A DNA stretch of 64,000 nt from Allocoprobacillus halotolerans (GTDB lineage: Bacteria; Bacillota_I; Bacilli_A; Erysipelotrichales; Coprobacillaceae). A program made the position numbers and the translations under genes. Under the pieces are notes generated by a model. That model was not told the origin of the DNA. It ran no database searches and was given only the letters and a program-made list of their open reading frames with translations. Of this stretch, positions 1 through 64,000 are shown one piece after another (position 1 is the stretch's first letter; every line of letters starts with the position of its first letter). Location of the stretch: assembly GCF_024399475.1 (NCBI RefSeq), contig NZ_CP101620.1:849608-913607 (forward strand), written 5' to 3'.

Positions 1-493
1 GTAATACTGTTCCTGATTTAAAGGCATTATATCTTGAGGAATATTGACTATAATTCAAAGAAATGATTTTTAATTGCCCTAATTTTGGGAGGATGTTTTT
101 CATGGACTGATAAGCTGGTAAATAATGAATATTCATAGCTTCTAAAATAATCAATTTTCTTTGATTTGCAATATCTATCAAATCTTGTAATTCTTTGTAG
201 TTGGATGTGATTGGCTTTTCAATAATCACATGTTTGTCATGAAGCAATGCCTGTTTTGCAAACATATAATGTAAATGGTTTGGTAAAGCAACATAAATTG
301 TATCTACATCACTTTTCAGCATTTCTTGATAATCATAAAAACATTTTTCTAGACTGTATTTTTTAGCAAGTTCTTCAGTTTCTTCTTTTGTCTGATCTGT
401 TCCTAAAATATATATTTTTTCAAATTCTAATAAATCAATAGTCTTTAATAACGCTTTGACTATCATCCCCGTTCCTAAAATTCCTACTTTCAT
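1..493 (-). CDS. Gfo/Idh/MocA-family oxidoreductase (N-terminal part, runs off the window)
   Basis: The first 164 residues are visible, starting at ATG 493. The N-terminus MKVGILGTGMIVKALL is a Rossmann dinucleotide-binding start with the GxGxxx pattern. Further in, the stretch VALPNHLHY followed by EKPITSN carries the EKP motif typical of the Gfo/Idh/MocA family, whose Lys takes part in catalysis. The family oxidises or reduces sugars, inositols and related polyols using NAD(P). Substrate cannot be read from the sequence. The C-terminal substrate domain lies outside the window. An RpiR-type sugar-phosphate regulator is encoded just upstream on the same strand but is separated by a terminator, so co-transcription is doubtful. 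Confidence 0.85.
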   Translation of the reverse strand, partial: MKVGILGTGMIVKALLKTIDLLEFEKIYILGTDQTKEETEELAKKYSLEKCFYDYQEMLKSDVDTIYVALPNHLHYMFAKQALLHDKHVIIEKPITSNYKELQDLIDIANQRKLIILEAMNIHYLPAYQSMKNILPKLGQLKIISLNYSQYSSRYNAFKSGTVL

Positions 494-608
494 ATGGCCT
501 CCTTCTTTCTATCTTTTCCTTACTGCACCTTCATTTTATCAAACAAAAAAATAAATAAAAGCGTTTACAAAAGTATAGAAACATTAGTCTTTTCTTTTGT
601 CATACAAG

Positions 609-646
609 ATAAAAAAAGAAGACTTTTAGTTCAAAAAGTCTTTTTC
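609..646 (-). terminator. Rho-independent terminator of the RpiR gene
   Basis: On the minus strand AAAAAGACTTTT, loop TTGAACT, AAAAGTCTTC is followed by a run of T. The stem begins inside the last codons of the RpiR gene, so the stop codon sits in the hairpin. Confidence 0.7.
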
Positions 647-1452
647 CCTTCGTTAATTTTAGAAAAAATAATACTGTAAAGAATATTTAATATATATGTA
701 AATGCAATTTGAGAATAAAATGTTGTAATTTTCATTTCATTTTCTTTAGGTGGAATAATAATAGAATAATGTCCATATTTACTCACTGGACTCTTTTCAT
801 TGGATGTTAAAGCAATAATTTGACACCCTGTTTTTTTAACTTCTCTTAAACATTGATTCACCTTTGGCGTATTTCCTCTATAACTCACAAAAATCACACA
901 ATCGTCTGGTTTTAAATTCTTAGAAAAAGAAAGTTCTTCATTATTATCAGTCATCACAATACAATAAATACCAATTTTGACAAGTTTATTAATGAAACCA
1001 GTTGCTGATATTTTTGAATCACCCATTGCAGCTATAAAAACATATCGACTTTTTAAAATAACATCACTCACTTCATCAAGCACATTTCTGTCTAAACAAG
1101 AATTAATCAGATTAATAGTATTTTTATGTAAAGAAGACATATTTTCAATAATGGCTTCTATGGATTCATTATGATGAAACGGTACACTATAATCAACTTC
1201 TTTTTTCAAATACTTTCCTGCTTCCATTTCTTTAAATAAAGCATATTTAAAATCTTTAAACCCATTTGTACCTAATTTTTTACATATACGAATGATTGTT
1301 GCATTAGAAGAATAAGTAACTTTTGCAAGTTCTTGAATAGACATATGGATGATTTGTTCCATATTATCTGTCATATAATTTAAGACTGATAGTTCAACAG
1401 CTGTAAAAAGTTGTGTGTCTGACATTTTTTCTATAAGTCCCACTTGACTCAT
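631..1452 (-). CDS. MurR/RpiR-family transcriptional regulator
   Basis: A 273-residue protein with an N-terminal RpiR helix-turn-helix (about residues 1-77, including SIQELAKVTYSSNATIIRICKKLG) and a C-terminal SIS sugar-isomerase domain (about 115-250, with VIFVSYRGNTPKV and IIALTSNEKSPVSKYG). SIS domains in this family sense phosphorylated sugars such as glucosamine or N-acetylmuramate phosphates, and the HTH represses or activates sugar-use genes. The length is normal. The start at 1452 is supported by AAAGGAGGATG just upstream. The likely target is the neighbouring Gfo/Idh oxidoreductase region, but this is inference and the effector is unknown. Confidence 0.9.
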   Translation of the reverse strand: MSQVGLIEKMSDTQLFTAVELSVLNYMTDNMEQIIHMSIQELAKVTYSSNATIIRICKKLGTNGFKDFKYALFKEMEAGKYLKKEVDYSVPFHHNESIEAIIENMSSLHKNTINLINSCLDRNVLDEVSDVILKSRYVFIAAMGDSKISATGFINKLVKIGIYCIVMTDNNEELSFSKNLKPDDCVIFVSYRGNTPKVNQCLREVKKTGCQIIALTSNEKSPVSKYGHYSIIIPPKENEMKITTFYSQIAFTYILNILYSIIFSKINEGKKTF

Positions 1453-1487
1453 CCTCCTTTGATTCTTCTTTTCATAAACCTTATAAA

Positions 1488-1955
1488 CTATTTTTCTTCA
1501 TCTATCACAACAATCTCTTTTTTATGTCTATGCTTTAAATATTTTAAAATTGTCTGATCTTTTAATTCTATTTGAATATGTTGTGATTTTAAAAATCTAT
1601 TCATTACAAATGCTTCATCATCTCGTAAGCAATCTATCCAGTTTGAAGCATCAACACTTAAAATCAAACGTAAAAATACAACAAGAAATACGAGTATCGC
1701 AGCGAATATAAAAAAGATAAATGCTAAAGGATAGATATGTTGTTGTATAAAGAAGATGAAAAAAACTATCAAAATAATTGAAACTGCAATAAAAACATTA
1801 AGCATAATGTTCCCAGTGATTGCTAATAATTGCTTTATTTCATTGCAGAGATTATAGACTTCTTTAGTATCTTTAATAATACGCTCCAATGCTGGTTCTT
1901 GACTTCCTCTTATTGCTATAATAATTTCTGATTCATATTCAAACATTTTTTTCAT
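1488..1955 (-). CDS. Small membrane protein of unknown function
   Basis: A 155-residue protein with no recognised family. Two strongly hydrophobic segments (about residues 48-70 and 75-97) form a helical hairpin in the membrane. They are followed by a charged C-terminal cytoplasmic tail rich in Lys, Glu and Asp. The N-terminus MKKMFEYESEII has two possible starts. GAGG lies directly against the first ATG but at good spacing from the second ATG at 1946, so the shorter form may be real. It sits between RpiR and a dead ATPase gene, and nothing in the context gives a function. Confidence 0.5.
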   Translation of the reverse strand: MKKMFEYESEIIIAIRGSQEPALERIIKDTKEVYNLCNEIKQLLAITGNIMLNVFIAVSIILIVFFIFFIQQHIYPLAFIFFIFAAILVFLVVFLRLILSVDASNWIDCLRDDEAFVMNRFLKSQHIQIELKDQTILKYLKHRHKKEIVVIDEEK

Positions 1956-2062
1956 CCTCTATCATATAAGTCATTATAACTTAATCAATGACTTTTAGGC
2001 AATATAAAACTCTACAATTACCTATTCTATATAATTATCTATTCTATTCTCTTATATAAAAT

Positions 2063-2100
2063 AAAAAGCAATGAATTAATAAGCATCATTACTTTTTAAG
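2063..2100 (-). terminator. Terminator downstream of the dead ATPase gene
   Basis: Minus strand AAAAAGTAATGA, loop of about 11, TCATTGCTTTTT followed by more T. It is placed about 110 bases after the stop of the ATPase pseudogene. Confidence 0.6.
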
Positions 2101-2211
2101 TATTTATCATATACAGGAAACAGAAAAAACATAGGTTGTTCTATCAAGTGCATAATTTTCTTCAGTATTACACAGAATACAAGAAATGCCATTTTGATAT
2201 TTGCTGTGTTT

Positions 2212-3339
2212 TTAAATCAGATCAAAACTTTTAACATCATTCTTATCAAATCTCACACCTTTTTTGATTTCAATACAATGAATATTTAAGTCTTCTACAA
2301 GTACATGATCGATTTCATTTTGTTCTTTATCACGATAATAATAAGCAGGCATATTCATTCCATTATTCTCATAAGATTTTTTAATTTCATTGATAACATA
2401 AGTTTCCATAAAAGCACCAGCAAGATTACTGATTAATAAGTTTTCAGAACTGTAAATCTTAGTAAGATAAACCACAAGACCTGTATCTGTAAAATAAAGT
2501 TTAAGAGCCTTCACAATCCTTTTTGATAACTTTTCTTCACTATATGGTTGAAGCAAATAAAGAATTCCACTTGTTTCAAGGATAGACATCCAGTTTTTGA
2601 TTGTTTTCACATCTACCTCCCCCAATATTTCTAGAAATTTGTGAGTAATTAACCTGTTGTGAAGTCAATGTTGCAATATGTTGTAAAAAATTATGAAATC
2701 TAAGTTTATCTTTTAAATTAATAAGTTCACTAATATCTCTATCAAGATAAGTTGTCACATAATCTCGATAATACTGTTGAGTTGGAATATTTGGATTACG
2801 CAATAATTCAGGATAAATCCCTCTCACTATCATTTGAAATAAATCATTGACAGGGATAGCATTTATTTTCTGTTGTAATATCTCAAATGATGGAACAAAT
2901 GGTTGTTCTTCTCTACCGATAATTTCATTATAGCTTAATGGATTCATTGAAAAAATGGTCGCTCTCCCAGCTAATGATTGTGTAACACCTCTCATTAAAG
3001 AAAAAGACTGTGAACCAGTAAGGACAAACATTCCATTAGCACTGCCACCTTCAAGCCTTTTTTTATTAACAATTGATTCAATAACTTCCATTAAAACAGG
3101 AGCATATTGAATTTCATCAATAACAAGAGGATATCCATAACGTTGAATAAAAATTATGGATTAGTTAATGCCTCATTTCTTTTTTCTATATCATCAAGAG
3201 AAACTTAATGAAAACCATGGGTTTCTACAAGACGATAAACTTCAATTGTCTTTCCCACTAACTTAGGTCCTGTCACAATAACAATTGGATTAAGTTCTAA
3301 TGACTGCTCAATTTTATTAAAGACAGTTCTTTTGTACAC
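2212..3339 (-). pseudogene. Decayed AAA ATPase with C-terminal DUF4143 domain
   Basis: Reading from GTG 3339, the pieces together match the ATP-binding protein family with an N-terminal AAA domain and a C-terminal DUF4143 region. The Walker A-like GPKLVGKT is visible, then LVIDEIQYAP (Walker B), FVLTGSQSFSLM, the DUF4143 part, and a C-terminal restriction-nuclease-like segment (EIDHVLVED, IHCIEIKKG). The gene is broken by an in-frame TAA soon after Walker A, a second stop and frame change near 3160, and a one-base shift in a G run near 2616 that splits the C-terminal half. With stops as well as indels this is a true pseudogene. The family is widespread and often found in variable regions. Confidence 0.85.
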
Positions 3340-3499
3340 CAGGCATTTCTCCTTTCGATAGATTTACAAATCAATTCCAAATATTTATAAATATATTTTA
3401 CTCGTTATAATTAATAATAAGCAATCTTTATTATTATGATAAAAATGGCCCTCCTTTTTTCACTTATCCAAATAAAGAGCTTCATTTCAAATCAATATT

Positions 3500-4434
3500 T
3501 TAATAAATAAACAAAACAACAATTGTATACACGATTAATGTGATAATCATATAGAGTGAGATAAAAGTGACTGAAAATCACCATCTTCTTGAGTCTGATT
3601 AAGTGGAGATATAATCATAGGAACTGCAAAACCTGTTGGACACATAAAATAGATAAGCACCGCAATCATATAAACCTTTTCTGCCATAAGTTGTGGAAAT
3701 AATACAAAGAAACCAACAATAATCAAAGCAAACACAATCACTCTTACACATAGTAACTTCAATAAAATAGGTAAAGTTTCTTTTTTGATCTTAAGATTAT
3801 AACCAATAATAAATAATATCATTCCTACAATGGGTCCTGTTGCCTGATTCACTGTATTGGTATAAATATCAAATAATGCTGTATGACTTAAATATTCATA
3901 ACAACCCATCATATTTAATATTAAAGCAAGTATAACCGCAGTTACAAAAGAATTAGTAAAGATTGTTTTTAAGAGTTGTCTCATGCTTGTTTTTCCTGCA
4001 CTTGCTTTAGCCACCATAATAGGCATCACTACAAAAGCAATCAATGTTCCCGCAATATCAAAAATGACTGTATTGCTGGCATAACTTAATCCTACAATGG
4101 ATGTATAAAGTGGTAAAGCGACATTTCCACCTTCACAAGTGGTGAGTAGATATGGAGAAATATGTGCGAATCTTTTACCCGTTAAAGGACTGATCCATTT
4201 TCCAATAACCATTCCTAAAACAAACACAATAAAAACATAAAGAATAATCCAAATGACTGATAATTCAATTTGTGTAGTGAAAAGTACATTAAAAATCATG
4301 ATAGGAAATAAAATATTAAAAATAATATAATTAGCTCCCTCTTTTTGTTCTGGTGTTACCCATCCTTTGATACGTGCCAATGCCCCAAGCCCAATCATAA
4401 AAAAGACAGGAAATAATGTTGATAAAGCTGTCAT
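3500..4434 (-). CDS. AEC-family transporter (one-base frameshift near the C-terminus)
   Basis: An auxin-efflux-carrier family membrane protein with about ten membrane helices. It is a close paralogue of the protein at 5597-6526; both start MxALxTLFPVFFM and share GGNVALPLY and MCPTGF. The open frame stops at 3547 after DFQSLLSHSI. In another frame the sequence goes on as ISLYMIITLIVYTIVVLF and stops at 3500, matching the tail of the paralogue. A single missing base near 3575 explains the break; restoring it gives 311 residues against 309. AEC proteins are thought to move organic acids or similar anions, but the substrate is not readable. The gene is divergent from the LysR gene, which may control it. 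Confidence 0.85.
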
Positions 4435-4578
4435 GTTTATACCCCTTTCTGTTATTTTTGATAGTTTTATCTTAACAATTTCATTTTTGTTTGAAAAGAA
4501 GGCACTTTTTTGTCTGTTAGTTACCTTTTGGTTAGAAACATGTCTTCTTTTCTTTCAAACATATTATATAAAAGGATA

Positions 4579-4592
4579 TTGATATATATCAA
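4579..4592. promoter_or_regulatory. Candidate LysR-type operator between divergent AEC and LysR genes
   Basis: The perfect palindrome TTGATATATATCAA lies in the shared upstream region, about 75 bases before the LysR start. Its size and dyad symmetry fit the T-N11-A type box used by LysR proteins. This is inference from position and symmetry only; the AT-rich context makes chance occurrence possible. Confidence 0.35.
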
Positions 4593-4665
4593 ATACTTAT
4601 ATTTTATATCTTCCTATACTTGTTAAGCATATTAAAAACAACTATAATAAAAGTAGGTGATGAAT

Positions 4666-5550
4666 ATGGAATTACGCGTCTTACAATATTTTTTAGCTAT
4701 CGCAAGAGAAGAAAGCATTTCTAAAGCCGCTGAAGTTTTACACATTACACAACCCACACTCTCTAGACAAATTAAGGAATTGGAAGAAGAATTTCAAAAG
4801 CAGTTATTTATTCGTGGTAATCGTAAAATCACATTAACGAAAGATGGCATTTTATTAAAACAATATGCCCAAGAGATTTTAAACCTCACTGAAAAAGCCC
4901 AACGTGAATTATTAAAAGATCAAGAAGAACTAGCTGGAGATATTTATATTGGTGGTGGAGAAAGTGCAACAATGCGTTTAATTATGCGTGTGATTGTGAA
5001 AATGCAAAAAATGTATCCTCAAGTCCATTTCCATCTTTTTAGTGGAAATGCACAAGATGTTGCTGATAAATTGGATAGTGGATTACTCGATTTTGGTATC
5101 TTCTTTGATCCTGTTAATCTATCTCAATTTGATTATTTTACCCTTCCAGGTAAAGAAACCATGGGAGTTTTGATGCGAAAAGATTCATTGCTTGCTAAAT
5201 ATGATGAAATAACACCAGATTTATTAAAGAATGAATCTATTATTTTATCTGAACAATATATTGTGAAAAATGAAATTGCTGGTTGGATTGGTGGTAATGA
5301 AAGAAAGTTGAATATTCAAGTGACTTATAATTTAATTAACAATCCTGCTTTACTTGTTGAAGAAGGTGGTGGCTATGCTTTAACATTTGGAAATATCATT
5401 CAACTTCATGATGATAGTCCTTTATGTTTTAAACCACTTTCTCCTCGATTAGAAGAAGGTATTCATATCGCATGGAAAAAATATCATGTCTTCTCTAAAC
5501 AATCAGAAACTTTTTTAGAATTATTAAAAGAAGAAGTGAAAGAGGTTTAA
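4666..5550 (+). CDS. LysR-family transcriptional regulator
   Basis: About 294 residues. The N-terminal winged HTH is typical (MELRVLQYFLAIAREESISK, then AAEVLHITQPTLSRQIKELE). It is followed by a periplasmic-binding-like effector domain (about residues 90-290, starting GDIYIGGGESATM). I chose ATG 4666 because AGGTG lies seven bases upstream and the family nearly always begins right at this helix. GTG 4657 and ATG 4660 are in frame upstream but overlap the ribosome site. It sits between two AEC carriers, divergent from the first and convergent with the second, so organic-acid transport control is a reasonable inference. Confidence 0.9.
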   Translation: MELRVLQYFLAIAREESISKAAEVLHITQPTLSRQIKELEEEFQKQLFIRGNRKITLTKDGILLKQYAQEILNLTEKAQRELLKDQEELAGDIYIGGGESATMRLIMRVIVKMQKMYPQVHFHLFSGNAQDVADKLDSGLLDFGIFFDPVNLSQFDYFTLPGKETMGVLMRKDSLLAKYDEITPDLLKNESIILSEQYIVKNEIAGWIGGNERKLNIQVTYNLINNPALLVEEGGGYALTFGNIIQLHDDSPLCFKPLSPRLEEGIHIAWKKYHVFSKQSETFLELLKEEVKEV

Positions 5551-5587
5551 AAAAGTCTTATTTCTTAAAGAAATAGGACTTTTTTAA
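5549..5587. terminator. Bidirectional terminator between LysR and the second AEC gene
   Basis: AAAAAAGTC-TTATTTCTT, loop, AAGAAATAGGACTTTTTT forms a stem with A and T runs on either side, serving two convergent genes. Confidence 0.75.
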
Positions 5588-5596
5588 TGAATATAA

Positions 5597-6526
5597 TTAG
5601 GCAATAAAGATAACGACTAATGTATAAACAATCAATGTGACTATCATAAACATCGATACAAAGGCACTTGTAAAGGCGGCATCTTCTTCATTTTTATATA
5701 ATGGTGCAATCACTGGCATCAATCCAAATCCTGTTGGACACATGAAATAGATAATCGGTGCCATCATGAATGTCTTGTCTGACATCTGCGCCGGAAATAA
5801 AATAAAGAATCCTACAATCACCAATGCATAGTAAACAAATTTGATAGACATCAGTTTTAAGATTGGCACGATTGTCTTTCTGTCAACCTTTAAATCATAG
5901 CCAAGTATAAATAAGATCATTGATACAATAGGTGCTGTTGCCTGTGATAATGTCTTTGTAATCATTTCACCTAGTGCTAAGTTCATTAGCCATGCATAGC
6001 CACCAGTTAGATTCAAAGCCAATCCTAATATCACTGCAATCACAAATGAATTGGTCAAAATATCTTTTATCATTTCTTTTGGAGAAGAACTTGTTGATGC
6101 TTCTTTAGCGACAAGGATTGGGAAGATAATAAAGCATAGAACTGTACCGGCAATATCAAAGATAACTGTATTGCTGGAAGTCCCCACAATAGAAAGATAT
6201 AAAGGCAAAGCGACATTTCCACCTTCAACAGCTGTCAAAAGATAAGGCGAAAAGTGGGCATACTGCTTACCAGCGATTGGAGCAAGAAGTTTTCCAACAA
6301 TTAATGCAAGAACATAAATAACAAAGACATAGAGAATAATCTGGATATGTGATATTTCAAAACGAGCTGTACACATCAGATTGAATACTAAGATAGGGAA
6401 AAGAATTTTAAAGATAATGGTATTGGCACCAGCTTTTTGTTCTGGTGAAATCCAACCTTTCACACGAGAAATAAAACCAAGTGCTAACATAAAGAATACC
6501 GGGAATAGTGTTGTTAATGCGGCCAT
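5597..6526 (-). CDS. AEC-family transporter
   Basis: A 309-residue carrier with about ten predicted membrane helices, intact, and a paralogue of the frameshifted copy at 3500-4434. Shared marks are the N-terminal MAALTTLFPVFFMLALGF, GGNVALPLYLSIVG in the middle, the central charged loop (about residues 150-160), and MCPTGFG near the end. AEC proteins are secondary carriers; characterised bacterial members move malate or malonate-type acids, but this one cannot be assigned. Both genes flank one LysR regulator, which suggests a local duplication kept under common control. Confidence 0.9.
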   Translation of the reverse strand: MAALTTLFPVFFMLALGFISRVKGWISPEQKAGANTIIFKILFPILVFNLMCTARFEISHIQIILYVFVIYVLALIVGKLLAPIAGKQYAHFSPYLLTAVEGGNVALPLYLSIVGTSSNTVIFDIAGTVLCFIIFPILVAKEASTSSSPKEMIKDILTNSFVIAVILGLALNLTGGYAWLMNLALGEMITKTLSQATAPIVSMILFILGYDLKVDRKTIVPILKLMSIKFVYYALVIVGFFILFPAQMSDKTFMMAPIIYFMCPTGFGLMPVIAPLYKNEEDAAFTSAFVSMFMIVTLIVYTLVVIFIA

Positions 6527-6539
6527 AAAAGTTCTCCTT

Positions 6540-6853
6540 TCACGATGGAATTACAATCCATCTTTTTTCAATATAATATTTCATTACTTCTTCAATTGTT
6601 TCCCACGTTGTATAACGAGGTTTGTATTCTAATAATTTTTGAGCCTTTTCAATGCTGTAATATCCACTTCTTGCAATATGATAAAAACAATCATCTATCA
6701 ATTCATCTTTGCCTAGATATTCACAAAATTTTTCCCATAAGAGAAAACCAATTTGAAGTTTTTGATGAAAGTATTGATAAAGTGATAAAGCATAACCATA
6801 TAATGTCATTGATTCTTTCGAAACAGCATAAAAGCTTTCACCAAGTGCCTGCT
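6540..6853 (-). pseudogene. C-terminal remnant of an NAD-dependent epimerase/dehydratase
   Basis: The fragment reads ALGESFYAVSKESMTLYG and ends with the sequence YSIEKAQKLLEYKPRYTTWE that is typical of the C-terminal end of short-chain NAD-dependent epimerases and dehydratases. The Rossmann half is absent. The fragment is cut on its 5' side by an IS3-type element at 6857. On the far side of the element (after 8364) the sequence does not continue the gene and has stops in frame, so the gene was already degraded before or around the insertion. Confidence 0.7.
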
Positions 6854-6898
6854 TTCTGAAGTGAACCCAATTTGTTGGACACTTATTTAAATTTATTT

Positions 6899-7798
6899 TT
6901 AAGCAGTTAATAGGGATTGGTTCCTGTATTGTACAGGTGTCAGTCCTTTTAATTTTTCTGTAATTCTTTGAGTATTATAATACTCAATATATTCTTCCAT
7001 TGCAATCTTTAAATCTTCCAATGTTTCAAAAGTATATTCATATCCATAAAACATCTCATTTTTCATCTTTCCAAAGAAGTTCTCCATTGGTGAATTGTCT
7101 AAACAGTTTCCTTTTCTTGACATGGACTGTTGAATACCCTTTTCTTCCAGCATTTTATGATATGGCTACATCTGATATTGCCATCCCTGATCAGAATGAA
7201 AGATGAGATTATCCAATTTATCATACTTATCAAAGGCTTTGTTCAGCATATCTTTGATTTGTTCAAAATTTGGGCTTGCTGATATATTGAAAGATACTAT
7301 CTCTCGATTATGCAAATCCATAATTGGTGATAGATACAGTTTTCCTGCTGCAATACGAAATTCCGATACATCTGTTGACCATATTTCATTGCACCCTGCT
7401 GTACTGAAGTTCCTTTTATAGTATGTTCTGTGATTTTCTTCGTCAATGACTTTATCAAGTAACAGATTTTTTACTGTGCCATTCATATCGCCCTTATATG
7501 ATTTGTATTTCGCTTTTGGTGTTTTGGCATACAGGCCCATTACAGACATCAATCGTTTTACTTTCTTGTGATTGACTACATAGCCCATATTTCTTAATTC
7601 CAAAGCCACTCTACGATAGCCATAGCATTCTTTATGTGTATAAAATATATTAATGATAACGTTCATGATTTCATCATTTTTCATATCCTTATGCGTCTTA
7701 GATAACGTGTAGTAATATGTTGAACGTTTTAGACCAGATATCTCAAGAAGAATCTTTAATGGGTATTAACGCTGCAGTTCATAGACTACCATTACTTT
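6899..7798 (-). pseudogene. IS3-family transposase orfB (rve/DDE), two in-frame stops
   Basis: The DDE integrase catalytic protein of an IS150-like element. Visible marks are the HTH_21 region ECYGYRRVALELRNMGY, the first catalytic Asp in IWSTDVSEFRI, the second in LIFHSDQGWQYQM, and the C-terminal part MSRKGNCLDNSPMENFFGKM with the catalytic Glu. TAA at 7766-7768 interrupts the N-terminal region and TAG right after WQYQM, near 7163, removes the part with the third catalytic residue. Expression would normally need a -1 frameshift from orfA at the A-rich stretch near 7800. Substitution stops, not only indels, show real decay. Confidence 0.9.
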
Positions 7799-8309
7799 TT
7801 CTTTGGTTGTCGATTCTTCCTTGCCTGAACTGCAGCTCTCAATTTTTTTAGGTATTCATTCTCCACTTCCAAATATAGATTTCTGTTTTCAAGATATTTG
7901 ATTTTTTCTTCAGGTGTCATGTCTTCGTATTTTTTGTTTATTTTCTTCTGCCTGTTCATAGCAGATGATCTTCCTCTCTTTTTCTCTACTATAACATATC
8001 CGTTCTCTTTATACGAGTTAATCCAGTTAGATAACAACTCCTTATTAGGCAATCCATATTCAATAGCCGTGCTAACAATTGATTGACCATCTACAAGTAC
8101 CTTATTAATGATTTCTACTTTTAATTTTGGTGAATAATAATTATTTTTTCTTTTCTGAGAATATCAAAACCATGTCTGTCTATCAGTCTAATTAAATAGT
8201 TAATACCAGTGGCATTTATTTGATATTCTTTAGATAGTGATGATACAGTACATCCTTTCTTTCGTTTTTCATATAATTCTATTTTTTGATCTCTTGTCAG
8301 TTTTGCCAT
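7792..8309 (-). pseudogene. IS3-family orfA (helix-turn-helix protein), frameshifted
   Basis: The first part (8121-8309, MAKLTRDQKIELYEKRKKG) and the second part (to 7792, ending KNRQPKKK) are one protein. One base is missing from an A run near 8150; restoring it gives RKEKNNYYSPKLKVEIINKV and a 172-residue product, which matches the usual size of IS150 orfA. It contains two HTH motifs and a C-terminal leucine-zipper-like coiled coil (LENRNLYLEVENEYLKKL). Confidence 0.85.
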
Positions 8310-8364
8310 AATAAAAATGAACCTCCTTTATTCAGGTGTCCAAATAACGGGGTTCATTTCATTC

Positions 8365-8655
8365 ATCAAGGCTTTTCATTATAAATTATTCACCGATTTA
8401 TAATAGTGATATTATTTCCAATAGTATTATTTGTTTTTCATATTATTTCTAACATTCTTTGCATCATTTATTTCTTTTTAAATATTTTTTTAATCTCAAA
8501 TAATATTATTTTAATATAAAGATATACAATTATTTTCAGATTACCATATGCAACACAGCCAAAAATTTTATTTACACACCACATTAATATCTTTTACTAG
8601 TAATCTACTTATATACACTTATATTTTTTCAATCTGAATAATTAACAAGTATATA
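8365..8655. other. AT-rich intergenic stretch without recognisable gene
   Basis: About 290 bases between the IS3 element and the end of the galactosidase operon. Very AT-rich, no open frame with a ribosome site, no clear repeat. It may include remains of what was present before the IS insertion. Confidence 0.5.
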
Positions 8656-8684
8656 TACAATGTTTAAGAATTAAACATTGTATC
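8656..8684. terminator. Inverted repeat at the end of the galactoside operon
   Basis: TACAATGTTT, loop of 7, AAACATTGTA straddles the stop codon of the GH42 gene. The longer T run is on the plus-strand side, so on the minus strand it is a weak terminator or an mRNA 3'-end protecting hairpin. Confidence 0.5.
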
Positions 8685-10721
8685 TTTTTTTATTCTTAAA
8701 ACTTTGGTTTCATATTTATTTAGAATGATTTTTCCTTCAATATCAATATGATTAATTATATCAGTTGATTTTTTGGTTATTTCTATCTTCTTTTCTTCTT
8801 CAGAAAAATTCATTATAAAACAATAATTGTATTGATCATCAAATCTTACTTGAACAGAAACTTCTTGATCACAGATAACATATTTTTGCTTATACTGATT
8901 TGCAATTTGAGAATAAAAATCATGTAGAAAATCATCTTTCATCCTAGCAGCCATATAATACGCTTGCCCATTTCCATATGCATTAACAGTTAATGCAGGG
9001 GTATGAGCGTAAAAATCTTTTTGATATTCTCCTAGACTCGTCGCATTATGTAGTTCAATAATAGATTGATATTGTTTGGTTTGATATACTTTATCCTGAT
9101 AAACTATTTCATTATATTCATTATCAAAATAATTATCTAACTCAAGTACTTTTATTCCAAATAATTCTTGTAATTGTTGAGGCCATCCACCAATATACAA
9201 TACATCCCGCGAATCTGCTAGTCCTGTAAAATATGTTGATACAAGTTTTCCTCCTTGCTTAACATAATCTTTAAATTTATTCATCGTTTCTGCTTCAATC
9301 ATATAAAGCATTGGTGCAATAATTATTTCATATTGACTAAAATCTTTATCCTTAGTCAACAAATCTACAGGTATATCATTTTCCCAAAAATAGTTGTAAT
9401 GCTCTTGTAATGTTTGAAAATATCTTTTATTTTTTCTACAAAATGCATTTTCTCTTTTTAATGCCCATAAGTTTTCCCAGTCTATAAGTATTGCAACGCG
9501 AGACTGTTTTTTTGTTCCTTTTATGTCTTTTAACAATAATAACATCTCACCATATTTTTTTACTTCTTTAAAAACTCTATTCTCGTTCGAATTATCATGA
9601 TCTATAACTGCGCCATGATATTTTTCTGAATTTCCACGAGCTCTTCTAATTTGAAAATATAATGTACTGTCTGAACCATGAGCAATTTGTTGCATTGAAC
9701 TCAATATATGCATTCCTGGTCTCTTTGATTTATTTAAAGTATGCCAATTCACACAACTTGGTGTACATTCCATAATTAAAAATGGTTTATTTTTAAGGGA
9801 GTAGTATAAATCATGAATGAAAGCTGTTTTCATTGCTGTTTTTGATACTGGCTCAAAATTATTATGCCAATCTGGATAACTGTCCCAACTAACAACATCT
9901 AATGATTTTGCAAATTTTGCATAATCTATCCCTTCCAGTGGTATAAAGTCATTTGTTGAATGTCCTTCGGCCATAAAGTTTGTCGTCACAGGGATATGTG
10001 GTGTAATTTCTTTTATTGTTTTGATTTCATGTTCGAAGAAATCTATTGTCATATCACTACAAAATCTGCGCCAATCAATATCCATACTATGAACTTTATT
10101 TTCTCCCAATGGCGATGGGGGAACAACTTGATTCCAATCTGTTATAGTATTTGACCAAAAAACCATATTCCAAGCAGCATTCAGTGCCTCTAAGGTTTTG
10201 TATTTATTTTGCAACCATTTACGCCAATTTTCTTGACATTGATCACAAAAACATTCTCCCGAATATTCATTAGATATATGCCACATAATCAATGATTTTC
10301 TATGACCATATCTTTTTGCTAAGATAGTATTAATATTTTCTACTTTGTTGCGATAGATTTTTGATGAATAACAATGATTGTGTCTAAAACCATGATGATG
10401 TCTCCTACCATATTCGTCTACTCTATTCACTTCTTCATATTTTTGTGACATCCATCTTGGGCGACCACCACTTGGTGTTGCCAAAATGACATATCCATTT
10501 CTTTTTTCCATTTCGTCAAAAACTTTATCAAGCCATGCAAAATTATAGTGTCCTTCTTGGGGTTCTAATGTTGACCATGAAAAGATTCCAACTGTCACTG
10601 TATTGATGTGTGCCTCTTCCATCAAACGTAAATCATCTTCTAATATTTGAGGACAATCTAACCATTGCTCGGGGTTATAATCTCCACCATGTAAAATTTG
10701 TTTTACATTGTTATAACTCAT
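8664..10721 (-). CDS. GH42 beta-galactosidase
   Basis: A 685-residue cytoplasmic retaining beta-galactosidase of glycoside hydrolase family 42. The N-terminus HGGDYNPEQW is the family hallmark. The acid/base Glu is E152 in HISNEYSGE, followed by the zinc-cluster cysteines in CFCDQC; the nucleophile is E319 in LIMECTPS. A trimerisation domain (about residues 400-610) and a small C-terminal beta domain complete the normal length. The start ATG lies immediately after the stop of the GH36 gene, so the two are translationally linked. The product would release galactose from beta-galactosides imported by the PTS encoded in the same operon. Confidence 0.95.
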   Translation of the reverse strand: MSYNNVKQILHGGDYNPEQWLDCPQILEDDLRLMEEAHINTVTVGIFSWSTLEPQEGHYNFAWLDKVFDEMEKRNGYVILATPSGGRPRWMSQKYEEVNRVDEYGRRHHHGFRHNHCYSSKIYRNKVENINTILAKRYGHRKSLIMWHISNEYSGECFCDQCQENWRKWLQNKYKTLEALNAAWNMVFWSNTITDWNQVVPPSPLGENKVHSMDIDWRRFCSDMTIDFFEHEIKTIKEITPHIPVTTNFMAEGHSTNDFIPLEGIDYAKFAKSLDVVSWDSYPDWHNNFEPVSKTAMKTAFIHDLYYSLKNKPFLIMECTPSCVNWHTLNKSKRPGMHILSSMQQIAHGSDSTLYFQIRRARGNSEKYHGAVIDHDNSNENRVFKEVKKYGEMLLLLKDIKGTKKQSRVAILIDWENLWALKRENAFCRKNKRYFQTLQEHYNYFWENDIPVDLLTKDKDFSQYEIIIAPMLYMIEAETMNKFKDYVKQGGKLVSTYFTGLADSRDVLYIGGWPQQLQELFGIKVLELDNYFDNEYNEIVYQDKVYQTKQYQSIIELHNATSLGEYQKDFYAHTPALTVNAYGNGQAYYMAARMKDDFLHDFYSQIANQYKQKYVICDQEVSVQVRFDDQYNYCFIMNFSEEEKKIEITKKSTDIINHIDIEGKIILNKYETKVLRIKKDTMFNS

Positions 10722-12943
10722 TTATTTCACCTTCTTTATCCTAAATAAATATGCTTGATAATCACCTGATAACTGTGCCATTTCATGATTAGCACAATTG
10801 AATTGGTAAGGTAATTTTAACCCTATATTTCTTAGAATTTCACCAGATAATATATATTCATCATTAATAAGATATGTCCCATTTTTTATAAATGGCAGTT
10901 TTAAATATTCATAAGGTGTATCATTTGGCTTAGTAAGAATTCTGTAAAAACCGACAACAACTTCTTCTTCACCTTCTATTGCCCAAGCAATTTTATTCAT
11001 ATCTTCTTCAAATGGCGATATAAGTCTGTAAAATTGATTTTGAGATATCAAATATCGTATTTCTTTATATTCTTGTATTTGTTTTTTAACTGCTTCAATT
11101 TCTTCTTGATTTAACTCATTGATATCCAATTCATATCCCAAGCATCCAAATAAAGCAACAAGATAACGTGTTTGCAAAGGAGTATTCCTTAATGTTTGAT
11201 GATTTGGTGTTATTGAGACATGATTACTTAATGAAGAAATAGGATATGCTAAACTTGTTCCATATTGAATTTTCAATCTTTCAATAGCATCACTATCATC
11301 ACTAACCCAAATATATGGACTATAATATAGAATACCTAAATCAAATCTTCCGCCCCCACCTGCACATCCTTCAATCAATAAATTTGGATACCGAGATGTT
11401 AGTCTTTCATATAAATCATATAATCCTAAAATATTTCTATGAAAAAATTCTCCTTGATTATAATTGTTTTTTTCTAAATAAGGTGAAAAAGCTTCAGTAA
11501 TATTTCGGTTATAATCCCATTTTATATAATCAAGATTTGCTTCATCAATTACTGCAACCATTTGATTGTAAATATAATCTACAACTTCTGGATTAGAAAA
11601 ATCTAAACAGTATTGATTTCTAGCTATAGATATCCTAGATAGAGAACGAGCAGCTACCCAATCAGGGTGGTCCTTTACCAATTGAGAACCTGGTGAAACC
11701 ATTTCTGGTTCAAACCACATTCCTAACATCATTCCTAAACCATGAATTTTCTTTCCAAAAGCTTTGATGCCATCGGGAAATAATTCTTGACTAACTGTCC
11801 AATCTCCTAAACTACTTTGATCATTACGTCTATTAGAGAACCATCCGTCATCAATCACAAAGCATTCCATTCCAATATCTTTAGCTTTAACTGCTAAATC
11901 ATATAATTTTTCTTGATTCATATCGAAATACATTGCTTCCCAACTGTTATAAACAATTGGTCTAGGTTTAGATAACCATTTAGAATCAATAATATGGTTT
12001 TCTATAAAACTTGCATATTCTCTAGATAAACCATCTAACCCTTCATTACTATAAGCCACAAGAACTTCTGGTGTTAAAAAATGACTTTCAGGTTTTAATT
12101 CCCAATTAAAATACTCCGGATTAATTCCTAACATCATACGTGTATAATCCCATTCATCAACTTCTACTTGTCCAATAAAGTTTCCAGAATATACAAGATT
12201 CATCCCATAACATTCACCACTGTTAATTGTTGCATTAACATGTTCTAATGCGATAAAAGGGTTTTGTTGGTGTGAACTTGCACCTTTTAAAGTGCCAACA
12301 CTTACTTTCCCATGTTCTATGTTTTGTTTTTTTACATGCCTTTCTTTTAACCATGCTCCAGATAAATGCACAAATTTATAATCAGCATTATTTAAATCTA
12401 ACACAGCAGAAATAGCTTTATCAATTGTATATGTTTTTTCACTTTTATTGAGAATTTCTTGGTTTCTCACAATAATATGACTATTTTCAAATATAGTATA
12501 ATATTGTTTTACAACAACATCATAATTATAATCAATCATCTCAATAATCAATGTTTCAGCATCTGCACCATATGCTACTGGTAACCCTTTTTTCTATTTT
12601 TACCTTTAACAACAGAACAACTTTTATATTTTAAATCTAAATATAATGGTGTTGTTTGGTAATATAGTGAAAGTGCCCCATCTTTATAATCACTTGTACC
12701 AAATACTGGATATTCTTGGGGAATACATGATAATGAAAAATTACGATTATCTTTACTATATTTAACTGTTCCTGCTGCCTTATTATCGTCTCTTGTATAA
12801 TAAGCCAAATCCTCTTTTGTTATGATATCAATTTTGTTTCCATAATACATATGGCCTAACTGTTTATTATCTAATAACTGTATAATGTAACTAATCTTGT
12901 TGTTAGATAAATGAAATAATACTTCATCCACAATATTAATCAT
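10722..12943 (-). CDS. GH36 alpha-galactosidase (one-base frameshift near residue 118)
   Basis: The parts 12575-12943 and 10722-12551 make one alpha-galactosidase of 740 residues, normal for GH36. The N-terminal beta-sandwich domain contains the break near 12587. There GGGTTACC needs one more T to give KKGLPVAYGADAETLIIEM. The catalytic barrel shows WEAMYFDMN, the nucleophile Asp in IKWDYNRNI, the motif EGCAGGGGRFDLGIL, and the acid/base Asp in WVSDDSDAIERL. It removes alpha-linked galactose from raffinose-type or similar oligosaccharides in the cytoplasm. Its ATG overlaps the stop of the preceding DUF3284-like gene (TAATG) if that gene is read in its restored frame. Confidence 0.92.
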
Positions 12944-13385
12944 TAGTTTTCCTCACTCAACAAAGACTCAACATATTGCATTCTTTTTTCATATTACGTT
13001 TATACATCCAATTATAGAAGAAACTTATTAAGTGAAAGTTCATTTCATTTCTCGTTTTGTTAAAATGATTTTCTTCTATATATGTAAGTCTTGTCTTTCC
13101 ATTAAGATTTTCAAAAAGATAAGTAGTGACAATATCACCTTCATAATATTTTGTCACTACTTCCATATGTTGGTTGTCAATAAGCTTTCTTACACACATT
13201 TTTACAGGAATTTCTTTATTGGATGTTTTTGTATACATCTGTTTTTTTATTTCTATTCCTTCGGACAAATCTTTTATTGAATTATCATAATGTTGAAAAA
13301 ACAATAATTGTTGTTCTTTTATTACTTTATAAACATCTTCTATCGGATATTGAAATTCATGTTCAAATGTTAATTGTTTGCTCAT
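12943..13385 (-). CDS. DUF3284-like (SRPBCC-type) protein in a PTS operon, frameshifted tail
   Basis: The open frame ends at 12957 with MKKECNMLSLC, but adding one A to the A6 run near 12985 gives MKKRMQYVESLLSEEN. The stop then overlaps the next start as TAATG, which is convincing. The result is 147 residues. The predicted fold alternates beta strands with a long C-terminal helix, as in START/SRPBCC proteins. It resembles DUF3284 proteins, which are found almost only next to lactose/cellobiose-type PTS genes. The function is unknown; a regulatory or sugar-phosphate-sensing role is inferred from context. Family assignment is moderate. Confidence 0.6.
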
Positions 13386-13397
13386 TGTACTCTCCTT

Positions 13398-14675
13398 TTA
13401 GTTTTCTAATTCTTTTTCTTCATTTAAATATTGCTTATCTAATAACTTTAAGAATGGATACCATATACAAACTCCAACTATCACGTTTACGATTTGTAAT
13501 AATCCTCCACGAATAGATCCTGTTGCTAAAATACCAGATAAGAATACAGGGGTAGACCACACAATCGTTGCTCCATTTGTTTTTGGAACAATTCCAGTAC
13601 TAATAGCAAAATACGAAATCGTTACCATTACTACTGGTGCTAAGATCCATGGTATAAAAATTGTTGGGTTTAATACAATTGGTAACCCAAATGTTAATGG
13701 TTCAGAGATATTAAAACTCGCAGGTGCAACTAAAAGTCTCATCGTTGTTTTTAAACGTTTTGATCTTGCTATTAAGATAATACACGCTAGTGCAATACCT
13801 AGCACAAGTCCACAGTCAACGAAAACCCCTTTGAAAGTACTTGTTAATACGTTTGGTAATTCTTGTCCATTACTAAATGCTGTAAAGTTTTCTAAACTTA
13901 ATGCTGCATAAATTGGTTCAATTACTGAGTTAACAACAATTGTTCCATGGATTCCAAACCACCAAAAGAATTGAGTTAAAGCAACAACCAAAATAATTGC
14001 TGGTAAACTAGCACCAATTCCTTGTAAAGGAATTTGTAAACTTTTATAAACAAAATCTACTGCATTACCCCATTCAGTAAATGTAAATCCATATCTAATT
14101 ACATTCATAACGAATAATGCTGCAGCTCCAGGAATAATTGTCTCAAATGATTTGGCAATAGCCGGTGGTACTGAAGCTGGCATTTTAATTTTAATGTCTG
14201 CATTTTCAATTCTACAGAATATTTCAGTTGATAAAACTGAGACAATCATACCAATAAACATACCTTCAGCTCCAAATTTTGATAATGGAATAATTCCTCC
14301 ATTATCTCCCCATGTAATTGGAACTAACATCATGAAACTAGAAATAGCAATTGCACCAGCATATAAAGACGATTTTCCATAATTTTTTGCTAAATGATAT
14401 GCAATACCAAACACCATAAATAAAGTACTGATATTCATAGTTGCATTTGCAACTGGTCCAAAGAAGTCATTCAAGAAAGTAAGTATTGCTTCTGGTAGAA
14501 ATTGAGCAAAACCAAATGTAGTAGGTAAATTTTGTAAAATAATACAAATTGATGCAAACATAGTTGGTGGGAATGCAAGCATACACCCATCACGAACCGC
14601 AATTACATACTTATTTTCTGAAATCCACGTTGCAATTGGTAACATTTTTTCCATTAATTTATCATTAAAACTCAT
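13398..14675 (-). CDS. PTS sugar transporter EIIC, lactose/cellobiose (CelB-like) family
   Basis: A 425-residue membrane permease, about ten helices. Family marks are FWWFGIHGTIVVNS and the phosphate-site region FNISEPLTFGLPIVLNP, in which the Glu and the preceding loop bind the sugar. It opens the operon of GH36 and GH42 galactosidases, so galactosides are the likely cargo. No EIIA or EIIB gene is present nearby; these must come from elsewhere in the genome. The start at 14675 has AGAGGAGAG upstream. The untranslated leader holds a palindromic operator (see 14694). Confidence 0.92.
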   Translation of the reverse strand: MSFNDKLMEKMLPIATWISENKYVIAVRDGCMLAFPPTMFASICIILQNLPTTFGFAQFLPEAILTFLNDFFGPVANATMNISTLFMVFGIAYHLAKNYGKSSLYAGAIAISSFMMLVPITWGDNGGIIPLSKFGAEGMFIGMIVSVLSTEIFCRIENADIKIKMPASVPPAIAKSFETIIPGAAALFVMNVIRYGFTFTEWGNAVDFVYKSLQIPLQGIGASLPAIILVVALTQFFWWFGIHGTIVVNSVIEPIYAALSLENFTAFSNGQELPNVLTSTFKGVFVDCGLVLGIALACIILIARSKRLKTTMRLLVAPASFNISEPLTFGLPIVLNPTIFIPWILAPVVMVTISYFAISTGIVPKTNGATIVWSTPVFLSGILATGSIRGGLLQIVNVIVGVCIWYPFLKLLDKQYLNEEKELEN

Positions 14676-14693
14676 TTTATCTCTCCTCTTCTA

Positions 14694-14707
14694 GGTTAAC
14701 GTTAACA
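14694..14707. promoter_or_regulatory. Palindromic operator, possible cre or LacI-type site, in the galactoside operon leader
   Basis: GTTAACGTTAAC is a 12-bp perfect palindrome with a central CG, read on the minus strand within TGTTAACGTTAACC. It is one or two bases off the CcpA cre consensus TGNAANCGNWNNCA and also resembles LacI-family operators. It lies between the -10-like TATAAT near 14722 and the ribosome site, where a bound repressor would block transcription. The neighbouring regulator is of AraC type, so catabolite control by CcpA is the simpler reading. Confidence 0.5.
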
Positions 14708-14792
14708 CATCAATTATTATATTTAAGTTTTATTTTTTTGTATATCAAATTGTGATATAATCATGGATAAATGTGACATGGGAGAAAAAGAT

Positions 14793-15602
14793 ATGAGAAT
14801 TGAAACAAATGAAAATTTTTATAAAAACACTGATGCGCTTATATATAATAATGGCTATGAAGAATGTGAAGCTGGACATTCTTTTGGTCCTGCAGTGAGA
14901 AAAAGCTACATGATTCATTATATAACTAGTGGTAAAGGTATATTCAAGTGTGACGGTAAAGTTTATCACCTTGAAAAAGGAGATGCTTTTTTATCAAGCC
15001 TAATCAAGAAATTTATTATTGTGCTGACATACATGATCCTTGGGCCTATGGATGGATTGGAATGCAAGGATTAAAGATTGAGTCATATATTAATAAAACA
15101 ACATTAGCTCATACTCCTGTTTTTCACTATTCTAAAGACGATCAATTAGCATTAAAATTTGTTAATATTTCTGTTGCCTATCGTTCTGTTTCTGCATGTA
15201 AAGAATTATTATTGAATAGTTTATTATACGATTTTCTGCATTTTTTAGTTAATCAATTTCCTAATTATCAAAATACTATTCCTACAGAGGAAGAATATGT
15301 CAATTTCATTATTAACTACTGTATTACTCATATTGATGAAAAAATATATGTTAGTGATATTGCAAATTATTTAGGTCTAGACCGTTCTTATACCACTAGA
15401 TTGTTTAAAAAAATATGAACATATCTTTAAAAGATTATATTTTAAAAACAAAACTGGATGAAGCTGAAAGATTACTAATTGAAACTACACTCCCGATTAA
15501 AGTCATAAGCAAATCTGTTGGATATGATGATGAACTATATTTTTCAAGATTATTTCATAAGAAAAAAATATTTCACCCCGTAGTTATAGGCAAAATATTT
15601 GA
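14793..15602 (+). CDS. AraC-family regulator of the galactoside operon (three one-base frameshifts)
   Basis: Three pieces read as one AraC/XylS protein of 270 residues once three missing bases are restored, each in a T or A run. Near 14988 (T6) the restored frame gives FFIKPNQEIYYCADIHDPWA. Near 15410 (A7) it gives LFKKNMNISLKDYILK. Near 15568 (A7) it gives KKKNISPRSYRQNI and a stop at 15602. The N-terminal part is a cupin-like sugar-binding domain (GKGIFKCDGKVYHLEKGDAF); the C-terminal part has the two HTH motifs (YVSDIANYLGLDRSYTTRLF and IKVISKSVGYDDELYFSRLF). Start ATG 14793 has GGAG eight bases upstream. It is divergent from the EIIC operon and probably activates it in response to a galactoside. 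Confidence 0.85.
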
Positions 15603-15964
15603 CTAATATCTATTAGTTAATCTCAAAAAGATTTAATACCATTTTATTTATATTTTTCACTATATTGAAAACCTTTCTAATAGAAATTATATTACCCAAT
15701 CACCTTTCTTTAATTATTTTATTTCAAAATTTACATTTAAACCATTATGATAAATATTATCTTATCATATAAAATTGTAAGCAAATATTTATGTTTTTTA
15801 TTTTCTTTCTTCCAACAAAAATATGTATCATTTTAAAATATTTTATTTAATTTATTACTATTAAATTCTAAAAATTAACTGTATAAGAATAACACATAAT
15901 AAACACTATTTTGAAATTTTCTATAGACCATTCTTTGCTTACCCCCTATGTCAAAACTATTAAA
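15603..15964. other. AT-rich intergenic stretch before the island boundary
   Basis: About 360 bases after the AraC gene. No open frame with a ribosome site and no clear hairpin was seen. Confidence 0.4.
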
Positions 15965-16027
15965 AAACAAAAAAACCTTGATTTTATCAAGGCTTTCTAA
16001 CACTTATTATTCACCAACCTATGATAA
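15965..16027. repeat. Distal copy of the rpsR tail plus terminator (attachment-site-like repeat)
   Basis: This 63-bp segment matches 19807-19869 without gaps at 56 of 63 positions. Both contain the terminator stem around ACCTTGATTTTATCAAGG and the codons for the last residues of S18 (complement of TTATTCACCAAC, Val-Gly-Glu-stop). Here no ribosomal gene is attached. The arrangement is what is left when an integrative element inserts into the 3' end of rpsR and replaces it with its own copy. Confidence 0.75.
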
Positions 16028-16124
16028 GCTTTAATATTTTTTAGATTTAATGAGTACTTTTAAATCAATATTTAGTGTAATTTTATCTTATAATCTTCTG
16101 TTTATTTTTATTTGCAGCACAACT

Positions 16125-16143
16125 TAGTACCAAAATAGTACCA
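16125..16143. repeat. Paired AGTACC motif inside the distal end of the island
   Basis: TAGTACCAAAATAGTACCA. The same motif with one changed base occurs at 19775-19793, inside the other end. Two copies of AGTACCA about ten bases apart at each end look like recombinase or integrase accessory sites. Confidence 0.5.
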
Positions 16144-16298
16144 TATTTATTATTTTTATAATTATTATAATCATAATAAGTTCTTAACATAACGTTATAT
16201 TAAATAATTTCTTTTATGCACTATTAATTTATCAAAAGGTTCTTGTTTTTCAATAAAGAAAATTTTATTCTCACTTAAATATCTTGAAAACATATTTT

Positions 16299-16850
16299 TT
16301 ATTGAGTATTATATCTTTTAACAAACGGGATAATGATTGAATCAGATATTTCGCCATTGTATGGTATTTCTCTAGTTTCAGATTTCCTATTCTCAAAATC
16401 AATTTTTATTCCTTTTTTGAAAGGGCCACCATTCCTCCAACATATCGCATTTGTTTTATATGCAAACTCTTTTTCTATACTCTTTCTAACATTATTATCT
16501 TCTTCTTCACAAATAACTGCAAAAAGAAAATCTTTAAATTGTTCTTTTATATATTTACTATACAAATATTCCCTAGAAGTTGGATATACATAATATGAAA
16601 ACAATTCTTCTCCAAATTGATTCACATATGGAATTTTAGTTCCATTATTGTTTAATTCTTCAGCCAAAAGCTGCTTATCTTTTTGAATTTCATTTTTAAT
16701 GCAAGTTGTTTGTCCAACTTGTAAACAATACCATTTATCATCATTTACTACGTTTTTTCTTTTTCCAAACAAAGCCCAAACACCAGGGGTATTAAAACTA
16801 CTTAGATTATGATTATTTACCACCATTAATTCTTTAAAAAATTTTTCCAT
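16299..16850 (-). CDS. GIY-YIG-like nuclease-type protein of unknown role (island cargo)
   Basis: A 183-residue soluble protein. PGVWALFG near residue 23 and WYCLQVGQT near residue 42 resemble the paired strands of the GIY-YIG fold. IEKEFAYKTNAICWRNGG (about residues 130-148) looks like the later helix that carries the catalytic Glu, as in GIY-YIG proteins with an E..A..A.YW pattern. I do not recognise a closer family, and the assignment is by motif only. It is the only cargo gene inside the rpsR-associated island. A restriction-like or mobile-element nuclease role is possible but not shown. Confidence 0.4.
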   Translation of the reverse strand: MEKFFKELMVVNNHNLSSFNTPGVWALFGKRKNVVNDDKWYCLQVGQTTCIKNEIQKDKQLLAEELNNNGTKIPYVNQFGEELFSYYVYPTSREYLYSKYIKEQFKDFLFAVICEEEDNNVRKSIEKEFAYKTNAICWRNGGPFKKGIKIDFENRKSETREIPYNGEISDSIIIPFVKRYNTQ

Positions 16851-16946
16851 TTTAATTAACTCCTTGATTTCAGTTTATAATTCACATTATTATATTATCT
16901 TACTAAGAAATGTTCTACAATATTTTTTATATAACCAAAAGAATTA

Positions 16947-18842
16947 ATCGAATAGGGGCTAAGAATTAATATCTTTCGCCCCTTTCACAACACCATGCAT
17001 AGGGTCCCCTACACGGCGTTTCATAAGTTTATAGAATTGTAATAGTCTAGTGCACTGATAAACCCAAAGCTTTTCAGTCTTTCGTTTGTCAGTGTTCTAG
17101 AGAGTATAAAGCTATTGGCTATATGCCAGTAACCTTTTCTTGTATTTGCCCATTCCCATGCCTTTTTCCTGTTTATTCCTAACTTTTGTAGATTTTTATA
17201 TCTCGTCCTTACCAGTTTCCATCTCTTCCAGTATATCATTCGTATTCTTCGTCTTAACCATAAGTCAACTTTACCAAGATACACTTTCATATCGGCTACC
17301 CTGTAATAGTTTATCCATCCCGTCATATAGAGTTTTAATTCTTGGCCTAATTGTTTACTACTGACAGGTCTGTTTCTTTTTGTGATTCCCTTGATTCTTC
17401 TTTTCATCTTTTCTCTTGATTTCTTATGAACAGTGATTCGTACGTTACCACTCTTCTCTATATAAAATCCAAATCCTAGAAATTTTATATCAGTAATATA
17501 GGCTACTTTTGTTTTCTCCTGGTTGACTTTAACGAATAACTTCTCTTCAAGATACCTCCTCACTGTTTCCTTGACTCTCATTGCACTTCTTTTACTTTTG
17601 AATAGTATGACACAGTCATCTGCATATCTTACATATCTATTGCCTCTTCTTTCCATTTCTTTATCAAGTTCATTAAGATAGACATTTGATAGTAATGGAC
17701 TTAGTGGTCCTCCTTGAGGTACGCCTTTAGTCGTTTCTTCGAATTTATGCTTTACTACGACTCCTGCATTGAGATATTTATGTATGAGTGATATGACTCT
17801 TCCATCCTTAATAGTTTGTGACAGTATCTGTATAAGCCTTGAATGATTGACTGTATCAAAGTATTTCTCCAAGTCCAAGTCTACTGTGTATCGATATCCT
17901 TCATTGGCATAGTCTACGACTCTTCTTACTGCTTGATGAGCATTTCTTCGAGGTCTAAATCCATAACTGTTTTCACTGAATAGTGGCTCAAAGATAGGCG
18001 TAAGTATTTGCACTATCGCTTGTTGAATGACCCTGTCAGTCACAGTTGGAATTCCTAGTCCTCTTTTCTTTCCATTATCTTTTGGTATTTCTACTCTTTT
18101 AACGGCTTGTGGACTATAGTGTCCCTCCATGATGAGTTTCTTTAGATAAGACCAGTGCTGTGCGAAATGCGTACGAACTTCTGCGACTTGCATTTTATCT
18201 ACACCACCACTTCCCTTATTGCTCACAACCCTTTGGATTGCCTTTTCTATATTGGCATCTTCTACGATTGTTTCAAGTAACTTCTCATGTATTACAAATC
18301 TATTGGTGTTCTTCGTATGCGATATCTCTTGTTTTGATATAGGATACACTTCTCCATTATTGTCGTATTCCGTACTATCTTCATAGAGTAAGCCTAATGA
18401 TAGTTGACAGTATCCAATTTTATCCTGAGTATCTTTCATTTCCAGTTCACCTCCTTATGTTCGGTCCTTCGCTAGATAACCATTACAGTTATCATCATCA
18501 CTACTATGACCTCGGCTGACTTCCTAGGACAAACATTTCCACCATGATTACATTTTCATCATGTCCCTAGGACCTCCCACGGTAAGACATAACACTTTCA
18601 TCCCATGTACCCACTATCTTTACACTGCTTATTCCGTCGTACTATTGGACTTTGATTTGTCATGCAATCTCATCCAATAAGCATATGCCTTAAATAGTTC
18701 GTATTCCTTGGGTCAGGATTTTGTCTCCGACTTCCTTCAGTTCTCACCTTACGATGGATACCTTGTCTTTGACTAGTGGTTGGTAGTACGAAACCCCCAC
18801 AGTGGACTTTCACCACCAAGTTTTATGCCATGCATGGCACAC
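16947..18842 (-). mobile_element. Group II intron with maturase, about 1.9 kb
   Basis: On the minus strand the likely 5' end is GTGTGCC at 18842, fitting the GUGYG rule. A structured leader of about 400 bases follows (including GGTGGTGAAAGTCCACTG), then the maturase gene. At the end come a domain V-like hairpin (AACGCCGTGTAGGGGACCC, paired with TGGTGTTG) and a domain VI-like stem ending CTATTCGAT near 16947. The 5' end lies a few bases after the hairpin CCCGGGTC-TT-GACCCGGG, the right end of the adjoining IS200-type element. Insertion next to a hairpin is typical of class C introns, but I have not proved the class. Confidence 0.8.
17021..18439 (-). CDS. ltrA: Group II intron reverse transcriptase/maturase
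   Basis: A 472-residue protein with the reverse transcriptase blocks in order: KRGLGIPTVTDRVIQQAI, the palm motif NRYVRYADDCVILFKS with catalytic YADD, and GFGFYIEKSG. A maturase (X) domain follows, with the C-terminal group II maturase motif LKLYMTGWINYYRVADM. No HNH endonuclease domain follows, so mobility would rely on other priming. It is intact. The start is ATG 18439 with AAGGAGGTGAACTGG upstream. The product helps splicing of its own intron and copies it into DNA targets. Confidence 0.95.
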   Translation of the reverse strand: MKDTQDKIGYCQLSLGLLYEDSTEYDNNGEVYPISKQEISHTKNTNRFVIHEKLLETIVEDANIEKAIQRVVSNKGSGGVDKMQVAEVRTHFAQHWSYLKKLIMEGHYSPQAVKRVEIPKDNGKKRGLGIPTVTDRVIQQAIVQILTPIFEPLFSENSYGFRPRRNAHQAVRRVVDYANEGYRYTVDLDLEKYFDTVNHSRLIQILSQTIKDGRVISLIHKYLNAGVVVKHKFEETTKGVPQGGPLSPLLSNVYLNELDKEMERRGNRYVRYADDCVILFKSKRSAMRVKETVRRYLEEKLFVKVNQEKTKVAYITDIKFLGFGFYIEKSGNVRITVHKKSREKMKRRIKGITKRNRPVSSKQLGQELKLYMTGWINYYRVADMKVYLGKVDLWLRRRIRMIYWKRWKLVRTRYKNLQKLGINRKKAWEWANTRKGYWHIANSFILSRTLTNERLKSFGFISALDYYNSINL

Positions 18843-18898
18843 ATGAAGCTCCCGGGTCAAGACCCGGGGTATCTTCACGCTTCGCTTATGCGATGCTA

Positions 18899-19345
18899 TC
18901 ATATACTCAAATACAACTGCTTATATTCCGTATCTTGTTTACCCTGTTCTTTCACATATTCTCTGATTACTTTTTCGTTTTGATTTTTACCGACAGATGC
19001 GATAAAATATCCGTCGCTCCAGAATTGTCCTCCCCATAGTTGTTTTTTGACCTGCGGACACTCAGCAAATATTTGCCTTGCAGTTATACTTTTTATGATT
19101 TTTACCAATTTTGAAGGAGCATACTCAGGTGTACTTTGAACAAGAAAATGCACATGATCTTTGTCTGCCCCTATTTCAAGAAAATGTATATAATCATATC
19201 TCAGTTCTATCCCAAGGCAAATTTGCTTCAGATGTTCTTCAACAGAATCATCAAATACTACGCGACGATATTTTGCCGGACAGACAATGTGGTAAACAAG
19301 ATTACTCACATTATGTGATAGATGTATAAATTGACTATTTCCCAT
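18899..19345 (-). CDS. tnpA: IS200-family Y1 (HUH) transposase TnpA
   Basis: About 148 residues. The HUH metal-binding pair is HVHF in GADKDHVHFLVQ, and the nucleophile tyrosine is in FWSDGYFIASVG. The N-terminal VYHIVCPAKYRRVVF is the usual IS200 TnpA start region. The protein cuts and joins single-stranded DNA at hairpin ends. The start at 19345 (MGNSQFIHLSH) is chosen because GAGG lies about ten bases upstream; ATG 19351 and GTG 19360 are alternatives. The gene seems intact and so may be active. Confidence 0.95.
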   Translation of the reverse strand: MGNSQFIHLSHNVSNLVYHIVCPAKYRRVVFDDSVEEHLKQICLGIELRYDYIHFLEIGADKDHVHFLVQSTPEYAPSKLVKIIKSITARQIFAECPQVKKQLWGGQFWSDGYFIASVGKNQNEKVIREYVKEQGKQDTEYKQLYLSI

Positions 19346-19364
19346 TATCATCGCCCTCACTCTC

Positions 19365-19520
19365 GTATGATTGCGAAATCACTCTGTGATTTCGATAATA
19401 AATTGTTTTACACAATTTATTATATCATACTTCGTTCGGCATTACGCAGCAAGCTGCGGAAATGCCCATTGAGTTCTTCCGTATCCTTCACTCGGATACT
19501 TCAGAACTTATTATAATCAC
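19365..19520. repeat. Tandem hairpins upstream of the IS200 transposase
   Basis: Four inverted repeats follow one another: CGAAATCAC/GTGATTTCG, AATAAATTG/CAATTTATT, CGCAG/CTGCG within GCATT..AATGC, and AGTTCT..GTATCC/GGATAC..AGAACT. The left ends of IS200 elements usually have a recognition hairpin and an attenuating structure in the tnpA leader; four stems are more than these two need. Confidence 0.6.
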
Positions 19521-19613
19521 TCCCTCGATTATTCTATTATATCAAACTATGAAGTCAGTTAAAACATTATCATATATATTACTTAAGTTATAATTTAAGA
19601 TAATATTTAAAAA

Positions 19614-19651
19614 GCGTTCCAAAGGCGTTCCAGAAGCGTTCCACAGAACGC
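19614..19651. repeat. Three GCGTTCCA repeats at 11-bp spacing plus an inverted half
   Basis: GCGTTCCA occurs at 19614, 19625 and 19636, exactly one helical turn apart, followed by GAACGC (inverted) at 19646-19651. The phasing suggests cooperative binding of a protein on one face of DNA, for example an excisionase or integrase arm site near the island end. Confidence 0.6.
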
Positions 19652-19774
19652 TTTTAACAGATACTCAATATAAAATATTTTCTTAAACTGTAAAAAATTT
19701 TAATTAATTAACGTTAGTATTATCTTTTATCGATAGATTATTCAATTTATTTAATATTAAGCTCTAGTTCGTAA

Positions 19775-19793
19775 TAGTACCAAATTAGTACCA
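19775..19793. repeat. Paired AGTACC motif inside the rpsR-proximal end of the island
   Basis: TAGTACCAAATTAGTACCA, same orientation and one base different from 16125-16143. It lies 14 bases inside the rpsR-side 63-bp repeat. Confidence 0.5.
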
Positions 19794-19806
19794 GAAACCT
19801 CTCAAG

Positions 19807-19869
19807 AAACAAAAAAACCTTGATTTTATCAAGGTTTTTTAATCATTATTATTCACCAACGTATGGTAA
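19807..19869. repeat. rpsR-side copy of the 63-bp boundary repeat
   Basis: It covers the last codons of rpsR and its terminator and pairs with 15965-16027 (56 of 63 identical, no gaps, 3842 bp apart). Confidence 0.75.
19812..19841 (-). terminator. Terminator of the rpsF-ssb-rpsR operon
   Basis: AAAAAACCTTGAT-AAA-ATCAAGGTTTTTTT on the minus strand, eight bases after the rpsR stop. Confidence 0.9.
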
Positions 19870-20075
19870 TAAAGCCATTTGTCTAGCACGTTTAATTGCA
19901 ACTGCTAATTGTCTTTGATATTTAGCGCTTGTTCCAGTTACACGTCTAGGAATGATTTTTCCATTTGCAGAAACGAATCTTTTTAATAATTCAACATCTT
20001 TGTAATCGATGTAATCAATCTTGTTTTTTGTAAAATAGCAAACTTTTTTCTAGGTCTTTGTCTTTTGAATGCCAT
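19849..20075 (-). CDS. rpsR: 30S ribosomal protein S18 (one-base frameshift in the sequence)
   Basis: From ATG 20075 the frame starts [11 protein letters not shown] and then fails. Adding one A to the A6 run near 20047 gives [20 protein letters not shown] and [20 protein letters not shown], ending LLPYVGE, a normal 75-residue S18. S18 binds 16S rRNA as a heterodimer with S6, and rpsR is essential in most bacteria. A run of six A is short for efficient slippage, so a sequence error is the simplest reading. The ribosome site GGAGGA is well placed. It is the last gene of the rpsF-ssb-rpsR operon; its 3' end is the integration site of the neighbouring island. Confidence 0.92.
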
Positions 20076-20089
20076 AAACCATTTCCTCC

Positions 20090-20545
20090 TTAAAATTGAA
20101 TATCGTCTTCCATAATATCGAAAGAATCAAAAGAATTGTCAAAATCTTTTTCCAATTCTACTGTTTTCATATCATAGAAGTTATCTTGTGAAACTTGAGG
20201 TTGTTGTTGCTGTGCTCTTTCTCTTGCAGCTCTTGTTTCTAAGAACTGTACACTGTCACAAACAACTTCAACTACATATACTTTTTGACCCTGTGCATTA
20301 TCATAGCTACGTGAACGAAGTCTACCTTCTACACCAACTAATGATCCCTTTGAACAATATCTTTCTACATTTTCAGCAACTTTATTCCAAACAACACAGT
20401 TAATATAATCTGCTTGTTGTCCATCAGCTGAATTGTAATTACGATTAAGTGCTAAAGTAAAACTTGTCACTGCAGCACCACTATTTGTTCTTCTGAGTTC
20501 AGGATCTCTGGTCATTCTTCCAACTAATACAACTCGATTAATCAT
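20090..20545 (-). CDS. ssb: Single-stranded DNA-binding protein
   Basis: A 151-residue SSB with the OB fold at residues 1-105 (MINRVVLVGRMTRDPELRRT at the start, then FTLALNRNY and YINCVVWNKVAENVERY). A linker with a Gln-rich stretch follows. The acidic C-terminal tip ends MEDDIQF, close to the DDxPF tail that recruits replication and repair partners. The position between rpsF and rpsR is the classic Firmicute arrangement. Confidence 0.97.
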   Translation of the reverse strand: MINRVVLVGRMTRDPELRRTNSGAAVTSFTLALNRNYNSADGQQADYINCVVWNKVAENVERYCSKGSLVGVEGRLRSRSYDNAQGQKVYVVEVVCDSVQFLETRAARERAQQQQPQVSQDNFYDMKTVELEKDFDNSFDSFDIMEDDIQF

Positions 20546-20559
20546 CAGAATTCACCTTC

Positions 20560-20847
20560 TTATTTAGATCTTCTAAGAGTCATGTGACGGATAACGTTTG
20601 CGTTAATACGTGAAATACGTTCAAATTCAGAGATGTTTGCAGGAGTAGTTGTTGTATCTACGACAACATAATATCCTTTTTTGTAATCTTGAATTTCATA
20701 AGCAAAATCACGTAATCCCCATTCGTTGACATTATCTACTGTTCCTTCACCATTTGTTAAAATGCTTTTGAAGTTTTCGATTAATGCGTTTCTTGCTTCT
20801 TCTTCAACATCAGGTTTTACAATAAACATGATTTCGTATTTATTCAT
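20560..20847 (-). CDS. rpsF: 30S ribosomal protein S6
   Basis: A 95-residue S6 of normal length: MNKYEIMFIVKPDVEEEARN at the start, then WGLRDFAYEIQDYKKGYYVV, and ISRINANVIRHMTLRR near the end. S6 pairs with S18 on the small subunit platform. It is the first gene of the operon and has the ribosome site AGGAGGAGG. The 70-base leader contains the hairpin GTCTATAT/ATATAGAC upstream of the ribosome site. Firmicute rpsF leaders often bind the S6:S18 pair for feedback, but I could not confirm the conserved motif here. Confidence 0.97.
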   Translation of the reverse strand: MNKYEIMFIVKPDVEEEARNALIENFKSILTNGEGTVDNVNEWGLRDFAYEIQDYKKGYYVVVDTTTTPANISEFERISRINANVIRHMTLRRSK

Positions 20848-20923
20848 CTTTTTACCTCCTCCTATGGTCTAATGGTCTATATTTTTCATATAGACAGGCA
20901 GTAAATATATTACATGCTCAGGT

Positions 20924-20952
20924 AGTGTACCACATATCCCTATTTTTGTCAA
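20924..20952 (-). promoter_or_regulatory. rpsF operon promoter
   Basis: TTGACA (20947-20952) and TACACT (20924-20929) with a 17-base spacer on the minus strand. The IS4-type element begins 11 bases upstream of the -35 box, so the promoter is untouched. Confidence 0.75.
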
Positions 20953-20962
20953 TCTTATAAGG

Positions 20963-22542
20963 TTTGACTTTCGGTTTTTTGCATTCTTTTTTGAAGGGTA
21001 TGTCTTGTTGTTTATTGTCATAACCCTTGTTTTCTTATCTATATCATCTTTTTTGTTTTTGTTCTCTTTTTATTGTAGCTGAAAAAGTGTCATTTTCATG
21101 ACCTTTTTTATTATTTACTATATGTTCATTTTATAGTTTCAGTTGCAGCTGCCTGTATTCCTGCTTCTCTCTTATATTTTGAAACTCCTTGATTCCCTTT
21201 TGTGCATATTTTAATATTTCCTGTATCCCTTTACTGATCTGATAGCACCAGTAATATCTCTTTCCTTTAAGCGATTTGCTTCTCTCTATCATCTTTATGA
21301 CCAGTAATTTCTTGTCTACTTTCTCTGCCAACAGTGTTATATGCCCTATATGCATCATCAATATCGTATTCAATACATTTATTGATTTCATCGTCCTTAC
21401 TCTTATATTTTCAAAACCATACTGATTCTTTTTGAATCTGAATTTCTCCTCGATTCGCCACCTTGACATATATGCCCTCACTATCTTATGCACATCTCTT
21501 TTATTCCTGATCTCTCTATTCGTTAAAAGCATCATCGGTTTTTCTTCACTTAATCCATACACAATGACTAGATTTAATATCCTTCCCTTTTGTGATGGCA
21601 GTTCCACTCTCGTATGTGATACATAGACTTCACTGTCTTCCTTAGAAAAATACATGTTCATCTTAATCTTGCCTTTTCTTCTTTTGGCGATTTCTCCTAC
21701 TTTCTTTGGCTTCCCTTTAAACAATAATGTTCTATTTTCTTTGAGTCTGATGATGAAATCATCTGCATTATGATTTTCATCTATGAAGTAATCATAAAAT
21801 ACATTGGCATCATATCCTCTGTCACATACAAATGTACATCTTTCAGGAATGAGAGATTTGACATATTTTATGCTCTTTATTGTTTCATCGTTCATTGACT
21901 TGAATCCTTCACTTTCAGTTGAATAGATATGGCTATACAAAGATATTGGATGATGTTGATCCTGTGTGAGGGCAGTTGCCTCACATACATGGTATCCAGG
22001 ATAAATGTCATCCTTAAGTGAGGAAGCATCCCTGACCATACAAAGATCTTCAAATTTTCTTCCATATTTTTTGATGATTTCACTGTTATCAAGTAAAATG
22101 ATCCTGTCTTCGCTAAGATGCTTGATAACCATATCATTATAATTGGATTTCATTTGGTTCATTGCTTCATCATCAAATTGAGCCAAATGATTGGATAATC
22201 TGTCAATTGTATAATTGAGCTTGATATTTTCATCAAGAGCTCTGGCAATATCGCTAAGTAGAACACTTTGACTTCTTGCAAGACCAAACATCATGTCCAT
22301 GACAAACTTGGCAGCAGGTTTATCAAGACTGTCTGATAATTTATTAGAAAAATTGACAATTTCTCTTTTCGTTTCATATAGATCTGTGGTAAAATAACTC
22401 ATGGAAAATCCCTCCTAAATTTTGTTTATTGAGATAAAATTATTATAACATTTTAGAGGCTGATTTTCCTTATAAATAAAGCAAAACAGGCAATTTGTGA
22501 ATAACTTTTTACCTGTTTTTTATTTTTTTACCGAAACTCAAA
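20963..22542 (-). mobile_element. IS4-type insertion sequence, copy 1, 1580 bp
   Basis: Ends TTTGACTTTCGG and CCGAAACTCAAA are imperfect inverted repeats. The 7-bp direct repeat TATAAGG lies on both sides (20956-20962 and 22543-22549). The second copy at 38302-39881 has the same length and only a handful of base changes. Internal hairpins lie on both sides of the transposase gene (for example near 21081-21110 and 22482-22525) and would stop read-through. Confidence 0.92.
21131..22402 (-). CDS. IS4-type DDE transposase
   Basis: A 423-residue transposase, intact. Catalytic landmarks are an Asp in DRIILLDNSEIIKKYG, an Asp in CTFVCDRGYDANVF, and the Glu in SRWRIEEKFRFKKNQYG, the last resembling the YREK-type signature of the IS4 group. 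The 7-bp target duplication is compatible with some IS4 subgroups. The subgroup is not assigned. It differs from the copy at 38470-39741 by Lys against Arg in EGF(K/R)SMNDE. Confidence 0.9.
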   Translation of the reverse strand: MSYFTTDLYETKREIVNFSNKLSDSLDKPAAKFVMDMMFGLARSQSVLLSDIARALDENIKLNYTIDRLSNHLAQFDDEAMNQMKSNYNDMVIKHLSEDRIILLDNSEIIKKYGRKFEDLCMVRDASSLKDDIYPGYHVCEATALTQDQHHPISLYSHIYSTESEGFKSMNDETIKSIKYVKSLIPERCTFVCDRGYDANVFYDYFIDENHNADDFIIRLKENRTLLFKGKPKKVGEIAKRRKGKIKMNMYFSKEDSEVYVSHTRVELPSQKGRILNLVIVYGLSEEKPMMLLTNREIRNKRDVHKIVRAYMSRWRIEEKFRFKKNQYGFENIRVRTMKSINVLNTILMMHIGHITLLAEKVDKKLLVIKMIERSKSLKGKRYYWCYQISKGIQEILKYAQKGIKEFQNIREKQEYRQLQLKL

Positions 22543-22705
22543 TATAAGGCATTTAACCCACTTAAAATCAGCTTTTTTTAATCATTTATTTTGTATGCCT
22601 TCGTTTTCAAAGATGTTATAATATCCATATCATTTATAAAATCTTAAGCAAATATTTATACATTTTTGAATCAGGCATGGCATAATGTGAATACGAGGTG
22701 AGAAT

Positions 22706-23311
22706 ATGACAAAAAGAAAACAAATTAAGAAAAAACCACTTCTTTTCATAACTTTACTTGTGCTGATTATAGGACTAGGAACTTATTTCATTTCTCAACA
22801 GCATCATAATGATGTTGAAGAATATCAAGTTGATGGCTTATCTATCCAACATCAATTTCTAACTCCAAATCCTTATTCAAGAAGTGGAAAATCATTACGC
22901 AGAGTTAATGCTATCGTCATTCATTATACTGCTAATCCTGGCTCAACTGCTAAAAATAATCGTGATTATTTTGAAAACCTAAAACACACACATACAACTT
23001 CAGCATCAAGTCATTTTATTATTGATTTAAAAGGTGAAGTCATTCAATGCATTCCACTCAACGAAGTTGCTTATGCTTCAAATCATCGTAATAATGATAC
23101 GATATCTATTGAGTGCTGCCATCCTGATGAAAGTGGTCAGTTTAATGAAAAGACTTATCAATCTTTACAAATATTAGTTCGTTCTTTAATGAATACCTAT
23201 CACTTACAATCCCAAGATGTCATTAGACACTATGATATCACAGGTAAGATTTGCCCTAAATATTTTGTAGATTACGAAGATAAATGGCAAGAGTTTTTAG
23301 ATTCACTATAA
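22706..23311 (+). CDS. Membrane-anchored N-acetylmuramoyl-L-alanine amidase (Amidase_2)
   Basis: A 201-residue protein. An N-terminal signal-anchor helix (about residues 13-30, LLFITLLVLIIGLGTYFI) is followed by an Amidase_2/PGRP-like zinc domain. Zinc ligands are visible: His in AIVIHYTAN, and the later His in DVIRHYDITGKICPKYF. The SSHFIIDLKGEVIQCIPL region forms the core. It cleaves the bond between muramic acid and the stem peptide, so it acts outside the membrane in cell-wall turnover or growth. GAGGTGAGAAT precedes the ATG. It is followed 15 bases later by a MmcQ/YjbR-like gene, probably co-transcribed. Confidence 0.9.
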   Translation: MTKRKQIKKKPLLFITLLVLIIGLGTYFISQQHHNDVEEYQVDGLSIQHQFLTPNPYSRSGKSLRRVNAIVIHYTANPGSTAKNNRDYFENLKHTHTTSASSHFIIDLKGEVIQCIPLNEVAYASNHRNNDTISIECCHPDESGQFNEKTYQSLQILVRSLMNTYHLQSQDVIRHYDITGKICPKYFVDYEDKWQEFLDSL

Positions 23312-23326
23312 AAAGGAGGCACTTAT

Positions 23327-24349
23327 ATGTGGAATGAAGTAGATATCTTTCAAAAAAGAAAAATTAATTTTAATCAATTAATTCCTTATGGTTTTATTAA
23401 AAAAGAAAATCAATATATCTATACTCAAAATCTATTAAACAATACATTTCAAGTTATTATTACAATTGATAGTCACAGCAATATTCATTCCCAAGTTATT
23501 GATTTAGCTTTTCATGAAGAATATACGAATTTTCGTATCAAACAACAAGCTGGAGATTTTGTCACACAAGTGAGAGAAGAACTTCTAGCTATTTTCAATG
23601 ATATAAAAGAACAATGTACAACCCCTCAAGATTTCATATTTCCTCAAACAAATAGAATAAGCCAATACATAAATAATCAATATCATGTATCTCCCCAGTT
23701 CCCATGGGAAAACGACTTTGAATCAGGAATCTTCAGACATCCTGACAATCAAAAATGGTTCGCTTTAATTATGAATATCAATAAAAAGAAATTAAATGGT
23801 GAAGATAAAAACATAGAAGTCATTAATCTTAAATTAAATCAAGAAGACATTTCCCATCTCATTCAACAAAATGGTTTCTATCCTGCTTACCACATGAATA
23901 AAAAACATTGGATAACCATTTCTCTAGATGACACTCTTTTAGATCAAGATATTATCTCATGCATTGACAAAAGTTATCAACTCACTCATCCTGTCCATGA
24001 CTGGATTATTCCGGCCAATCCACAATATTATGATATGTTTCACTGTTTCGACCATGATGATACAATGCTTTGGAAACAGTCTACACATTTGTATGTTGGT
24101 GATGTTGTTTATCTCTATATAACAAAACCCTATGCTTATATTTTATACCAATGCCAAGTCCTTGAAATCGATATTCCCTATAACTATCATGATTCGCATC
24201 TTCAAATCAATCGCATAATGAAAATCAAACGATTAAAAACTTATCAACCTGATGAATATTCATTAGAAATACTCAAAAGATACGGTATTAAGACATTACG
24301 TGGTCCTAGAAGATTGACACCTGCCCTCAAAAATGCCTTACATCAATAA
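23327..24349 (+). CDS. MmcQ/YjbR-family protein with extra C-terminal domain
   Basis: A 340-residue cytoplasmic protein. The middle (about residues 120-215) matches the MmcQ/YjbR fold: WENDFESGIFRHPDNQKWFA, then NIEVINLKLN, GFYPAYHMNKKHWITISLDD. The N-terminal third looks like a second, diverged copy. The C-terminal part (about 225-340: DWIIPANPQYYDMFHCF, VGDVVYLYITKPYAYILYQC) looks like an EVE/PUA-type domain. YjbR proteins have a DNA-binding-like fold, but their function is not settled. Ribosome site AAAGGAGG. Confidence 0.7.
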   Translation: MWNEVDIFQKRKINFNQLIPYGFIKKENQYIYTQNLLNNTFQVIITIDSHSNIHSQVIDLAFHEEYTNFRIKQQAGDFVTQVREELLAIFNDIKEQCTTPQDFIFPQTNRISQYINNQYHVSPQFPWENDFESGIFRHPDNQKWFALIMNINKKKLNGEDKNIEVINLKLNQEDISHLIQQNGFYPAYHMNKKHWITISLDDTLLDQDIISCIDKSYQLTHPVHDWIIPANPQYYDMFHCFDHDDTMLWKQSTHLYVGDVVYLYITKPYAYILYQCQVLEIDIPYNYHDSHLQINRIMKIKRLKTYQPDEYSLEILKRYGIKTLRGPRRLTPALKNALHQ

Positions 24350-24382
24350 AAAGAACTTTCTTCAACAAGAGAGTTCTTTTCT
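24348..24382. terminator. Bidirectional terminator between convergent genes
   Basis: AAAAGAACT-TTC..GAG-AGTTCTTTT with A and T runs on both sides. Confidence 0.8.
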
Positions 24383-25507
24383 TTAAGGATGCTGTTTTAA
24401 TAATTCATTTAATTCTATTTGCCCTGCTTCTTCAAATATTGAATCATAATGAAATAAGCTAAAACCTTTATATCCCTGTTCATATAAAATTTGAACCTGC
24501 AAAGCTAAATTGTCTTGGCTTTCCTGCCATCCAAAATCATTTTCATCGCCCACACCAGCACGATAAAGTGCTAAACCAGCATATAACATAACGCTTGGTT
24601 GTCTTGATATTTTTGCAAACTGTCGACAACGATCACTAAACATGGTATCTTGATTTTCACCATAACAATCACTCCAATAAAGCTGAGGCATTAAATAATC
24701 TATATAGCCTTCTTCCCCTAACCATGTATCAATATCAGCTCCATCACTTAAACAATTTTCATAATTACCTTGTGGACTGATTCCAAATACAACATCTTTA
24801 TTAACGGCTTTAATACTTTGATAGACATCTTGTATTAACATATTGACATAATCTAAACGTTCATCTTGAGAAGTTCCTTCATGTGTTCCTGATACATAAA
24901 AATAATCATCAAAATGAATCCCGTCAACATCATAATTTTCCACAATTTCTTCTACTCCATCAACAATATAATCTCTGACTGATTGACTGGCAGGATTGAG
25001 AATATATTGATAAGTCGCATATCCAATCGTAAGATTTGCATCTTCTAACCATTTATGATGAGGTGAATCATTTAAAAACTGTTCAAAACTTTCACGATTG
25101 AGTGAAATACGATAAGGATTTACCCATGCTTCAATATTCATCCCATTTTCATGGGCAATATCCACCATCACTTCTAATGGATCAAATGTTAAAGTGTTTT
25201 GATGCGTTATGATTTTTGATAATGGAAAAAGTTTAGAATCATACAAAGCATCACTAAATGCTCGTACTTGAACAATAATAGTATTGATTTTATATTCTTT
25301 TATATTGTCTATAGCTTGTGAAAAATCTTCAGAAAAACTTTCTTTAGATTCATATGAAAACTTTTCTAAATTACCATATGAAAACCAGACTGCTCTTTTA
25401 TCAAAAGATGATAATGAACACGGTGGATGGGGTAATAAAAAATAAATTAACACACATATACTTAATAAAATAACAATAACTAACAAACTATGCTTTTTCT
25501 TTTTCAA
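24383..25507 (-). CDS. Family-10-like glycosyl hydrolase (GHL10/DUF187), membrane-anchored
   Basis: A 374-residue exported protein. The N-terminal hydrophobic segment (LLVIVILLSICVLIYFLLP) is followed by a barrel with the GHL10 marks RAVWFSYG at the start, NTIIVQVRAFSDALYDS, GMNIEAWVNPYRIS, and GIHFDDYFYV, where acidic residues probably act in catalysis. Characterised relatives are poorly known and the substrate is not certain; cell-wall or extracellular polysaccharide is likely. ispD lies 31 bases upstream on the same strand. Confidence 0.85.
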   Translation of the reverse strand: MKKKKHSLLVIVILLSICVLIYFLLPHPPCSLSSFDKRAVWFSYGNLEKFSYESKESFSEDFSQAIDNIKEYKINTIIVQVRAFSDALYDSKLFPLSKIITHQNTLTFDPLEVMVDIAHENGMNIEAWVNPYRISLNRESFEQFLNDSPHHKWLEDANLTIGYATYQYILNPASQSVRDYIVDGVEEIVENYDVDGIHFDDYFYVSGTHEGTSQDERLDYVNMLIQDVYQSIKAVNKDVVFGISPQGNYENCLSDGADIDTWLGEEGYIDYLMPQLYWSDCYGENQDTMFSDRCRQFAKISRQPSVMLYAGLALYRAGVGDENDFGWQESQDNLALQVQILYEQGYKGFSLFHYDSIFEEAGQIELNELLKQHP

Positions 25508-25538
25508 AAAACCACCCCATTGATTATATTCATAAACA

Positions 25539-26180
25539 TTATTTTAAGTCCTCAACAGTGGTAATTTTTTTATTTTCATAATCCCCCATGACAGCATACA
25601 CATCTTCTTGTGTAAAATGTTCAACCATTTGCGCATCATCTGTTGCTTGATAGCCTGATTGGATGGCTTGGGTATATGCCTCTAAAATTAACTTTGTAGA
25701 AAAAGCCTGTGGTGTTTGTGCTTGCATCAATTCATCTCTTTTTAATGTTTCTACAACTTTTCCATCGACTACTCTTTTAATTGTATCTTTGCATGGAACC
25801 ATTAATAAACAAGCTTGATGTTCTTGTAAAGCCAATAATAAAGCATCAATATGTTGTTGTTTTAAATAAGGTCTAGCACCATCATGAATCAAAACATAAG
25901 AACTTTGTACATGTTGTAAACCATGAAAAACACTATCTTGCCTTTCTTTTCCACCAACAACAAATTGAATACGTTCATCATCTAACAACTGCTGAAAAGT
26001 TTCTTTTTCATCTTCTCTTGTCACAACGATAATCTGTTGACAACGTGGATCTTGCATAAAAGTGTGTAAAGTCATTTCATAAACAGTCTGTCCCTGAAAC
26101 TTATATAACATTTTATTATAATTTAAGCCTGTTCTTTTTCCTTGACCAGCACATAAAATTATGACACTATACATTTTCAT
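25539..26180 (-). CDS. ispD: 2-C-methyl-D-erythritol 4-phosphate cytidylyltransferase
   Basis: A 213-residue IspD-family nucleotidyltransferase. It shows the CTP-binding start VIILCAGQGKRTG, a Lys in NKMLYKFQG, GGKERQDSVFHGL, the metal-site VLIHDGARPYLK, QAQTPQAFS and the late TDDAQMVEH. It joins CTP to methylerythritol phosphate in the non-mevalonate isoprenoid route. A TarI-type ribitol cytidylyltransferase has a similar sequence and cannot be fully excluded, as no other isoprenoid gene is next to it. Confidence 0.85.
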   Translation of the reverse strand: MKMYSVIILCAGQGKRTGLNYNKMLYKFQGQTVYEMTLHTFMQDPRCQQIIVVTREDEKETFQQLLDDERIQFVVGGKERQDSVFHGLQHVQSSYVLIHDGARPYLKQQHIDALLLALQEHQACLLMVPCKDTIKRVVDGKVVETLKRDELMQAQTPQAFSTKLILEAYTQAIQSGYQATDDAQMVEHFTQEDVYAVMGDYENKKITTVEDLK

Positions 26181-26407
26181 TCCTCTTTTCTTTCCATCTT
26201 GCTTTTATCATATCATATTCGTTTTTATTTGACAAAAACTCATATTTAAAATAACTTTTAATTCTTTACAAACATCTGCATTCCATGGTTTGATTGTTCT
26301 GATGCTTATTGATTAGAAAACTGTCACTATTCTACAGCTTGACGGATTGTTTTTGTATCTTTAATTGTTAAAGTGTTTGTTTAATACTTTATAAAATACA
26401 CTTCCTT

Positions 26408-27508
26408 TTAACAAAGTAACGCTACAGCAGTCAAAATAATTAAATATATGATATTGGATTTTGTAAAAGACAGAAAATATTGAGATTTATAATTTAGATA
26501 AATACGTGCTATATATTTATACGAAATCAATGAAGCCATAGATGCAATCAGTGTGCCTAAACCACCTATATTCACACCAATAAGTAAATCATGTATATTT
26601 TGTGTAAATCCTGATAATAAAATCGTTGTGGGAACATTAGAAAAAACTTGTGAACAGATAACACTGATTATTATTTCATAACCATTAACAATATGATTTA
26701 AAAACTAAGCAACAACATCTATATTCTTTAAATTCCCTATAAAAATAAAGAAACCTATAAATGTCAACAATAATAAATAATCGACTTTAAGAATTGTTTT
26801 ATAATCCATTAACCCACAGACAATACAAATCACTGGTAATAAATAAAAAATACTAAAAAGATGTAAAACACTTAATAAACATAAAACAAATAATAATAAA
26901 TATATCCATAAATAAGTCATATTTGTATCTTGTTTTTGATAAATCTTAGGGGATTCTATCACTTTATTACGATTGAAAAAGATATGTATTATCAACAATA
27001 GAAAAGATAAACAAACATAAGGTAATATGGTTATTAAAAAATCACCTAGTGACATATGAAAGTATGTATATAAAAATAAATTTTGTGGATTGCCTATTGG
27101 TGTACACATACTTTTTTGCAGCCAAAGTCTGCAATACAACAATATGTATAACTCTTTCTTCCTTATTCAATATCTTTAAAACAACAATCATTAAAGGTAC
27201 AAAAGTAATTAATGCTACATCATTAGCAATAAACATACTGAAAAAGAAACATAGACTTGTTAAAAGTATATCTAACTGTTGAGTTGTTTTGATTTTCTTG
27301 AGAAAAAAGATAGCTACTTGTTCAAACAGTTTAATATTTTGTAAACCATTAACTATAACCATTAACAAAATAATAAAGCCAGTGTTGTATAATCTATATA
27401 TCCCAAATAAGATAAAGATGGTTTCACAAAGAAACAAGATAAGATTGCTAAAATCCAAGCAATCAGTAAAACCGTATCTTTTTTTATAATTCCCCATATT
27501 CTTTTCAT
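26408..27508 (-). pseudogene. SLC13/ArsB-type permease, broken in at least three places
   Basis: From ATG 27508 the protein starts MKRIWGIIKKDTVLLIAW. A missing base near 27365 joins LALLF to LMVIVNGLQNIKLFEQ. An extra A near 27110 separates LAAK from SMCTPIGNPQNLFLY, the anion-permease signature. TAG at 26705-26707 stops the frame where the next codons read FLNHIVNGYEIIISVIC and end at 26408. Restored, it is a 366-residue, roughly ten-helix carrier of the SLC13/CitM/ArsB superfamily. The stop codon is a substitution, so this is probably a real pseudogene rather than only a sequencing problem. Confidence 0.8.
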
Positions 27509-27644
27509 ATATCTCACCTCATAGACTCCTATTTTAACATAAATTTTATAGGTATCAATCTCTTTTCTATTTTAAAATTGATATGTCATAAAAATATCAT
27601 TTCTTGATATTCGTACAACTGATAGTTGCACTCATAAATGAAAA

Positions 27645-27675
27645 CACCATATCATTGATGGTGTTTTCATTTTTA
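27645..27675 (-). terminator. Terminator of the Clp ATPase gene
   Basis: GAAAACACCATCA-ATGA-TATGGTGTTTTC on the minus strand, about 50 bases after the stop. Confidence 0.75.
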
Positions 27676-27724
27676 TTATTTATTCAGTTAATAATTTATT
27701 TGCATAAATTAAATGTCAGTCATA

Positions 27725-29725
27725 CTATCTATTTTTAGAAACTAGATACTTCTTCATCTGTTTGATTAAAGTTCTTGCTCCTTGTTGCAAATCATAACCA
27801 TTTAAAATATCATTAATCATATCATCTGTTAAAGGAACAGGTGTTTGATTTAATAAGATTTGTTGAAGATGTTCTTTTTGTAAAGTCTGATATTCAATGA
27901 TTTCGTCAATACGATTTAAGAATTCTTTAGAAAAATAGGTTTCTAAATGTTGATGTGAAGGTAATTTCTTTTTAAATCCAACAACTGATTGATTTTGTCT
28001 TGTCACATTAGAAGTCATGATAATAATTGTATCTTTAAAAGAAATAATATGATGCTGGTTATCTTTTAATATACCTTCATCAAAAACTTGTAAAAATAAA
28101 TGCATAACTTGTGGATGTGCTTTTTCGATTTCATCCAACAACAAGATACTATCAGGATATAAAATCATATCATGAAATAAAGAAGATTGCTGATCAAAAC
28201 CAACATATCCTGGTGATGAACCAATGATTTTATTGACACTTGTCATATCACTATATTCAGACATATCCAATTTAATAAAATGTTTATGCATCGCTTGTGC
28301 TAATATCTTAGCTGTTTCTGTTTTTCCAATTCCACTGCTACCAGTGAATAAATAGACACCTTTGGGACGATGAGAATGCGGATATTTTGATAAAGATTCT
28401 AAAGATTCAATAAATTGATGTATGGCTGATTCTTGCCCAATAATATGCTCATTCAATGTTAATTCTATATCACGATAAGAAAGATGCTGTAAACTTGTGC
28501 CAGTTATTTCTTCAATGACTTTTTCAATATGTTGTGTCTGTAAACTTTGTGCATGTTGAAATGATGCTTTTACACATGATAAATCTAATACATCTAAGGC
28601 TTTATCTGGAAAAACACGAGATAGTAAATATTGATCACAGAGTTCTATAATTTCATCAAGTCGCTCATCTAAAATATGAATATGATGATAATTTTCATAC
28701 TGATTTTTTAATCCTAAAAGAATCTCTTTTGTTTCTTCTTTCGTATTTTCATTGAGTTTTAAAATAGAGAAACGTCTATTCATTGCTTGATCCTTTTCAA
28801 AGTATTTATAATATTCTTCTATTGTTGTTGCTCCAATCAATGTTAAATCTTTTCTTGCTAGAAATGGTTTTAAAATATTAGACGCATCAATAGCTCCTTC
28901 TGCCCCACCTGCTCCGATTAAATTATGAATTTCATCGATAAATAAAATGGCATCCTTTGCTTGTATCACTTTATCTATAATCTTCTTAAACTTTTCTTCA
29001 AATTCACCACGATACTTTGTACCAGCAACAATACTTGATAAACTTAATTCATAAATCACTTTCTTCTGTAAAAGTTCAGGAACTTCTTTTTGATTAATCT
29101 TATAAGCTAACTTCTCTACTAATGCTGTTTTTCCTACACCAGCTTTACCAATCAATAAAACATTATTCTTTTCCTTTTTACATAGCGTTAAAAAAAGCTG
29201 TTCTAATTCTTGATCTCTTCCAATCATAAGACGTTTTTCTTTTTTGACCAATTCATTAAAATTCACTAACTCATGAACCTTATCTAATTCATAAAGCAAA
29301 GACTGTGTTTCACTCAATTTTTCTTTTAATTCATCAAATGGAATATGATATTTATTTAATAATTCAACAGCCACACTTTCTCTTTGTAGAAGTAAAGCTA
29401 AACATAAAACATTTAAACTAACTTTATTCTCTTTTCTTTCATGTGTTATTTGAATGGCTATTTCTAATATCTTTTTCACAACTTCGCTATACTCCATATA
29501 AAAAGGTTGAATATCCTTTTCACCAAACAACCTTACAATATCTTTATAAATGACATCATCATCCACATGATATGTTTTTAACATCTTCGTTAAGGGTATA
29601 TCTTTCATTTTCAATAACGATAATAACAGATGTTCACTTCCCACATGACTATGTCCTAAATCAAATGCAATACTTTCAGCTATCACAATGGCTTTTTGTG
29701 CCTGTTCATGAAATTGTGTAAGCAT
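27725..29725 (-). CDS. clpC: AAA+ Clp ATPase (ClpA/ClpC type, without middle domain)
   Basis: A 666-residue double-ATPase unfoldase. An N-terminal Clp repeat domain (HSHVGSEHLLLSLL, about residues 1-145) is followed by D1 with Walker A GKAGVGKTALVEKL and Walker B AILFIDEIHNLIG, then D2 with Walker A GSSGIGKTETAK. VGFKKK near the end looks like the (L/I/V)GF loop that docks on ClpP. ClpC proteins are usually around 810 residues and carry a UVR-containing middle domain inside D1. Here that region is absent, so the layout is closer to ClpA and the McsB/MecA type of control may not apply. The gene is intact. Confidence 0.85.
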   Translation of the reverse strand: MLTQFHEQAQKAIVIAESIAFDLGHSHVGSEHLLLSLLKMKDIPLTKMLKTYHVDDDVIYKDIVRLFGEKDIQPFYMEYSEVVKKILEIAIQITHERKENKVSLNVLCLALLLQRESVAVELLNKYHIPFDELKEKLSETQSLLYELDKVHELVNFNELVKKEKRLMIGRDQELEQLFLTLCKKEKNNVLLIGKAGVGKTALVEKLAYKINQKEVPELLQKKVIYELSLSSIVAGTKYRGEFEEKFKKIIDKVIQAKDAILFIDEIHNLIGAGGAEGAIDASNILKPFLARKDLTLIGATTIEEYYKYFEKDQAMNRRFSILKLNENTKEETKEILLGLKNQYENYHHIHILDERLDEIIELCDQYLLSRVFPDKALDVLDLSCVKASFQHAQSLQTQHIEKVIEEITGTSLQHLSYRDIELTLNEHIIGQESAIHQFIESLESLSKYPHSHRPKGVYLFTGSSGIGKTETAKILAQAMHKHFIKLDMSEYSDMTSVNKIIGSSPGYVGFDQQSSLFHDMILYPDSILLLDEIEKAHPQVMHLFLQVFDEGILKDNQHHIISFKDTIIIMTSNVTRQNQSVVGFKKKLPSHQHLETYFSKEFLNRIDEIIEYQTLQKEHLQQILLNQTPVPLTDDMINDILNGYDLQQGARTLIKQMKKYLVSKNR

Positions 29726-29836
29726 ACTACACCTCTTTTCCTTTCTATCATATGAACTCTATTTGAAATTATTAACGTTTTCTTTATATTTAATCAATTT
29801 ATTGATTTGTATTATTTTCCAAAAATAATTATATAC

Positions 29837-29873
29837 AAAAAAACTGATAACCTATGTATTTTGTTATCAGTCT
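29837..29873 (-). terminator. Terminator after the small acidic protein gene
   Basis: ACTGATAAC, loop of about 11, GTTATCAGT followed by seven T on the minus strand. Confidence 0.85.
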
Positions 29874-29880
29874 AAGATCT

Positions 29881-30006
29881 TTAATCTTTTAAGTTTTGAA
29901 TCATTTTCCACATTGCTTCAGCTGAATTAAAGTTTTCTGGCACGATATCAGATGCTCCAATTTGAACATCAAATTCATCATTAAAAACAAGTGTATTAAA
30001 CGCCAT
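29881..30006 (-). CDS. Small acidic protein of 41 residues, unknown function
   Basis: The peptide starts MAFNTLVFNDEFDVQIG and ends WKMIQNLKD. AAAGGTGA lies seven bases before ATG 30006 and a strong terminator follows the stop, so this looks like a genuine short gene rather than chance. A longer in-frame reading up to 30117 exists but lacks a good ribosome site and a sensible start. The protein is acidic with a predicted C-terminal helix. It lies downstream of the class B sortase gene but has no sorting signal, so it is not a sortase substrate. No family recognised. Confidence 0.55.
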   Translation of the reverse strand: MAFNTLVFNDEFDVQIGASDIVPENFNSAEAMWKMIQNLKD

Positions 30007-30118
30007 ATAATCACCTTTCATCTGAGGATTTTCATTTAAATTTATTTTTTCCATTTGTATTGTATAAAATTGTTGTGAATTTCTTGTGGAAATAAAAAAG
30101 AGATAATGAATTTTCACA

Positions 30119-30844
30119 CTATCTCTTCGTATTTTCTCTCAATTGTCCATAAACAACATAGCGATTTTCTGTTCCTGTATAACAAGTACTTAACATAATC
30201 ATAGGAACTTGTTCTTCACTGACATTTTGATAAACAGAGGCTGCACTTTTCACTTGACTGATATACTCTGTATAATCAATACCTTTTTGATACAAATCAC
30301 TTCTTGAATCAATGATGGCTGCAGCTACCCCCTGATAAACATTAATACTTCCATCAGGTAAGTAAATATATATTTTTTGATGTTCATCAAAATAATCTTT
30401 TTCAACAAAATATCTTAAATCATGAAAACGTGATCCATTTTTCATATTATGCCCATAGATAATCGTATTATCATCACTAAAATCTCTTGAATTGATTTCA
30501 TCAATAAAGAGATTTCCAGCATTGTTTGCTTTCATATATAAATCTGTACGTAAATAAGTATCATTATTTTCTCCTTTTAGAATAGGTTCATCAATCTTTG
30601 TACCAGGAATATATAACCATCCTATCACATCATCATTAATATTTTGAAGTTCTTCAAAATTAATCACACGTTTTAATGGATCATCTTTATCTTCTTGTGG
30701 TTCTTCAATATATTTTGTAATTAACTCAGTACTTTCTTTTTCAATCATATAGTAATTATAGAAAATCTTTACTAATTGAAAAGCTGAAAAAAGAAAAACA
30801 CAAATACATATACCAAGCAGTATTCTTCTAATAATCTTTCTCAT
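30119..30844 (-). CDS. srtB: Class B sortase
   Basis: A 241-residue membrane-anchored transpeptidase. An N-terminal anchor (LLGICICVFLFSAFQLVKIF) is followed by the sortase domain. Catalytic residues are His in TIIYGHNMKNG, Cys in IMLSTCYTG, and Arg in ENRYVVYGQL. The long helix before the active Cys (DYTEYISQVKSAASVYQNV) is typical of class B. It attaches surface proteins bearing an NPxTN-like signal to peptidoglycan; no substrate gene is in the window. The start codon overlaps the ychF stop (TAATG), so the two are translationally coupled, an odd pairing of housekeeping and surface functions. Confidence 0.92.
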   Translation of the reverse strand: MRKIIRRILLGICICVFLFSAFQLVKIFYNYYMIEKESTELITKYIEEPQEDKDDPLKRVINFEELQNINDDVIGWLYIPGTKIDEPILKGENNDTYLRTDLYMKANNAGNLFIDEINSRDFSDDNTIIYGHNMKNGSRFHDLRYFVEKDYFDEHQKIYIYLPDGSINVYQGVAAAIIDSRSDLYQKGIDYTEYISQVKSAASVYQNVSEEQVPMIMLSTCYTGTENRYVVYGQLRENTKR

Positions 30845-31944
30845 TAAACGTTGAACTTGAAGAACATAATATCACCATCATGTCCTACATATTGTTTTCC
30901 TTCCTGACGAATTTTTCCAGCTTCTCTTAAAGCATGCTCACTTCCATATTCCATTAAATCATCATAACTATATGTTTCTGCTTTAATAAATCCTCTTTGG
31001 AAATCAGTATGAATGATACCTGCCATTTCCGGTGCTAACATTCCTTTTTTAAATGTCCAGGCTCTCACTTCATCAGCTCCAACTGTAAAGAAAGTGTTTA
31101 AACCAAGCAATGAATACGCCTCTTTGATTAATTTATCCAAACCACTTTCATCAATACCTAAATCATCTAAGAACATCTGTTTTTCTTCTTTATCCAATCC
31201 AACAAGTTCACTTTCAATTTTGGCACAGATTGGTACAACATCGCAATTTTCTTTTGTTGCATAGTTTTTCAACTGTACATAATAAGGATTACTTTCAGGA
31301 TTCTCTAAATCTTCTTCACCAAGATTAGCCACATAAATTAATGGTTTCATTGTTAATAAAGTATATTGTTTCACAATATCCATTTCTTCTTTAGAAAAAC
31401 TCATAATACGGGCAGGTTTTCCAGCCTCTAAAGTTTCTTTTAATGGTGCTAAAACATCCATTTCAGCTTTGGCTTCTTTATCACCCGATTTCGCTTTCTT
31501 TTCAATTTTACCGATACGCTTTTCTACTGTTTCTAAATCAGCAAAAATTAATTCCAGATTAATTGTTTCCACATCTCTAACAGGATCAACATCCCCATCA
31601 ACATGTGTAATATCTTTGTCTCTAAAACAACGAACCACTTCACAGATAGCATCTGTTTCACGAATATTCGCTAAAAACTTATTTCCTAATCCTTCACCAC
31701 GACTTGCTCCCTTGACAAGTCCTGCAATATCTGTAAATTCAAAAGTTGTCGCAATTGTTTTTTTAGGATTAAAAATCTTTGTTAATTCATCTAAACGATA
31801 ATCAGGAACTTCCACAACACCTACATTAGGATCAATTGTCGCAAATGGGTAGTTTGCCGCTTCAACCTGTGCATTTGTAATTGCATTAAATAATGTTGAC
31901 TTTCCAACATTTGGAAGTCCAACAATTCCGGCTGTTAATGCCAT
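30844..31944 (-). CDS. ychF: Redox-regulated ATPase/GTPase YchF (OLA1 family)
   Basis: A 366-residue Obg-related P-loop NTPase, complete. G1 is GLPNVGKSTLFNA, G3 is DIAGLVKGAS, and the G4 position reads NLGEED instead of NKxD, as is typical of YchF and linked with its preference for ATP. A coiled-coil domain (about 130-200) and a C-terminal TGS-like domain (AWTFKKGMLAPEMAGIIHTDF, ending HDGDIMFFKFNV) follow. It binds ribosomes and acts in stress responses. Confidence 0.97.
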   Translation of the reverse strand: MALTAGIVGLPNVGKSTLFNAITNAQVEAANYPFATIDPNVGVVEVPDYRLDELTKIFNPKKTIATTFEFTDIAGLVKGASRGEGLGNKFLANIRETDAICEVVRCFRDKDITHVDGDVDPVRDVETINLELIFADLETVEKRIGKIEKKAKSGDKEAKAEMDVLAPLKETLEAGKPARIMSFSKEEMDIVKQYTLLTMKPLIYVANLGEEDLENPESNPYYVQLKNYATKENCDVVPICAKIESELVGLDKEEKQMFLDDLGIDESGLDKLIKEAYSLLGLNTFFTVGADEVRAWTFKKGMLAPEMAGIIHTDFQRGFIKAETYSYDDLMEYGSEHALREAGKIRQEGKQYVGHDGDIMFFKFNV

Positions 31945-32330
31945 TTTTTATCACTCCTTAACTCCATTCCATTTTAGCGAAATTTCTTTAAAAAGGCAAT
32001 CTTATTCATCTAAAATCACTATCTTTTCATGACTAAAAATTTATAATATAGATAAATCCATATATATTTCTTTTAAAATACTTTCTCATAACAAAATATA
32101 ATAATTCATATGCTTACCACAACAATAACAAAAAAAGTAGATATATGATAGTTATACTTTCCAACGATAAAAAAGATTCCAATATAAGGAATCTTTTTCA
32201 TATATAAGACACGTCGTTATCAGTTAAAGAATGTTAAATGTGGAGAGAAAACCTGATAACTGTCTATACTATATAAATATTTCCTTCAAGATACAAGTTT
32301 ATTAGCTAAAGTTTTGTTTAAGAATAAGTA
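31945..32330. other. Intergenic region with two hairpins, no gene seen
   Basis: About 385 bases. AAAAAGATTCC-aatata-GGAATCTTTTT at 32168-32197 is a terminator-like stem. GTTATCAG near 32216 pairs with CTGATAAC near 32258. The ychF promoter should lie in the first part but I could not pick a clear -35/-10 pair. Confidence 0.5.
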
Positions 32331-32355
32331 AAGCAGGGTTTATTGCCCTGCTTAT
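32331..32355 (-). terminator. Hairpin at the end of the Hsp20 gene
   Basis: AAGCAGGG-caataaa-CCCTGCTT on the minus strand, overlapping the last codon. There is only a weak T tail. Confidence 0.55.
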
Positions 32356-32793
32356 TCAATCGTAATTGTGTTGTTGTTTTCAATAACTTTCATATCCTGT
32401 TTAGGGATAGAAATTCTTAAAACACCATCTTCAAATTTAGCTCTAATATCACTTTGTGGAACACTTTCACCAACATAGAAACTACGGCTCATGCTGCCAG
32501 CATATCTTTCTTGACGGATATATTGACCATCTTTGTTCTTTTCATCTTTATTTAAATTCTTTTTCGCAGATATTGTCAAATATCCTTGATCAAATGATAA
32601 TTCCACATCTTCTTTTTAAATCCTGGAAGATCAACATCTAATTCATATGTTCCATCAGTTTCACGAACATCTGTTTTCATGATGTTTCTTGAATGTTTTC
32701 CATACAATGGATTTTTCTTTCCAAAAATTCCTTATCAAAATCATCAAACCAATCATCAAATAAACTTTCTCCAAAAATACTAGGCATTAACAT
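32352..32793 (-). CDS. Hsp20/alpha-crystallin small heat-shock protein (two one-base frameshifts)
   Basis: Read from ATG 32793 (MLMPSIFGESLFDDWFDDFD). One missing T near 32730 joins this to KNPLYGKHSRNIMKTDVRET, and one missing A near 32612 joins DGTYELDVDLPGFKKEDVEL to SFDQGYLTISAKK. The restored product has 147 residues, the normal size. The alpha-crystallin domain covers about residues 40-140, and the conserved GVLRISIPK lies near the end. It is an ATP-independent holdase chaperone. A CIRCE operator overlaps its promoter, so HrcA control is expected. Confidence 0.9.
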
Positions 32794-32901
32794 AAATATC
32801 ACCTCTTGAATTACTATTCTTTGCATTGTTAGAGAATGAACAATGTTTGATATGAGAAGTAAGGAATGCCTTTTTTATTCTCTTTCCTTATTTCTGATTC
32901 T

Positions 32902-32944
32902 ATTATAATCCTTTCTTTTAGCACTGTCAACACCTTAGTGCTAA
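32902..32944 (-). promoter_or_regulatory. Hsp20 promoter overlapped by a CIRCE (HrcA) operator
   Basis: Minus-strand promoter TTGACA (32925-32930), 17-base spacer, TATAAT (32902-32907). The inverted repeat TTAGCACTG-N9-TAGTGCTAA (32918-32944) covers the -35 box and matches the CIRCE consensus TTAGCACTC-N9-GAGTGCTAA except at the innermost pair. HrcA bound here would block RNA polymerase. Confidence 0.88.
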
Positions 32945-33007
32945 AATATTTATTTTATTGTTTTCATCACATATTTTCGTTATAATGATAAAGAAAGGGT
33001 GAGAGTT

Positions 33008-33490
33008 TTGGAGCATTTTTATCAATCCATGTTAACTTATATAAGAAGGCATCCTCATTTAGAAAAAGTCATTCTTTTTTTAACAGAATATTGTCCTTAT
33101 ATAACCTTCATTATTTATCCATGTATCTTATTTGATTTATGGTATACCCATAATCCTTATTTGATAGATGCAATCCTTAGACCTTGTATTGCTTTTATCC
33201 TTGTGACGATTTTTAGAAAAGTTGTCAATCGTCCTCGTCCTTATGATTACATGGACATCAAACCCTTAAAAGGTCACAAACATGGCGAATCATTTCCTAG
33301 TCGTCATAGTGTCAGTGCCTGTATTATCGCATTGATTTGTTTTTATGCAAATGTATATGTTGGTATCTTTGCTTGCATCATTGCTTTGATTGTCAGTTTA
33401 ACCCGTATTTTAAGTGGTGTTCATCATATCAGTGATGTTTTTGTTGCAATTATTATCGCAATTCTTTGTTTTATAATTGATTTTCATTAA
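33008..33490 (+). CDS. PAP2-family membrane phosphatase
   Basis: About 160 residues and five to six membrane helices. The three phosphatase motifs are present: RKVVNRPRPYDY (C1), FPSRHSVSA (C2, with the first catalytic His), and SLTRILSGVHHISDV (C3, with the nucleophile His). Likely substrates are undecaprenyl pyrophosphate or phosphatidylglycerol phosphate; the sequence alone does not decide. I prefer TTG 33008 as start because AGAAAGG lies about ten bases upstream; GTG 32999 is in frame but too close to the ribosome site. Confidence 0.85.
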   Translation: MEHFYQSMLTYIRRHPHLEKVILFLTEYCPYITFIIYPCILFDLWYTHNPYLIDAILRPCIAFILVTIFRKVVNRPRPYDYMDIKPLKGHKHGESFPSRHSVSACIIALICFYANVYVGIFACIIALIVSLTRILSGVHHISDVFVAIIIAILCFIIDFH

Positions 33491-33541
33491 AAATAATTTA
33501 TACTATGCTTAAAATATTTTAAGTATTTACGAGGAGGTCTT

Positions 33542-33970
33542 ATGCTAAGTCACGAGTTTCAAGCTGTTTATAATATATTCAAGATGAATTTTTATGCATC
33601 TATGTGCGCTACTTCTAAAGAACTAACAATGCAAGAAGCGTTTAGCTTGGATATTATTTATATGTTAGGGGAACCTACAATTTTAGAATACGCTAAATAC
33701 ATGGGAATTTCACAACCTAATGCGACATACAAAATTAACCAATTGGTGGATAAAGGTTATTTAATCAAAACTGTTAGTCAAGAAGATAAACGCTCTTATC
33801 ATTTAAAAGCGACAAGTAAATTCTTGGAGTTTTATCGTGAAAATGATCGTTATATAAAAAAAGCACTGAGAGAAATTGAAAAGCTATTCAGTAAGGAAGA
33901 AGTCAAATCTTTAGAAAAAATGCTTCATACAATTAGAATCTTTATGACGGAGAAAAAGAAAGATGATTAA
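33542..33970 (+). CDS. MarR-family regulator, coupled to a DegV (FakB-like) gene
   Basis: A 142-residue winged-helix protein. The recognition region is MGISQPNATYKINQLVDKGY and the wing is VSQEDKRSYHLKAT. The last eight bases overlap the start of the DegV-family gene, so both are made together. DegV/FakB proteins bind fatty acids, and MarR-type FabT controls fatty-acid synthesis in other Firmicutes. By analogy this pair may report on exogenous fatty acids, which is inference only. GAGGAGG precedes the start. Confidence 0.85.
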   Translation: MLSHEFQAVYNIFKMNFYASMCATSKELTMQEAFSLDIIYMLGEPTILEYAKYMGISQPNATYKINQLVDKGYLIKTVSQEDKRSYHLKATSKFLEFYRENDRYIKKALREIEKLFSKEEVKSLEKMLHTIRIFMTEKKKDD

Positions 33971-34825
33971 GATTATTACTGATTCTACTGCGGATATTGA
34001 TTTAGAATATGCAAAAGAGTTAAATATCGATGTTGTGCCATTAAAAGTCATTATTAATGGAAGAGAATATAAAGATCGTGTGGATTTACAACCTGATGAA
34101 TTTTATGATTTATTAGTGAATAGTGAAACTTTACCTTCAACATCACAACCTTCACCTCAAGATTTTGCTAATCTTTATGAACAAGCGAAAGAAAATCAAG
34201 AAAGTGTTATTGTCATTACTTTATCTAGTACTATTAGTGGAACTTATCAAAGTGCTAATCTTGCTAAAGAATTAGTTGAATATGATGATATTTATGTAGT
34301 GGATAGTTTAGGAACAACACAAATGCAACGTTTACTTGTTTTAAAAGCCATTGCTTTAAGAAATGAAGAAATGGTAGCGAAAGATATTTTTACTTTCTTA
34401 GAAGATTATAAAAAACGTTTACGTTTATACGCTTTTGTTGATACATTAGAATACTTATATAAAGGTGGACGTTTATCTAAAACAGTGCTTCCGCTGATAC
34501 ATTGCTTAAATTTAAACCAATTATTGGTTTTGATGATGGAAAACTTGAAATGTTCAGTAAAGCTAGAGGGACACAAAAAGCTACTGCTAAAATCATTGAT
34601 TTAATTCAAGAAGATGGTGAAATAGATTTAGATGAACCAATCTGTATTGGTTATAATGGTTCAACAGATGGATTAGATAAATTTGAAAATACTCTAAGAG
34701 ATGCTTTCCACTTTGATGAAACTTTACATGGTGTCATTAGTCCTGTCATTGGAACACATGCTGGTCCTGGTGCTCGTTTAATTACATATGTGACAAAAAA
34801 TAGTTTAAAAAAGATGATTACATGA
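33963..34825 (+). CDS. DegV-family fatty-acid-binding protein (FakB-like), one-base frameshift
   Basis: The two frames 33963-34604 and 34502-34825 form one 287-residue DegV protein when a base is restored near 34487, turning SKTVLPLIHCL into SKTSASADTLLKFKPIIGFDDG. N-terminal IKIITDSTADIDLEYAKELN and the Ser-rich SSTISGTYQSA are family marks; GPGARLITY near the end closes the lipid pocket. FakB proteins hold a fatty acid while FakA phosphorylates it. Unlike most breaks in this window, this one is not in a long homopolymer. Confidence 0.88.
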
Positions 34826-34844
34826 ATACGTAATTATCTTTTTT
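34806..34844 (+). terminator. Terminator of the MarR-DegV operon
   Basis: AAAAAGATGATTAC, loop, GTAATTATCTTTTTTT, overlapping the end of the DegV gene. Confidence 0.75.
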
Positions 34845-34905
34845 TGCATTTATTTTGTCCCTCATATAAATAACACCTTAAAATCTATTGTTATATATGG
34901 AATAG

Positions 34906-36237
34906 CTATAAGGTTTTTAATCTTTTTTGAATCAAATAAACCGTAATTATAAAAGCTATTAAATCAGCAATAGGTACAGCCACAAAGACACCATATAATC
35001 CAAATAACCATGAAAGAATCAAGATTAGTGGTATTAATAATAAGCATTGTCTTAATAAGTTTAGAAAACTTGATTGTTTGACCATTCCGATAGCCTGAAA
35101 GAAGTTGGCACACATGGTTTGACATCCTACTAAAGGCAAGCAGATAAACCAGATACGTAAAGCGTTTTGTCCTAATGATATAATTTCAGGTTCTTGATTA
35201 AAAATAGAAATAATCATAGCTGGAAATAACTGAATAGCAATAAATCCTAAACATGCCAGACAAGTTGCTCCAATAATTGTATATTTCAATGTTTCTTTGA
35301 CACGTTGATAGTTTTGTGCTCCATAATTATAACTGATAATCGGTTGCTGACCTTGTGTCATACCTGTTAAAGGCATCAACATTAAAGTTTGAACACTGGT
35401 AATAATACCAACCGTAGAAATGGCTAAATCACCACCATATAAACCTAATGTCCCATTGATGACAATATTTAATACACTTGTTGAAAGTTGCATTAAAAAG
35501 GCTGGTAGCCCTGTTTTCATAATCATATATGTATAATGTTTTTTGATTTTCATATGTTCTAAACGACAAGGAATGATACCTCTTTTTCCAAATAGGAAAG
35601 CTAATTGCCAAATCATACTTAAACATTGTCCACCAATTGTCGCAAGAGCAGCACCCTCCATACCCATATGACATTGAACTATCAAAATATAATCAAAGAC
35701 AATATTAAAACCTGCTCCTAACAGTTGCGAAATCATTGCATTTTTCGCATTTCCTTGAGCAGGAGAAAAGTTATTTCCACACATGGCAACACATTGGAAA
35801 ACAGCTCCATATAAAATAATACTTAAATAAGCACTAGCATAAGGCAAGACTTTTTCACTGGCTCCAAGAATTGTTAATATTGGATCCATAAATAGATTTC
35901 CAAACACCATGAAAATGACTCCAAATATCACTGTAACCATCAAGGCATTCCCTTGATAATATTTCGCATCATCATATTCTTTGGCTCCTAAGGCAATTGA
36001 AAAACGTGTAGCCCCTCCAACACCAGCCATTAAACTTAAAGCCATTAAAATCAGTGTCACAGGATAGGAAACCGTAATACCTGCTAAACCGAGTGAGCCT
36101 AGTTCAGGTGCATTTCCAATAAACATACGATCAACAATATTATAAATGGCATTGACAATCATACCAATCATTGCGGGAACTGATAATTCAATCAACAAAG
36201 ATAAAACTTTTTGCGTCCCCATTTTCTCTTTATCCAC
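34906..36237 (-). CDS. MATE-family efflux transporter
   Basis: A 443-residue protein with twelve predicted helices in two similar halves. The N-terminal half has LSVPAMIGMIVNAIYNIVDR and GGATRFSIALGAKEYDDA; the second half has GMTQGQQPIISYNYGAQNYQ, the paired signature regions of the DinF/NorM-type family. It exports cationic drugs or metabolites in exchange for Na+ or H+. The substrate is not known. Intact. Confidence 0.93.
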   Translation of the reverse strand: MDKEKMGTQKVLSLLIELSVPAMIGMIVNAIYNIVDRMFIGNAPELGSLGLAGITVSYPVTLILMALSLMAGVGGATRFSIALGAKEYDDAKYYQGNALMVTVIFGVIFMVFGNLFMDPILTILGASEKVLPYASAYLSIILYGAVFQCVAMCGNNFSPAQGNAKNAMISQLLGAGFNIVFDYILIVQCHMGMEGAALATIGGQCLSMIWQLAFLFGKRGIIPCRLEHMKIKKHYTYMIMKTGLPAFLMQLSTSVLNIVINGTLGLYGGDLAISTVGIITSVQTLMLMPLTGMTQGQQPIISYNYGAQNYQRVKETLKYTIIGATCLACLGFIAIQLFPAMIISIFNQEPEIISLGQNALRIWFICLPLVGCQTMCANFFQAIGMVKQSSFLNLLRQCLLLIPLILILSWLFGLYGVFVAVPIADLIAFIITVYLIQKRLKTL

Positions 36238-36295
36238 AATTTTCTCCCCTTTAACATTTAAAGTTTAGATACATTCATGATTTTTGTCAAGCAAG

Positions 36296-36330
36296 AAAAA
36301 GCACTATATCTTTCGATATAATGCCTAGAA
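36296..36330 (-). terminator. Terminator of the folD-to-yjbQ gene group
   Basis: GGCATTATATC-GAAA-GATATAGTGC followed by TTTTTC on the minus strand. Confidence 0.8.
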
Positions 36331-36336
36331 ATCATT

Positions 36337-36738
36337 TTATCCAGCGATGATTTTAACATAGAAAGTTCTGTTACGAGGCCCATCAAACTCACATAAATAA
36401 ATGCCCTGCCATGTACCTAAAATGATTTTTCCTTGATGAATAATTAAAGTTTGACCGGCATTAAATACAGTTGATTTCATATGGGCATGAGAATTTCCTT
36501 CAAAATGACGATAGTCTTCATGATAAGTTGGAAATGTACGTTCAAAACCAGCTAACATATCTCTAACAACTTCAGGATCAGCATTTTCATTGATTGTTAT
36601 ACCAGCAGTAGTATGTGGTGTATATACCACTACAATCCCTTCTTGAATTCCTGATTGTTGCACATCTTTTTTGATAATTTCTGTAACTTCATGCATTTCC
36701 ATACGTTTTGAAAATTGATATTGATGTTTCAATAACAT
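36337..36738 (-). CDS. yjbQ: YjbQ-family protein (UPF0047)
   Basis: A 133-residue protein of the YjbQ/UPF0047 family: VVVYTPHTTAGITINENADP with its conserved His, then HRHF-like YRHFEGNSHAHMKS, and LGTWQGIYLCEFDGPRNRTF. Relatives have weak thiamine-phosphate synthase activity and the true role is unsettled. ATG 36738 is chosen because AGAGGTGA lies seven bases upstream; the in-frame extension to 36783 overlaps the GNAT gene. Confidence 0.88.
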   Translation of the reverse strand: MLLKHQYQFSKRMEMHEVTEIIKKDVQQSGIQEGIVVVYTPHTTAGITINENADPEVVRDMLAGFERTFPTYHEDYRHFEGNSHAHMKSTVFNAGQTLIIHQGKIILGTWQGIYLCEFDGPRNRTFYVKIIAG

Positions 36739-36748
36739 AAACTCACCT

Positions 36749-37219
36749 CTATAAATCTTTGATATACCAGCGATCACAGGCATAATGTGGACCTTGAATT
36801 AATGGTTTGTCCAATGGCTGAAACCCATTTTTAAGATAAAAACGATTCGCTGCAACCATCTGTGAAAAAGTTTCTAAATAACATTTTTGATAATGCTTTT
36901 TCGCAAACACTAATGACTGGTCTAATAGTTCTTTGGCAATACCTGTCCCTCTTATCTCCTTATAACAATACATCTTCTGTAATTCACAGATTCCTTGTTT
37001 TCCAACAACCGGTCCAATGCCACAGCCTCCCACAACATGTCCATCTTTAATGACGACCAAATATTGTCGATTGTCAGGCTGATAAACTTGATAAAAGCGT
37101 CCTAAATCTTTGTCTTCCCAAGCACATCCTGGTCTATTACCACCAAATTCAATCAGACAATCACGAATTAATTTTTCAACTTCTAAATTATCTTTTTCTT
37201 TAATCTGTCGTATCAACAT
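36749..37219 (-). CDS. GNAT-family N-acetyltransferase
   Basis: A 156-residue acetyltransferase. The acetyl-CoA site is visible as CELQKMYCYKEIRGTGIAKE, with the R-G-x-G-x-A pattern near residue 95. The late part reads CYLETFSQMVAANRFYLKNG. The substrate is unknown. It overlaps the upstream DUF951 gene by 20 bases, and the yjbQ start follows 11 bases later, so the genes form a tight operon. Confidence 0.88.
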   Translation of the reverse strand: MLIRQIKEKDNLEVEKLIRDCLIEFGGNRPGCAWEDKDLGRFYQVYQPDNRQYLVVIKDGHVVGGCGIGPVVGKQGICELQKMYCYKEIRGTGIAKELLDQSLVFAKKHYQKCYLETFSQMVAANRFYLKNGFQPLDKPLIQGPHYACDRWYIKDL

Positions 37220-37400
37220 TGGCTGGAATCACCTTTTTTAAACGTTTTTCAAAATCACGTCTTGAAAACATAACGATTGCTCCACAACCTAAACATTTAA
37301 TTTTAATATCTGCTCCCATACGAATAATTTTCCATTGATTTGATTTTTTACATGGGTGTTGTTTTTTCATTTCAACAATATCATTTAAATTATATTCCAT
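37200..37400 (-). CDS. DUF951-family small protein
   Basis: 66 residues: an N-terminal YNLNDIVEMKKQHPC, central WKIIRMGADIKIKCLGCG with a CxxC pair that may bind zinc, and SRRDFEKRLKKV. These match DUF951, a widespread Firmicute small protein of unknown function often beside ychF or DNA-partition genes. Here it overlaps the end of folD by 11 bases and the GNAT start by 20. Confidence 0.85.
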   Translation of the reverse strand: MEYNLNDIVEMKKQHPCKKSNQWKIIRMGADIKIKCLGCGAIVMFSRRDFEKRLKKVIPANVDTTD

Positions 37401-38250
37401 TCTTCTGTGCCTCCCTTTGTAAATACGCCTGATAAGTATTTTCCATCAACATCGCAATGGTCATTGGACCAACACCACCTGGTACTGGTGTGATATAAGA
37501 AGCAATATCTTTAACATCTTCATAATCCACATCACCACAAAGTTTATTATTTTCATCACGATTAATTCCAACATCTAAAACGACAGCTCCTGGTTTAATA
37601 TAATCTTTATTGAAAAAACGAGGTCGACCAATCGCCGCAATGAGAACATCTCCTCGCTTGCATAATTCAGGTAAATTTTTTGTACGAGAATGTGCAATTG
37701 TTACTGTCGCATGTTTATGTAAACATAATAAAGCCACAGGTTTTCCAACAATATTACTACGTCCCACAACAACCACTTCTTTACCTGTTAAATCATAGTT
37801 AATTTCATCTAATAAAACCATCATGCCTTGAGGAGTGCAAGGAACAAGTCCTTTTTCTCCTAACACAAGTTTTGCGACATTGAGAGGATGAAATCCATCA
37901 ACATCCTTTGTTGGATCAATTAGATTTAAAATTTTATCTTCATCTATATGTGCTGGTAATGGTAATTGTACTAATATACCATCTACACTTTCATCTTGAT
38001 TTAGTGATTCAATAACTTGGATAAGCTTTTCTTCAGATGTTTGTTCCTCTAATCTGATAATATCTGAAAGCATACCCACATAAGCACAAGCACGATCTTT
38101 ATTACGTACATAAGTTTGACTGGCAGGATTTTCTCCAACTAAAACAACAGTTAATTTAGGTAATCTAGAACCCTGTGCTTTTAATTCATCTATCTTTATT
38201 TTTAATGCATCTTTTCTTTTTTGTGATATTAATTTTCCATCTATATTCAT
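37390..38250 (-). CDS. folD: Bifunctional methylenetetrahydrofolate dehydrogenase/cyclohydrolase
   Basis: A 286-residue FolD, complete. Signature regions are YVRNKDRACAYVGM with the catalytic Lys, DGILVQLPLPAHI, CTPQGMMVLL, the NADP site VVVGRSNIVGKPVALL, and PVPGGVGPMTIAML. It interconverts methylene-, methenyl- and formyl-tetrahydrofolate. An IS4-type copy begins 51 bases upstream of the start, which may separate folD from its original promoter or supply read-through. Confidence 0.97.
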   Translation of the reverse strand: MNIDGKLISQKRKDALKIKIDELKAQGSRLPKLTVVLVGENPASQTYVRNKDRACAYVGMLSDIIRLEEQTSEEKLIQVIESLNQDESVDGILVQLPLPAHIDEDKILNLIDPTKDVDGFHPLNVAKLVLGEKGLVPCTPQGMMVLLDEINYDLTGKEVVVVGRSNIVGKPVALLCLHKHATVTIAHSRTKNLPELCKRGDVLIAAIGRPRFFNKDYIKPGAVVLDVGINRDENNKLCGDVDYEDVKDIASYITPVPGGVGPMTIAMLMENTYQAYLQREAQKNGI

Positions 38251-38301
38251 AGCTATCTCTCCCTTATATGAATTATATCAAAATAATGCAACTTGTAAAC
38301 A

Positions 38302-39881
38302 TTTGACTTTCGGTTTTTTGCATTCTTTTTTGAAGGGTATGTCTTGTTGTTTATTGTCATAACCCTTGTTTTCTTATCTATATCATCTTTTTTGTTTTTA
38401 TTCTCTTTTTATTGTAGCTGAAAAAGTGTCATTTTCATGACCTTTTTTATTATTTACTATATGTTCATTTTATAGTTTCAGTTGCAGCTGCCTGTATTCC
38501 TGCTTCTCTCTTATATTTTGAAACTCCTTGATTCCCTTTTGTGCATATTTTAATATTTCCTGTATCCCTTTACTGATCTGATAGCACCAGTAATATCTCT
38601 TTCCTTTAAGCGATTTGCTTCTCTCTATCATCTTTATGACCAGTAATTTCTTGTCTACTTTCTCTGCCAACAGTGTTATATGCCCTATATGCATCATCAA
38701 TATCGTATTCAATACATTTATTGATTTCATTGTCCTTACTCTTATATTTTCAAAACCATACTGATTCTTTTTGAATCTGAATTTCTCCTCGATTCGCCAC
38801 CTTGACATATATGCCCTCACTATCTTATGCACATCTCTTTTATTCCTGATCTCTCTATTCGTTAAAAGCATCATCGGTTTTTCTTCACTTAATCCATACA
38901 CAATGACTAGATTTAATATCCTTCCCTTTTGTGATGGCAGTTCCACTCTCGTATGTGATACATAGACTTCACTATCTTCCTTAGAAAAATACATGTTCAT
39001 CTTAATCTTGCCTTTTCTTCTTTTGGCGATTTCTCCTACTTTCTTTGGCTTCCCTTTAAACAATAACGTTCTATTTTCTTTGAGTCTGATGATGAAATCA
39101 TCTGCATTATGATTTTCATCTATGAAGTAATCATAAAATACATTGGCATCATATCCTCTGTCACATACAAATGTACATCTTTCAGGAATGAGAGATTTGA
39201 CATATTTTATGCTCTTTATTGTTTCATCGTTCATTGACCTGAATCCTTCACTTTCAGTTGAATAGATATGGCTATACAAAGATATTGGATGATGTTGATC
39301 CTGTGTGAGGGCAGTTGCCTCACATACATGGTATCCAGGATAAATGTCATCCTTAAGTGAGGAAGCATCCCTGACCATACAAAGATCTTCAAATTTTCTT
39401 CCATATTTTTTGATGATTTCACTGTTATCAAGTAAAATGATCCTGTCTTCGCTAAGATGCTTGATAACCATATCATTATAATTGGATTTCATTTGGTTCA
39501 TTGCTTCATCATCAAATTGAGCCAAATGATTGGATAATCTGTCAATTGTATAATTGAGCTTGATATTTTCATCAAGAGCTCTGGCAATATCGCTAAGTAG
39601 AACACTTTGACTTCTTGCAAGACCAAACATCATGTCCATGACAAACTTGGCAGCAGGTTTATCAAGACTGTCTGATAATTTATTAGAAAAATTGACAATT
39701 TCTCTTTTCGTTTCATATAGATCTGTGGTAAAATAACTCATGGAAAATCCCTCCTAAATTTTGTTTATTGAGATAAAATTATTATAACATTTTAGAGGCT
39801 GATTTTCCTTATAAATAAAGCAAAACAGGCAATTTGTGAATAACTTTTTACCTGTTTTTTATTTTTTTACCGAAACTCAAA
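38302..39881 (-). mobile_element. IS4-type insertion sequence, copy 2, 1580 bp
   Basis: Same ends TTTGACTTTCGG and CCGAAACTCAAA as copy 1. A 7-bp target repeat GTAAACA lies on both sides (38295-38301 and 39882-39888). It is inserted between the folD upstream region and the terminator of the VanW gene. Differences from copy 1 are few single bases (for example near 38397, 38731, 38974, 39067 and 39239). Confidence 0.93.
38470..39741 (-). CDS. IS4-type DDE transposase, second copy
   Basis: A 423-residue protein identical to that at 21131-22402 except Arg instead of Lys in EGF(R/K)SMNDE. Intact, with the same catalytic landmarks (DNSEIIKKYG, CDRGYDANVF, WRIEEKFRFKKNQYG). Near identity and clean target repeats suggest recent movement. 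Confidence 0.9.
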   Translation of the reverse strand: MSYFTTDLYETKREIVNFSNKLSDSLDKPAAKFVMDMMFGLARSQSVLLSDIARALDENIKLNYTIDRLSNHLAQFDDEAMNQMKSNYNDMVIKHLSEDRIILLDNSEIIKKYGRKFEDLCMVRDASSLKDDIYPGYHVCEATALTQDQHHPISLYSHIYSTESEGFRSMNDETIKSIKYVKSLIPERCTFVCDRGYDANVFYDYFIDENHNADDFIIRLKENRTLLFKGKPKKVGEIAKRRKGKIKMNMYFSKEDSEVYVSHTRVELPSQKGRILNLVIVYGLSEEKPMMLLTNREIRNKRDVHKIVRAYMSRWRIEEKFRFKKNQYGFENIRVRTMKSINVLNTILMMHIGHITLLAEKVDKKLLVIKMIERSKSLKGKRYYWCYQISKGIQEILKYAQKGIKEFQNIREKQEYRQLQLKL

Positions 39882-39885
39882 GTAA

Positions 39886-39911
39886 ACAAAAAAGAGGAAC
39901 TGAATTCCTCT
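39886..39911 (-). terminator. Terminator of the VanW gene
   Basis: AGAGGAA-TTCAG-TTCCTCT then TTTTTT on the minus strand, starting at the stop codon; IS copy 2 lies immediately beyond. Confidence 0.8.
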
Positions 39912-41547
39912 ATTGTACAGGTGTTTGTGTTGGATCCGTTGTTGGTGGCGTTGTCACATTTGGATCAACAGTTGGTGTTTCTGGAACAGGTTGAACCGGT
40001 GTCACTTCTACGGGTTTTGTTCCTCTTTTCACAACTTTATCACGTTTTTTATAAACACTATAGGCTTCTTTTTGTGAAGAAATCAAATTTCCATCTTTAT
40101 CATAAACATAGCGATAAGATTGCGCTTTCGCTCCAGTATAACCTGTTGTTTGAACTTTTTCGGTTCCTACTTCCAATGTTGGATCATCAATATATTTTGT
40201 CTGATAAGGTATAGATGATAACTTTTGACTAGTAATTTTAACATAAGATCCATCTTCATTTGTCCCTAAAATCTTACAATATAAACGACTATTACTATAA
40301 GATACTTCTATTTTGATTGGATAGTTTTTATTGTTTTTAAATTTAAAATCCGGGCCACCCCAAGATACTGTCGCATCTCGACCAATAGGCACATAGCTTG
40401 ATACATAACTATGATTATATCTTAAAGTGACTTCTAAGTTAGAAAGCAATACCGCATTATATAAAGTAGATGATGATTGACAAACACCGCCACCAACTTC
40501 ATTGACGGTTTCACCATCGCGATATGCTCCTGCCGCCCCAAAACCTTTCGCAACTGTACGTTGTCCTACTTGTCCATTGAAAGAAAATTCTTCACCTGGT
40601 AATAAGATTGAGTTACATTTCACGCCAGCTAAACGCACATTATTTTTTCTTACAGATGAACCACTTACATAAGTCGAATAACTTCCTAAAACATCTTTAA
40701 ATAAATTCTTTTCTAAATCTGCTTTGGTAATATCAGGTTGGGTAATTTTAGCTGAAACTTCAAAAGTATCTCCTGCTTTTGTATCTAAGAAAGCTTTTTG
40801 AGCTGTTTCTAAATCATAGGATACTCCCACTTTTCCATCAATAATCGTATAATCATTACCTTTATCCAAAGTAGCATTTTGAGCCTCTTTTACAAGCTCT
40901 TTATATAAAGTTTCCATTTCATCATCTTCTAAATGCGTTTGTTCCAACTGACAAATAATTTCCTTATGAAAATCATAATCTTTCAGTGCCTGTTGAATTT
41001 GTTGAATGGTTAAAGTTTCAGTTGTCTTTTCACCATTTGTACCTTTAGTAAAAATAATCTTTTGTTCACCTAGTTCATAAGTTGTTTTTTGAGTTGTATC
41101 ATACTTGAGAATTTCACTTTTTTTAATCGCTTCTTTTAACTTTTCCTCATCTTGAATCTTCACAGGTACAATAAAATCTTTATTCTTTAAATAATAGTAT
41201 CCTCTTGTAAAAAAATGTCCTTTCATTTTTTGAGAAATCTTTTCAACTTCTTGAGAAGCCTCAAAAGAAACATTACCTGTTAAATCAACAGTATATGATT
41301 GATCATTTGCTTTCATTTTGATAAGCAACTGTTTGGTATCTTTTTCAAACTGTTGATTTAAAGCTGTCACGGCTTCTTGTTTTGTCATATCACCAACTTG
41401 AATTCCATTAATCGTTGTATGTGAAAGAAAATCTCCTGAACCAACCATAAAACATATAGCCAGATAGATGATTACCAATATCAAAATGATTGTTGCAGGA
41501 ATCATCACTTTTTTATTATTTATAAGTTGTTTATATTGAATGTTCAT
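39910..41547 (-). CDS. VanW-family exported protein with peptidoglycan-binding-like N-terminal domains
   Basis: A 545-residue protein. An N-terminal membrane anchor (VMIPATIILILVIIYLAICF) is followed by two repeated PG_binding_4-type domains (about residues 60-300). The VanW domain (about 300-430) contains NEVGGGVCQSSSTLYNAVLL and GRDATVSWGGPDFKFKN. A G5-like part and a Pro/Thr-rich tail of about 35 residues complete it. VanW was named from vancomycin-resistance clusters but is widespread and its function is unknown; a cell-wall role is inferred from the binding domains. No resistance genes are nearby. Confidence 0.88.
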   Translation of the reverse strand: MNIQYKQLINNKKVMIPATIILILVIIYLAICFMVGSGDFLSHTTINGIQVGDMTKQEAVTALNQQFEKDTKQLLIKMKANDQSYTVDLTGNVSFEASQEVEKISQKMKGHFFTRGYYYLKNKDFIVPVKIQDEEKLKEAIKKSEILKYDTTQKTTYELGEQKIIFTKGTNGEKTTETLTIQQIQQALKDYDFHKEIICQLEQTHLEDDEMETLYKELVKEAQNATLDKGNDYTIIDGKVGVSYDLETAQKAFLDTKAGDTFEVSAKITQPDITKADLEKNLFKDVLGSYSTYVSGSSVRKNNVRLAGVKCNSILLPGEEFSFNGQVGQRTVAKGFGAAGAYRDGETVNEVGGGVCQSSSTLYNAVLLSNLEVTLRYNHSYVSSYVPIGRDATVSWGGPDFKFKNNKNYPIKIEVSYSNSRLYCKILGTNEDGSYVKITSQKLSSIPYQTKYIDDPTLEVGTEKVQTTGYTGAKAQSYRYVYDKDGNLISSQKEAYSVYKKRDKVVKRGTKPVEVTPVQPVPETPTVDPNVTTPPTTDPTQTPVQ

Positions 41548-41623
41548 AGTCTTCTCCTATTATGATGTTATTACTCAACTATCATATACTTCTTCAAGAC
41601 TTCTTGCAAGCTATATAAACAAA

Positions 41624-41656
41624 AAATAGTCGTATTTTTCCGACTATTTTTGCTTA
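41624..41656 (-). terminator. Terminator of the FAD oxidoreductase gene
   Basis: AAAAATAGTCG, loop of about 7, CGACTATTTTTTG on the minus strand. The stop codon TAG lies inside the stem. Confidence 0.85.
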
Positions 41657-43062
41657 TTAATAATATGTCTAGCAATTAAAATACCATTGGCTCCAGCTTG
41701 TGCTAATCCTCTTGTTAAACCGGCACCATCCCCACCAACATATAATCCATCAATTTCACTTTCAAATCCTTCTCTGACTTTTGGCCTAGCCGAATAGAAT
41801 TTCGCTTCTACACCATAAAGTAATGTATGTTCATTAGCAATACCTGGTGTCACGTGGTCTAAGGCTTCAATCATTTCAATGATAGATTTCATTGTATTAT
41901 ATGGTAAAACCAAACCTAAATCCCCTGGCACAGCTTCTGGTAATGTTGGAACTGTATAACCTTCTTTTAAGCGTTTTGTTGTGGTACGTCTACCTCTTTT
42001 AATATCACCATATCTTTGGACAATAATGCTTCCATGAGATAACATATTGGCTAATCTTGCGACTTCATGAGCAAATTCATTCGGTTCATTAAATGGTTCA
42101 CTAAAGACATGTGATACAAGTAAAGCAAAGTTTGTATTAGGACTTCCTAGTTTTGGATCGTGGTAAGCATGTCCATTGGCTAACATTGTTCCTGAATGAT
42201 TTTCAATAACAACGTGCCCACTTGGATTGGAACAGAATGTTCTGACTTTTGTTCCCACTGAAGCATTGTATACAAATTTTCCTTCATATAAATTCTGATT
42301 AATTTCATCCATAACGATATTACTTGTTTCCACTCTTACACCAATATCAACCTGATTATTATAAAGTTCAAGACCTTGATGTTTAAAGACTTTTGCTAAC
42401 CAAGTTGAACCATCACGTCCTGGTGCTAAAACAACATTTGGAGCATAGATTTCTTCACCATTTTCTAACACAATTCCTGTCACATGATGATCTTCTACCA
42501 AAATATCTTTCACCGCTGTTTTAAAAGCAATATCAATATGTTCTTTCAATTCATTTGACATTTCTGTCATAATTCTTAAGTTTTCTTCTGTTCCTAAATG
42601 TCTGACTTTTGCACGTAATAGTTTTAATCCAACTGCATAACCTCTTTTTTCAATTTCTCTGACTTTATCTGTTGTTGGATCAGTAATTTCATGCGTTGCT
42701 CCATGTCTTAAATAAAGTTCATCAACATAATGAATGACATCTTCAACTTCCTGATTATCTAAATAATCAGTCAACCATCCACCAAATTCACTCGTAATAT
42801 TAAATTTCCCATCTGAATAAGCACCTGCTCCACCAAATCCTGAAGTAATGGAACAAGCAGGTAAACATCCTGGTTCATTTTCTTTAATTTGTGGACAACT
42901 TTTAATTTTCTTATCTTTAATTGGACAATGTCTAAACATCACATCATGTCCTTTATCAATAAGTAGAACTTTTAATTCTGGATTTTTTAAATACAATTCA
43001 TAACTTGTCATAATACCTGCTGGTCCAGCCCCAACAATAATGACATCATAATTCTTTTGCAT
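41644..43062 (-). CDS. FAD-dependent dehydrogenase (COG2509 type)
   Basis: About 472 residues. The N-terminus MQKNYDVIIVGAGPAGIMTS is a classic FAD-binding GxGxxG site. A Cys-rich stretch (CPIKDKKIKSC, then CLPACSITSGFGGAGAYSDG) is characteristic of this flavoprotein group, and a late FAD contact is IDGLYVGGDGAGLTRGLAQAG. The family's substrate is unknown. ATG 43062 follows GAGG at usable spacing; an in-frame extension to 43137 would run through the promoter, so it was not chosen. The promoter is framed by an unusual inverted repeat (43096-43154). Confidence 0.85.
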   Translation of the reverse strand: MQKNYDVIIVGAGPAGIMTSYELYLKNPELKVLLIDKGHDVMFRHCPIKDKKIKSCPQIKENEPGCLPACSITSGFGGAGAYSDGKFNITSEFGGWLTDYLDNQEVEDVIHYVDELYLRHGATHEITDPTTDKVREIEKRGYAVGLKLLRAKVRHLGTEENLRIMTEMSNELKEHIDIAFKTAVKDILVEDHHVTGIVLENGEEIYAPNVVLAPGRDGSTWLAKVFKHQGLELYNNQVDIGVRVETSNIVMDEINQNLYEGKFVYNASVGTKVRTFCSNPSGHVVIENHSGTMLANGHAYHDPKLGSPNTNFALLVSHVFSEPFNEPNEFAHEVARLANMLSHGSIIVQRYGDIKRGRRTTTKRLKEGYTVPTLPEAVPGDLGLVLPYNTMKSIIEMIEALDHVTPGIANEHTLLYGVEAKFYSARPKVREGFESEIDGLYVGGDGAGLTRGLAQAGANGILIARHIINKQK

Positions 43063-43095
43063 AAAAAAACGCCTCATTTCTGGGGCAAAATTAAA

Positions 43096-43154
43096 TAATC
43101 CTCGTTTATTATATTCATAAAACGAAACACTTGTCAATAATATAACGAGGATTA
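43096..43154 (-). promoter_or_regulatory. Promoter bracketed by a long inverted repeat
   Basis: Promoter TTGACA (43132-43137), 18-base spacer, TATAAT (43108-43113). TAATCCTCGTT at 43096-43106 and its exact complement AACGAGGATTA at 43144-43154 stand on either side, downstream of -10 and upstream of -35. The 11-bp halves are identical and 37 bases apart. This looks like a two-site operator; the binding protein is not known. Confidence 0.6.
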
Positions 43155-43186
43155 AAAAAAGTTATTGTATTCAAAAACTTTTTATA
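43155..43186 (-). terminator. Terminator of the GH1-AEC operon
   Basis: AAAAAGTT, loop of about 12, AACTTTTTTT on the minus strand just after the AEC stop. Confidence 0.6.
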
Positions 43187-44113
43187 TTAACTTAAAAACA
43201 AAGCGACAATAAGAGGAATCGTAATAATCGAAAGAAGCGTTGTCATAAATACTGATTTAGCAGCTAAAGCCACATCTTTTTGATATTCTGTTGCAAATAA
43301 AACAGCCGTATTGGCAACTGGCATCGCAATCATGATTAAAGAAACACCTAAAATCAAAGAATCTTGAATAAAGAAACTTAAAACAGGATAAGCAATAATA
43401 GGAATAATAATCTGTTTTAAAATTGTAAAAGGATAAATCCTAATTTCATTAAAAACTTCTTTGAGTGGAATAGTTGCAAGTGTTGATCCAATTAACATCA
43501 TCGCAATCGGTGTTGTAATATCTCCTACCATTGTGATTGTTGAAGCCACGACATCGGGTACATGCAAATCTGTTAAATAAATGATTAAAGCAATGAAAGA
43601 AGCAATGACACCTGGTGATAAAAGCTGTTGGGCATTCATTTTGATTTTTTGTGGTGAATGATAATTCATTAAGACAATACCAAAAGTAAAGACAAGTAAA
43701 TTAAATATCATATTAAAGATAGCTGTTAGAAAAACAGCTTGATTACCAAAAATAGATTTCATCACGGGAAAACCCATAAAGCCAATATTAGAAAACATTG
43801 TCATAAAGATATATAAACCTTGTTGGTGAATGGGAACTTTGATGATTTTCACAATCAAAAAACCTAGTATTGGTAAAATAATGAAAATAACAAGCCCGAC
43901 AATAAATACAAAAATAATTTGGGAAATATCTTTTTCAACAGTTGAGGATAAAACAGAAGATACAATTAATGCTGGTGTTGTTACTGATAGTAATAAAGTC
44001 GTTAAACGTTTATTAAAATCAGTATCAAGTATCTTTATTTTTAATAAAATATAACCTAAAGTGATAACCAAAAATAATTGTATCATCTGTAAAATAATGA
44101 CTTGTATATCCAC
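43187..44113 (-). CDS. AEC-family transporter in the GH1 operon
   Basis: A 308-residue carrier with about ten helices: VITLGYILLKIKILDTDF, then LLLSVTTPALIVSSVL, FSNIGFMGFPVMKSIFG (the conserved Asn-rich crossover region), and MPVANTAVLFATEY near the end. It is only distantly related to the two AEC proteins at 3500-6526. It starts three bases after the small DAK-like gene, so it is in the operon of the 6-phospho-beta-glucosidase. The cargo is unknown; a fermentation acid is possible. Confidence 0.88.
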   Translation of the reverse strand: MDIQVIILQMIQLFLVITLGYILLKIKILDTDFNKRLTTLLLSVTTPALIVSSVLSSTVEKDISQIIFVFIVGLVIFIILPILGFLIVKIIKVPIHQQGLYIFMTMFSNIGFMGFPVMKSIFGNQAVFLTAIFNMIFNLLVFTFGIVLMNYHSPQKIKMNAQQLLSPGVIASFIALIIYLTDLHVPDVVASTITMVGDITTPIAMMLIGSTLATIPLKEVFNEIRIYPFTILKQIIIPIIAYPVLSFFIQDSLILGVSLIMIAMPVANTAVLFATEYQKDVALAAKSVFMTTLLSIITIPLIVALFLS

Positions 44114-44116
44114 GTC

Positions 44117-44368
44117 TTATCCTTTTAACCCCTGTGCTTGTCTTTCCATATTTTCAACCACAATATCATAGATTTCACCTAGTGTTGCAGCATATTCTAA
44201 AACAAGCCAAGGTTCGTTCGTATGGAAGTGAATTTTAATCAATTCATCGTCTCCCACCGCTAATAAACAATCTCCTTGAAAATGCTTAGTGATATAATCA
44301 TTAATTTCATCTTCATTTAAATTTTTTCCTTCAATTAATAATTGTGTATCAAATTTATAATCTATCAC
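44117..44368 (-). CDS. Stand-alone DAK/FakA C-terminal-like domain protein
   Basis: 83 residues. CLLAVGDDELIKIHFHTNEP is the sequence seen in the C-terminal DAK1_2-like domain of FakA/YloV kinases (VVGDDDLVKVHVHTN..PG in relatives), ending IVVENMERQAQG like IKIENM. The ATP-binding DAK2 domain is not present. In FakA this region helps contact the FakB fatty-acid carrier. As a free domain it might regulate FakA or bind a DegV protein; this is inference. It lies two bases after the GH1 gene and three before the AEC gene. Confidence 0.7.
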   Translation of the reverse strand: MIDYKFDTQLLIEGKNLNEDEINDYITKHFQGDCLLAVGDDELIKIHFHTNEPWLVLEYAATLGEIYDIVVENMERQAQGLKG

Positions 44369-44370
44369 TT

Positions 44371-45846
<1,476 letters not shown>

Positions 45847-45924
45847 TCATCCTCCTTTTTTAATCATTATACATCAATCTCATATTTATTGTTGTTATTT
45901 TCAAAAAAAGAATTTTATGAAAGA

Positions 45925-45950
45925 AAAAAGTACATTTCCATGTACTCTAA
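45925..45950 (-). terminator. Terminator of corA
   Basis: AGAGTACAT-GGAA-ATGTACT followed by TTTTTTC on the minus strand, just past the stop. Confidence 0.85.
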
Positions 45951-46894
45951 TGAAACATATCTTTTTTCATGAAGATAAGTGTCGCAATACCACAAGCAAC
46001 TAAAGCAATGAGTGTTGGTACCCACCAAACTGGTCCAGGTAACCCAGAAACATTCATACCATAAAAGCTGAAAACAATATTTGGAATGGCCATCACTATT
46101 GTAATAACTGTTAAAACTTTCATAACAATATTTAAGTTATTAGAAATCACAGAAGCAAAAGCATCCATTGTTCCAGATAAAATATTTGAATAAATATTAC
46201 ACATTTCAATTGCTTGATGAATTTCTACAAGAACATCTTCTAATAAATCTTGATCGTCTTCATATAGCTTAATTAATTTTCCACGCATAATTTTATTTAA
46301 AGTGATTTCATCAGTTTTTAATGATGTTGAAAAATAGACTAAAGATTTTTCTAATCCTAGCATCTGAATTAATTCTTTATTTTGCATTGATTTATGTAAT
46401 TTATGTTCTGTTAGTGATGACAAACGATCAATTTGACGTAAATAAATAAGATATCTTTGTGATATTCTTAGTAAAAGTTTCAATAAGAATCTCGTTTTCA
46501 TTTCAGTATGAATACCTTTAACTTTTCCTGTTGCCATATCTTCAATATTTAAATTCTCATATAATGAAATTGTAATAATATAACCTTTCATCAAAACAAT
46601 ACCTAATGGTAATGTTGTATATTGTAAAGTCATTTTATCGTACTTACCTTCCGTTTCTTCAGCACTAGGATAATCGACAATAACTAATGTTTGATTATAA
46701 TCATCATCAAAATCAATATGTGAACTTTCTTCTTCATCTAAAGATGCTTGTACAAATTCAGGAACAATCCCTAAATCTTGTATTAAAAACTGTTTTTCTT
46801 CTTCAGTAGGGGAAATCACATTAATCCAGCATCCTGTTTCTAATGTTTCAATCTTTTTTGTTTCTGTTCCAAAAGTTTTGTAAAATTCTATCAT
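45947..46894 (-). CDS. corA: CorA-family magnesium transporter
   Basis: A 315-residue member of the CorA/MIT family. A long cytoplasmic alpha/beta domain (residues 1-250) ends in the stalk helix. Two C-terminal membrane helices carry the selectivity motif GMN in VFSFYGMNVSGLPGP. The C-terminus is positively charged (FMKKDMFH). It takes up Mg2+, or Co2+/Ni2+ in some relatives. AGGAGGAT lies before ATG 46894 but can be sequestered by an upstream anti-Shine-Dalgarno, and a leader ORF ends 15 bases before the start; see the leader peptide and attenuator entries. Confidence 0.93.
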   Translation of the reverse strand: MIEFYKTFGTETKKIETLETGCWINVISPTEEEKQFLIQDLGIVPEFVQASLDEEESSHIDFDDDYNQTLVIVDYPSAEETEGKYDKMTLQYTTLPLGIVLMKGYIITISLYENLNIEDMATGKVKGIHTEMKTRFLLKLLLRISQRYLIYLRQIDRLSSLTEHKLHKSMQNKELIQMLGLEKSLVYFSTSLKTDEITLNKIMRGKLIKLYEDDQDLLEDVLVEIHQAIEMCNIYSNILSGTMDAFASVISNNLNIVMKVLTVITIVMAIPNIVFSFYGMNVSGLPGPVWWVPTLIALVACGIATLIFMKKDMFH

Positions 46895-46898
46895 TGTT

Positions 46899-46945
46899 AT
46901 CCTCCTATTCTATAACAGGAGAATTTTTATTATGCCTCCTGTTAT
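46899..46945 (-). promoter_or_regulatory. Alternative hairpins controlling the corA ribosome site
   Basis: Helix 1: ATAACAGGAG (46936-46945, within the leader ORF) pairs perfectly with CTCCTGTTAT (46912-46921), loop 14. Helix 2: ATTCTCCT (46917-46924) pairs with AGGAGGAT (46899-46906), the corA ribosome site, with one G-U. The shared CTCCT strand makes the helices exclusive. Helix 1 frees the corA site and helix 2 hides it. Confidence 0.65.
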
Positions 46946-46993
46946 GTTATGTTTTGTATTGAAATTCGTTTCTTCATCCGGCTCCGGAGACAT
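46910..46993 (-). CDS. Leader peptide upstream of corA, 27 residues (candidate Mg2+ sensor)
   Basis: ATG 46993 is preceded by GAAGGTG at good spacing. The peptide begins MSPEPDEETN and ends GGIIKILLL with stop TAG at 46910-46912. The alternating Pro and acidic residues right after the start recall MgtL of enterobacteria (MEPDPTP) and other sequences known to destabilise the translating ribosome when Mg2+ is low. The ORF covers the 5' strand of helix 1 and ends within the 3' strand. An early drop-off would let helix 1 form and expose corA; full translation would favour helix 2. The function is inferred; the reading frame, motif and pairing are seen directly. Confidence 0.6.
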   Translation of the reverse strand: MSPEPDEETNFNTKHNITGGIIKILLL

Positions 46994-47010
46994 AATAACA
47001 CCTTCTTTCT

Positions 47011-47024
47011 TTCCTTTGCCATTA
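47011..47024 (-). promoter_or_regulatory. Likely promoter (extended -10) of the corA leader
   Basis: Minus strand TGTTATAATGG: TG-n-TATAAT extended -10, about 25-30 bases before the leader ATG. The -35 region is weak. Confidence 0.5.
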
Positions 47025-47079
47025 TAACACAAAATATTTGATAGAAAAGCCTTTAAAATGTAATTTTTTTGTTTTTTGT

Positions 47080-47118
47080 AAAAAAGGTTTAAATTGAAAG
47101 ATACTTTCAATTTAAACC
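47080..47118 (-). terminator. Strong terminator of the ATP-grasp operon
   Basis: A 15-bp perfect stem, GGTTTAAATTGAAAG, loop TAT, then its complement, followed by TTTTTT on the minus strand. Confidence 0.95.
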
Positions 47119-47125
47119 ATATATT

Positions 47126-48337
47126 TTAAAACCAATCTGTTCCATCTTCTCTTTTTAAGATATAACGAATCATATCAAAGAGTTCATCTTTTGATTTAGA
47201 TTTGACAATAAAGACATGATTTCCCATAGCGGCACTTAATGCTTCGGGCACATCTGTTTCTAAAGCTATTTGCTCACCATAAGTTTCTCTAATTTGATCA
47301 TAGTTATGCATATACCAGATAGCTTCTCTACGTCCTGTATAAGCTACCCAATATTCACGATGAATATCATAGAAACATTGATTATATTTAATCATATCAG
47401 CCCAAATTGTATAGACATCTACATTGTATGCAAAATTAATCATATCTGGCATATAAGCCCCTGGTGCTCTCATATTGACTTCTAAACCAACAATATCACC
47501 TTTTTTACCTAATCCTTCTTTATCTTCATCTAATCTAAAGAACTCAAAATGATAGAATCGACTTCTTGTATCAAATGCTTCTACAACTTTTTTCCCTATT
47601 TCATATAAATCTAATCCTTCGATAGGTTGAGAATAAAAAGCTGTATCACTCAATTCATTGACATTATCCATAATAGAATTCAACATGACATGTGATGAAC
47701 AAATCAATATATTTTTATCTTTATCAGTCACACCATCAAAAGTTTCGACATGTCCTGGTACAAGTTCTTCAATAATAAATTGAATATAAGGTGGTTTTGT
47801 CGCAAAGAAATAATCTAATTCATCATCATTTTTTAACTTATATGTTGAACTTGCTCCAACTCCATTATCTGGTTTCACAATAACTGGATACCCAACTCTA
47901 TTTGCAAAGGCTTTTGTTGCAAGATAATCATCTACTTTACGATATCTTGCAGTTGGAATTCCAACTGACTCATAAACAGCTTTCATCTTTGATTTGTATT
48001 TCATTGGTGCAAGGTCTTGAATCTTTGTGCCAGTTGTGACATTAAATTCATTTCTTAAGGTTGCTTCAAGTTCTAACCAATATTCATTTTGAGATTCAAT
48101 CCAATCAATTTTTCCATAGTGCCATGTAAAATAGGCACAAGCTCTATATACACTTTCATAATCTTCTAAATCATCAACACGATAATATTCTGTTAAGGCA
48201 AGTTTTGTATGGTATGGCAAGTTTTCATAATTTTCATCACCGATTCCTAAAACACGGACTCCTCTTACTTTTAAACGGTCACAGAAATTATAAAAGTAAG
48301 CAGGAAAATGTGGTGATATAAAGACAAGATTCATCAT
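47126..48337 (-). CDS. ATP-grasp ligase-like protein (second copy of the operon)
   Basis: About 403 residues, intact. The N-terminal pre-ATP-grasp domain starts MMNLVFISPHFPAYFYNFCD. The ATP-grasp domain has the Lys region GYPVIVKPDNGVGASSTY, the hinge QFIIEELVPGH, and the metal-binding late motif GDIVGLEVNMRAPGAYMPD. ATP-grasp enzymes join a carboxylate to an amine or similar via an acylphosphate. The product here is unknown. The start overlaps the stop of the esterase gene (TAATG). It is a paralogue of the protein at 49103-50283. Confidence 0.88.
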   Translation of the reverse strand: MMNLVFISPHFPAYFYNFCDRLKVRGVRVLGIGDENYENLPYHTKLALTEYYRVDDLEDYESVYRACAYFTWHYGKIDWIESQNEYWLELEATLRNEFNVTTGTKIQDLAPMKYKSKMKAVYESVGIPTARYRKVDDYLATKAFANRVGYPVIVKPDNGVGASSTYKLKNDDELDYFFATKPPYIQFIIEELVPGHVETFDGVTDKDKNILICSSHVMLNSIMDNVNELSDTAFYSQPIEGLDLYEIGKKVVEAFDTRSRFYHFEFFRLDEDKEGLGKKGDIVGLEVNMRAPGAYMPDMINFAYNVDVYTIWADMIKYNQCFYDIHREYWVAYTGRREAIWYMHNYDQIRETYGEQIALETDVPEALSAAMGNHVFIVKSKSKDELFDMIRYILKREDGTDWF

Positions 48338-49092
48338 TAGATAACCCTTTCTACAAAGTATGGGAATTGAACTTGCCACCAATCCCAATCATGATTCACA
48401 TCATAACCCCAGAAATCAATCCAAGCTGGGACATCTTTGTATTCTAATAATTCTTTCATACGTGTTGTACTTCTAATCATATCATCTTCCCATGCTCCTT
48501 GCCCACAGCATAAAACAATACGACAATGACGATACATATCAACATATGGATGCTCATAACTCATACCATGAATATATTGGATTGGAGAATTACGATAAAG
48601 AATATCATCATGATAGTCTCCAAAGAATAAATCACTATCATAGTAACCACTTAAAGCAATTGTTCCTTTAAAAATATCTGGTCTTCTAAACATAAAATTT
48701 GCAGCATGTGTCGCTCCCATTGAACATCCTGTTGTAAAAATACCATCTGCATAGTTACCATCATTTCCATAAGAATTGATTTCAAATATTCTTGGTACTA
48801 ATTCATTGACAATATAATAAAACCATTGTTCCATCATATATGTGCGATGCTGATTATCCCCATCCTTAGCTGACCATGATTCTTGATCAATACTGTCGCA
48901 ACAGAAAAGTTGGATTCTTCCTTCTTCAATAAGATGAGCAACTGTATCAACCATGCCAAAATTTTCAAAATCAAAGAATCTTCCATCTTGAGCAGGAAAA
49001 ACCAAAATTGGTGTTCCAGCATGCCCATAAACTTTAAATTCCATATCTCGTAATAAACATTCACTATATTCTTTAAACCATTCTGTTTTCAT
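48337..49092 (-). CDS. Alpha/beta-hydrolase esterase between two ATP-grasp genes
   Basis: A 251-residue putative esterase of the D/S-formylglutathione-hydrolase-like group. The nucleophile elbow is GIFTTGCSMGATHAANFMF (Ser about 124), with a late catalytic His in GYDVNHDWDWWQVQFPYF. There is no signal peptide, so it is cytoplasmic. Its place in the middle of a coupled operon with two ATP-grasp ligases suggests it acts on the same metabolite, for instance releasing, trimming or proof-reading an ester or amide. That is inference; I know no characterised match. Confidence 0.82.
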   Translation of the reverse strand: MKTEWFKEYSECLLRDMEFKVYGHAGTPILVFPAQDGRFFDFENFGMVDTVAHLIEEGRIQLFCCDSIDQESWSAKDGDNQHRTYMMEQWFYYIVNELVPRIFEINSYGNDGNYADGIFTTGCSMGATHAANFMFRRPDIFKGTIALSGYYDSDLFFGDYHDDILYRNSPIQYIHGMSYEHPYVDMYRHCRIVLCCGQGAWEDDMIRSTTRMKELLEYKDVPAWIDFWGYDVNHDWDWWQVQFPYFVERVI

Positions 49093-49102
49093 GTTCTCAC
49101 TC

Positions 49103-50283
49103 CTATCCTAAAACATATTGGACAAATTCATCCACTTGTTCCATATTTTCAAAACGTGCAGTATAAGTAAAGTTACCCATTGCACCACTTAAAATATCAG
49201 GCATTCTTTCACACATAACTAAATCAAAATGATATTTTGATACAACTTCTTCATGACTGTGACTATATGTAATACCATCTCTTCTTCCGCAATATACACA
49301 ATGGTATGGACGTTGATGATCATATTCACTATATCCTTGTGTAACCATATCTGCATAAATTTGGTAAATATCTATGTTATTGGCAAAATTCATCATATCT
49401 GGTGTATAACCACCTGGTGTACGTAAATTAACTTCTAAACCAACAATATCTCCCTTTTGCCCTAAACCAGGCTTATCTTCCAATAATCTAAAAATTCCAT
49501 GTGGAAACATCTTCCAGCGGTGTAGAAAGCTTTCACACAAGCTTGCCCAGCCATTTTAAGATCATAAGGAATTTCTCTTAATGAGTAATAATGCATGCTG
49601 CTAACATCATTAACCACATCCATAATAGGATTAGGAAAAACATGCGAAGTTTCAAATAAAATATCTTTTTGGAGGTTCGCAATACCATCATATGAAATAA
49701 TAAGTCCATTTACAAATTCTTCCATAATATATTGAGTCAAATGGTCTTCCTGATAAAATTGTTCTAATTCATCTTGATTAGAAATCTTATAAGTTTTAGC
49801 AGCCCCAACGCCATTATCTGGTTTAACTACAACTGGATAGCCAACTTCTTCAATAAATTTCAAACCTTCTTCTAAATTTGTGATCAAATGATAACGTGCA
49901 GTTTTCACTCCAGCTTCCTCATAAAATTTCTTCATTTTAGACTTACATTTAATATCTTCAATATGGTTAGTATGAATACCAGTTGTAATATTAAAATCAG
50001 TACGTAGTTTCGCATCTTGTTCTAACCAATATTCATTATTTGACTCTAGCCAATCGATATGTCCATAATGAAAAATAAAATATCCCATAGCTTTAACCAT
50101 TTCATCATAGTTTTCCATCGAATATACTTGATAATAATCATCAATAGAATTTTTTAATTCATCGCTTAATTGATCATAAGGTGTATCAGCAATTGCTAAA
50201 ACAGTAACTCCATTTGCTTTTAAGCGATTACAAAATTGATAAAAATTTTTCGGAAAACTTGGTGATATATATACAAAATTCAT
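49103..50283 (-). CDS. ATP-grasp ligase-like protein (first copy of the operon), one-base frameshift
   Basis: The frames 49462-50283 and 49103-49540 make one 393-residue protein. One T is missing from the T5 run near 49487; restored, it reads CFHMEFFRLLEDKPGLGQKG. Domains match the downstream paralogue: MNFVYISPSFPKNFYQFCNR, GYPVVVKPDNGVGAAKTYK, QYIMEEFVNGL, GDIVGLEVNLRTPGGYTPD. The promoter with TGTTATAAT lies just after the rRNA terminator. The two ligases are similar along their whole length but clearly diverged, so they probably use different substrates or act in sequence. Confidence 0.85.
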
Positions 50284-50339
50284 AAAATAAAATTCCCCCT
50301 TTTCTATCTTTTTTCTATTATAACATAATAATATAAAAA

Positions 50340-50380
50340 AATAAAAAAAGGGAAGGAAACAGAAGAACTGAACCTTCCCG
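50340..50380 (-). terminator. Terminator of the rRNA operon
   Basis: GGGAAGG, loop with a smaller inner stem, CCTTCCC followed by TTTTTTT on the minus strand. Confidence 0.85.
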
Positions 50381-50384
50381 AATG

Positions 50385-50494
50385 GACTGGCAGCGTGCTA
50401 TTGTCGCAGTTGCCCACTATCTTCGCCGCTATGATGCTTAACTTCTGTGTTCGGCATGGTTACAGGTGTGTCCATCATGCCTTCGCCACCAGAT
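50385..50494 (-). rRNA. rrf: 5S ribosomal RNA
   Basis: Minus strand TCTGGTGGCGAAGGCATG at the 5' end, the conserved ACCATGCCGAACACAGAAG and GTTAAGC in the middle, and CTGCCAGTCC at the 3' end. About 110 bases; ends are good to a few bases. Confidence 0.93.
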
Positions 50495-50548
50495 CCCCTT
50501 AGAGCACGAACGCTCAAAACTGAACAGCTTTTCCTTTCACACTTCCCT

Positions 50549-53432
<2,884 letters not shown>

Positions 53433-53642
53433 TAAAGTGTTCAAGTTCTCTTTCGTGCTTTCTTAGTTTGCAACTAGATGATTTCGACCTTCTTCTTTTC
53501 TTTCCTGATCTCTTTCATCTTTCGTTTCTTCGCTTTCTTTGTAGAAAGTTTGCTGTTCAGTTTTCAATGTTCCTGCCTTGAATGCATCTTTACAGATACA
53601 CTCAAAACCAAACAGTATCCACATCTTCTCTCTTCTCCCTAG
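53433..53642 (-). other. 16S-23S spacer without tRNA
   Basis: About 210 bases with no tRNA. ACATTGAAAACTGAACAG-like sequence near 53556-53574 recurs before 16S (55230-55252), and its shorter form CAAAACTGAACAG lies between 23S and 5S (about 50515-50529). It is probably part of the processing or antitermination leader. Confidence 0.6.
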
Positions 53643-55163
<1,521 letters not shown>

Positions 55164-55281
55164 TCTCTATCTAAAGACAACTTCCTGTCTTCTTGACTCT
55201 TCTTTCTTTTCTTTATCTTCTATTGACGTGTTTACTGTTCAGTTTTCAATGTCCCTGTCGCCCTCTCTCGAGTGCCCATCT

Positions 55282-55310
55282 ATAATACCATCTCTATCTC
55301 CCCTTTGCAA
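55282..55310 (-). promoter_or_regulatory. rRNA operon promoter
   Basis: TTGCAA (55305-55310), 17-base spacer, TATTAT (55282-55287) on the minus strand, about 120 bases before 16S. Confidence 0.75.
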
Positions 55311-55343
55311 GTCTTTTTTTATCTTTTTTTAAACTTTTCCTTT

Positions 55344-56737
55344 TTATCCCCTTTCCATCAATGTTTTTTTTGCTTGTTTATTTTCTTGGTTTTTCTTCAT
55401 AGGCCATAAACTTGGACCATCTATAAGCTCTCCATAAGCAGTAAATGTTGACTGGTGACAAGGACACATCCATATTTTATCCTTCTTATCAAATTCTAAA
55501 ATACACTTTAAATGAGGACAATATGGTGAAAACATATAACATTGTCCATCTACATCTTTATAAACGGCTTGGAGTTTTCCATCTATTTTCACAATCGCTC
55601 CCTCGCCACACTCTACTTGTGTGATATGTTTATAATGAAATCTTGGACCAATAAATCCTTTATAATAAGCTTGAATCAATTGTTTTTGATATTCCTTCAT
55701 AAATCCTAATGAAAAATATTGACAACTATATAATGTGGTATATGGGTTTTCCTGATGTAAAATTAAATCCTTAATCAATTGAGCTGCCACCTGTGATAAT
55801 GTCATTCCCCACTTTTGAAATCCATAAATAATATATTCCTGACTTCGTGGTTTCATTTCACTTATATAGGGTACACCCCTTAAAGGAATACTATCCATGG
55901 CGTACCAGTCCTGACTTTCTATATCTATATATAATCCTCGTTTTTCAACTGAACGATAGCTTTTTGTTTGATCTATACAAAGTCTGCTTTCTTCCCCATC
56001 ATTATATCGACAATCAATATTTTCTTTTGTTTGAAATAATTTTGCAAAATACATACCCCTTTTTATAAAAGGATATCTTGATGCATGAACCACATACTGG
56101 CTTTTCACAATATGACCATTAACGTCTAATATAAACCCATCTTTTCTTTTTTCACTTTTGTCACTTGACTATTCTCATAAAAAACAACTCCACTTTGTTG
56201 ACACAATTTCACTAACCCATATAAATACTTCAATGGATGAAATATCGCTTGTTGCTTTAATCCTATAGATGCCAAATGATGTGAATCTTTGATGGTATCT
56301 GCATGAAATGATTTTAATATATTTTCAATTTCTTGAATAATCGATACATATTGGGGATCATCAGTATACAAATAAGCATCATTTTCTTGCCAATCACAAT
56401 CAATACCCTCATTTTCAACAATACGCTTAATAGCTTGAAGTGCTTCTTGTTGAGAACGAAAATATAGATGTGCATAATGAATATTATAATACTTATTCAA
56501 TAATTGATAAATTTTTCCATGTAAAGCTGTTACCTTAGCCGTTGTATGTCCACTTGTATGATAACCTATCTGATCTTTTTCCACTACAATCACATGATAG
56601 CCTAAATCTTTTAACTGATAAGCTAAAGATACACCGGCTAACCCTGCTCCAATAATCACAATATCTGCTTCCTTGTCATTTTCAACAGAAGCACATTTGA
56701 TAGGATAACTTGTTTTTTGCCAATAAGACTGATTCAT
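55344..56737 (-). CDS. FAD-dependent oxidoreductase with C-terminal Rieske domain (one-base frameshift)
   Basis: The parts 56126-56737 and 55344-56108 form one protein of 464 residues. One A is missing near 56144; restored, it reads KKEKDGFILDVNGHIVKSQY. The N-terminal FAD site is ADIVIIGAGLAGVSLAYQL with the DAO-type HTTAKVTALHG. The C-terminal Rieske [2Fe-2S] domain has SPYCPHLKC and MCPCHQSTF, which give the two Cys-His pairs. The family (YhfW-like) passes electrons between a flavin and the cluster; the substrate is unknown. Start ATG 56737 is preceded by GGTGATG. Confidence 0.88.
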
Positions 56738-56781
56738 GTTCATCACCATGTCATAGTTTACCCACAATATTTTCTTTTATA

Positions 56782-56813
56782 CAACAAAAGAGAACCTAAG
56801 TTCTCTTTTGTTG
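56782..56813 (-). terminator. Terminator of the phosphate operon
   Basis: A 14-bp stem, CAACAAAAGAGAAC, loop TTAG, then its complement. It overlaps the phoR stop codon. Confidence 0.85.
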
Positions 56814-58481
56814 AGGTAAAACAATCTCTATTGTTGTTCCAATATTTAATTCACTCTTTAAAGAAATAGTTCCTTTATAATGAGAGACAATATGTTTCAC
56901 AATAGCCAAACCAAGCCCCGTTCCTCCTCGTTGTTTACTTCTTCCTTTATCAACACGATAAAATCTTTCAAAGACACGATTTTGATCAGCTAATGGAATA
57001 CCAATTCCTGTATCTTCCACGACAATTTTCATGCCATCTCCTTGTTCCTCTATGTCCACATATACTTTTCCATGATCTTTATTATACTTAATAGCATTGC
57101 CAATAACATTATTTAACAAAGTATAAATCTGTTGATGATTTCCTATATATGTCACATCTTCAAAATCATATTCCATGCAAATATCATGCTTAGCTAGTTC
57201 TACCTCATAGCTTTCAAGTACCTCTTCTACAATACCTCTCATTTTAAGCGGCATCATTTCTGCTTCAATATCCATACTTTCCAATCTCGACAGCATCAAT
57301 ATATCATTAATCAATCTAGACATACTATCCACTTCTGTTTGAATCTTTTCTAACATCATTTGTTTTTGTTTATCATTTTGTACAACACCTTGTGCCAACA
57401 AATCACTATATCCTCTAATTGAAGTCATTGGTGTTTTTAATTCATGTGAAACATTAGAGAAAAATTCACTACGCATTTTCTCTGCTTTTTTTGATGCTGT
57501 AATATCAACAAATAATAATGTTGTTCCAAAATCAACACGCGAAATATAACAAGCATAAATATTATGATCAATTTTAATTTCAACTTGCTGTTTCATAATA
57601 TTGTTTTGTAACGCCTGAATAATATCAGGAAAATAAAGATAGTCAAGAATGCGATCATGAACTTTCATATTACCTAAAATAGAAATAGCCTTTTCATTGA
57701 TACTTAATATTTTATAATCTTCATCTAATAAAACAAAGCCTTCATTCATCTGTTTTAATATTTCATCAATTTTAATTCTTTCTAACTTTACTTGACGCAT
57801 AGATTTACGTAATCTATGTGATAAATTATAAATTGTATCTACAATTACATTAAATTCCTGATAGTCATAATCTTTTAAATCAACTCTAAAATCTTTGCTC
57901 ATGCGATCTAAACTTTCACTAATTTCAATAATCGGTTTAGAAATAGTTACAGCTAGTTTTCTTGATAAAACAAAAGCTATGAAAAACGAAATCACACTAC
58001 TTAATGCAAACGCTGGAATCAGTGATGTTAAATAATCTGTTATGCCATGATAAGGTATAGACAAACGCACAATATGGTCACCTTGATCATATAAAGCAAC
58101 ATAAAGTGTATCTTCATGTGTTGTTTCTGATTTTCTTTGGGCATAACCCTCGCCTTTTTGAATAGCTTCCTGTACTTCATCACGATCTAAATGATTTTCA
58201 GAAATGGAAGCACGTGCAGTATCGGCAATAACATTTCCTTGTAAATCAATAATGCTGATACGTGTTTCATCACTATAAGCAAGAGGATTAAGTTCATCAA
58301 TTTGTTCATCCAAATTTTGATTATAATCTAAAGCATAATCAATTAATTTGAGTGAATAAAGCATATCATGTTTTGTTGTATCTAATATACTATTGGAAAC
58401 AAGCATTGCAGAAATCGTACAACTGCTAAGTAAAGCAACAATTAAAATAACAATAAAATAACGGAGGATAGACTTAGTCAT
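56796..58481 (-). CDS. phoR: PhoR-type sensor histidine kinase
   Basis: About 561 residues. Two membrane helices (about 8-30 and 150-175) flank an extracytoplasmic sensor domain. Then come HAMP-like and PAS regions (NEGFVLLDEDYKILSINEKA), the HisKA box with phospho-accepting His in FFSNVSHELKTPMTSIRGY, and HATPase_c with N (NNVIGNAIKYN), G1 (VVEDTGIGIP) and G2 (RGGTGLGLAIVKH) boxes. ATG 58481 with GAGGAT upstream is used; it overlaps the end of phoP by eight bases. Last gene of the pst-pho operon, so it is expected to sense phosphate through PhoU and PstSCAB. Confidence 0.93.
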   Translation of the reverse strand: MTKSILRYFIVILIVALLSSCTISAMLVSNSILDTTKHDMLYSLKLIDYALDYNQNLDEQIDELNPLAYSDETRISIIDLQGNVIADTARASISENHLDRDEVQEAIQKGEGYAQRKSETTHEDTLYVALYDQGDHIVRLSIPYHGITDYLTSLIPAFALSSVISFFIAFVLSRKLAVTISKPIIEISESLDRMSKDFRVDLKDYDYQEFNVIVDTIYNLSHRLRKSMRQVKLERIKIDEILKQMNEGFVLLDEDYKILSINEKAISILGNMKVHDRILDYLYFPDIIQALQNNIMKQQVEIKIDHNIYACYISRVDFGTTLLFVDITASKKAEKMRSEFFSNVSHELKTPMTSIRGYSDLLAQGVVQNDKQKQMMLEKIQTEVDSMSRLINDILMLSRLESMDIEAEMMPLKMRGIVEEVLESYEVELAKHDICMEYDFEDVTYIGNHQQIYTLLNNVIGNAIKYNKDHGKVYVDIEEQGDGMKIVVEDTGIGIPLADQNRVFERFYRVDKGRSKQRGGTGLGLAIVKHIVSHYKGTISLKSELNIGTTIEIVLPQQKRT

Positions 58482-59163
58482 ATTTATCCTCCTCTTTTTC
58501 AACAAAACGATATCCAACAGAACGAATTGTTTTAATATACTTTTCTCCATCATCATTTAACTTTTTACGCAATGAACGTATATGCACATCCAACGCTCTT
58601 GATTCCCCAATAAAATCATATCCCCAGATATTATTTAATAATTCATCTCTTTCTACAACACGATCTTTATTTTCTATTAAATAAACCAACAATTGATATT
58701 CCTTGTGTGTTAAATCCATCACTTCTTGATGGTGTTTAACAATATGTGTTGATTTATCAATTGATAAAGATGGCGTTTTTAAGACTTTTGATTTTGGATG
58801 AACTCTTCTTAACAATGTACGAACGCGAGCGCATAACTCTAAAACCCCAAATGGTTTTGTCATATAATCATCACTACCACTATCTAAACCATGAATTTTA
58901 TCAATTTCACTATCTTTAGCACTTAAAATTAAAATAGGTGTTTCAGTGTTTGTTTCTCTAATTTTTTTAACTGCAGAAATGCCATCCATTTGAGGTAGCA
59001 TCACATCAAAGATAGCTAAATCAGGTGCATCTCTTTTGAATTCTATAATCGCATCAATTGCGTTATCAAATAAAGTAACCTGATATCCATTAGATTCAAG
59101 AGAGAGTTTCACTATCTCTTGAATATTTTCATCATCTTCGATGACAAAGATACGTTCGTTCAT
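58474..59163 (-). CDS. phoP: PhoP-type response regulator (OmpR family)
   Basis: A 229-residue regulator. The receiver domain has acidic pair EDDEN, phospho-acceptor Asp in LAIFDVMLPQMDG, Thr/Ser in ILSAKD and Lys in DDYMTKPFG. The C-terminal winged helix (about 130-225) has SRALDVHIRSLRKKL. It probably binds the two Pho boxes at 62520-62547 and 63760-63787, closing a local loop. It lies 13 bases after phoU and overlaps phoR. Confidence 0.93.
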   Translation of the reverse strand: MNERIFVIEDDENIQEIVKLSLESNGYQVTLFDNAIDAIIEFKRDAPDLAIFDVMLPQMDGISAVKKIRETNTETPILILSAKDSEIDKIHGLDSGSDDYMTKPFGVLELCARVRTLLRRVHPKSKVLKTPSLSIDKSTHIVKHHQEVMDLTHKEYQLLVYLIENKDRVVERDELLNNIWGYDFIGESRALDVHIRSLRKKLNDDGEKYIKTIRSVGYRFVEKEEDKYD

Positions 59164-59176
59164 TGTTATATTCCTC

Positions 59177-59836
59177 CTAAATCAATCTTTGATCATTAAC
59201 TGAACCTGTTTGATTAAACTCTAACCATTCACAGATATTAACAGCATGATCCCCTACTCTTTCTAAATACTTCGCAATCATCAAAAAGTCGATACAATAA
59301 TCAATCTTTTCACCGTTTTCTTTAATGATTTCAGCAACTTCTTGTTTCACTTCTTCAAATAAAGTATCAATTTCATCATCCATACTTTTTACCAAACGAG
59401 CTGTCGATAAATCTTTTTTTATAAATGAATCAATCGCTTCATGCACCATCATTTTTGCTTTTTTAGCCATTGTTGGTATATGTTCCACTGTACGATAAGC
59501 ATGTTTTCCTTCAAAATTCATAAGAATTTCAGCAATATCAGCAGCCTGATCACCAATTCTTTCCAAATCAGTCACAATCTTTAAAGCTGTTGTGACATTT
59601 CTTAAATCAGTCGCAATCGGTTGTTGACGTAAAATAAGATTGAATGCTCTCGATTCTACAGTTCTTTCCATATCATTAATCAAACGATCGTTTGTAATGA
59701 TTTCTTTAGCCAAAGCTTTATCTTGATGTTTAAAAGCATCAATCATATTTTCAATAGCCAATTCAACAAGATGTCCCATTTTTGTTAAATCAACATTTAA
59801 TTTTTCTAATTCCTGATCAAATAATTTTCTCATCAT
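59177..59836 (-). CDS. phoU: Phosphate signalling protein PhoU
   Basis: A 219-residue all-helical protein with two three-helix repeats. The metal-binding E-D-x-x-D motifs appear in TDLERIGDQAADI and in KYLERVGDHAVNICEWL. It tells PhoR about PstSCAB activity and keeps the regulon off when phosphate is plentiful. It lies between pstB and phoP, as expected. The N-terminus could be either Met in MMRKLFDQEL. Confidence 0.95.
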   Translation of the reverse strand: MMRKLFDQELEKLNVDLTKMGHLVELAIENMIDAFKHQDKALAKEIITNDRLINDMERTVESRAFNLILRQQPIATDLRNVTTALKIVTDLERIGDQAADIAEILMNFEGKHAYRTVEHIPTMAKKAKMMVHEAIDSFIKKDLSTARLVKSMDDEIDTLFEEVKQEVAEIIKENGEKIDYCIDFLMIAKYLERVGDHAVNICEWLEFNQTGSVNDQRLI

Positions 59837-59882
59837 TTTACTATACCTCCATTATATTTGTTTTTACACAAAAACTCAACTC

Positions 59883-60637
59883 TTAACCAAAACGACCAGT
59901 AATGTAATCTTCTGTACGTTTATCTTTAGGCATTGAGAAAATATCTTGCGTTTTCCCATATTCTACCATTTCACCAACCAAGAAGAAAGCTGTATAATCT
60001 GCAATACGTGAAGCTTGTTGCATATTATGTGTCACAATCGCAATTGTATATTTATCTTTCAATTCTAATAATAGTTCTTCTATTTTTAATGTTGAAATAG
60101 GATCTAATGCACTCGTTGGCTCATCTAATAAAATGACTTCTGGTTCCACAGCTAGACATCTGGCAATACATAGACGTTGTTGTTGTCCTCCTGATAAACC
60201 TAATGCTGAAGTGTGTAAACGATCAGCCACTTCATCATATAAAGCTGCAGCTTTTAAACTTTTTTAACAATTTCATCTAATTTCTTTTTATTTTTAATCC
60301 CATGTATTCTAGGTCCATATGCCACATTATCATAAATACTCATTGGAAATGGATTGGGTTGTTGAAATACCATCCCTACTTTTTTACGTAAAACTGTTGT
60401 ATCAACACGTGAATCATAAATGTTTTCACCATCTAGTGTAATCTCTCCATCTATTTTAACATTATTCACATAATCATTCATTCTATTTAAAGTCTTTAAG
60501 AATGTTGATTTCCCACATCCAGAAGGACCTATAAACGCTGTAATTTTATTTTCTTCAATATCTAAATTCACATTTTTTAAAGCATGTTTTTCTCCATAAT
60601 GAAGATTTAAGTTTTTTGAACTAATTTTTACACTCAT
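59883..60637 (-). CDS. pstB: Phosphate ABC transporter ATPase PstB (one-base frameshift)
   Basis: The frames from 60637 and to 59883 join if one A is added to the A6 run near 60247, giving [20 protein letters not shown] and 251 residues, the usual size. Walker A is [19 protein letters not shown], the Q-loop is [13 protein letters not shown], the signature is [15 protein letters not shown], Walker B is [13 protein letters not shown], and the H-switch is [10 protein letters not shown]. It drives phosphate import with PstC and PstA. Loss would disable the operon's transporter, so the break is likely a sequence error. ATG 60637 follows AAGGATG. Confidence 0.93.
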
Positions 60638-60651
60638 CTTTTTACCCATCC

Positions 60652-61524
60652 TTAATCTACTTTATTAACATCAAATCTTTTAGAAATCCATTTTGCTAAG
60701 AAATTTAATACCAAAACAACAATAACTAAAATCAATGCAATAACAAAAGCTACTTCATAATTTGCTTTAGCCATTTCAAGATACAATTGAATAGTCAGTG
60801 TTCCTCCACTTGAAAACAAATGGTCAAAGAGTCCTACTGGTAAGGTAGATAAACTTCCTGCCGTAAATAGCAACGCCGCTGATTCAGCAACAATTCTTCC
60901 CATCGCTAAAATAATTCCTGTTAAAATACCTGGAATGGCACTTGGTAATAAAACGGTACGAATCATATACCATTTTGTTGCACCAATTCCCAATGCCGCT
61001 TCACGATAACTTTTTGGTACAGCCTGCAGGGCAACTTGTGTATTTCGTGAAATAATTGGTAAAATCATAATTGCTAAAGTTAAAGCACCTGTTAAAATGG
61101 AATAACCTAACTTTAATAATGTTCCAAAGAATAACATCCCAAATAACCCATAAATAATGGAAGGAATTCCTGCTAAAACTTCTGTTGTAAAGGAAATGAT
61201 TTCTACGAATTTTTTATTTTTCGCATATTCATTTAAATAGATTGCTCCACCAATACTAATTGGCCCAGCAATAATCAACGTCACAACAATCATATAAACA
61301 GTATTGATAATATTAGGTAAAATACCAACTGTATCTTTTAAAACACTTGTTGTATTGACTAAGTATCCAAAATTAAAACTTGGAATACCTTTAATCAATA
61401 TATATCCAATAATAATAACTAATAAACCAACAGAAATAAACGTGGATAATTGAATAAGAAAATTTAAGATTTTGTCACTTACTCTACTTTTTTGATTAAA
61501 AATACTATTTTCCATCTTCTCCAC
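60652..61524 (-). CDS. pstA: Phosphate ABC transporter permease PstA
   Basis: A 290-residue permease with six helices. The EAA-like coupling loop is [20 protein letters not shown], and [20 protein letters not shown] is highly conserved in PstA. It forms the channel with PstC. Its start overlaps the pstC end by 20 bases; pstB follows closely. Confidence 0.95.
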
Positions 61525-62428
61525 CTCGTTTTAAAATCAATGTTAAAATCAAATTAATAATTAAGATAAAGATAAATAATACTAAGCCGATTGTAAACAG
61601 GACTTCTCTATGTGTCCCAGATGCATAACCCATTTCCGAAACAATTCCCGTTGTTAAAAAACGAACTGAATTAAAAGGTAATGGTAAATTTACTGAGTTT
61701 CCTGCTACTAATAAGATTGCCATCGCTTCTCCAATTGCACGTCCAACGCCTAAAACAATTGCTGACATAATTCCATTTTTAGCAGCCGGTAAAACGACTT
61801 TAAAAATTGTCTGCATCTGACTCGCACCTAGTGCCAATGAACTTTTACGATAATCATCAGGCACTGTTTTTAATGATGTTTCTGTAATATTAATTAAAGT
61901 CGGTAATATCATAATCGCTAATACCAAGATTGCTGAAATCAAATTGGCCCCGCCTGTAAATTGATGTGTCTTTGACCCAGAATAAATTGCTAATTCTAAT
62001 TGATACATCAATGGATTAATAATCAGTATTCCTAACAATCCATAAACCACTGATGGAATACCTGCTAACAATTCAACTGCTGATTTAATAATACTACGTA
62101 CTTTAGGATTGGCAATTTCAGCCAAATTCACTGCTGTTAAAATACCTATTGGTACTCCAATCAAAATCGCAAAGAACACACCAACAATAGATGTTAAGAT
62201 AATGTTAAGAATCCCATATTGTGGATCGGATGCTGTTGGTGCCCAAACATTACTAAATAAAATTTCTGTGAGTCCCACTTTAAAAATAGCTGGAGTTCCA
62301 GAAACAAACATATAAGCGGTGATTCCTACAACCGCAACAATAGATACAACAGCACAACAAATAAAAATAATTGCTGCTGTTTTTTCTACTATTGATTTTG
62401 TTTTTCTATTTGCAATAATAGATGCCAT
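61505..62428 (-). CDS. pstC: Phosphate ABC transporter permease PstC
   Basis: A 307-residue permease with six helices. The coupling loop is DYRKSSLALGASQMQTIFKV; LGVGRAIGEAMAILLVAG is the conserved PstC region. It is the first gene after its own Pho-box promoter, so pstC-pstA-pstB-phoU-phoP-phoR can be transcribed apart from pstS. Confidence 0.95.
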   Translation of the reverse strand: MASIIANRKTKSIVEKTAAIIFICCAVVSIVAVVGITAYMFVSGTPAIFKVGLTEILFSNVWAPTASDPQYGILNIILTSIVGVFFAILIGVPIGILTAVNLAEIANPKVRSIIKSAVELLAGIPSVVYGLLGILIINPLMYQLELAIYSGSKTHQFTGGANLISAILVLAIMILPTLINITETSLKTVPDDYRKSSLALGASQMQTIFKVVLPAAKNGIMSAIVLGVGRAIGEAMAILLVAGNSVNLPLPFNSVRFLTTGIVSEMGYASGTHREVLFTIGLVLFIFILIINLILTLILKRGGEDGK

Positions 62429-62485
62429 CTTTTTTCCATACTTAGCCCCTTCTTCTACTTTTTTGCTTTCAAAACAATGCTAGTT

Positions 62486-62547
62486 TATATCTTTTCTATG
62501 AAAAGAAATAGCAAGTTTTTGTATAAAGAATGTTAAGATTACGTTAA
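62486..62547 (-). promoter_or_regulatory. Pho-box promoter of pstC
   Basis: Minus strand TTAACG-TAATC-TTAACA-TTCTT-TATACA (62520-62547): three hexamers with 5-base gaps, 11-base period, as PhoP sites show in Firmicutes. A -10-like GATATA (62486-62491) follows 28 bases after. Confidence 0.85.
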
Positions 62548-62550
62548 ATA

Positions 62551-62582
62551 TGAAAAACTCATTTAAAAATCGAGTTTTTTCT
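62551..62582 (-). terminator. Hairpin between pstS and the pstC Pho box
   Basis: AAAAACTC, loop of about 10, GAGTTTTTC on the minus strand. It would end residual pstS transcripts. Confidence 0.65.
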
Positions 62583-62765
62583 CTTTACCTATTCTTTACA
62601 AAAATTATAACTAGGAAAAAACATTTTATACAAAAAAGAGGTACTTCTATACCTATCATGTTTGATTCTTTCGTATCTTGGATTAAAATAATATATCAGC
62701 ATCCTATATATTTAGCATAGGTATCACCAATTCCTTATTAATGCATATAAAATTTTTTTGATTTA

Positions 62766-62802
62766 TGAAAAAAGTGAACCAATACCTGATTCACTTCTTA
62801 AA
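62766..62802 (-). terminator. Terminator of pstS
   Basis: AAGTGAA, loop of about 11, TTCACTT followed by TTTTC on the minus strand. It probably lets pstS be made in excess over the rest. Confidence 0.75.
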
Positions 62803-62828
62803 ACTTTATCATAATCTTTAATGTTTCA

Positions 62829-63674
62829 CTATTTTGCACTTACTAGACCAACTGAAGAAATAACTTTTTGTCCAGCGTCACTATCAATAAATTCAAATAC
62901 TGCTTGAACTTGTTCAGATTGTTCACTGACTTCACCTTTTGTTGCCATAACAAATGGTCTTTGTAATGTATAAGTCTGATCTTTAATTGTTGCTTCACTT
63001 GGAGTCACTCCATCTAACTGTAAAGCTTTAACACTATCACTTAATGCATCCAATGAAATATAACCAATAGATCCTGGTGTAGATTGAACTGCTGCTGCAA
63101 CTGCTCCTGTTTCATTTAATGTTTGTGCTAAGTCACATTGATCAGCAATATCTAAAATTTCTTCAAATGCATCTCTTGTCCCTGAACCACTTTCACGTCC
63201 AATAACAACGATTTCTTGATCTGCTCCACCAACTTCACTCCAGTTTTTAATTTTACCAGTGTAAATATCTTTTAATTGTTGTGTTGTTAAATTTGTTGCA
63301 GTATTAGCTGAATCAGTAACAATCGCAATACCATCTAAAGCCACAACGTTTTCTACTAAACCTTTACCTTTTTCTTCATCAGTTAATGCTCTTGAAACAT
63401 CTCCAATGTCTGCCGTTCCATTTAAAACAGCTTCAATTCCTGCACTAGAACCTGTAAATTGTGGCTCTAATTGTAAACTTGGATAAGTTTCTACAATGCC
63501 TTCCTTTAATCCATTAACAAGTTTTTCCATTGATGTAGAACCATTTAATGAAACTTTTCCGCTTACTTCACTTCCATTTGCAGCAGAAGAATTATCTCCA
63601 CCACCATTATTTCCACATCCTACTAAACTAAAACTTAATACACACGCTAATAATAAAGCTGAGATTTTTTTCAT
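62829..63674 (-). CDS. pstS: Phosphate-binding lipoprotein PstS
   Basis: A 281-residue lipoprotein. Signal peptide and lipobox LVGC are at residues 1-20 (ISALLLACVLSFSLVGCGNN). The phosphate-binding loops appear as NGSTSMEKLVNG, FTGSSAGIEAVLNG, IGDVSRALTDEEKG and RESGSGTRDAFEEI. It captures phosphate outside the membrane and hands it to PstCA. It has its own Pho-box promoter and terminator and lies upstream of the rest of the operon. Confidence 0.97.
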   Translation of the reverse strand: MKKISALLLACVLSFSLVGCGNNGGGDNSSAANGSEVSGKVSLNGSTSMEKLVNGLKEGIVETYPSLQLEPQFTGSSAGIEAVLNGTADIGDVSRALTDEEKGKGLVENVVALDGIAIVTDSANTATNLTTQQLKDIYTGKIKNWSEVGGADQEIVVIGRESGSGTRDAFEEILDIADQCDLAQTLNETGAVAAAVQSTPGSIGYISLDALSDSVKALQLDGVTPSEATIKDQTYTLQRPFVMATKGEVSEQSEQVQAVFEFIDSDAGQKVISSVGLVSAK

Positions 63675-63725
63675 ATTTTAATATCCTTCCTTTTTTATCA
63701 TTCGTCTTTATTGACACACATAGTG

Positions 63726-63787
63726 TATATCTTTTAGGATACTAGAAAAATCATATTTATGTATAAAATTTGTTAAGATTACGTAAA
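63726..63787 (-). promoter_or_regulatory. Pho-box promoter of pstS
   Basis: Minus strand TTTACG-TAATC-TTAACA-AATTT-TATACA (63760-63787), with GATATA at 63726-63731. Geometry and most bases match the pstC site, including the 28-base gap to the -10. Confidence 0.87.
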
Positions 63788-63789
63788 AA

Positions 63790-64000
63790 CTACAATGATT
63801 CAAAACAATAATCTAAATAAAAGCTTAACCCACCACTTAATACATAGACTTTTTTGTAACCTCTTTGCATTAAAATTCTGGCACAATTATAGGCTCTTAC
63901 ACCTACTGCACAATAAATTACTATTGTCTTATCTTTATCTAATTCTTGATAACGTTGAACTAATTGTCCATATGGAATATGAGAAGAACCTTCAATCCAC
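63790..64000 (-). CDS. Rhodanese-domain C-terminus, probably of a CoA-disulfide-reductase-type protein (partial)
   Basis: The last 69 residues are visible. HIPYGQLVQRYQELDKDK, then VIYCAVGVRAYNCARIL with the rhodanese active-site Cys, and VYVLSGGLSFY match the C-terminal rhodanese domain of CoA-disulfide reductases (pyridine nucleotide-disulfide oxidoreductases). The rest lies beyond the window, so a single-domain rhodanese cannot be ruled out. The pstS Pho box starts directly after its stop. Confidence 0.75.
   Translation of the reverse strand, partial: WIEGSSHIPYGQLVQRYQELDKDKTIVIYCAVGVRAYNCARILMQRGYKKVYVLSGGLSFYLDYCFESL

Follow-up and report, generated by a model that had tools for sequence, protein, structure and literature searches.

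Sensing of Mg2+ through leader peptides with acidic residues and proline has been shown in Salmonella and E. coli (PMC8092293, PMC11282234). The nearest precedent for the locus described here is the mgtQ-mgtB leader of Salmonella, for which Choi et al. (2021, PMC8092293) established the layout through mutations and reporter assays. A short upstream open reading frame (uORF) with early acidic codons precedes a Mg2+ transporter gene (PMC8092293), the RNA pairings 1:2 and 3:4 alternate with 2:3, the 3:4 helix hides the ribosome-binding site of the transporter gene, and a proline codon lies within stem 1; in all these respects the corA leader reported below appears alike. Ribosome drop-off that matters at low Mg2+ is caused in E. 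coli by the EPDP motif of MgtL (PMC11282234, PMC11552253), and MgtL acts on mgtA via Rho-dependent transcription termination (PMC11552253, PMC11282234). CorL, a uORF located 5' of corA in E. coli and Salmonella, is Rho-dependent as well, has few Pro and acidic residues, and uses a UUG start in E. coli (PMC11552253); its translation is inversely related to corA. The M-box (RF00380) also controls Mg2+ transporter genes in Firmicutes, but unlike the corA leader it binds Mg2+ directly and has no uORF. Gram-positive bacteria further possess the erm and cat translational attenuators, in which a stalled leader ribosome shifts hairpins and frees the downstream ribosome site, but these differ from the corA leader in their drug-dependent stalling peptides and in targeting resistance genes.

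The window, a stretch of 64,000 nucleotides from Allocoprobacillus halotolerans that was analyzed as a whole, contains a corA gene preceded by a leader ORF and the following elements:

45947..46894, minus strand: corA, encoding a CorA-family Mg2+ channel of 315 aa (PF01544, E=3.9e-46; GMN signature)
46899..46909, minus strand: segment 4, AAUAGGAGGAU, containing the corA Shine-Dalgarno (SD) sequence AGGAGG at 46906-46901 (sequence, folding)
46912..46924, minus strand: segment 3, AUUCUCCUGUUAU, proposed to pair with segment 2 when corA is on and with segment 4 when it is off
46927..46945, minus strand: segment 2, AUAACAGGAGGCAUAAUAA, in which 46939-46927 pairs with segment 1 and 46945-46936 with segment 3
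46910..46993, minus strand: leader ORF, 27 aa and a stop, MSPEPDEETNFNTKHNITGGIIKILLL (sequence and ORF list; N-terminus kept in 40 parsed leaders)
46986..46998, minus strand: segment 1, UUAUUAUGUCUCC, the leader start region, partner of segment 2 (13 bp in the predicted fold)
46999..47005, minus strand: leader ribosome site GAAGGTG, about 6 nt 5' of the leader start (sequence)
47021..47026, minus strand: -10 box TATAAT of the leader/corA promoter, with TG one base upstream, hence an extended -10 (sequence)
47086..47118, minus strand: intrinsic-terminator-like hairpin 3' of the upstream ATP-grasp gene (terminator scan)

The leader runs from an ATG at 46993-46991 to a TAG at 46912-46910, which confirms the original prediction of a 27-codon ORF that has a ribosome site of its own and ends 15 nt upstream of the corA ATG (46894), and the MSPEPDEE opening ascribed to it is present in the translation. 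GGTG and the ATG of the leader are invariant among 31 aligned leaders. A probable promoter with an extended -10 (TGTTATAAT) lies just upstream; in 39 of 40 leaders a -10 box was found 23-31 nt 5' of the AUG, with TGn in 38, the fortieth locus being truncated where its contig stops. This promoter has no good -35 box and was not listed by the promoter scan of the window. The leader seems to head a transcript of its own, given the terminator-like hairpin 3' of the preceding ATP-grasp gene, whereas mgtQ lies inside an operon. A second copy of the ATP-grasp gene (49103-50283, minus strand) appears split into two overlapping frames of 273 and 145 aa, probably by a frameshift. The CorA protein carries the GMN signature as SFYGMNVSG and is 92-97% identical to same-genus CorA proteins.

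Both pairings on which the original prediction was built are present. The perfect 10 bp helix (2:3) is formed by ATAACAGGAG (46945-46936) and CTCCTGTTAT (46921-46912), although both of its strands, and not only one as had been stated, lie inside the ORF; the partner strand can instead pair exclusively with the corA ribosome site (3:4), AUUCUCCUGUU (46924-46914) with AAUAGGAGGAU (46909-46899), which includes the corA SD. What that switch model lacked is a third helix (1:2) connecting the leader start with segment 2, in which UUAUUAUGUCUCC (46998-46986) pairs with GGAGGCAUAAUAA (46939-46927) over 13 bp with one G-U. Its addition to 2:3 and 3:4 gives a layout of four segments, in which 1:2 and 3:4 together hide the corA site and the alternative, 2:3, leaves it free. 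The minimum-energy fold of the region (-31.6 kcal/mol, z=-3.1, none of 200 shuffles as stable in RNA folding) comprises the 1:2 helix and the corA ribosome site inside a hairpin, and does not include the 2:3 helix.

For the conservation analysis, leaders were collected from CorA relatives and genome searches and then with a covariance model, R1, which gave strong scores in 41 of 316 genomes of the order Erysipelotrichales, one copy each, and no strong matches outside the order in samples of the class (395) and the phylum (392). In all 38 parsed covariance-model matches the leader is located directly 5' of corA, with one copy per genome. The genera with a leader before corA include Massilimicrobiota, Thomasclavelia, Merdibacter, Longicatena, Traorella, Amedibacillus, Faecalicoccus, Faecalitalea, Holdemanella and others, and the conservation spans at least 17 genera with compensatory changes; the ORF and all three helices, whose absence from close relatives would have refuted the original prediction, thus recur across genera. 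Two weak model matches elsewhere in the same genome (E 0.23 and 0.46) were not convincing. The weak matches outside the order that were checked were situated inside or 5' of unrelated genes (G325, G709, G771) or had no downstream gene (G568), and the BLAST matches L097, L099, L102, L105, L107 and L108 were chance matches before other genes, or leaderless.

Covariation was assessed in an alignment of 31 leaders built from anchored blocks with N as padding, as MAFFT alignment of whole leaders misaligned segment 4. For the 2:3 helix, 98.6% of cells are paired, five of seven pairs are changed on both sides and 25 cells are double-changed; the corresponding values for 1:2 are 86.8%, six of 12 counted pairs and 20 cells, and for each of these helices none of 500 shuffles reached the covariation score. 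The 3:4 helix is 90.8% paired with little covariation of its own (10 of 500 shuffles), because the SD itself cannot vary much, so that the compensatory changes anticipated for both of the originally predicted helices are many in 2:3 but include few independent ones in 3:4. As anchoring leans towards structure, a swap test of helix partners was added, using 17 leaders, one per genus or nearly so. True partners paired better than those from other genera (p=0.00005 for 1:2, 0.00005 for 2:3 and 0.0004 for 3:4; p=0.06 to 0.72 for non-helix controls), with the reservations that permutation tests remove shared ancestry only in part and that segment 1 of one leader (G257), located at the end of a contig, was wrongly delimited, an error that weakens the result rather than favouring it. 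Segments 1, 2 and 3 have changed together in the leaders beginning MSLDSDG/MSLDADG and MSSDP.

Selection also appears to act on the start of the peptide. The entropies at the three positions of codon 4 (0.34/0.47/1.55) and codon 5 (0.34/0.17/1.54), which lie outside the main 1:2 helix, indicate hardly any variation at the first two bases and free variation at the third. These codons are therefore kept at the amino-acid level, in agreement with the expectation that early Pro/Asp/Glu codons would be conserved in relatives. Asp, Glu and Pro make up 55% of residues 2-8 vs 6% of residues 9-14, the opposite of Lys and Arg (2% vs 21%), and Asp or Glu occurs within residues 4-7 in every parsed leader; an apparent exception (G103, MSCLQNP) was due to a wrong start, the true leader being MSPEPESP. 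Pro3 overlaps with segment 1, and pairing may be the reason for its retention. The C-terminal part of the peptide drifts in sequence, stop position and even frame, and two leaders, of 16 aa (G036) and 12 aa (L041), terminate upstream of segment 2, at distances of 46 and 43 nt from corA. The third-position freedom at codons 4-5 together with the C-terminal drift points to selection on the peptide start and the RNA, not on the whole peptide.

State folding was used to follow the corA ribosome site in 40 leaders, with all RNA as far as 15 nt beyond codon 5 masked as a crude ribosome footprint and energies at 37 C and standard salt. The median probability of an unpaired corA SD rose from 0.003 in free RNA, in which the leader AUG is almost always paired too, to 0.31 with a ribosome on codon 5, an increase seen in 39 of the 40 leaders; for the window leader it rose from 0.00 to 0.50. 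With segment 2 covered or scrambled, the medians were 0.003 and 0.008, respectively. Almost no switch was predicted for a few leaders, from Holdemanella (G234/G235) and Faecalitalea (G225/G226). As the site opens with a ribosome on codon 5 and remains closed on covering or scrambling of segment 2, a ribosome that is held at, or repeatedly lost from, the acidic/proline codons would turn corA on. In the proposed mechanism, 1:2 and 3:4 are predicted to form without a ribosome, hiding the start of the leader as well as the corA ribosome site; the 1:2 helix implies that OFF is the default and that leader initiation is needed for ON. An initiating ribosome would open 1:2. At low Mg2+, Pro/Asp/Glu codons 3-7 would slow the ribosome or cause it to fall off, segment 1 would often be covered with segment 2 free, and 2:3 would form and allow translation of corA; at normal Mg2+ the ribosome would proceed and clear or cover segment 2, 3:4 would form and corA would be off. 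The direction of this switch (ribosome held or lost early, corA on) follows from the anatomy and is the same as in the tested Salmonella mgtQ-mgtB. Concerning the earlier proposal that early drop-off exposes corA and full translation hides it, the opening of the corA site is reproduced in silico, but the drop-off itself is carried over, by presumption, to Erysipelotrichales ribosomes from the effect of acidic residues measured in E. coli and Salmonella.

Conservation, compensatory changes, peptide-level selection on the early Asp/Glu/Pro codons and state folding together give strong support to a leader-peptide switch that acts on the corA ribosome site. The features shared with mgtQ-mgtB are a uORF with its own SD, mutually exclusive helices and early acidic codons selected as peptide and, in silico, a 3:4 helix that hides the transporter ribosome site and a 2:3 helix that frees it. 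However, mgtQ precedes the P-type transporter gene mgtB in Salmonella, whereas the present leader precedes corA in another phylum and transporter family; mgtQ has 8 aa, too short for homology, compared with 12-31 aa here; and the corA leaders have a conserved P-[E/D]-P motif and a segment 1 that covers the leader's own start codon. The resemblance to the MgtL motif EPDP noted in the original prediction is real (PEPD/PEPE here, likewise early and before a Mg2+ transporter gene), but mgtQ, the nearer precedent, was not named, and MgtL differs in that the alternatives here act on a ribosome site. No evidence was found for a common origin of this corA leader and CorL.

The leader is probably a translational attenuator that ties corA translation to ribosome passage through the first leader codons, and its most likely role is the sensing of low Mg2+ in the cytoplasm. 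The same attenuator could conceivably answer to another signal, such as charged tRNA-Pro, EF-P activity or any slowing of early elongation including that by antibiotics, as anatomy by itself names no signal, P3 and P5 are frequent in the leaders, and Salmonella mgtP, known here through a citation in PMC8092293, responds to tRNA-Pro. This is nevertheless rather unlikely, since proline appears dispensable where acidic residues are kept (MSLDSDG and MSLDADG lack Pro in the first seven residues and MSSDP has one), every parsed leader retains Asp or Glu within residues 4-7, RNA pairing accounts in part for P3, and the target is always corA. Plain translational coupling, in which the leader ribosome melts 3:4 near its stop and re-initiates at corA with no sensing, would fit the hidden corA site and the stops located 10-29 nt before corA in most leaders, near enough for re-initiation; yet it is improbable given the drifting stops, frames and C-terminal sequences and the two leaders that end before segment 2, and it leaves the conserved 1:2 and 2:3 pairings and the Asp/Glu-Pro codons unexplained.

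A metal- or ligand-binding riboswitch with an incidental ORF is more improbable still, although a conserved structured leader 5' of a metal channel is what it would look like and the gammaproteobacterial corA motif RNA was once a listed riboswitch candidate (PMC6429828). No Rfam 15 family matches the leader at gathering score (the window matches are rRNA and a group II intron only, the latter as domains D1-D4 at 18464-18758, minus strand), no conserved unpaired core exists apart from the ribosome sites, and the invariant leader SD and AUG, with codons 4-5 varying mostly at third positions, are coding-like. As judged from the comparison of sequences, leader and switch are not a chance feature, since they are conserved across the order, and a conserved chance sequence without a regulatory role has almost no probability in view of its retention, with compensatory changes, in so many genera.

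For the Mg2+-sensing attenuator, we infer Mg2+ as the most economical choice of signal because the target is always corA, MgtE and a detected M-box are absent here, and uORFs of this composition are enriched before mgtE. No MgtE was found in this genome at E<=1e-10, and no M-box was detected in the window at gathering score or in the whole genome with stricter filters; the M-box was found in some relatives. Among 98 relatives, MgtE is missing in 16 of 23 leader-bearing genomes vs nine of 75 others (Fisher p=2e-7, inflated by shared ancestry). The leader-bearing corA and mgtE thus tend to exclude each other, and Massilimicrobiota, Longicatena and others are apparently without MgtE.

In the mgtE upstream regions of Erysipelotrichales (L206-L292), uORFs with at least three Asp, Glu or Pro in residues 2-9 were present before 24 of 90 mgtE genes vs three of 156 control genes (p=4e-9, with relatives that are not independent and control genes drawn from corA neighbourhoods), and 1% of shuffled regions had such a uORF. 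They are of several unrelated kinds, including MFYKDNDVPEPS... (overlapping the mgtE start), MIVDPLSGGNNDNSEDHLPP..., MDEIPKS... and MDDKPGG... (examples in L224, L228, L210, L258, L232, L253, L235, L252 and L245); in the MFYKDNDVPEP... type the overlap between uORF stop and mgtE start measures 25-38 nt, and several mgtE leaders are predicted to fold with the mgtE ribosome site paired. In another Bacilli family, one genome (G497; L163/L171) has an mgtE uORF, MIIPEDDYYSYKHIKN... from L171 1369, with possible 1:2, 2:3 and 3:4 pairings; this weak match (MIIPEDDYY, E=0.0019) is no more than a lead, as state folding leaves the mgtE site unchanged despite the alternative pairings and relatives have no leader. 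The chances appear even that low-Mg2+ sensing by slowing or drop-off of ribosomes on acidic/proline leaders is a general habit of Erysipelotrichales, acting on CorA and MgtE, two transporter families unrelated to each other, with several unrelated leader types and with an origin independent of the enterobacterial MgtL/MgtQ.

Outside the order, corA genes 65-76% identical to that of the window and without the leader occur in Lachnospiraceae (L043, L047, L074) and Collinsella/Enorma (L062, L064, L066), a finding that suggests horizontal transfer of the gene without the switch. No leader was present at the examined corA copies of Lachnospiraceae (Scybalocola, Catenibacillus), Collinsella/Enorma and Acholeplasmatales. 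One contig (L079), from a record titled Candidatus Blautia avicola, carries at its start the 3' portion of a leader resembling those of Massilimicrobiota and the opening codons of corA (19 residues, 95% identical) and is possibly mis-binned.

No earlier description for Erysipelotrichales, or of corA or mgtE uORFs in Firmicutes, was found in the literature searched (subscription papers outside its scope), in line with the original prediction, which knew of none in this bacterial group. The corA leader is a probable mgtQ-like switch, placed in a phylum new to this kind of control and acting on another transporter family, and the Salmonella/E. coli way of Mg2+ sensing appears to have arisen separately in Gram-positive bacteria. 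If true, Mg2+ sensing via ribosome stability would be a convergent solution and not an enterobacterial oddity, and the natural leader variants would offer a test set for N-terminal residues that destabilize ribosomes. The leader switch would represent an alternative to the M-box riboswitch in Firmicutes, and suggests how Massilimicrobiota, apparently without MgtE, could regulate a main Mg2+ importer.
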